Shown here piece after piece: positions 1 to 36,441 of a DNA stretch of 36,441 bases. The notes under the pieces are model-generated. The model did not search any database. It was not told where the DNA came from and worked only from the letters and a program-made list of their open reading frames with translations. This stretch comes from Deltaproteobacteria bacterium (GTDB lineage: Bacteria > Desulfobacterota > Dissulfuribacteria > Dissulfuribacterales > Sh68), in NCBI GenBank assembly GCA_021787835.1, contig JAJYLJ010000008.1, positions 1 to 36,441 on the forward strand, written 5' to 3'. The stretch's first letter is position 1. The number at the start of each line of letters is the position of its first letter. A program made the translations under genes and the position numbers.

Positions 1-1290
1 ATAAGGCTTGCGGCGCAGGTTGGGGCCGGCCTTACAGGGATTACGATAGTTTTGGATGAACCTACGATCGGTCTTCATCCAACAGACAACAAAAGGCTTC
101 TTTCCGCCATCTGTTCCCTGAAAAATGCAGGCAATACCCTCATAGTCGTTGAGCATGACGAAGAGACCCTCCGTTCGGCTGACTGGATTATTGACCTGGG
201 CCCGGGAGGGGGCCGTTTGGGCGGAGAGGTCGTCGCCCAGGGGCAGGTTGATGACATAGTTAAGAATGAGGCCTCTCTTACCGGAAAGATGCTAAGTGAG
301 GGCAAGGGCCGGATCATTCGGCCGAAGGGCAGGGCCAGAGACGCCAAGGATTGGCTTGAGATAAGGGGGATAGACTGCAACAACATGCACGGCCTTGATC
401 TAACCATCCCTCTGGGGGCGCTGATTGCCATTACAGGGGTCTCAGGTTCAGGCAAAAGTACCCTCATGACCCAGGTGATCGCGCCTCTCATCAATGCCAA
501 GCTAATGGATAATGACGCCCCTACAAGCCGTGCAAAAGGGGTCTCGGGCGCCGGCGCCATAGACCGCCTCCTCTTGGTTGACCACAGTCCCGTGGGGAGG
601 ACCCCCAGGTCATGCCTTGCAACCTATGCAGGGTTTCTGGCCGACATAAGAGATCTCTTTGCCAAGACACCCCTTGCAAGGGCCAGGGGCTACGGTCCAT
701 CCAGGTTTTCGTTCAACTCCGAGGGTGGAAGGTGCCCTGCCTGCAAGGGCCAGGGGTTTCAAAAGGTCAGCCTCGGATTTCTGCCTGATGTCTACGTCAA
801 ATGTGATTTCTGCGAGGGGCGCAGGTTTGAGCCGTCAACGCTTGATGTAAAATGGAGAGGGAAGAATATTGCCGAGGTCCTGGAGATGACCTTGGAAGAG
901 GCCAGAGAGACGTTTCGCCCTATTCCAAGGCTTTTAAGGCCCATTTCCATCTTGTGCGGCCTTGGCCTGGGGTATCTCGGCCTTGGCCAGTCCAGCCCCA
1001 GCCTTTCAGGCGGCGAGGCCCAACGGCTTAAACTTGCAAGACAATTGGCAGCTGGTGGCCGGGGCCACGTATTGTATCTCATGGATGAGCCGACGACGGG
1101 CCTTCACATGAGCGACGTAAGGCTGCTTGTAAGCCATCTCCATAGTCTTGTGGATCACGGTAATACGGTAATTGTCATAGAACACAACCAAGACCTCATT
1201 CATTCAGCGGACTGGGTCATCGAACTAGGCCCTGGCGGCGGCAGGCACGGCGGGAAACTGATCTTCAGCGGGCCATCGCCGGTTCATTGA
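1..1290 (+). CDS. uvrA: Excinuclease ABC subunit A, C-terminal part (5' truncated by window edge)
   Basis: Frame open from base 1 (IRLAAQVGAGLTGITIVLDEPTIGLHP); second ABC cassette GVSGSGKST, zinc finger CPACKGQGF...CDFCEGRRF, LSGGEAQRLKLA signature, LMDEPTTGLH Walker B. Confidence 0.97.
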   Translation: MRLAAQVGAGLTGITIVLDEPTIGLHPTDNKRLLSAICSLKNAGNTLIVVEHDEETLRSADWIIDLGPGGGRLGGEVVAQGQVDDIVKNEASLTGKMLSEGKGRIIRPKGRARDAKDWLEIRGIDCNNMHGLDLTIPLGALIAITGVSGSGKSTLMTQVIAPLINAKLMDNDAPTSRAKGVSGAGAIDRLLLVDHSPVGRTPRSCLATYAGFLADIRDLFAKTPLARARGYGPSRFSFNSEGGRCPACKGQGFQKVSLGFLPDVYVKCDFCEGRRFEPSTLDVKWRGKNIAEVLEMTLEEARETFRPIPRLLRPISILCGLGLGYLGLGQSSPSLSGGEAQRLKLARQLAAGGRGHVLYLMDEPTTGLHMSDVRLLVSHLHSLVDHGNTVIVIEHNQDLIHSADWVIELGPGGGRHGGKLIFSGPSPVH

Positions 1291-1376
1291 ATGCCTCGGC
1301 CTTTCTTGCCGTCCCTTGCCGCATTGCCTTTTTTACTTAGGTGCCTGCAATAATTTTAAGAGACCCTGCGTAATTT

Positions 1377-1390
1377 TTGACTTAAGTCAA
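1377..1390. promoter_or_regulatory. Perfect palindrome TTGAC-TTAA-GTCAA, candidate CRP/FNR-superfamily operator upstream of nrfHA
   Basis: Read directly: ttgacttaagtcaa; geometry resembles FNR/HcpR-type sites. Regulator identity is inferred. Confidence 0.5.
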
Positions 1391-1449
1391 GGGAACCGGT
1401 TCCATGACCTTGTATAGACAATATACAGCCGGGTGAATCAATATCCTGT

Positions 1450-1479
1450 TTGACTTAGGATTGGAAAATATAAGATAAT
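1450..1479 (+). promoter_or_regulatory. Possible sigma70-type promoter for nrfHA (TTGACT-N18-GATAAT)
   Basis: -35 at 1450-1455, -10 at 1474-1479, about 45 bp before the nrfH start. Confidence 0.4.
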
Positions 1480-1525
1480 TAAAAGAACTGGTCTTGCCGG
1501 GAGATTATCATAGAAGAGGGGGAGC

Positions 1526-1966
1526 GTGAAGGTTTATCTGATAAGCGGCCTTGCCGCCACCAGCGCGGTCATCCTGTTTTTTCTGTTTGGCCCTCCAAGG
1601 CTGCTCGCCAAGAGCAGCGAATCGGCCTTTTGCGCAAGATGTCATGTGATGGAGGCGGAGTATTACGCTTGGATACACGGCGGGGCCCATAGCGGCAAGA
1701 AGTGTGTCGATTGCCATCTGCCTAATCAAAACGAGGCGGTTTTTTATGTCTGGAAATCCATAGACGGCCTGAAGGACATGTTGGTTTTTTATTCCGGCAG
1801 GGTGCCTGAACGGATAAAGGCGTCTGACCATGCGAAAGATGTGCTGCAGGCGAATTGTATCAGGTGTCACACCCAGACCGTATGCAATATATACAAAAAG
1901 AGGAGGTGCTGGGGCTGCCATCGGAGGATCAGCCACAGGTCTGCTGGCATGAGGGAGACGCTTTAA
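1526..1966 (+). CDS. nrfH: NrfH-type membrane tetraheme cytochrome c (nitrite reductase small subunit)
   Basis: N-terminal TM anchor; four CXXCH motifs (CARCH, CVDCH, CIRCH, CWGCH); directly upstream of nrfA; GTG start. Confidence 0.92.
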   Translation: MKVYLISGLAATSAVILFFLFGPPRLLAKSSESAFCARCHVMEAEYYAWIHGGAHSGKKCVDCHLPNQNEAVFYVWKSIDGLKDMLVFYSGRVPERIKASDHAKDVLQANCIRCHTQTVCNIYKKRRCWGCHRRISHRSAGMRETL

Positions 1967-2001
1967 CTGGTTTTTTTATGATAAAAAAAGGGGGTGCAGA
2001 G

Positions 2002-3468
2002 ATGAAAGGATGGGGCGTTGTCTTATTGGTTTTTACGTTTTGCCTTCCGCCCGTTTTTTTTATTGCGGGTTGCCAGGAGCCTCCAAAGACAGAGGCGGTA
2101 AGGCCTGTAAAGATAGCCAGCGGAGACGTTGATCCTGCCCATTGGGGGAAGGCCTATCCGATAGAGTATGAGAGATGGAAAAAGACAAAGGAGCCTGATC
2201 CTGCAGGGAGTAAATACAAGAGGACGTTCGGCCCGGATCGTGTCATTTACGACAGGCTGTCAGAATACCCTTTTTCGGCCCTTCTCTATAATGGCTGGGG
2301 TTTTGGCGTTGAATACAACGAACCACGGGGACACTTCTACATGATAAGGGATCAGCTCTCGGTGGATCCTTCCCGCCTTAAGGCCGGAGGCGTCTGTCTT
2401 ACGTGCAAGACCCCTTACGCGCCGCAGTTTGAGAAGGAGATGGGTCATGACTATTATTCGAGACCATATAAGGAGATATGGGAGAATATCCCGGAAAAAT
2501 ATAGAAAGCTTGGTGTGTCTTGTATTGATTGCCACGACAACAATGACATGACGCTCAGGCTCTCCAGGGGTTTTACGCTTGTAAAGGCATTGAAAGATAT
2601 GGGGGTGCAGCCGGAAGACCTTACGCATCAGCAGATGCGGAGCATGGTCTGTGCCCAGTGCCACGTCACCTATGTCGTCACCAAGGATAAGGACATGAAA
2701 TCAACAGGCGTGTTCTTCCCGTGGCAGGGAAGCAAGCTTGGCGGCATCACGATTGAAAACATCATAAAGAAGCTTAGGAGCGATCCATCCTATCTGGAAT
2801 GGAAACAGGCGGTTACGGGCTTTAAGCTCGCCTATATCAGACATCCTGAGTTTGAACTTTTTTCAAACAACAGTGTCCATTGGAATGCAGGTGTCTCTTG
2901 CCCGGATTGTCATATGCCTTATGTAAAAGTGGGCACGTATAAGGTCTCGGATCACAGGGTGATGAGCCCTCTTAAAAACGGTCTCAAGGCCTGCGTCCAG
3001 TGCCATGCGGAGAGTCCGGACTGGCTGAGGCGGCAGGTCTTCAATATCCAGGACAGGACGGCTTCATTGCTTTTGAGGGCTGGTTATGAGACAGCCGTCG
3101 TTGCCAAACTCTTCGAGACGGCCAACAACGCCCAGGCCGCCGGCAAGGCCGTTGACAAGGTGATGTACGATAAGGCAAAGGACTTCTATGAAGAGGCCTT
3201 TTACCGCGTAGTGTTCATAGGGGCTGAAAATTCGGTCGGGTTCCATAACCCGCCCGAGGCATTGAGGGTTTTGGGGGATGCGGTGGCCTTCGCCTCAAGG
3301 TCTGAGGCCATTTTGAGAAACGCACTCGCCAGGGCCGGGGTTGATGTGCCCCAGAACGTCGATCTCGATTTGAACAAATATCTGGATAAGAGGGGTGAAA
3401 AGAAACTCAAATTCATCCCCGCCCAGGAGATCAAGGATCCGTTTGGGACACAGGCGAGATTCGAATGA
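2002..3468 (+). CDS. nrfA: Ammonia-forming cytochrome c nitrite reductase, catalytic subunit
   Basis: CLTCK (CXXCK active-site heme) plus CIDCH, CAQCH, CPDCH, CVQCH; lipobox-like FFIAGC; SD-like ggggg before ATG 2002. The listed ORF from 1855 is over-extended into nrfH. Confidence 0.95.
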   Translation: MKGWGVVLLVFTFCLPPVFFIAGCQEPPKTEAVRPVKIASGDVDPAHWGKAYPIEYERWKKTKEPDPAGSKYKRTFGPDRVIYDRLSEYPFSALLYNGWGFGVEYNEPRGHFYMIRDQLSVDPSRLKAGGVCLTCKTPYAPQFEKEMGHDYYSRPYKEIWENIPEKYRKLGVSCIDCHDNNDMTLRLSRGFTLVKALKDMGVQPEDLTHQQMRSMVCAQCHVTYVVTKDKDMKSTGVFFPWQGSKLGGITIENIIKKLRSDPSYLEWKQAVTGFKLAYIRHPEFELFSNNSVHWNAGVSCPDCHMPYVKVGTYKVSDHRVMSPLKNGLKACVQCHAESPDWLRRQVFNIQDRTASLLLRAGYETAVVAKLFETANNAQAAGKAVDKVMYDKAKDFYEEAFYRVVFIGAENSVGFHNPPEALRVLGDAVAFASRSEAILRNALARAGVDVPQNVDLDLNKYLDKRGEKKLKFIPAQEIKDPFGTQARFE

Positions 3469-3488
3469 CGCCCAAACTTTTATGGACC

Positions 3489-3532
3489 GGCTTATCCTTG
3501 ACCCATACCCATGCGTCGGTCAAGGATAAGCC
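3489..3532. terminator. Perfect 15-bp inverted repeat downstream of nrfA, possible terminator or mRNA end structure
   Basis: GGCTTATCCTTGACC (3489-3503) / GGTCAAGGATAAGCC (3518-3532), 14-nt loop; no T-tract on either side. Confidence 0.5.
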
Positions 3533-3596
3533 CCCGATAGAGATGGAGCCAATTATGTTATGCCTTGATGAGCGTATTGAGACTAATGATAATGAG

Positions 3597-4919
3597 TTAT
3601 AATATAGTATTTAACAGGCCGCCGACTGGCATCAGATTTGCCACTAATAAGCTGTTTTCTATGGTTGCAAGATAATTATATAGTTTATAACTATATTGAT
3701 TAATATTATTATTTAAATTGTTAATAAAGCTACTGGTTTGATTATTTATATAATTTGTTATCGATGATGATTGTATCTCTTGTGTTATTGATATTATATT
3801 TGTTGCTATTCCACTCATTATATTTTGCACTTGATTAGTATTATTTGTTAATGCACTGCTCAATTGTGTTTGATTCACAGATAATGTATTATCATTATTT
3901 TGTGTTATGCCAATAGATTGCAGATTTGCAACTTGTGAATTAATAATATTGGTCATATTATTAAATATACCTTGATCAATATATGCATTATTTTGTTGTA
4001 AAAAATTAATCATTGCATTGTAATTATTTACAAAATTATTAATAGTATTATTAATAGCTTGTTGATCATTTGTTACATTAATTGTTACAAATGAACTTGT
4101 TGTATTTAATAAATTTAATTGTAAATTATTATTATCTATATTTATAGTGTTACTTCCTGATGTATATGCTTGATTATTAATTGTATAACTTGCATTACTG
4201 GCATAATTAATAATATTATTTGTCGAACTTACTGAAACTGCATTACCTGTTATATCTGTTAAACTAAAATTATTACTTGTTCCTGTATTATTTGCAATTA
4301 TTTCTAATTGACTTGTACTATTTTGGCTATTTGTTATTACACTGGCCGTAACACCAATATTTGCAGTATTGATGGCCTGTGCCATATTATTTAAGAATGT
4401 CTGATTGGTGTCTGTATTGTTGACATTGACTGATATTGGCGTAGTAGTTCCATTTATTTGTAAATTGAAAGTATCAGTACCAGTAGATGCAGTTGTTATA
4501 CTATTGCTGGAAAGAGCAGCGCCTTGATTTAATTGGGCTGATGCTAGTTGATTTATATATACACTATAAGTAGCTATAGTTGCCCCTGGCTGTGCGGTCG
4601 CTGTTACTTGATTTGGATTCGAAGACGTTGCGGCGACATTGTCAAAAACACTCGTATTGGCCCCCGGATAGCTGTCGGGGATGAGCGGATAAGAGGCTTG
4701 ATATAATTGGGCGGTATAGGTTCCGAGATTATTCAGCGCCTGGCTTAACATTATGGATTGCTGTTGATACATTTGGTTCAAGGAGAAGGTCTGGCTGGCT
4801 GCATTTTCTACCAGACTCAACAGATCGCTGGAGTTATTAACTCCGGCATTTTGAGCGTTGTTTAGATAATTAATGTAAAGATAATTGCTGTTTAAGTAAT
4901 TGTAATCTGTATTAATCAT
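3597..4919 (-). CDS. FliD-like (flagellar hook-associated protein 2 family) protein, strongly Asn-rich
   Basis: FliD_N-like VTATAQPGATIATYSVYINQLASAQ and FliD_C-like NTINNFVNNYNAMINFLQ...LQSIGITQNNDNTLSVNQTQLSSALTNNTNQVQNIMSG; no other flagellar genes in the window. Confidence 0.7.
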   Translation of the reverse strand: MINTDYNYLNSNYLYINYLNNAQNAGVNNSSDLLSLVENAASQTFSLNQMYQQQSIMLSQALNNLGTYTAQLYQASYPLIPDSYPGANTSVFDNVAATSSNPNQVTATAQPGATIATYSVYINQLASAQLNQGAALSSNSITTASTGTDTFNLQINGTTTPISVNVNNTDTNQTFLNNMAQAINTANIGVTASVITNSQNSTSQLEIIANNTGTSNNFSLTDITGNAVSVSSTNNIINYASNASYTINNQAYTSGSNTINIDNNNLQLNLLNTTSSFVTINVTNDQQAINNTINNFVNNYNAMINFLQQNNAYIDQGIFNNMTNIINSQVANLQSIGITQNNDNTLSVNQTQLSSALTNNTNQVQNIMSGIATNIISITQEIQSSSITNYINNQTSSFINNLNNNINQYSYKLYNYLATIENSLLVANLMPVGGLLNTIL

Positions 4920-5265
4920 CGGCCTCTATCCCTTTGCTCGATATGCAGGGCTGGCAACAGGATACAAAATTACAATAAATAAATTAAATAAATTTTATTA
5001 CATAATAATAAAACAGCGGATATTTAGTGTCAATAGCGCGGCGGCGGGTGCGGCAAGGGCGTAATGCGGCGGATTTTAATGACATGTAGGCCCCGCTATG
5101 GATATTTGGTCTTAAGACATGAACATATGCGTCGGGCAATGGACTTAATCGCGGTGGCACCTTGATTTGGGGCAGACCATAGAGGTTGACCATGCGTTTA
5201 AATGGAGTCGGCCTTCTAATATTTGTCTGGCAACCAGGGAAGATATTGGTTATATTGTAACGGTT

Positions 5266-5910
5266 ATGGATTTGGCTGTTATAATACAGAGGCTCGTCAT
5301 ACTTGTCCCGCCCATACTTTTGGCCGTGACAGTGCATGAAATGGCCCACGGGTGGGTTGCATACCGGCTTGGAGACCCAACAGCCAAGATGCTCGGCCGC
5401 CTTAGCTTTAATCCGCTCCGCCACCTTGATCCGATAGGGACCCTTGTGTTCTTTCTTACCCAGACCATAGGCTGGGCCAGGCCCGTGCCGATCAACCCTG
5501 TTTATTTCAAATATCCGCGAAGGGATATGGTTTGGGTGTCGATCGCCGGGCCTGCGGCCAATATGACCCTTGCGGCCATAAGCGCGTTTTTGCTTAGGGC
5601 GGCACCCGGTTTTTTAGGCGGAGCGCTGGAGTCTTCCATGTATTTTGTCCGTCCGCTTGTTTATATGGCCTATGTAAGCATACAGTTAAACATAGGGCTT
5701 GCGGTCTTCAATCTTATACCCATCCCGCCCCTTGATGGCAGCAAGGTGTTGATGGGGTTTTTGCCCTTGCGTTTTGCGGTCTGGTACGGTCAGCTTGAGC
5801 GTTATGGCTTTATAATCATACTTATCCTTGTATTTACAGGGGTTACGGGGCGCATTATAGTCCCGCTCATCATATATCTGAACAACATATTTTTGGGTAT
5901 TGCATCCTGA
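5266..5910 (+). CDS. Site-2 protease (peptidase M50) family membrane protein
   Basis: HEMAHGWVAYRLGDPTA (HExxH), GPAANM, NLIPIPPLDGSKV; internal ATG 5266 preferred over ORF start 5167. Confidence 0.9.
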   Translation: MDLAVIIQRLVILVPPILLAVTVHEMAHGWVAYRLGDPTAKMLGRLSFNPLRHLDPIGTLVFFLTQTIGWARPVPINPVYFKYPRRDMVWVSIAGPAANMTLAAISAFLLRAAPGFLGGALESSMYFVRPLVYMAYVSIQLNIGLAVFNLIPIPPLDGSKVLMGFLPLRFAVWYGQLERYGFIIILILVFTGVTGRIIVPLIIYLNNIFLGIAS

Positions 5911-5951
5911 CATCGTCAGGTCCATATATCAACTTTTAGAGGGGAGAGGCC

Positions 5952-6944
5952 ATGCAGAGGGTGCTTAGCGGCATGAGGCCGTCCGGCAAGCTTCACATCG
6001 GGCATCTGCACGGGGTGCTTGATAATTGGAGGCGGTTGCAGGAGACATATGAATGTTTCTTCTTTGTGGCCGATTGGCACGCCCTGACCACCAATTACGA
6101 AAACCCGTGTACAATACCTAAAAATATCGCAGAGATGGTCCTCGATTGGCTCTCGGTGGGCCTAGATCCCGGGAAGTCAACTCTGTTTATCCAGTCTGAT
6201 GTGAAGGAGCACGCCGAACTGTATCTGCTTCTCTCCATGATCACCCCTGTGCCGTGGCTTGAGCGCAACCCAACCTACAAGGAGCAGCAGGAGCAATTGG
6301 CTGACAGGGATCTATCCACATTCGGTTTCCTGGGGTATCCGGTCCTTCAGGCCGCCGACATCATCATGTACAAGGCCAACAAGGTCCCTGTGGGCGTTGA
6401 TCAGGCTCCCCATGTCGAGCTCACCAGAGAGATCACCAGAAGATTCAATTATCTCTACCGTGAAGTGTTTCCTGTCCCGGATGTCCTTTTGACACGGGTG
6501 CCTAAATTGCCCGGTCTTGACGGCAGAAAAATGAGTAAAAGTTACGGCAACGCCATCTTTCTCTCTGATCCGCCGCCGTCCATCAGGGAAAAGATATCAA
6601 CTATGGTTACAGACGTTGAACGGCCGAGAAAAAGTGACACCGGGGATCCAGAGAGGCGATGCGTGGCGTTTAATCTTCACAGGCTTTATATGCCGGAAGA
6701 GCGGTTGAATGCCATTGTGGAGGACTGCAAATCCACACGGCTTGGCTGTGTAGCGTGCAAAAAAGGGCTTTCGGAGGCATTGATTGCATATTTGGCGCCT
6801 ATACAGGAGAGACGCTCGGCCCTTGCCTCCAACCCTGGGCGTTTAAGCGATATCCTAAAAGATGGGGCCGCCAGAGCGAGATCTGTCGCCATCAAGACTA
6901 TGGAGGAGGTCCGGAGCGCCATTTGGAGCCACAGTGTCAGGTAA
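5952..6944 (+). CDS. trpS: Tryptophan--tRNA ligase
   Basis: GMRPSGKLHIGHLHGVL (HIGH), DGRKMSKSYGNAI (KMSKS). Confidence 0.97.
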   Translation: MQRVLSGMRPSGKLHIGHLHGVLDNWRRLQETYECFFFVADWHALTTNYENPCTIPKNIAEMVLDWLSVGLDPGKSTLFIQSDVKEHAELYLLLSMITPVPWLERNPTYKEQQEQLADRDLSTFGFLGYPVLQAADIIMYKANKVPVGVDQAPHVELTREITRRFNYLYREVFPVPDVLLTRVPKLPGLDGRKMSKSYGNAIFLSDPPPSIREKISTMVTDVERPRKSDTGDPERRCVAFNLHRLYMPEERLNAIVEDCKSTRLGCVACKKGLSEALIAYLAPIQERRSALASNPGRLSDILKDGAARARSVAIKTMEEVRSAIWSHSVR

Positions 6945-7675
6945 GGCTTGAGGTCTTTGAGGGACCGCTTGATCTGCTTTTGCACTTGATCAACAGGGAT
7001 AGGCTTGAGATCACGAATATCCCCATAGCCATGGTGACGGCTCAGTATCTGGAGTACCTCGAATTCATGCAGGCCTTGGACGTGGTTGTGGCAGGGGAAT
7101 ACCTTGTAATGGCGGCCACCCTTATTCATATAAAGTCCAGAATGTTGCTTCCAAGGGCCGAGTCTGCCTGCGCCGATGACGACCCAAGGCTTGAGATTGT
7201 CGGGCCGCTCAAGGAACTCGTCGAGATGAAAGAGGCGGCAAGGCGTCTTGAGGCCAGACCGATCCTTGGCCGTGACGTATTCTCAAGGGATTGCGTGGCT
7301 TATGGATCCAATGTTGAAGGTGGCATGGCCTTGAGGCCTTGCGGGGGTGCCTGCGGAGTACACGAAAGACCTATTGAGGCGGATATGGCCGATCTGATCG
7401 CAGCCTTCAGGTCTGTTTTCGGCCGGAGACTTCTCCCAAGGGTCATCGAGATTGAGAGAAAGAGACATGACGTCTCAAGGTGCATGGAAGCCATTCTTGA
7501 AGGCGTTTCGAGTTCAGGCAGGCTGGACTTTTACGGGCTTTTTTATCCAAGCGACCGCGGCAGGATGGTTTGTGTCTTCATAGCCCTTCTTGAGCTTACA
7601 AAATTAGGCCGCATCCGGCTCTTGCAAGAGAGTCATGGCGGAGACATCATGATACTTCTGCGCAAGACCAGCTAG
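6923..7675 (+). CDS. scpA: Segregation and condensation protein A
   Basis: VRLEVFEGPLDLLLHLINRDRLEITNIPIAMVTAQYLEYL, AATLIHIKSRMLLP; likely TTG start at 6923, overlapping trpS. Confidence 0.88.
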   Translation: MEPQCQVRLEVFEGPLDLLLHLINRDRLEITNIPIAMVTAQYLEYLEFMQALDVVVAGEYLVMAATLIHIKSRMLLPRAESACADDDPRLEIVGPLKELVEMKEAARRLEARPILGRDVFSRDCVAYGSNVEGGMALRPCGGACGVHERPIEADMADLIAAFRSVFGRRLLPRVIEIERKRHDVSRCMEAILEGVSSSGRLDFYGLFYPSDRGRMVCVFIALLELTKLGRIRLLQESHGGDIMILLRKTS

Positions 7676-7676
7676 T

Positions 7677-9977
7677 CTATTCTCCGCCCCAGCCGCCGAT
7701 GCCGAGCAGTTCAAGGTTGCACCCAAAGGCGTCTATTGGTCCGCTTTTCTTGTAGTTGCAAGTAACCGCCCAACAGCTTGATTTATATCTAAGTCCATAC
7801 ACGGATTCAACCTCGCCTCCATTTTCGACAGACCATGCGGTCTTGTATGTTCCGGACCATGCCTGAGTAAAACCAACCAGCATGTTGATATTGAGGGAAT
7901 TTATATTCTCTATTTTGTTATAACGGTAACTTAAGTTCACATTGTCGCCCCTGTTGTTTTGCAGTCCGCTCCACAGATTATAGCTGGTAAAGCCGTCGCC
8001 GTAGGTATTGTATGTAGTGTCATAACGCAGATACCAGTAAGGCACAGGTCTATATTCAATCTCTCCATACATGTCCGAGAATTTGTGATTTGGAGGATTG
8101 ATGACCGCTGGATTTGGGGTGTTAGTATTAAAGAAATCGAAGTAAGAGATGTAATTCTGGACCATCGGCGGCCCTTCGGGTATGCCATGGCTGTCATAGC
8201 TTTGTTCAAGGTAGAGCCTTATAAGATCGGTAAAGGCGTATCTGTTTCCACCCAGAGATTTTTTGCTGCTCAAGAAAGACAGGACCGACCATGTGACCCT
8301 GTTTAACGGGTTTAGGCGGTCGATGCTGTCGATAAAGGGCAGGTTGTTTTGATCCACGGTGGGTCTGTATGTATAGGCGAGTTTAGGGCGGATGGTATGG
8401 CTGAGGGCGGAGCCGTTTCCAAGATCAAAAACCTTCATAAAGGTTGTGGTTGTATCTGCCGAGAGAGTGTAAAGTAATCTATTCGCCTTACTGTCAACCC
8501 CGGTGCCCAATGTCTGGCCGCCAGCCGTGTACATAGTCTCTTCAGCAGTGCCGGTCAGTAATCCGTCGGTCCAATTTTTTAATTTAAACGGCAGAGACAG
8601 GCTTGGGTCCAGGTATACACGCTGTTCTTTTGTGCCGCTGTTTCTCCAATAATTCACATAAGATGCGTCCCAGTTATAGTAAAATGGAGTGTTTAACAGA
8701 GGTACACTGAAGCCGTGGAATATAAATTTGGGCAGTGTTTGTACAGTTGTGTCCTGTTGGCCTATAATCAGGTTGTTGTTATAACGGAATTCGCTTCCCA
8801 TGAAGCTGTCCGTGCCGTTTCTTGTAATTTGCAGGGTGGAGGGACGTATGGGGTCTGTTTCTTCGGCAAGGGAGCGGCCGAATACCTTCAGGAATTGCCT
8901 GTTGGTCTGATTGTACCCCATGGGGCCCTCATCGAATTCCTGGATGTAGTCCCTGTCGCTTGCGTAGTCTACGTCGAGTTTTGCCTTAAAGCCGAGCGGG
9001 AGCTCCTGATCGATTTTGGTCCTGAGCCACCACCTAAGGGTGTTCCCTCTTACCTGGCCGTCGTTGTTATAGTCATTGTCTTTTAGGGTATCGACCATGT
9101 AGTTGTAGCGTATGATGCCCTTTGATTCGGGGGAGAAGATATGCCTGAATTCGACGCCCTCCATCCAGCCCCTGTTGCTCATGGGGTCTTGGTAAAAGGT
9201 CGCGTCCATGCTGTCGTTTATGACCAGGAAATATGGTATGTCGAATTCCGTGCCGTTTCTATTGGAGGTGGAAAAATACGGAAGGAGCAATCCTGATTTC
9301 CTATATCTATTTATCGGGATGGATACCCACGGCGAATAAAGTACTGGAATATTGCGTATATTGAATCTCGCATCCGTCGCTACGGCCTGGCCGGTCATGG
9401 TGAGCTTGAGATCGCCGCATCTGAAGCTCCATGCCTGTTTCGGCAGTGGACATGTGCTTATGACCGCATCTTTGGCCCTGTATTCCTCGGTTCCGGTCTT
9501 CCATAGCTGTTTCGCCACAAGATGGACATTGTTTCTCTGTAGAAAAAGATGGGCGCCTTTCATGCTGCCGGTTGAGGTCTTGAGGTTGAACTCACCCTCT
9601 TCGCCGCTCATGGTGTCTTGGCCGAGATTTATGACAACCGCGCCGCTTGCCCATACCTTGTCGTGCTTGGTGTCGTATAGGACCCTGTCTGCGGATATCT
9701 TCAGGTCGCCTCGCTGGATCTTTACGGCCCCGTCTCCAAGGATGACATTTGTGGATTGATAAAATGTCAGACTGTCCGCCTCTATGTGCCAGGGTTCGGT
9801 CTTCTCCGGCGGCGCGGCGGCCTCGCCGGGCGAGGCTGATGCCGCCGCCGATTCCCCTGTCTTATGGGGCGCCTTTGTTGATATGTCCTTGTCGTCAGCG
9901 GCGGCCGTGTTGACCGCAAACAGCACGGCGAATATCGCAAGGATAAAAATCGATCTGAAAAGATAAAGGCGCATCAT
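7677..9977 (-). CDS. lptD: LPS-assembly protein LptD (OstA/Imp)
   Basis: OstA-like N-terminal domain (IEADSLTFYQSTNVILGDGAVKIQRGDLKISADRVLYD) and a large C-terminal beta-barrel; signal peptide from MMRLYLFRSIFILAIFAVLFAVNTAAA. Confidence 0.9.
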   Translation of the reverse strand: MMRLYLFRSIFILAIFAVLFAVNTAAADDKDISTKAPHKTGESAAASASPGEAAAPPEKTEPWHIEADSLTFYQSTNVILGDGAVKIQRGDLKISADRVLYDTKHDKVWASGAVVINLGQDTMSGEEGEFNLKTSTGSMKGAHLFLQRNNVHLVAKQLWKTGTEEYRAKDAVISTCPLPKQAWSFRCGDLKLTMTGQAVATDARFNIRNIPVLYSPWVSIPINRYRKSGLLLPYFSTSNRNGTEFDIPYFLVINDSMDATFYQDPMSNRGWMEGVEFRHIFSPESKGIIRYNYMVDTLKDNDYNNDGQVRGNTLRWWLRTKIDQELPLGFKAKLDVDYASDRDYIQEFDEGPMGYNQTNRQFLKVFGRSLAEETDPIRPSTLQITRNGTDSFMGSEFRYNNNLIIGQQDTTVQTLPKFIFHGFSVPLLNTPFYYNWDASYVNYWRNSGTKEQRVYLDPSLSLPFKLKNWTDGLLTGTAEETMYTAGGQTLGTGVDSKANRLLYTLSADTTTTFMKVFDLGNGSALSHTIRPKLAYTYRPTVDQNNLPFIDSIDRLNPLNRVTWSVLSFLSSKKSLGGNRYAFTDLIRLYLEQSYDSHGIPEGPPMVQNYISYFDFFNTNTPNPAVINPPNHKFSDMYGEIEYRPVPYWYLRYDTTYNTYGDGFTSYNLWSGLQNNRGDNVNLSYRYNKIENINSLNINMLVGFTQAWSGTYKTAWSVENGGEVESVYGLRYKSSCWAVTCNYKKSGPIDAFGCNLELLGIGGWGGE

Positions 9978-10141
9978 AAATAACCTATGACCGTTAGTAT
10001 CATATAGATTGGATGGTTTCAATGGATAGGGGTCCGGATTTTTCTTTTTTATATTGATCTTGTCTGACATATCCTTTATTAAAGGATATTGCCTATCTTT
10101 AGTTGAATATAAAATTGTCCTGGAGCCGCTTTGGCAGGTTA

Positions 10142-10744
10142 ATGAAGACTTTCTGTATCATATGGCCTATAGCCTCTTATCTGGCTGGCTCTATCCCGTT
10201 TGGCCTTATCTTTGCAAAAATCAAGGGCGTCGATCTGACTGGGCACGGAAGTGGCAACATCGGAGCGACCAATGTGGCCAGGGTTATGGGCAAGGGCATG
10301 GGTCTTATGACCCTCCTGGCGGATTTTATAAAGGGGTTGCTTCCTGTTTTGATTTTGAGATTTCTTTGCGGAGGCGACCTCTCTTTAAGCATCAGCCTTG
10401 CATTGACTGGTTTTTCCGCGGTGCTAGGGCATTGTTATTCTGTCTTTCTTGGGTTTCGAGGCGGCAAGGGTGTTGCTACATCAGCCGGCGTATTTTTGGG
10501 CATATGCCCACAGGCCCTTGGCGTCGCGGCGGCCGCGTTCCTGGCCGTGGTCAAGGTTACAGGGTTTGTCTCGGCCGGCTCGCTGCTGGCGGCGGTTGTC
10601 TTGCCTGTCGGAATCCATTTTTTTTGTCCGTCGGGGCAGATGGAGGCGATGGCGTCCGCTGTGGCCGCCATTGTATGGTGGAAGCACAGAGGCAATATGG
10701 CGAGGCTTTTAAGGGGGCAGGAACGGGGGTGGCGGAAGGCGTGA
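10142..10744 (+). CDS. plsY: Acyl-phosphate glycerol-3-phosphate acyltransferase
   Basis: YLAGSIPFGLIFAKIKGVDLTGHGSGNIGATNVARVMGK, GFRGGKGVATSAGVFLG. Confidence 0.93.
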   Translation: MKTFCIIWPIASYLAGSIPFGLIFAKIKGVDLTGHGSGNIGATNVARVMGKGMGLMTLLADFIKGLLPVLILRFLCGGDLSLSISLALTGFSAVLGHCYSVFLGFRGGKGVATSAGVFLGICPQALGVAAAAFLAVVKVTGFVSAGSLLAAVVLPVGIHFFCPSGQMEAMASAVAAIVWWKHRGNMARLLRGQERGWRKA

Positions 10745-10755
10745 GAAAGGCCAGT

Positions 10756-12147
10756 CTAATCCGAATCCAGCCCCAATTGATTTATTTTTCTGTAGATATG
10801 CCTCCTTTCCAGTCCGATGGCCTCGGCCGTCTTTGTTATATTGCCTTTGTGTTCCATAAGCTTTCTTGCCAGATATTCCTTTTCAAACATCGCCCTTGCC
10901 TTGCGGAAGTCATTGCATGAAAGCCATGGCTGGCCTTCATGCGCCGGCTGGATTTCGGTTGAAGCAACGCCTTCCTTAACGCCCTTGCGATAAGAGGCGG
11001 GCAGATCGTCAATTGTTATCCTTGGCCCCTTCGACAGGATTACGAGCCTCTCCGCAAGGTTCCTGAGTTCTCTTATATTCCCGGGCCAGTCACAGTTCTT
11101 GAGCGCCTCGATTGCGTCAGGGTCTATTTCTTTATAGTCTTTTGCAGTCTTTTGGGAAAATTCCTGTAAAAAGACCTCCAAAAGCAAAGGGATGTCTTCC
11201 TTGCGTTCTCTTAAGGAGGGCACCTCGATCGGTATCACGTTTAAACGGTAGTAAAGGTCCTCGCGGAAGGCCCCCGCCTCTATCTCCTTTTCCAGATTTT
11301 TGTTCGTGGCGGCTATGATTCGCACATCCACGTTTATGGTCTTCCCGCCTCCCACCCGTTCGAATCTCTGTTCCTGGAGTATCCTCAAGACCTTTGCCTG
11401 GGTTTTAAGGCTCATGTCCCCTATCTCATCCAGGAACAGAGCCCCTCCGTTGGCAAGGTCGAATTTCCCCCTTTTCATAGATGTGGCGCCTGTGAATGCG
11501 CCTTTTTCATGGCCGAAGAGCTCGCTTTCGATGAGTTCCTCAGGAATGGCTGCACAGTTTACTTCCACCAGCGGTTTATTGTTTCTCTTGCTCAGTCTGT
11601 GGATGGTCTGGGCGACCAGTTCCTTGCCAGTGCCGTTTTCCCCCTGGATCAGTATCCATGCGTCCGTGGGCCCTACTATGGCTATCTGTTCTTTCAGTTT
11701 CAGCATGGCGGGGCTTTCGCCGGCAAGCTCTCTTACTGATTCGGCCTTTTGTCTGAGGAGGGCGTTTTCTTCCTGAAGCTCCTTATATTTTATGGCGTTT
11801 TGAACGGTAAGGACGAGTTGTTCATAAGACAGGGGTTTTTCTATGAAATCGTATGCCCCCAGCTTCGTGGCCTTCACGGCCGTCTCTATGCTCCCATGGC
11901 CGGACATCATTATTACGGGCAAAAAAGGCCAGTCTTTTTTTATTTTTTTCAGGACCTCAAGCCCGTCCATGCCGGGCATCCAGATATCCAGGAGCATGAG
12001 TTCAGGGAGCTCATCCACCACGACCCTTAACGCATCTTCACCGGAAGGGGCGGATATGACATCGAATCCTTCGTCTTCGAGGATACCGCTGACTGTGTCA
12101 AGGATGGTCTGTTCATCATCAATTATGAGTATTTTTTTCTTGAGCAT
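10756..12147 (-). CDS. Sigma-54-dependent response regulator (NtrC/NtrX family)
   Basis: Receiver domain (IIDDEQTILD...LLDIWMPGMDG), GENGTGKE, GAFTGA, ALFLDEIGDM, C-terminal Fis HTH. Confidence 0.95.
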   Translation of the reverse strand: MLKKKILIIDDEQTILDTVSGILEDEGFDVISAPSGEDALRVVVDELPELMLLDIWMPGMDGLEVLKKIKKDWPFLPVIMMSGHGSIETAVKATKLGAYDFIEKPLSYEQLVLTVQNAIKYKELQEENALLRQKAESVRELAGESPAMLKLKEQIAIVGPTDAWILIQGENGTGKELVAQTIHRLSKRNNKPLVEVNCAAIPEELIESELFGHEKGAFTGATSMKRGKFDLANGGALFLDEIGDMSLKTQAKVLRILQEQRFERVGGGKTINVDVRIIAATNKNLEKEIEAGAFREDLYYRLNVIPIEVPSLRERKEDIPLLLEVFLQEFSQKTAKDYKEIDPDAIEALKNCDWPGNIRELRNLAERLVILSKGPRITIDDLPASYRKGVKEGVASTEIQPAHEGQPWLSCNDFRKARAMFEKEYLARKLMEHKGNITKTAEAIGLERRHIYRKINQLGLDSD

Positions 12148-14404
12148 GGCCGTGAAGTTGCTGCTGCGGAAAAATCAGTTTAAATCTGGTACCTCTGGGT
12201 ATGTTGTCTTCAACTGTAATATGGCCATTATGGTCCATTACGATGGAATTTACAATGGCGAGGCCAAGCCCTGTCCCCCCTCTTTTTCTTGAGAAATAGG
12301 GCTCGAAGATGCGTTGTCTGTCTTGAGGCGCAATGCCTGTGCCGGTATCCGCAACTTCGAGATTCAGCTCTTTCTTGTCAGTGTCGAAGTAAAGGCCGAT
12401 TTCTATGGCTCCTTTATCTGGGATCGACGCTGCGGCGTTGTCAAGGAGGTTTATGACGGCCCTCTTGATCTGGTCTGGGTCCAGGATGGCCTCCGGCAGG
12501 TCATCTTGGCAGTTGACTGTAAATGTTATGTCCGGGTGGGCCTCCCTGAATATGACGAGTGTTTCTTCCACAAGCCTGTTTAATTGCACCGGTCTAGGCC
12601 TCAGGGCCGGCATGCGGGCAAAGTTTGAAAATTCATTAACGAGCCTCTTTAACTCGTCAGCCTGACTGATGATGGTACTGGTGCAGGCGTCAAAGACCTC
12701 TCTTGCGTTTTCGTCCAGCGCATCCATGTATTTTTTTCTGAGCCTTTGAGCGGACAGCTGTATCGGTGTAAGGGGATTTTTCACCTCATGCGCTATGCGG
12801 CGCGCTACTTCGCGCCATGCGGCCAGTCTTTGTATCTTCTCGAGTTCGGTAAGGTCATCAAAGACTATTACAACCCCGTGGGACAGTCCGTTCTGATCCC
12901 TCAGCACAGTAAAATTTACAAGGAGCGAAAGGAGCCTGTCTCCTGCCTGCACACGCATGGGGCGTTGCAAGGCGCCTTTTTTTATCTCACTCAACTCCTT
13001 GCTTATAGCTTCAAATTCCTCGATTTGATTCCTGGTGAGAAGTTTATTATAGCGCGTCCCGATTACCTCGTCGGCCTTGAGTTTGAGAATAGCCTCGGCC
13101 GATCTGTTCATTGTGGTGACAAGCCCGTTTCTGTCGATCGAGATGACGCCGGCCGCCACGTTCTGCAGGATGATTTCTATGTAACGGCGCCGCTGTTCGA
13201 GTTCGGTGAAACTCCTCTTGAGCTGTTTGGAGGCATTCTCAGCCCTGCGCCGTGCCTCTTTCAAGTCCTGGGTCATGGTGTTAAAGGCCTTGACAAGGGA
13301 GCTTAGCTCATCCCTCCCCTGGGTTTCGATGCTGAAATCCAGATCTCCTTGCGCGATCCGGTGCGTTGCCTCGGCCAGTATCCTCACTGGTTCTGTTATG
13401 CCTTTGGCCATGCGGAAACCGAACCATATGGATACAAATATGATCAGGAGCGTTATCAGAAAGAGGGTGAGAAGCAGGGCGGCCTTTATCGGGTTTTGAT
13501 AGATCAGAAGCTGGTGATAGTCTTCATAGCCAAGCTTTATCCCCTCCAGCAGGCCGTTTATATTCTTGGGAATAAGCTGTCCTATGACGAGTACTGCCAG
13601 GACCGGCCCATTTGGATTTTTTAAGGGATATAAGACTCTTATCAATGAGCCGCTTCCAAGGCCGTCGCTCTGGACCGTTGTGGCTTCTCCACCGAATATT
13701 TTTGAGATATTTGACGCGGAGATCCTGGGCGGCGGCCCCGCAAGGGGGAACCACGTCTTTGTTAGCATGGTCTTGGAGTTGGGCCCTATGATCTCAAGCG
13801 AGTTTATCGGGCTGCTCATCCTTGAGACAAGGCCTTCGGCAAGAAAGGGGCGCGGCGATATGAGCCCTTCGGAGCACTGGACATCTATTGTACCGCTTTC
13901 TTTTATACACTTAAATCCTATGTCAGACGCCAGATTTTGGCCGGTTTGCTCAAGCTGGCTTACCTTGTCCTGATAGTATGTCTGCCCTACGGTCAGTGCA
14001 TTGTCCAGCGCATGTTCAACCTTTATGTCAAACCAGTATGTGAGGCTTGTCTTTAGAAACTGGAATGAGGCGAAAAACAGCATCATGGTAGGCAGCAGCG
14101 ACAGAAATATAAAGGCCATGACCAGCTTTGTCCTGAGTTTCGCGCCCAAAAGCCTTTTTCTGTCCTCGAATATCAGCTTCACGACCTGCCTTACGATCAA
14201 AAAGCCTAGGAGCAGCACCAATATTATATTCAAATTGATAACAGCGAAGATTATTATGTTGCTGCTGACCGGAAGGGGGGTCGAGCTTGAGATCAGCCGG
14301 TATTCCAGAGTTGAAAGCAGGGCTATTATTATGCCTGCAACAAGAATGAAGAGGCGTTCGCGCCTGCCCTTTTTGATTACGCTAGTAGGTGAAGTAGAGC
14401 TCAT
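12119..14404 (-). CDS. NtrY-like membrane sensor histidine kinase (HAMP, PAS, HisKA, HATPase)
   Basis: TM segments, HAMP (GITEPVRILAEATHRIAQGDLDF), PAS, HEVKNPLTPIQLSAQRL, GTGLGLAIV; partner to the downstream regulator. Start ATG 14404 preferred. Confidence 0.93.
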   Translation of the reverse strand: MSSTSPTSVIKKGRRERLFILVAGIIIALLSTLEYRLISSSTPLPVSSNIIIFAVINLNIILVLLLGFLIVRQVVKLIFEDRKRLLGAKLRTKLVMAFIFLSLLPTMMLFFASFQFLKTSLTYWFDIKVEHALDNALTVGQTYYQDKVSQLEQTGQNLASDIGFKCIKESGTIDVQCSEGLISPRPFLAEGLVSRMSSPINSLEIIGPNSKTMLTKTWFPLAGPPPRISASNISKIFGGEATTVQSDGLGSGSLIRVLYPLKNPNGPVLAVLVIGQLIPKNINGLLEGIKLGYEDYHQLLIYQNPIKAALLLTLFLITLLIIFVSIWFGFRMAKGITEPVRILAEATHRIAQGDLDFSIETQGRDELSSLVKAFNTMTQDLKEARRRAENASKQLKRSFTELEQRRRYIEIILQNVAAGVISIDRNGLVTTMNRSAEAILKLKADEVIGTRYNKLLTRNQIEEFEAISKELSEIKKGALQRPMRVQAGDRLLSLLVNFTVLRDQNGLSHGVVIVFDDLTELEKIQRLAAWREVARRIAHEVKNPLTPIQLSAQRLRKKYMDALDENAREVFDACTSTIISQADELKRLVNEFSNFARMPALRPRPVQLNRLVEETLVIFREAHPDITFTVNCQDDLPEAILDPDQIKRAVINLLDNAAASIPDKGAIEIGLYFDTDKKELNLEVADTGTGIAPQDRQRIFEPYFSRKRGGTGLGLAIVNSIVMDHNGHITVEDNIPRGTRFKLIFPQQQLHGHAQEKNTHN

Positions 14405-15002
14405 GCCATTTGGTCTCGAAACCCCATGAGGAAAAAATATCCATAAGACCAGGAAAAGGGATATGGGATTCGACTTTTTCAGCGGTCGCCCGCACCCTAA
14501 GTATGTAAGTTGTGCCATGATGCAGGCGTGAGGCCAAAACAAGCGGCACCCCGTTTATTTCAAACATAACGGGCCATACCTCCGCCATTGTCCTCACGCT
14601 GATCGCCCTTGGATTGTCGGGGCCCAGCATCATTATGTATTCTTGTCTGAGCGCATCATAGCTAAGCGTCCTTGAGACGTAACCGTGGAATATGGTTTTA
14701 TCCATCATAAATCTGGGCCTGTTTATCTCTATTTCATAAGTGTATTTTACGGGTATTCCGCTTTTCAAGGCCGTCAGTATCTCTTGCGTGTATCCGTTCT
14801 TGAGCGAGAAATAGGCGAGTAGATATCTTTTGGAATTCGCCACCGTGAGGCCGGATATCTGTGGAGAAAGTGTGTCTTCATCGGCCCATGACAGCCCCTG
14901 GAGCGAAAAAAACAGCAGTCCTGTCCCCATTATGCAGACAGCCAAATAGAGCGAGGCTATATGGTAAAATTTTTTCGTTATAACGTATTGACGTTTCAGC
15001 AA
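14382..15002 (-). CDS. DUF4390 domain protein, operonic with the NtrY-like kinase
   Basis: Resembles DUF4390 proteins often found beside NtrY; signal/TM at N-terminus; 23-bp overlap with kinase start. Confidence 0.7.
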   Translation of the reverse strand: MLKRQYVITKKFYHIASLYLAVCIMGTGLLFFSLQGLSWADEDTLSPQISGLTVANSKRYLLAYFSLKNGYTQEILTALKSGIPVKYTYEIEINRPRFMMDKTIFHGYVSRTLSYDALRQEYIMMLGPDNPRAISVRTMAEVWPVMFEINGVPLVLASRLHHGTTYILRVRATAEKVESHIPFPGLMDIFSSWGFETKWHELYFTY

Positions 15003-15151
15003 TTTTTTATCTTAAAATTTAGAGATAGTTAGGCTTTGAAGCTTAATTAGTCGGACGCCGAAAAACAATAGCGGGGGCCCTTTTTTATAAAAATATCTAT
15101 GGGCCGTGCCTTATATGGATATAATTTATTAGTGCTAGTATTGGCCGTATC

Positions 15152-15180
15152 TTGACACGGCCTGTTAATCCTGTTATCAA
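15152..15180 (+). promoter_or_regulatory. sigma70-type promoter for tRNA-Val (TTGACA-N17-TATCAA)
   Basis: Consensus -35 at 15152-15157, -10 at 15175-15180, about 25 bp before the tRNA. Confidence 0.6.
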
Positions 15181-15205
15181 AATTCATCTTTAAAGAGGGT
15201 TGCAA

Positions 15206-15280
15206 AGGCGCGTAGCTCAGTGGGAGAGCGCTACCTTGACACGGTAGAAGTCGGCGGTTCAATCCCGCCCGTGCCTACCA
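15206..15280 (+). tRNA. tRNA-Val (anticodon GAC), CCA encoded
   Basis: Acceptor AGGCGCG/CGTGCCT, D-arm GCTC/GAGC, anticodon stem CTACC/GGTAG with loop TTGACAC, T-arm GGCGG-TTCAATC-CCGCC, discriminator A plus CCA. Confidence 0.95.
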
Positions 15281-15316
15281 CTTTTATTATTTACTTTATG
15301 AATCGACATCGGCCAG

Positions 15317-15354
15317 AGGTGTTTTGCGCCTCATGAGAGGCAAAACACCTTTTT
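15317..15354 (+). terminator. Rho-independent terminator after tRNA-Val
   Basis: AGGTGTTTTGC (15317-15327) / GCAAAACACCT (15340-15350) followed by TTTT. Confidence 0.85.
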
Positions 15355-15384
15355 AAAAATAATCAAGCCTGTTAGTATAATCGC

Positions 15385-17364
15385 ATGAAAGACAATCAAT
15401 CCAGCCTCATTAAAATAACCCTTCCGGACAAGACCGTGGTTGAGACAGGAAAAGGGGTCAGCGCCGGCGAATTCATCAAGGGTATTTTGAGCGGGAAGAA
15501 GGCGAAGGAGGTAATGCTTGCAAGGATTGACGGCGAGCTGAGAGACCTTTCGACCCCGCTTACAGATGACTGCGCCCTTGAGGCCGTCTTCTCTGAAGGT
15601 GACGACGCGCTTCAGGTATTGAGGCATACCACGGCCCATGTCATGGCCCAGGCCGTCAAGGAACTCTTTCCTGGCGCAAGGCTGGCGATAGGGCCTGCGA
15701 TTGAGCATGGGTTTTATTATGATTTTGATTATGAAAAGAGTTTTACGCCCAATGACCTCGAGAAGATCGAGAGCAGGATGCGCGAGATCATAAAGGCTGC
15801 CATCCCGATAGTCAGGGAAGATGTTTCCCTGTCAGAGGCCAGAAGACGGTTTGACGCCATAGGGGAGTCCTTTAAGCTCGAGCTTCTGGAAGAGCTTGAT
15901 GCCTATGGCCTGGATACGGTTTCCTTGTATGGCCAAGGGGATTTTTTGGACCTTTGCCGGGGGCCGCACCTTCCGGACACGGGGCATATCCCGGCGTTCA
16001 AGCTTACAGGGGTGGCAGGCGCCTATTGGAAGGGGGATGAAAAACGGCCCATGCTCCAGCGTATCTATGGCGCGGCCTTTTTTGACCAGAAGGCTCTGAA
16101 GGCATATCTTGATCGCCTTGAGGAGGCCAAGAGACGCGACCACCGGCGTCTAGGAAAGGAGCTTGAGCTGTTCTCAATCGAGGAAGAGATCGGTCCAGGC
16201 CTGATCCTTTGGCACCCAAGAGGCGGAACGGTCCGCAAGGTCATGGAAGACTTCTGGCGCGACGAACACCTCCGACGCGGTTACAGCATCCTTTATACGC
16301 CACATATGGCAAGGCGCGATCTGTGGAAGACCAGCGGGCACCTCGATTTTTACAAGGACAGCATGTACGCTCCGATGGAGATAGACGAGGTAAGCTATCA
16401 GATAAAACCCATGAATTGCCCGTTTCACATCGCCATATACAACTCGAGGAGGCGCAGTTACAGGGAATTTCCTCTTCGCTGGTGTGAACTCGGCACCGTC
16501 TATCGCTACGAGCGCACGGGCACGCTCCACGGCCTCATGAGGGTCCGCGGTTTCACGCAGGATGACGCCCACATATTCTGCCGTCCGGATCAGCTCCAGA
16601 GCGAGATACACGAGATACTTGAAATGACCCTTTATGTGCTCAGGGTCTTTGGATTTGACCGTTATGATATTTATCTTTCCACCAGACCCGAAAAATATGT
16701 CGGCACCGAAGAAAACTGGCAGCGGGCCACCGATGCGCTGAAAGATGCACTTGACGCCCAAGGGTTGCCCTATGAGATAGACCCTGGCGAGGGCGTATTT
16801 TATGGCCCTAAGATAGACATCAAGATCAAGGATTGCCTCGACCGATCATGGCAGTGCTCAACAATACAGGTGGATTTCAATTTACCCGAGAGGTTTAACG
16901 TGCGCTATGTAGGGGACGATAACCAGTCTGAGACCCCCATCATGATCCACAGGGCGCTCATGGGTTCTCTTGAGCGTTTCCTGGGCGTTCTGATTGAACA
17001 CTATGCGGGAGCCTTTCCATTTTGGTTGGCGCCGGTTCAGGTGGCCGTCCTGACCGTAACCGACAGGGCTGACGCCTGGGCTGGTTTTGTCGCCGGTGGA
17101 CTGAAAAACGCTGGCTTCAGGGCGGATACGGATTTCAGGAATGAAAAACTTGGGAAAAAGATAAGAGACGCCCAACTTTTAAAGATCCCTTACATGCTAA
17201 TTATTGGCGATAATGAGGTGGAGAAAAAACTCATAACCCCGAGGACGAGGGGCGGCGATAACCTTCCGGCAGTTAATATAGAGGAATTTATAAAATATAT
17301 CGATAAAGAGAAGAAGGCCTCTTCCGGAGCAGTGATAAGGTCTGGCAACGCCGGTCTTTCTTGA
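15385..17364 (+). CDS. thrS: Threonine--tRNA ligase
   Basis: TGS domain, HTTAHVMAQAVKELFPGARLAIGP, MNCPFHIAIYNSRRRSYREFPLRW, anticodon-binding domain. Confidence 0.97.
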   Translation: MKDNQSSLIKITLPDKTVVETGKGVSAGEFIKGILSGKKAKEVMLARIDGELRDLSTPLTDDCALEAVFSEGDDALQVLRHTTAHVMAQAVKELFPGARLAIGPAIEHGFYYDFDYEKSFTPNDLEKIESRMREIIKAAIPIVREDVSLSEARRRFDAIGESFKLELLEELDAYGLDTVSLYGQGDFLDLCRGPHLPDTGHIPAFKLTGVAGAYWKGDEKRPMLQRIYGAAFFDQKALKAYLDRLEEAKRRDHRRLGKELELFSIEEEIGPGLILWHPRGGTVRKVMEDFWRDEHLRRGYSILYTPHMARRDLWKTSGHLDFYKDSMYAPMEIDEVSYQIKPMNCPFHIAIYNSRRRSYREFPLRWCELGTVYRYERTGTLHGLMRVRGFTQDDAHIFCRPDQLQSEIHEILEMTLYVLRVFGFDRYDIYLSTRPEKYVGTEENWQRATDALKDALDAQGLPYEIDPGEGVFYGPKIDIKIKDCLDRSWQCSTIQVDFNLPERFNVRYVGDDNQSETPIMIHRALMGSLERFLGVLIEHYAGAFPFWLAPVQVAVLTVTDRADAWAGFVAGGLKNAGFRADTDFRNEKLGKKIRDAQLLKIPYMLIIGDNEVEKKLITPRTRGGDNLPAVNIEEFIKYIDKEKKASSGAVIRSGNAGLS

Positions 17365-17436
17365 GGATAGCGGGCCTGATGTTGGCGCAGGGATAGGGTT
17401 ATGGTTGTGGTTCTTTTTAAGTTTTCTTGAGGGTGT

Positions 17437-17480
17437 GGCAAGATGACATTTCTTGGGCGGCCTCCACTTGTCATTTTGCC
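17437..17480 (+). promoter_or_regulatory. Hairpin in thrS-infC intergenic region
   Basis: GGCAAGATGACA / TGTCATTTTGCC (12-bp stem with one G.T), 20-nt loop. Confidence 0.5.
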
Positions 17481-17545
17481 TTAATAAAGTTATACAGACG
17501 ATGACCTTTTATAATGGTGCTCGGTTTCTTTAAGGGAGGTGTGGT

Positions 17546-18064
17546 ATAGCAAAAGAAAATTCAACCAATGTAAACCAGGAGATCAGGGCCTCGGAGGTCC
17601 GTCTTATAGGGGCTGCCGGAGAGCAGTTGGGGATAATGTCTATTAAAGATGCCCTCATTAAGGCCTCGGAGGTCGGGCTTGATTTGGTGGAGGTTGCATC
17701 AGTGGCAAAGCCTTCGGTTTGCCGTATTATGGACTATGGAAAGTATAAATATGAACAGAACAAAAAGGCCCAGGAGGCCAGGAAAAAACAAGTCCATATC
17801 CAGGTAAAAGAGATAAAGCTCCGTCCTCGGACAGATGTGCACGATCTGGATGTCAAGAGAAAACACATCAGGGATTTTCTAAAAGATGGGAACAAGGTCA
17901 AGGTCACGGTCCGGTTCAGGGGCAGGGAGATAGTCCACAAGAGTATCGGTCTCGAGATACTTAACAGGCTTTCCGAGGAGCTATCGGATGTAGCGGTGAG
18001 CGACGGCACGCCCAGCATGGAAGGCGCTACGCTACATATAATTTTATCTCCCAAGAGGGAATGA
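17546..18064 (+). CDS. infC: Translation initiation factor IF-3, apparent ATA start codon
   Basis: In-frame extension (ATA)AKENSTNVNQEIRASEVRLIGAAGEQLGIMSIKDAL matches the conserved IF3 N-terminus; AGGGAGG SD at 17533-17539; in-frame TAA at 17531; no ATG/GTG/TTG in frame until 17627. Confidence 0.93.
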   Translation: MAKENSTNVNQEIRASEVRLIGAAGEQLGIMSIKDALIKASEVGLDLVEVASVAKPSVCRIMDYGKYKYEQNKKAQEARKKQVHIQVKEIKLRPRTDVHDLDVKRKHIRDFLKDGNKVKVTVRFRGREIVHKSIGLEILNRLSEELSDVAVSDGTPSMEGATLHIILSPKRE

Positions 18065-18111
18065 TCCGGTGCGCCGTCTATGGCCAGGGATAAATAGAGG
18101 TGATAAAGACA

Positions 18112-18309
18112 ATGAGAAAATTAAAGACAAAACGTTCCGCTGCAAAGCGGTTTAAGACGACCGGCACGGGCAAGTTTGTATCCAACAGGCCTTGCAAGAG
18201 CCACTTGTTGACGCATAAATCGCGGAAGAGAAAGAGAAACCTGAGGAAGGACGTCGTGGTCTCATCCGAGATGACCAGCGCACTCAAGCGCATGATGCCA
18301 TATCTGTAA
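18112..18309 (+). CDS. rpmI: 50S ribosomal protein L35
   Basis: [22 protein letters not shown]; between infC and rplT. Confidence 0.96.
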
Positions 18310-18373
18310 TTATGTGTATTGTCAGTAAACAAGTTATAAAATTTAGTTGTTAGATTAGACAGGAGTTATCGCT

Positions 18374-18724
18374 ATGCCAAGGGTTAAAAGAGGCTTCAAG
18401 GCCCGTCACCGCCGCAAAAAAATATTAAAGATGGCCAAGGGCTATATGGGTGCCAGGCACCGTTGCTTCAAGCAGGCCAAGGAGACCGTTGAGAAGGGTT
18501 TGTGCTACGCATTCCGTGACAGAAAGGCCAAGAAGCGCAGCTATCGCGGACTTTGGATAGTCAGGGTCAACGCCGCATGCAGACAAAACAATATTTCCTA
18601 CAGCCGTTTTATGAGCGGTTTAAAAAAAGCGGAAATCGGTGTTGACCGGAAGATACTTGCCGACCTTGCCGTCATGGACCCGGCGGCGTTTTCAGCTTTG
18701 GTCGGCAGGGCCAAGGCCGCTTAG
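18374..18724 (+). CDS. rplT: 50S ribosomal protein L20
   Basis: [37 protein letters not shown]. Confidence 0.98.
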
Positions 18725-18774
18725 TTTTGTCTGGGCCGTGCGCCGGAATTTGGACAAATGAAAGCCCTGAATAA

Positions 18775-19785
18775 ATGATCGATCGGCTGAAGGAGATCAG
18801 AGAAAGGGCCTTGAGTGCAATAGAAGCCGTATCGACTTCTGAGGATATTGATAAAATACGCACCGATTTTCTTGGCCGCAAAGGTGCATTGACCATGCTC
18901 TTAAGGGGGCTTGGCGCCATACCGCCTGATGAGCGGCCAAAGGCCGGCCAGCTTGCCAATGCCATCAAGGGCGAGATAGAAGAGGCGTTATCCGGAAAGA
19001 GCGGGATATTGAGCCGAGGAGAGGCCGCTTCAAAGATAGCCGGCCTTGATCTTACGCTTCCTGGCAGGAGGCGCCCTGTGGGGAGTCTTCATCCAGTCAC
19101 CCAGGTAATGGCCGAGATAGCTTCTATCTTTAGGCGCATGGGTTTTGCCGTTGCCATAGGTCCTGAGATCGAATCGGATTTTTACAATTTCGAGGCCTTG
19201 AACATCCCATCCGATCATCCGGCAAGGGATATGCAAGACACCTTTTATGTGGACGAAAAGATACTGCTTCGCACCCACACCTCCCCAATACAAGTCCGCA
19301 CCATGCAGAGGTGCCGGCCGCCTCTGCGGATAATCGCCCCAGGCAAGGTCTACCGCTGCGACTCAGATGTAACGCATACGCCCATGTTCCACCAGGTGGA
19401 AGGCCTTATGGTCGATAGGCATGTTACATTTGCAGATCTCAAGGGGATATTGACCTATTTTATCCAAGATATATTCGGTTCTGATACGCAGGTGCGTTTC
19501 AGGCCGAGTTTTTTCCCTTTTACAGAGCCGAGCGCCGAGGTGGATATCCAGTGTGTCATGTGCAGGGGGGCGGGCTGCCGTGTTTGCTCAAGGACGGGCT
19601 GGCTAGAGGTGCTGGGCGCCGGCATGGTTCACCCACAGGTCTTTAGAAATGTCGGCTATGATACGGAAGAGTTTTCGGGTTTTGCCTTTGGTCTGGGGGT
19701 GGAGAGGATCGCCATGCTTAAATACGGCATTGACGACATCCGCCTTTTTTATGAAAATGACCTCAGATTCCTGAATCAGTTTTAA
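18775..19785 (+). CDS. pheS: Phenylalanine--tRNA ligase alpha subunit
   Basis: HPVTQVMAEIASIFRRMGFAVAIGPEIESDFYNFEALN, FGLGVERIAMLKYGIDDIR. Confidence 0.97.
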   Translation: MIDRLKEIRERALSAIEAVSTSEDIDKIRTDFLGRKGALTMLLRGLGAIPPDERPKAGQLANAIKGEIEEALSGKSGILSRGEAASKIAGLDLTLPGRRRPVGSLHPVTQVMAEIASIFRRMGFAVAIGPEIESDFYNFEALNIPSDHPARDMQDTFYVDEKILLRTHTSPIQVRTMQRCRPPLRIIAPGKVYRCDSDVTHTPMFHQVEGLMVDRHVTFADLKGILTYFIQDIFGSDTQVRFRPSFFPFTEPSAEVDIQCVMCRGAGCRVCSRTGWLEVLGAGMVHPQVFRNVGYDTEEFSGFAFGLGVERIAMLKYGIDDIRLFYENDLRFLNQF

Positions 19786-19797
19786 ACCGGTGAAGAC

Positions 19798-21879
19798 ATG
19801 CGTATCCTTACATCCTGGTTGAGGGAATTTGTCAGTTTCGACACATCTGTCGAGCAATTGGCCGAGGATCTGACGCTCGGCGGATTTGAAATAGAGGCTG
19901 TTGAGCCATGCGGCAAGGATTTTGTCCTTGACATCTCGATAACCCCCAACCGTCCTGATTGCCTGAGCGTTTTGGGTATAGCCAGGGAGGTTGCAGCCAT
20001 TTACGGCCTCCCCCTCACCGATCCGTTTGATGAATCAGGGGCCTCTGGTTTTGTCCGGCAAGGTGCGGCTGGTCTGGGTATTGCCATAGAGGCGCCAGAA
20101 TCCTGTCCAAGATATACGGCCGCGATCCTGGATGGCGTGAATATAGGCCCCTCCCCCGATTGGCTGAAGGTGCGTCTTGAGGCAGGCGGAATAAGGCCTA
20201 TAAACAACGTAGTGGATGTCACGAATTATGTACTGCTTGAACGGGGTCAGCCCCTTCACGCCTTTGATCTTGACAGGCTCAATGGTCCGAGGGTGATCGT
20301 CCGCAATGCAAGACAGGCGGAAAGCCTTGTAACTATTGATGGCAGGCAGAGACATCTTGCCTCTGAGATGCTTGTGATTGCAGATGAGGACGGGCCTGTT
20401 GCGGTAGCCGGAGTCATCGGCGGAGAAGACACGGAGGTCGGCGCCCATACAAGGCGCATCCTCCTTGAGAGCGCGTATTTCATCCCGTCACAGGTAAGAC
20501 GCACTGCCAAGGCGCTCAAGATCTCCACTGAGGCCTCATACAGGTTTGAGCGGGGGACAGACCCGCAGGGCGTTATAAGCGCGTTAAAGCGTGCGGCAGT
20601 GCTTATCTTGGATATTGCAGGTGCCAGGTCAGCGGAATTCAAAGATGTATATCCATGTCCGGCGGGTGGGCGTACTATAGGCCTGAGACCGGCCAGGGTG
20701 GAAAGACTGCTCGGCGTCGCCATCGGCGGCGCCCATATCGTTGCAATGCTTAAGACCCTTGGGCTTTTGCTTGAGAGAGAGGCCGAGGGGTGTCTTTATT
20801 TTTCGATTCCTTCCTATCGCCATGATCTCGTCGAGGAGGCCGATCTTATCGAAGAGGTTGCAAGGCTTTATGGCTATGGGAATATAGCCTCTACGATACC
20901 AGAGGCCGGTATAGCCGTTGATATTGAAGGGTACCGGCAGCCGCCGCACGATAGGGCCAGGCGGATACTTGTATCGCAGGGGATGAGCGAGATTATTTCA
21001 TATAGTTTTTTATCTGACAAGGAGATCAGCCGTCTTGGATTAAATGTTTCAGACCCGAGATCCAGCATGGTAAGGCTTAAGAATCCACTGAGCGAAGACC
21101 TCGCTGTAATGAGGACGAGCCTTTTGCCGCAGCTTTTTGGTGCCGTGGCCAGGAACCAGTCTCAGCGTAATATGGATCAGCGGCTTTTTGAGATTGGGGC
21201 CGTGTTTCTTGGCAAGGGCGCAGGTCTGCTCCCGGATGAAGAATGCAGGGTGGCAGCCGTATTGTCTGGCGCCCGGAACCAGGCGTCATGGGCATGGAGC
21301 GTGGAGCCAGTTGATGTCTTTGACATCAAGGGTGTCATGGAGGAATTGTTGAAGGGGTTTTTTATAAACCGATGGACGCTTGAGCCCGGCACACCCGGTG
21401 ATCCGTTTTATCTTTCTGGGGCATCGGCAAGGATTGTCGATGCAGGAGGGGCGGGAGAGCTAGGCACATTCGGCGAGGTTGCGCCGGATATCCTTGCCGA
21501 ATGGGGTATAGAAGGCCGCCTCTTCGCCTTTGACCTGTCGGTCGACAGGCTTGACAAGGCCGCCTCTTCTCGTCCGCAGTTTATGCCTTTGCCCAGGTTC
21601 CCGGCGGTTGAAAGGGATGTCGCCCTTATAATATCAGACTCTATCCCCGCCAGGGATGTCTTGGATTTTGTCCGTGGCTGCGGTCCGGAATTCCTGGAAG
21701 ATGTGGAGATTTTTGATGTTTACGCCGGCAGCCCCATTCCAAAGGGCTCAAAGAGTCTGGGGCTGAGGCTTAGATATAGGGCGGCAGAACGCACGCTTTC
21801 CGAAGAAGAGGTGTCGGGGCCTCATGATGGGCTGGTAGGCCTGGCTCTCAAGAGATTTGATGCAAGCTTAAGGGGATGA
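19798..21879 (+). CDS. pheT: Phenylalanine--tRNA ligase beta subunit, short form lacking the EMAP-like (B2) tRNA-binding domain
   Basis: MRILTSWLREFVSFDT...FEIEAVEP runs almost directly into VLDISITPNRPDCLSVLGIARE; B3/B4, B5 and C-terminal FDX-ACB (LPRFPAVERDVALI) present; 693 aa. Confidence 0.95.
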   Translation: MRILTSWLREFVSFDTSVEQLAEDLTLGGFEIEAVEPCGKDFVLDISITPNRPDCLSVLGIAREVAAIYGLPLTDPFDESGASGFVRQGAAGLGIAIEAPESCPRYTAAILDGVNIGPSPDWLKVRLEAGGIRPINNVVDVTNYVLLERGQPLHAFDLDRLNGPRVIVRNARQAESLVTIDGRQRHLASEMLVIADEDGPVAVAGVIGGEDTEVGAHTRRILLESAYFIPSQVRRTAKALKISTEASYRFERGTDPQGVISALKRAAVLILDIAGARSAEFKDVYPCPAGGRTIGLRPARVERLLGVAIGGAHIVAMLKTLGLLLEREAEGCLYFSIPSYRHDLVEEADLIEEVARLYGYGNIASTIPEAGIAVDIEGYRQPPHDRARRILVSQGMSEIISYSFLSDKEISRLGLNVSDPRSSMVRLKNPLSEDLAVMRTSLLPQLFGAVARNQSQRNMDQRLFEIGAVFLGKGAGLLPDEECRVAAVLSGARNQASWAWSVEPVDVFDIKGVMEELLKGFFINRWTLEPGTPGDPFYLSGASARIVDAGGAGELGTFGEVAPDILAEWGIEGRLFAFDLSVDRLDKAASSRPQFMPLPRFPAVERDVALIISDSIPARDVLDFVRGCGPEFLEDVEIFDVYAGSPIPKGSKSLGLRLRYRAAERTLSEEEVSGPHDGLVGLALKRFDASLRG

Positions 21880-22217
21880 TGGGCACCCTTACAAGACGCG
21901 GTATAGCAAGATATGTAAGCGGAGAACTTGGTTTTTCCGTCAGGGAGAGCCAGAAGCTGGTGGATATGCTCCTTGGAGAGATATGTTTGGCCCTCAAAGG
22001 GGGCGCTGCGGTGAAGATAGTAAAATTCGGCATATTCCGCCCTGTTGAAAAATCCGCCCGCATGGGAATGAGCCCTGTTGACGGAAAACCTATTGAGATA
22101 CCCCCCAGAAAGGCAGCGGCCTTCCGCCCCAGCAGGATACTCAAGGCGGTTGTAAATGGAGAACAAAGAGAAGAGATATTACCGGATCGGCGAGGTCAGC
22201 AGGCTGACCGGAGTTGA
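21876..22217 (+). CDS. ihfA: HU/IHF-family DNA-binding protein (IHF alpha-like)
   Basis: VKIVKFGIFRPVEKSARMGMSPVDGKPIEIPPRKAAAFRPSRILK; position after pheT. Confidence 0.8.
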   Translation: MMGTLTRRGIARYVSGELGFSVRESQKLVDMLLGEICLALKGGAAVKIVKFGIFRPVEKSARMGMSPVDGKPIEIPPRKAAAFRPSRILKAVVNGEQREEILPDRRGQQADRS

Positions 22218-22524
22218 CCAGCATGTGCTTCGTTACTGGGAGGGTGAATTCCGCGAGATTCGTCCGCGCAGGGTTGCTAAGCAGCGGCTGTACAGGGCCG
22301 AGGATATCAAGATAATCGAGCGCATCAAGGACCTTCTCTATAAAGATGGTTTTACGATAGCCGGTGCGAAGAAGAGGCTTATGGAAGACAGGAATCCGGT
22401 GGTTTCTGTGCAGGCTGAGCTCTTTCCTGATACCTGCTGCAAGGCTGAGCCGGAGGCCATTCTTGAAGATATAAGGCGTGGGCTTGTCTCTATCAAAAAA
22501 ATGCTGGAGGGCGCTGAGCGCTGA
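22156..22524 (+). CDS. MerR-family transcriptional regulator
   Basis: YYRIGEVSRLTGVDQHVLRYWEGEFREIRPRRVAKQRLYRAEDIKII. Confidence 0.9.
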   Translation: MENKEKRYYRIGEVSRLTGVDQHVLRYWEGEFREIRPRRVAKQRLYRAEDIKIIERIKDLLYKDGFTIAGAKKRLMEDRNPVVSVQAELFPDTCCKAEPEAILEDIRRGLVSIKKMLEGAER

Positions 22525-23619
22525 ATGGATGAATCTTTATTAAAGAGACTTGGCGAGCTTAGAAAGAGGATAGACAGGATAGATATCGAGATAGTCTTGC
22601 TTCTCAAGGAACGTTTGTCCATGGCCTTTGAGATCGGCAAGGCCAAGGCCGACGCCCGTCAAGACATGTTTGATCTCGGACGCGAACAGGAGGTCATGGA
22701 CAATATCCTTAGAGACAATGCGGGCGCGTTCCCGCCTGCAGTGCTAAAGGTCATCTTCAGCGAGATAATTTCTGCCTGCAGGAACGCCCAGAGGCCGTCG
22801 AAAGTGGGTTTCTTTGGTCCGGAGACGACATTTACACACATGGCTGCGACTAGATTTTTCGGTCACGCCCCATGCTTTGTCCCGCTCAACACCATAACAG
22901 ATGTCTTTGAGGAGGTGGAGAGGGGGCGCGTTGATTTCGGCGTAGTGCCCATGGAGAACTCCATCGAGGGCACGGTGTCGCTTACCTTGGACGGTTTCTG
23001 TGAATTTAAGGTTAAGGTATGCGGCGAGATATATCTGCCGATATCGCATGATTTGATGAGCCAGAGCGGTAGGATTGACAATATCAGAAGGATACTTTCG
23101 CATCCGCACGCCATAGCCCAATGCAGGATGTGGCTTCAGAAGAACTTGCCCGCCGTGCCGGTCGAAGAATTCGTAAGCACGGCTCAGGCGGCCAGGTGGG
23201 CCGCCGTGGATCCGTCGGTTGCGGCGATCGCCAGCCCGCTTGCGGCCAGTACATATAATCTCCAAACAGTGGCGAGACACATAGAGGATTTTGCTGGCAA
23301 CACCACGAGATTCCTGGTGTTGGGTCTTGAATGTCAAAAACCTAGCGGCAATGACAAGACGTCCATACTTTTAAGCCTTGAAGACAGGCCGGGCTCTCTC
23401 TATCAGCTCCTTGAGCCGCTGGCCAAGCGCGGGATAAATCTCACCAAGATTCAGTCGAGGCCGGTCAAGAACGAACCGTGGAGATATCTTTTTTATGTGG
23501 ACATAGCCGGCCACATCGATGACCCCAAGGTTAAAGAGGGCGTGGATGCCATAAAAGAAGGCTGCGCATTCCTTGAATGGCTCGGTTCGTATCCGCAGGG
23601 CAGCCTGGCCGAGGACTAG
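22525..23619 (+). CDS. pheA: Bifunctional chorismate mutase/prephenate dehydratase
   Basis: Chorismate mutase helices (LGELRKRIDRIDIEIVLLLKERL), prephenate dehydratase (VGFFGPETTFTHMAA, VPMENSIEGTV), C-terminal ACT domain. Confidence 0.95.
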   Translation: MDESLLKRLGELRKRIDRIDIEIVLLLKERLSMAFEIGKAKADARQDMFDLGREQEVMDNILRDNAGAFPPAVLKVIFSEIISACRNAQRPSKVGFFGPETTFTHMAATRFFGHAPCFVPLNTITDVFEEVERGRVDFGVVPMENSIEGTVSLTLDGFCEFKVKVCGEIYLPISHDLMSQSGRIDNIRRILSHPHAIAQCRMWLQKNLPAVPVEEFVSTAQAARWAAVDPSVAAIASPLAASTYNLQTVARHIEDFAGNTTRFLVLGLECQKPSGNDKTSILLSLEDRPGSLYQLLEPLAKRGINLTKIQSRPVKNEPWRYLFYVDIAGHIDDPKVKEGVDAIKEGCAFLEWLGSYPQGSLAED

Positions 23620-23658
23620 ACGCATGACCGCGCTGTGTCTGGAGGGCCGTTGTCTTTG

Positions 23659-24339
23659 TTATTTCTTTGAAAGTTCAGCTACCTCGTAATGGACGAAACC
23701 AAGTTGAGAAGGCTTCTTGGTAAAGGCTAGATACCTGTCGTATTCCTTGAGGGCCTCATTCTTGTGGCCAGAAGCGGCCAGCACCCTTGCAAGATCGAGA
23801 GTGGCCTGGGGTTTAAAGGCATTATTCCGGCTTGCTGATTCAAAATTTCTTTTTGCATCTTCAAGAAGCCCCTTTTCTTCCTTTAGATAGCCGAGGCCCA
23901 TGGAAGAGACCGCGAAGAGGGCGTTTCCCTTCGGGAAGGCCTTTTCGGCCTTTGAAAAGGCCTCAATGGCCTTGTCTGTCTCGCCTCTGTCGCGGTATAA
24001 AGCGCCCAGCATCAAAAGGGCCTCCTTCGACGCCTCGCTGCCTCTGTATCTCTGCACCAGTTTTTCAAGGAGTGCTGTCTCATTTTCTGTTTGTTGCCCG
24101 TTGGATATGGCGTCCGCTAAGAGCAGAGACGCCTTGGTTTCCTGGCGGTCTTTGTAAAAGACATAGCCAGACACTATGGCGATGAGCAGGATCACTACGG
24201 ATGCCCCGGCCAGAATCTCGCGCATATGTTTCATGGCTGCATCCAGCGTTCCGGAATATTGTATGGATGCTATCTCTTCGAGCACAGAAAATTTTACTTT
24301 CTCAGACCTGTCAATATCGTGTTTCATGTCTTGTTTCAA
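23659..24339 (-). CDS. Membrane-anchored tetratricopeptide repeat protein (YfgM-like layout)
   Basis: Single TM (ASVVILLIAIVSGYVFY) followed by TPR-like helices. Confidence 0.7.
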   Translation of the reverse strand: MKQDMKHDIDRSEKVKFSVLEEIASIQYSGTLDAAMKHMREILAGASVVILLIAIVSGYVFYKDRQETKASLLLADAISNGQQTENETALLEKLVQRYRGSEASKEALLMLGALYRDRGETDKAIEAFSKAEKAFPKGNALFAVSSMGLGYLKEEKGLLEDAKRNFESASRNNAFKPQATLDLARVLAASGHKNEALKEYDRYLAFTKKPSQLGFVHYEVAELSKK

Positions 24340-24357
24340 TCTATGTCTCCTCGTAAT

Positions 24358-24828
24358 TTATGCTTTTTTGCCAAAGAAATCATGCCATGCAAAAATAAGC
24401 GGTGCTGCATCGTGCCTTATCACTACGCATTCGGAGACCGAGCCGATAAAAAGCGTATGATCCCCTGTGTCAAACATGCTTGCCAGCTCGCAGTCGATAT
24501 AGGCATAGGCCTTGGTTATAACCGGAAGACCGCTCATTGTGGTTGTATGGTCAATGCCCTTGAACTTGTCGAATGATCTGCCGCTCTTAAAGCCGAAGTG
24601 TTTCGCAAGATCAATCCCGTCTTCAGCCAAGGCGTTCAGACAAAAGCGGCCCGATTCCTTTATGAGACCATAGGTAAAACGCTGCTGTGCAATGGATACG
24701 GCCACCATCGGCGGATTAAAAGAGACCTGGCTCGCCCAGGCGGCGGTCATGCCGTTTATTTTTTCTCCGTTCCTTGCCGTTACAATATACACTCCGCTGG
24801 GCAGCGCCTTTGATATACGTTCCTGCAT
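24358..24828 (-). CDS. Flavin reductase-like (FMN-binding) family protein
   Basis: LPSGVYIVTARNGEKINGMTAAWASQVSFNPPMVAVSI...GRFCLNALAED. Confidence 0.88.
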   Translation of the reverse strand: MQERISKALPSGVYIVTARNGEKINGMTAAWASQVSFNPPMVAVSIAQQRFTYGLIKESGRFCLNALAEDGIDLAKHFGFKSGRSFDKFKGIDHTTTMSGLPVITKAYAYIDCELASMFDTGDHTLFIGSVSECVVIRHDAAPLIFAWHDFFGKKA

Positions 24829-24930
24829 GGCAGTCTCCTTTCATAACCTTTATGGCAAGTCTGATTCGGGCCGGGACCTATTTTGATACCCAAGTCTATC
24901 TTTGTTTATTTTTAACATATGGGCCATGAT

Positions 24931-25617
24931 TTAAGAAGGGGGTTTATGTTGCCTTTCCCCGAAGATATTCTGCATTATCCGCCTTATGAGCGGCAGATTT
25001 TCCTGCCGTCCGCATTTTTTTGCAGGTTCAAAACCCTTTCTCCATCTGATGAATCTCGCAGGGTTCCCCGCCACTACTGAAAACGGCATGACATCCTTTG
25101 TCACAACAGAACCTGCCCCGACAACAGCGCCTTTGCCGATTTCCACGCCCTGAAGGACACATGCGCCCGCGCCGACCCATGCACCCCTGCGTATCCTTAT
25201 TCTGCCGTAGGTCAGCCCGTGATCTATGACCGGTTCCGGGGGGCCGTCGATGTCATGGCCCGCGCTCAGAATCTTGGCCCCAGGCCCTATAAGGACCTCG
25301 TCATCTATATGGAGTCCACCTTCTCCTGAAAGATACGTCCCTGTGTTTATCCACACGCGGCTGCCGATCAGGATGCTGGCGTCTGGATTGACGCCTACAT
25401 CTCCGACTACGAGACGGACATCATTAAAAAGGACTACGCCGTCGCCAAGGATGATCCCGCGCCCGTGAGCCGCGCCTACATGATAGCATGTCACTGAACC
25501 GGCAATCCTGAGTCCATGTCCGGCCCTGGTTATGCCGGCAGGCGGCGTGTCTTTATCCCACATTGGGGGAAGGTCCTGATATGACGCATTAAAAGGAGGA
25601 GGATATGTTTGTCCCAT
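24931..25617 (-). CDS. Hexapeptide-repeat acyltransferase (left-handed beta-helix)
   Basis: Hexapeptide pattern, e.g. IRIRRGAWVGAGACVLQGVEIGKGAVVGAGSVVTKDVMPFSVVAGNPARFIRWR. Confidence 0.9.
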   Translation of the reverse strand: MGQTYPPPFNASYQDLPPMWDKDTPPAGITRAGHGLRIAGSVTCYHVGAAHGRGIILGDGVVLFNDVRLVVGDVGVNPDASILIGSRVWINTGTYLSGEGGLHIDDEVLIGPGAKILSAGHDIDGPPEPVIDHGLTYGRIRIRRGAWVGAGACVLQGVEIGKGAVVGAGSVVTKDVMPFSVVAGNPARFIRWRKGFEPAKKCGRQENLPLIRRIMQNIFGERQHKPPS

Positions 25618-25709
25618 GATTGATCATCATACAGTCAGGTGTTGTTTCATAAAAGTATTTACTTAAGACTATTGACCGTTTTTGTCACAAATTTTATCTT
25701 TACTGTCTT

Positions 25710-26327
25710 GTGGAGCTTTTATTGCACATATGTTGCGGCCCTTGTCTGCTTTATCCGGCAAAAGACCTAAGGGCGGATGGCTTGGATGTCGTCGGTTATT
25801 TTTATAACCCGAACATCCATCCCTTTACTGAATTTGAAAGAAGGGCCGATGCCCTCGAACAGGCAAGAAGCGCCCTCGGTTTGGATGTATTATATAATGA
25901 GGCTGCGTATGAACCGGTGCATTGGTTGAGGGCCGTTGGAGAGCGGACTGTGCAGGCGCAAAGGTGCCAGATATGTTATCGTATAAGGCTTGAGGCAGCG
26001 GCCAGAAAGGCGGCGGAGCTAAATTTACCGTATTATAGCACTACCCTTCTTTACAGTAAATACCAGCGGCATGACCTTGTCCGCAGTATCGGTGAAGAGA
26101 TAGGTGAATCAACAGGTGTCAAATTCTTCTATAAGGATTTTCGCGCCGGATGGGATGAGGGCGTTTCAATGGCAATCGGGCTTGGCATTTACCGGCAGCC
26201 CTATTGCGGCTGTATCTATAGTGAGGCTGAGCGTTACCATAAGAGGGCCGTCAGGCTTAAAGACAGGTTTATGTCGTGCAACCAGACGGTAAAAGGAGTC
26301 GATAAAAAAAGTGAACCCATTTCCTGA
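25710..26327 (+). CDS. queH: Epoxyqueuosine reductase QueH (DUF208)
   Basis: LLLHICCGPCLLYPAKDLRADGLDVVGYFYNPNIHPFTEFERR, RCQICYRIRLEAAA, YCGCIYSE. Confidence 0.93.
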   Translation: MELLLHICCGPCLLYPAKDLRADGLDVVGYFYNPNIHPFTEFERRADALEQARSALGLDVLYNEAAYEPVHWLRAVGERTVQAQRCQICYRIRLEAAARKAAELNLPYYSTTLLYSKYQRHDLVRSIGEEIGESTGVKFFYKDFRAGWDEGVSMAIGLGIYRQPYCGCIYSEAERYHKRAVRLKDRFMSCNQTVKGVDKKSEPIS

Positions 26328-26532
26328 ATTTGGCAAGACCCTCATAGCGATAGGCGTTTTTTTCGTCATCGCAGGGCTTGTTATGATATTGGCGCCAAAG
26401 ATACCCTGGATCGGGAGATTGCCGGGGGATATCGCAATCAAGCGGGGCAACTTTGTATTTTATTTCCCCCTGGCGACCTCTGTCATTATAAGCATAATTC
26501 TTACCATTATCTTTTCGATATTCCGTAGATGA
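26311..26532 (+). CDS. DUF2905 small membrane protein
   Basis: GKTLIAIGVFFVIAGLVMILAPKIPWIGRLPGDIAIKRGNFVFYFPLATSVIISIIL. Confidence 0.85.
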   Translation: MNPFPEFGKTLIAIGVFFVIAGLVMILAPKIPWIGRLPGDIAIKRGNFVFYFPLATSVIISIILTIIFSIFRR

Positions 26533-26545
26533 GCGAAGAAGAGAG

Positions 26546-26950
26546 ATGACGCGGAGAGACTGGATTAAAAAGGCGGGCAAATGGGGCCTCATGTCCCTTT
26601 TTATGTATCCGCTATATGCCTTTATCGTAAACGTGAGGGTGCGTCCTCCGGAAGAGGTGAGGGTGAGTACTATTCCAAAGGGTAATGAACCCGTGATCGA
26701 GCCGCAATTCGCCCTCTTTGAGACTGCAAAGGGGCCCATAGCCGTCTCAAGGCAATGCACGCATCTGGGTTGCACAATCAACTACAAGGGCCATGAAAAG
26801 GGTTTTTTGTGTCCCTGCCACCAGAGCCATTTTTCTTGGGATGGCAGATATATCTCAGGGCCGGCCAAAAAGGACCTTCCAAGGTTCGCGGTAAAGAGGC
26901 TTGAGGGCGGCAAGGGCTATATAGTTGAGATTCCAAGGGGGCTGCCTTGA
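26546..26950 (+). CDS. Rieske [2Fe-2S] protein
   Basis: CTHLGC and CPCHQSHF motifs; N-terminal membrane anchor. Confidence 0.93.
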   Translation: MTRRDWIKKAGKWGLMSLFMYPLYAFIVNVRVRPPEEVRVSTIPKGNEPVIEPQFALFETAKGPIAVSRQCTHLGCTINYKGHEKGFLCPCHQSHFSWDGRYISGPAKKDLPRFAVKRLEGGKGYIVEIPRGLP

Positions 26951-27783
26951 GTTCGTTTGGCCGTTTGGCAGAGTATGCAACCGCCGCCCTCCTGGTCTCG
27001 ATAGTTTCGGGTTTCGTGGTGGCCTATCAATATGAAGTCGCCGATCCATTCATATCGTGCGTTGCAATGGAGGCGGCCATACCTTTCGGGGCGTTTTTCC
27101 GCGCCCTTCATTTTTGGTCGAGCCAGGCCTTTTTCCTGCTCATGTGGATTCATATAGCACAATCCATTCCAAGGCTTGAGAAACTGAAATCAAGCCCCAG
27201 GGGCCGTATATATTGGGCCGTATTGATCCTTGGGATCGTGCCGTCAGGGGTATTCGCCCTTTTTTCAGGTTATGTCTTGAGGTGGGACGCCACAGGAAAG
27301 GCGGCCGGCACCATAGCTGAACACCTGCTTCTGGACATACCTCTCGCCGGTCGCAGTCTGGACAGGTTTTTTATAGCCATTGCCAATGAGGGCCTTGACA
27401 GGGTCTATGCGGTTCATATCCTCCTTGCCGCATTGCTTTGGGGCATAGGGACGTGGTATCACACAAGGCGTGTATTTTTAAAATGGAACGCATGGGGCCT
27501 GATCCTAGCGTCGTGCGGCCTTGTCTCCACTGTCTTTCATGCCCCGATTGACATCCCGCAGGATATGACAAGCCTCATCAAAGGCCCCTGGTTTTTTTTG
27601 GGGGTCCAGGAACTCTTGCGTTATCTGCCGCCTCTTTTTGCAGGGGTTATCTATCCGGCCATGCCGGTCATGGTCCTTGCAGGTCTTCCGTGGACCAAGG
27701 ACACCAAGCCCTGGCTGTGGTCCATCGCAGGCTGGGGGGCCTTGTACGCCGGGCTTGTCCTTATCATGTGCATGAGGGGTTAA
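26947..27783 (+). CDS. Cytochrome b/b6-type membrane protein
   Basis: Heme ligand pairs HFWSSQAFFLLMWIH (H-X13-H) and HILLAALLWGIGTWYH (H-X14-H, b6-type); overlaps Rieske stop. Confidence 0.88.
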   Translation: MSSFGRLAEYATAALLVSIVSGFVVAYQYEVADPFISCVAMEAAIPFGAFFRALHFWSSQAFFLLMWIHIAQSIPRLEKLKSSPRGRIYWAVLILGIVPSGVFALFSGYVLRWDATGKAAGTIAEHLLLDIPLAGRSLDRFFIAIANEGLDRVYAVHILLAALLWGIGTWYHTRRVFLKWNAWGLILASCGLVSTVFHAPIDIPQDMTSLIKGPWFFLGVQELLRYLPPLFAGVIYPAMPVMVLAGLPWTKDTKPWLWSIAGWGALYAGLVLIMCMRG

Positions 27784-27784
27784 A

Positions 27785-29265
<1,481 letters not shown>

Positions 29266-30759
29266 TCATTCACCTGCCGCCTCCGCGGAAAGTGCGCGGG
29301 CCGGCCCCGCCCCTTTTCTCAATCCAGTCAAGAGCCGCTCGTGCAGATTCTCAAAGGCCCCGTTTGACATGATAACCACGACGTCTCTGTCTTTGCAGAT
29401 TTTGCAAAGGGCGCGGGCAATGGACGCCGCGTCGGGGAGGCATTCAGCGTCCACCCCTAGGTCCTTCAAATCCTCTGTAAGCCTTTTTGACGAGAATCTG
29501 TCTCCTGGCGGGGCCTTTTCCAGGTCAGGCGTCTCGCGCACCAAAACCATGTCGGCATTGACAAGGGCCCCTGGATAGGCATTTTGGAATACGGCCCTCC
29601 TGCTAGTGTTCGTCCTTGGTTCGAATACTGCTATGAGCCGTCTGCCATGATATTTTTCCCTGAGAGCGGCAAGTGTCTCCTTTACGGCCGTAGGGTGATG
29701 GGCGAAGTCATCTATGACGGTAACGCCCGCCTCGATACCCCTTATCTCCTGGCGTCTTTTTACCCCCTGAAACGATTCGAGTCCGTCCAGGACCGTTTTG
29801 TTGGCGAACCCAAATTCGATCAGGAGCGCCGCAGCCCCAAGAGCGTTTATGGCGTTGTGCCTGCCCGGAAGCGGGACAAGGGCCTTGAGGGGTGTTTTGT
29901 CTTTAGATATGAAATTAAATTCTGTGCCCGAGCTTAGTGTCTTATGCGACATAAGCATATAATCCGCGTCCTCGGTCTCGCCATATGTTATGACCCGGCA
30001 TCGCGCATGGCCCAGGATATCTCTTATGGCCGGCCAGTCGGCGCAGGCGACGAGGAGGCCGTCTTCGGGGATGATCTCCACAAGGCGGGTGAATGCGGCC
30101 TTTACCGCATCAAGATCAGGGTATATGTCCGCATGGTCAAATTCGATACTGGTAAGGATGGCGGCCTTGGGTCTATAGTGAACGAACTTCGGCCTCTTGT
30201 CGAAGAAGGCCGTGTCGTATTCATCTCCTTCAAGGACAAACCATGGCCTGGAGCCAAGCCGGAAGCCGCTTCCAAAGGCGCTGACCACCCCTCCGATCAT
30301 AAAGCCAGGGTCTTCGCCGACACTCATAAGGACTGAGACCAGAAGCGAAGATGTTGTGGTCTTCCCGTGGGTCCCAGAGACCACAAGCGGTGTCCTGTCA
30401 TGCAGGAAGAAGTGTGAAAGGGCCTGCGGAAAAGACATGTACGGGATACCCTTCCGGAGCACATATTCGGCCTCCGGGTTGTCCCGCCTTATGACATTTC
30501 CGATTATCACAAGATCGGGCCTTGAGGAGAGGTTTTTTTCTCCGTAGCCCAAATAAACCGGTATCCCGAGTCCCTTTAAGAGGTCTCCCATAGGCGGATA
30601 CGCCTGACTGTCCGACCCCTGAACATTATACCCCTTTTCCTTGAGAAGACCGGCTAGGGCGGCCATCCCTGTGCCGCATATACCCATCAGATAGATATCG
30701 CGGCAGGCAGCGGCGTCTGGCGTGCGCGTATCTGCTATGTCTTCAAACTCCATTGACAT
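29266..30759 (-). CDS. mpl: UDP-N-acetylmuramate:L-Ala-gamma-D-Glu-meso-DAP ligase (Mpl), Mur ligase family
   Basis: GICGTGMAALAGLLK, SGTHGKTTTSSL, FVLEGDEYDTAFFDKRPKFVHYRP (Mpl-type signature), DDFAHHPTAVKETL. Confidence 0.88.
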   Translation of the reverse strand: MSMEFEDIADTRTPDAAACRDIYLMGICGTGMAALAGLLKEKGYNVQGSDSQAYPPMGDLLKGLGIPVYLGYGEKNLSSRPDLVIIGNVIRRDNPEAEYVLRKGIPYMSFPQALSHFFLHDRTPLVVSGTHGKTTTSSLLVSVLMSVGEDPGFMIGGVVSAFGSGFRLGSRPWFVLEGDEYDTAFFDKRPKFVHYRPKAAILTSIEFDHADIYPDLDAVKAAFTRLVEIIPEDGLLVACADWPAIRDILGHARCRVITYGETEDADYMLMSHKTLSSGTEFNFISKDKTPLKALVPLPGRHNAINALGAAALLIEFGFANKTVLDGLESFQGVKRRQEIRGIEAGVTVIDDFAHHPTAVKETLAALREKYHGRRLIAVFEPRTNTSRRAVFQNAYPGALVNADMVLVRETPDLEKAPPGDRFSSKRLTEDLKDLGVDAECLPDAASIARALCKICKDRDVVVIMSNGAFENLHERLLTGLRKGAGPARALSAEAAGE

Positions 30760-30939
30760 TTGTATCCCTTGCCGATCTGTTTTTTTTGCATAGTATCTGC
30801 CTGCGCCTTCTGCGGCAATATAATAATGGATTTTAGCAACTTCTCATAAAGAGGGCCCCCACGTGCATTTTGGTTATGTGTTTGAAGCCTGGATCAACGC
30901 AAGAATTCCGGCTTACTTTCTTGTTGATTTTCTGGTATC

Positions 30940-30975
30940 TTTTAATCCGGTGACTGTTGCAATATTGGATTAAAA
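30940..30975. promoter_or_regulatory. 9-bp perfect inverted repeat upstream of the exported protein gene
   Basis: TTTTAATCC (30940-30948) / GGATTAAAA (30967-30975). Confidence 0.4.
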
Positions 30976-31021
30976 TACTAAATCGGGCCCGGAAGGACCC
31001 GGCTTCAACCGGGAGGCAGCA

Positions 31022-31495
31022 ATGAAGACAAATAATCATAGAATATTCTGGGCCGCCGTTTTGGGCGTCCTGCTCATGCCGTTCGGAATGAGGGATGCGT
31101 CCGCCGGCGTAAGCGTCAACATCAATCTCGGCCCGCCGCCGATTTTTGCCCCGGCGCCGCCTGAAGTGGTGATGATCCCTGGCTCCAGTATCTATTTTGT
31201 TCCCAACTTGAATATCGACGTATTCTTCTACAACGGTTACTGGTGGTCTCCGCGCGGAGGCTATTGGTACCGTTCAAGGGCTTACAACGGGCCGTGGAGA
31301 ACGATAAACAGGCGCTATGTCCCCGCCCCTTTATTCAGAATCCCTGGGCATTACAGGGGCGTATATGAGAGAGAGCCCCGCATCCCTTACGGGAGGTGGA
31401 AACACAGGGAAAGAATAGAACGCAGGCAATGGAGGGAAGAACACGGTGGATGGAATGAGCGCGGGCCCGGGCGCGGTCACGGACGTGACAACTGA
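31022..31495 (+). CDS. Small exported protein rich in Trp/Tyr/Arg/Pro, function unknown
   Basis: Signal peptide ending near RDASAG; NGYWWSPRGGYWYRSRAYNGPWRTINRRYVP; basic HRERIERRQWREEHGGWNERGPGRGHGRDN tail; SD ggaggc. Confidence 0.75.
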   Translation: MKTNNHRIFWAAVLGVLLMPFGMRDASAGVSVNINLGPPPIFAPAPPEVVMIPGSSIYFVPNLNIDVFFYNGYWWSPRGGYWYRSRAYNGPWRTINRRYVPAPLFRIPGHYRGVYEREPRIPYGRWKHRERIERRQWREEHGGWNERGPGRGHGRDN

Positions 31496-31519
31496 TAACT
31501 CTCTGATTTTTATAGACAG

Positions 31520-31977
31520 GTGCAAAAAGTCACAGCGCCGCCGTGGGAAGGGGCGGGTCAAGATATCCGCTGGATTCAGCGTTTCAGCAATTTTATCAAA
31601 GGCCTTTTTGCAATTGAAAGAGGCTGTGGCTTTGGCACGGCAACGTCCTTTCTCGAAACTCGAGGAGCAGGAGCTGATACAGGCCTTTGAATTCACCAAT
31701 GAATTGGCCTGGAATACCCTTAAAGACTTTCTCGGAAGCCGCGGCGTCGGCAATTTCTATGGCTCAAAAGACGCCGCCCGCGAGGCGCCTTTAAGTCAGG
31801 CCTGATCGGAAACGGCGAGGCGTGGATGGACATGATAAAAGCCGCGATCTTACCACGCATACCTATGATGAAGCCACGGCATCCCACATCGTTTCCGCCG
31901 TTCGTAATACCTGCTTCGCGGAATTCGATGCGCTCCGGATCAAGCTTGAAAAACTGAAGCAGGAAGAACAGGCATGA
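31520..31977 (+). pseudogene. HepT/HI0074-like nucleotidyltransferase substrate-binding (HEPN) protein, three frameshifts
   Basis: Joined frames read ...DIRWIQRFSNFIKA/FLQLKEAVALARQRPFSKLEEQELIQAFEFTNELAWNTLKDFL...KDAAREA/FKSGLIGNGEAWMDMIK/SRDLTTHTYDEATASHIVSAV...; breaks near 31601, 31785 and 31838. Confidence 0.85.
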
Positions 31978-32176
31978 AATACGGCCTGCAAGACGACATC
32001 ATCCGGAAAATCCGTGCCGTTTTTTCCGCTACCCACAGGTGGAACAAGCGGTTCTGCATGACTTACGCGCCAAAGGGAATTACAAAAACGGTTCGGATAT
32101 TGACCTGTCCATTTTTAGCCGTATCAGCGATCCCGACGTCATAGAGCATATCCAGCGCATGGGTCTGAAATTTTAG
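31974..32176 (+). pseudogene. MntA/HI0073-like minimal nucleotidyltransferase, frameshifted and internally deleted
   Basis: MKYGLQDDIIRKIRAVF / RYPQVEQAVLHDLRAKGNYKNGSDIDLSIFSRISDPDVIEHIQRMGLKF*; frameshift in T-run 32020-32025. Confidence 0.82.
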
Positions 32177-32314
32177 ATAAGGCGCCGGTCTATTCTGAAA
32201 CGGCATGGTAAGAAAATAAGCCTTCCCTTTGTCCAAAAGCCTCATATGGACCATGTTTACAGATTACGGTTAGCTACGCTATAGTTAGCGGCCGTTTTCA
32301 AGAAAAGGAGCAGC

Positions 32315-33547
32315 GTGTTGACAAAGGCGAAAGGGGATGGAGTCTGCCCGGAAACGGCATACGATCAATGGCGGACAGGTTCATTCAGGGTGCTTGGGAC
32401 CATCAGTTTTTCCCATTTTCTGAACGACACCATCCAGTCATTGATCTTTGCAATCTATCCCCTTTTAAAGGCCAATTTTGAACTCACCTTCGTCCAGATC
32501 GGGGTGATTTCTCTAATTTACCAGATCACCGCCTCTTTGCTCCAGCCGATGGTCGGGTTCTACACGGACCGGCATCCCAAGCCCTATTCCCTGGCGTTCG
32601 GCATGGGATGCACCCTCTGCGGCCTCCTGGTACTGGCCATGGCCTGGAATTATGAAACATTGCTCATCGCCGCCGCCATGGTCGGCATGGGGTCCTCTAT
32701 CTTTCATCCAGAATCTTCCCGTGTTGCGAGGATGGCCTCGGGGGGACAATACGGGCTCGCCCAGTCTGTTTTTCAGGTGGGCGGTAACGCAGGAACCGCC
32801 ATGGGCCCTTTGATGGCGGCCTGGATCATAATCCCCGGCGGGCAGCGCAGCATACTGTGGTTTTCACTCCTTGCCATGCTTGCGATCCTTATACTTGTAA
32901 AAGTTGGAGGGTGGTACAAGCGCCGCCGTGCATTTAAAGGCGGAAAGGCTGAAGGCCCTAGGGATGCAAAATCAGGGTTTTCAAGGCGCACCGTAGCCCT
33001 CTCCCTGCTGATCCTTCTGGTGCTTATCTTCTCCAAGTACTTTTACCTGGCCAGCCTCAACAACTACTTCACTTTTTACCTCATGCACCGCTTTCATCTG
33101 CCGATACAATCGGCGCAGTACCACCTCTTTGCATTTCTGTTCGCCGTTGCGCTCGGCACGATCATAGGGGGGCCGATCGGCGACCGGATCGGGCGGAAAA
33201 AGGTCATTTGGCTCTCCATCCTTGGGGCCGCGCCGTTCACCATCGCCCTGCCCTATGCAAACCTTACATGGACAGGAATATTGGCCTTTGCAGGCGGCTT
33301 CACCCTGGCGTCGGCATTTTCCGCCATTCTGGTGTTCGCCCAGGAACTCATGCCGGGCAAAGTCGGGGCCATCTCAGGCCTGTTCTTCGGGCTCGCCTTC
33401 GGAATGGCGGGAATAGGCGCTGCGGTGCTGGGGAAACTGGCGGACCTGTACGGCATCGAATTCGTCTATCATGTCTGTTCTTACCTTCCCTTACTAGGGG
33501 TGCTGACCGTATTCCTGCCGGACATCCGGCTTAGAAGATCATCGTGA
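32315..33547 (+). CDS. fsr: MFS transporter, fosmidomycin resistance (Fsr) family
   Basis: SHFLNDTIQSLIFAIYPLLKANFELTFVQIGVISLIYQITASLLQPMVGFYTDRHPKPYSLAFGMG; GTG start with AAGGAG SD. Confidence 0.88.
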   Translation: MLTKAKGDGVCPETAYDQWRTGSFRVLGTISFSHFLNDTIQSLIFAIYPLLKANFELTFVQIGVISLIYQITASLLQPMVGFYTDRHPKPYSLAFGMGCTLCGLLVLAMAWNYETLLIAAAMVGMGSSIFHPESSRVARMASGGQYGLAQSVFQVGGNAGTAMGPLMAAWIIIPGGQRSILWFSLLAMLAILILVKVGGWYKRRRAFKGGKAEGPRDAKSGFSRRTVALSLLILLVLIFSKYFYLASLNNYFTFYLMHRFHLPIQSAQYHLFAFLFAVALGTIIGGPIGDRIGRKKVIWLSILGAAPFTIALPYANLTWTGILAFAGGFTLASAFSAILVFAQELMPGKVGAISGLFFGLAFGMAGIGAAVLGKLADLYGIEFVYHVCSYLPLLGVLTVFLPDIRLRRSS

Positions 33548-34194
33548 ACCCATCCTCCTATTTACTTATCGATGCCGGGGTTCGGAGCTAACAAAAGGCT
33601 CGGACATCTCATTTAAGTCTTGAATCACTGACCTGCCAGCACGGAGTGATCCATGCGGCCATGTTCTCCACGAGTATGTTCATGTCGCATGATACGAGGC
33701 TGCCATTGTGCTCAAGTCCAAGGGAGCGGAAGCGCTGCGAGGTGTTCGAATTGAAGGCGTCCAAGTTAAGGCTGACGTTTGAGATGCCTCAATAGACGAG
33801 ACGGCGGACGGTTGTCGCGTCGCAATAGTGATTAAAACGTTAAAAATTTGTCTGTCAGACTGCCGTGTTTATAGCTGTCTGGCGAACGCAATTGTTTTTA
33901 ATATGCTTATCCAGTTAGCTCAGAATAGTGATAAAATACTCCAAAATCTAAGTAGAGGTATATCCCATATCAGAACTTAAGGATATCGGGACGCTTTACC
34001 GTTAGTTCGAAAAAGAGGGTGATACCGTGAAAGCGATAAATCGCTTTATGGTGCGTGGCTGCGGCCTTCTTATGGATACCTTTTTCTCTTTCACAATTCT
34101 TGGCTTATGTATTAATAACATGCATAGCCTATAAAGAATTTGAACTTTATTCTATCGTTCTTCCTGGTATTTTTTTCTTATTTTTGTAATACTT

Positions 34195-34485
34195 ATGTCA
34201 ATTATTGAAGTTGAAAGGATCTCAATATTGGATAGATACGATAAAATAATTGATAGGTATCTCGATGAACAGAGAAAAGATTATTTAAATATTTTAAACA
34301 ACTCTATGAATATTCGAAATATGATGCTCACATGGGAGGCCTCCGAATTTAAAAACAGAAAGCTTGGAGAAGTAATTAATGAGATAGCCAAACGATATGA
34401 AATACCTAAAGATTACTTATCAGACTTGGATCAAATGCTGAGAGGGTTTAATGAGAAATACTTGGAATTGAGAATAGATTGTTGA
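34195..34485 (+). CDS. Hypothetical alpha-helical protein; possibly the 3' part of a frameshift-split membrane protein
   Basis: Open frame; the same frame extends upstream through a hydrophobic segment (WYFFLIFVILMSIIEVERISIL). Confidence 0.4.
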   Translation: MSIIEVERISILDRYDKIIDRYLDEQRKDYLNILNNSMNIRNMMLTWEASEFKNRKLGEVINEIAKRYEIPKDYLSDLDQMLRGFNEKYLELRIDC

Positions 34486-34590
34486 AACATGACCCGCCAC
34501 GAGAGAGTTTTTTATTTCACAAGTAGGAATTGACTATTGACAATCCTGATGGCATATTTATCCAAAACCTAGAACTGGGTATAGTATAAT

Positions 34591-35682
34591 ATGAATCAAC
34601 AAACCATCACCGCCCGCATAGTATGTGCCTCGGTACTTTGTTTGTTCTTGATCAGCAGCGTGGCGTGCTCTCGCACGACGCTCGCCCCTATGTTTATGGC
34701 GCACGATGGGTCAAGTGTTATTGATTGTTCGGGTTCAGCAGGGCCTTCTGTTGATTATAAAATCTATATGCTCCGTCTGGTCGAGGCGCCGCCGGGCCAT
34801 GTAAGTGGGAGCATTGCCATATCTTCAATAAATCAGGAAGGTTTGCGGAATGATGCTGTGCACAGTATTTCCGGCAGTATTTATAAGGACAATATAAGTC
34901 TTCAGATAGGTAGGGAATCATTCTTTCAACAATCAGTAAATGTGGTTGGAAAGCTGGATAATGACAATTTGACGCTCAGCGTAGGCAATTCCACTATTGT
35001 TTTTCATAGAGCATCTCAACGCGAATATGAAACAGAATTGGAAAAAATAAATAAACTCGGACGGCATGTTGTTAAAATTAATCAGGCAAATAAACAAATA
35101 GCCGAAGCTGAATTGAATTATCAAAAACTGAATACCGATTTGGAGGATTACATTAAATGGGGTCAAACAAGAATTGATCATCTATCTAATGTTCGTCATT
35201 GGTATGCCGATCGCATTGCTCGTTATACAAAGTGCTTACAGACCATTCGTCCTTTAGCTGAGGCTCATATACCGTCTTGGCGTTGGCAATGGTGTGTTTT
35301 ATCGATAGAGAATGACCGATATAACCGCGATCAGTTTATCCGCGACGGGCGAGATATTTGTTTAGAAAATCAGCGAAGGGTAACCAGCCTGGATGCCAAA
35401 ATCGCGTCCGTACCGCAGCAGTTGTTGGAGGCGCTGAGTTTAATGGAGTCTGTTTGCCCGTTTCTGAATGATGTTGTCTCATGCGAGGCGAAGGTGAAGA
35501 ATTTAAAGTCGCTGCTTGGAAACATTGAAAAAGATAAGGCGGTCGCTGCTTACCGGGCAATAATTCCACAAGTCCAGAATGCGCTTGATACGGATATGCA
35601 GATCGAAAAAGAAGGAGAGAATAGGTTATTGATCATAGATAGCCAAGTGACGAGTTTGTATCAATCGGCCTCAAAGAACTAA
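34591..35682 (+). CDS. Putative lipoprotein with coiled-coil middle, function unknown
   Basis: Signal peptide with lipobox-like SSVAC; beta-rich N-terminal part then a long helical region; 5-bp gap to the next ORF. Confidence 0.7.
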   Translation: MNQQTITARIVCASVLCLFLISSVACSRTTLAPMFMAHDGSSVIDCSGSAGPSVDYKIYMLRLVEAPPGHVSGSIAISSINQEGLRNDAVHSISGSIYKDNISLQIGRESFFQQSVNVVGKLDNDNLTLSVGNSTIVFHRASQREYETELEKINKLGRHVVKINQANKQIAEAELNYQKLNTDLEDYIKWGQTRIDHLSNVRHWYADRIARYTKCLQTIRPLAEAHIPSWRWQWCVLSIENDRYNRDQFIRDGRDICLENQRRVTSLDAKIASVPQQLLEALSLMESVCPFLNDVVSCEAKVKNLKSLLGNIEKDKAVAAYRAIIPQVQNALDTDMQIEKEGENRLLIIDSQVTSLYQSASKN

Positions 35683-35687
35683 CCGGT

Positions 35688-36278
35688 ATGTCTAACTTTG
35701 AGAATGCACCTCTGCTGTTGGACTTCTCGATTCCGCTGTTTCGTGACAGTAACTCGCTGCAATTCCCCAGGCCCGTTGTGGGTCAGCCAGCGGCAATTCA
35801 GCAGTTCACCGACATTGCGGACTGGCGGAAGTATGTGCTTGACCTGCGTTTGTCTGGCAGTGTGCCAGAGATTTCCCGTCGTAAATACGATCAGGTTTTA
35901 CGACTGTTGTTTATGGCATGGCTGGACGACAGTATAATCAAGTTGGCTGAACTTGGTGCACTAGCAGCACTGGAAGGTGCGATTAAGGCACGTTACCCGG
36001 ATAAGTTCAACGGGCTTGAGGCCGCTCTGAAGTATTTAGTGAAGAGCGGCGGTGTGACCGACGAAGCATTGCGGGTTTTCCGAGAAACCGGTATGCCCGT
36101 CGTGCAAAACATCCTGCGCACATCCAAGAATGGCAGCGGCTCGAGTCTCAGCGAAATCCGCAATCGGCTTGCGCATGGTGACCCGTTTGAGATCATGCCT
36201 TGGGCTGGCCTTTTTGAGGTTGTCCGTGATTTGATCGATTTCATGTACCCCCCACCAGCAGAGTCCACCGCATCATGA
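35688..36278 (+). CDS. HEPN-like domain protein
   Basis: C-terminal SLSEIRNRLAHGDPFEIMPWAGLFEVVRDLIDFMYP carries R-X4-H (RNRLAH, 36159-36176), typical of HEPN families. Confidence 0.65.
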   Translation: MSNFENAPLLLDFSIPLFRDSNSLQFPRPVVGQPAAIQQFTDIADWRKYVLDLRLSGSVPEISRRKYDQVLRLLFMAWLDDSIIKLAELGALAALEGAIKARYPDKFNGLEAALKYLVKSGGVTDEALRVFRETGMPVVQNILRTSKNGSGSSLSEIRNRLAHGDPFEIMPWAGLFEVVRDLIDFMYPPPAESTAS

Positions 36279-36441
36279 CCTATCTGCACCGAACCCCCGT
36301 TTCGATACTGCATTTTGTGCAAACCATGTCGTCTCTGATGGATTCGGAGCATAGAAAAGAGACTTCCCGGAAATATGGCCTGAGCCGCTCCCATTGGTGA
36401 TAAGGGCATTGACTTATAACAAGACGGTGGAGCAGGTCTTT

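Follow-up and report, generated by a model that had tools for sequence, protein, structure and literature searches.

The stretch of DNA analysed here (the window, 36,441 nucleotides) carries an isolated gene for a FliD-like protein, with genes for NrfA (PF02335) and an M50 peptidase as its neighbours. This orphan position had been noted in a first-pass annotation made from the sequence alone, and it holds, as no flagellar genes were seen among the window open reading frames (ORFs) read. The features of the locus are as follows.

3597..4919, minus strand: coding sequence of an orphan FliD-like protein of 440 aa, rich in Asn and with hardly any charge (ORF, composition, Pfam FliD_N and FliD_C, PDB profile search, Foldseek)
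3600..4529, minus strand: AT-rich interior and 3' part, codons 131-440 (GC4 0.09-0.36; codons 1-130 have 0.54 and the genome 0.62)
4785..4919, minus strand: N-terminal segment, residues 1-45, in place of the canonical FliD start (FliD_N matches from residue 46 and profile position 19 onward; family alignment)
4920..5179, minus strand: upstream region with neither a sigma-28 site above chance nor a riboswitch, unlike relatives (promoter and Rfam scans)

The first-pass annotation had recognised FliD_N-like and FliD_C-like segments in the product, and this is borne out by profile and structure searches. Both Pfam domains score above their curated cut-offs: FliD_C with 53.2 bits (E 3.5e-14, cut-off 25.4) and FliD_N with 30.2 bits (E 7.4e-7, cut-off 24.8). 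A profile built from the window protein and its relatives has E. coli FliD as its best match in the PDB (E 4.5e-26). The AlphaFold2 model of the window protein is of modest overall confidence (pLDDT 59, pTM 0.48); the 30 Foldseek matches obtained with it at E <0.001 are all FliD structures, the best being 9gnz (E 7e-15). Global TM-scores for these matches are low (~0.3), which is expected, because the model is multi-domain and the placement of its domains is uncertain. When a relative of ordinary composition is modelled on its own, its top Foldseek matches are FliD as well. The homologous core aligns end to end with few gaps and is predicted to retain the FliD fold. The NCBIfam FliD equivalog models do not discriminate, since the window protein's best score is 79.1 bits where 387 is required, and the genome's own canonical FliD also falls below (182.8 against 448). 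The window protein is a FliD homologue, covering D1-D3, without the canonical FliD N-terminus.

The missing part is replaced by something else. The FliD_N match spans residues 46-129, corresponding to profile positions 19-97, and the segment ahead of it (residues 1-45) is conserved across the orphan family, with M.ITGSYSNYL in relatives. The canonical GLGSG-like start that forms D0 is absent from the window protein and from the core orphan relatives. The AlphaFold termini are of low confidence in both the window protein and the modelled relative; given this and the missing canonical N-terminus, the idea that the window protein may assemble into a cap is only a proposal.

A canonical fliD, followed by fliS, is found at another place in the same genome, which also holds flhA and a flagellin gene, the latter with a sigma-28-like site (L038); the assembly is 2.03 Mb in 190 contigs and 88% complete. 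The window gene is therefore a second, orphan FliD paralogue. A host without a flagellum, and a genome without other flagellar genes as the first-pass annotation had allowed, are rejected on the same grounds. The first-pass suggestion that the protein has been repurposed away from the canonical cap is supported.

Of 45 further genomes in the family or order, one, that of a sister genus (G001), was found to have a close copy of the gene, with 74% (73.6%) identity. This orthologue (L035:7735-9043) is split by a frameshift from an 11-bp deletion, and it occupies an unrelated location, immediately 3' of a tRNA gene (L035:9264-9336). Full-length relatives are more distant and occur in Desulfatibacillum alkenivorans, a Desulfatibacillum MAG, Desulfobacterales MAGs, a Syntrophaceae MAG and others. 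A contig search with the window protein as query gave no match; a narrower alignment, without the diversity of the window pair, did find such relatives. They are likewise orphans in unrelated neighbourhoods, with host-like GC and an ordinary composition; Asn makes up 5-10% in the core set. The first-pass reading was exposed to contradiction from a lack of structural similarity to FliD, or from relatives of ordinary composition within a complete flagellar locus; the similarity is present, and such relatives lie outside complete flagellar loci.

The maximum-likelihood tree separates the orphans, the window pair among them, from canonical FliDs with 100/100 support and in 200/200 bootstrap trees, with a long-branch and composition-bias warning for some rows. 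The orphan FliD-like proteins of Desulfobacterota form a clade distinct from canonical FliD, and the window protein belongs to it. All ten carriers tested have both flagellin and FlhA. With FlhA at a base rate of 62% in the phylum sample (245/395), its presence in all ten would arise by chance with a probability of ~0.8% if carriers were independent; they are related and not fully independent. The orphan FliD protein would most likely be a flagellar export substrate, for which the occurrence of FlhA in ten of ten carriers is only circumstantial.

Two small proteins were seen in carrier genomes. One, of 120 aa (L082:9276-9638, plus strand), is a mini rod/hook protein with Flg_bb_rod and Flg_bbr_C domains only, encoded directly 3' of the orphan FliD gene in the same operon. 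The other, of ~120 aa with Flg_bbr_C (L179 in G425, the genome of L080), has its own c-di-GMP-I riboswitch, and its gene precedes one that is motB-like by eye.

The composition of the window protein is extreme. By direct count its 440 residues include 90 Asn (20.5%), 50 Thr, 49 Ser, 42 Ile, 37 Gln, 11 Asp, 4 Glu and 1 Lys, with no Arg, His, Cys or Trp, which equals an earlier hand count of Asn, Lys, Asp, Glu and the four missing residues and confirms the near-zero charge claimed from it. Asn and Gln together account for 29%. When 378 ORFs of >=150 aa, sampled from ~509 kb of the same genome, are ranked, the window ORF comes first for Asn and last for Lys+Arg; mean Asn is 3.2% (SD 1.65) and the second-highest ORF has 9.5%. 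The gene has a GC content of 0.31, against 0.50 for the window. Its GC gradient is not recent, because the G001 copy has the same gradient; the G001 orthologue also shares the neutral composition. The same genome has a second very AT-rich ORF at another locus (L149:4287-5414, G000 contig C32; GC 0.28, 375 aa), which is of ordinary charge.

From base composition alone one would expect 36-48 Asn and 37-42 Lys, where 90 and 1 are found, and the bias therefore acts at the protein level. The Lys count (AAA/AAG; 1 against ~37-42 predicted) rules out AT mutational bias as the only cause, with AT-ending codons making a contribution. The simplest account of the composition is protein-level selection against charge. 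Of 48 alignment columns that are charged in most relatives, 5 are still charged in the window protein, with Asn in 16 others and Gln in 7. A sequon-rich glycoprotein, as suggested in the first-pass annotation, is rejected: the 17 N-X-S/T sequons are at chance level, since shuffling the same residues gives 19.9 +/- 3.5.

Between the window and G001 copies, dN is 0.19 and dS 0.99 (YN00), with dS near saturation and the ratio approximate; dN is the same as for canonical FliD between the two genomes. The window protein is under purifying selection. This bears on the possibility that the gene is a decaying or selfish AT-rich passenger, with a composition of mutational origin and little function. 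Such a gene might well be an orphan in both genomes, low in GC, stripped of regulatory elements, frameshifted in G001 and adjoined there by a tRNA gene, but this origin is improbable in view of the low dN, akin to that of canonical FliD, the near-absence of Lys that base composition would predict, and the intact 440-codon frame in the window. Recent horizontal acquisition, another earlier suggestion, or import from an AT-rich donor, is also unsupported: the 73.6% identity of the pair is typical when set against an ortholog median of 68% and 71% for canonical FliD between the same genomes, and GC4 in the first 130 codons is near-normal (0.54), dropping to 0.09-0.23 in the interior. Among phages and plasmids no close homologue was found that would point to an origin there; the single phage match is weak and the plasmid matches are annotated as ordinary fliD.

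The relatives carry a regulatory signature. The motif TAAA-N16-GCCGATAA was sought with <=1 mismatch on both strands of ten loci (269,210 positions), and all eight matches lie upstream of orphan genes in the correct orientation. Eight of ten relatives thus have a near-perfect sigma-28 site in the 260 bp ahead of the orphan gene; sigma-54 sites gave no consistent match in these upstream regions. In seven relatives (L080, L081, L082, L083, L084, G382 (L069) and G313 (L070)) a c-di-GMP-I riboswitch (RF01051) is placed between promoter and orphan gene, scoring 53.7-82.8 bits against an Rfam cut-off of 35. Both Desulfatibacillum copies have the promoter and no riboswitch. At another locus (L079:6237-6298) there is a degenerate c-di-GMP-I aptamer of 19.9 bits, seemingly a decaying riboswitch, with the sigma-28 site and terminator intact.

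Terminator-like hairpins precede the start codon in all seven leaders examined, their arms differing in sequence yet remaining paired, as expected for a putative transcription attenuator. The ligand contacts of c-di-GMP-I riboswitches have been listed (PMC7288161), and because the first G of the aptamer GGCAAA is retained in the relatives' riboswitches, their ligand is expected to be c-di-GMP and not cGAMP. In the relatives' genomes c-di-GMP-I riboswitches also lie upstream of genes that, read by eye, resemble those for Flp-type pilins (L160, L162 and L165, in G313, G273 and G206), a MoaA-like radical SAM protein (L161 and L172, in G424 and G382) and secreted proteins. In the literature searched, which covered few subscription journals, no report was found that describes orphan FliD proteins as a family, or a c-di-GMP riboswitch controlling a FliD paralogue.

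This gating by sigma-28 and c-di-GMP in relatives, along with a FliD-like D1-D3 core that has no canonical start, would also suit a decoy that enters the FliD cap or takes its place and halts filament growth as cells settle. We regard such a growth-stopping role, with its putative interaction, as unlikely; the complementarity between aptamer and terminator, from which the polarity of the switch might be read, is inconsistent among loci.

The window lineage differs from these relatives. No sigma-28 site above chance was found upstream of the window gene or its G001 orthologue, and neither leader has an Rfam match to the c-di-GMP-I riboswitch; at relaxed E the matches for the window region are to implausible families, all under their own cut-offs. 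No c-di-GMP-I riboswitch was found anywhere in the window genome, at its 88% completeness, or in that of G001. Judging from these scans, the window copy appears to have lost both switches of the family. The regulatory argument therefore holds for the family, and for the window copy only by descent.

The loss of both controls, taken with an Asn+Gln content of 29% and almost zero charge, might point to a surface fibre or functional amyloid, neutral and Q/N-rich, that is built on a scaffold derived from FliD and uncoupled from the flagellum in the window lineage. This is quite unlikely, because the core aligns throughout with few gaps and has a predicted FliD fold, unlike a low-complexity amyloid domain, and because the composition of the relatives is ordinary.

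The reading that we consider probable is that the window gene is a divergent, stand-alone FliD paralogue encoding an accessory axial protein or tip protein that most likely serves as an alternative or adhesive tip cap, is made late and, in much of the family, is tied to c-di-GMP. In such a protein the family's own conserved termini would replace the canonical D0. It would most likely be exported unfolded via the flagellar type III apparatus and would act at the filament tip or close to it, in that role and not in that of the housekeeping cap. For most relatives, the sigma-28 promoter would restrict transcription to the time after hook completion, and the c-di-GMP-I riboswitch with its attenuator-like terminator would tie the gene to the decision between motile and sessile life. 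In the window lineage both controls are missing, and many charged positions have turned into the neutral polar residues N, Q, S and T under purifying selection. We infer the export route, the tip location, the adhesive or cap role, the polarity of the switch and the reason for the neutrality. More tentatively, Desulfobacterota may possess a second cap, gated by c-di-GMP and made after the hook under sigma-28, that alters the filament tip at the motile-sessile transition, and one lineage, freed from this control, may have made of it a protein of the tip or of a fibre, rich in Asn and all but devoid of charge; we think this possible, at less than even chances.

The usual view gives flagella a single kind of cap protein. 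If a conserved orphan paralogue is controlled by both sigma-28 and a c-di-GMP riboswitch, the decision to settle would be coupled directly to the filament tip, and the family would provide a testable alternative-cap or tip-adhesin hypothesis. Desulfatibacillum alkenivorans is a cultured carrier, having the sigma-28 site and no riboswitch. The window protein itself is a natural experiment, in which a known fold has been stripped of almost all charges under purifying selection.

Three known systems offer a comparison. With the filament cap FliD (HAP2), the window protein shares FliD_N and FliD_C homology, a D1-D3 fold and a low content of basic residues, but it has neither the G-x-x-SG-(L/I/M)-D type start nor D0, its composition is extremely neutral, and it is encoded by an orphan gene in a genome with a separate canonical FliD. 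The window gene and its G001 orthologue, with no sigma-28 site above chance, differ from the late (class 3) sigma-28-dependent flagellar genes, which eight relatives resemble in having TAAA-N16-GCCGATAA upstream. Finally, whereas the window gene is without a riboswitch, the orphan genes of seven relatives have RF01051 in their leaders, as do surface and motility genes controlled by c-di-GMP-I (GEMM-I) riboswitches.
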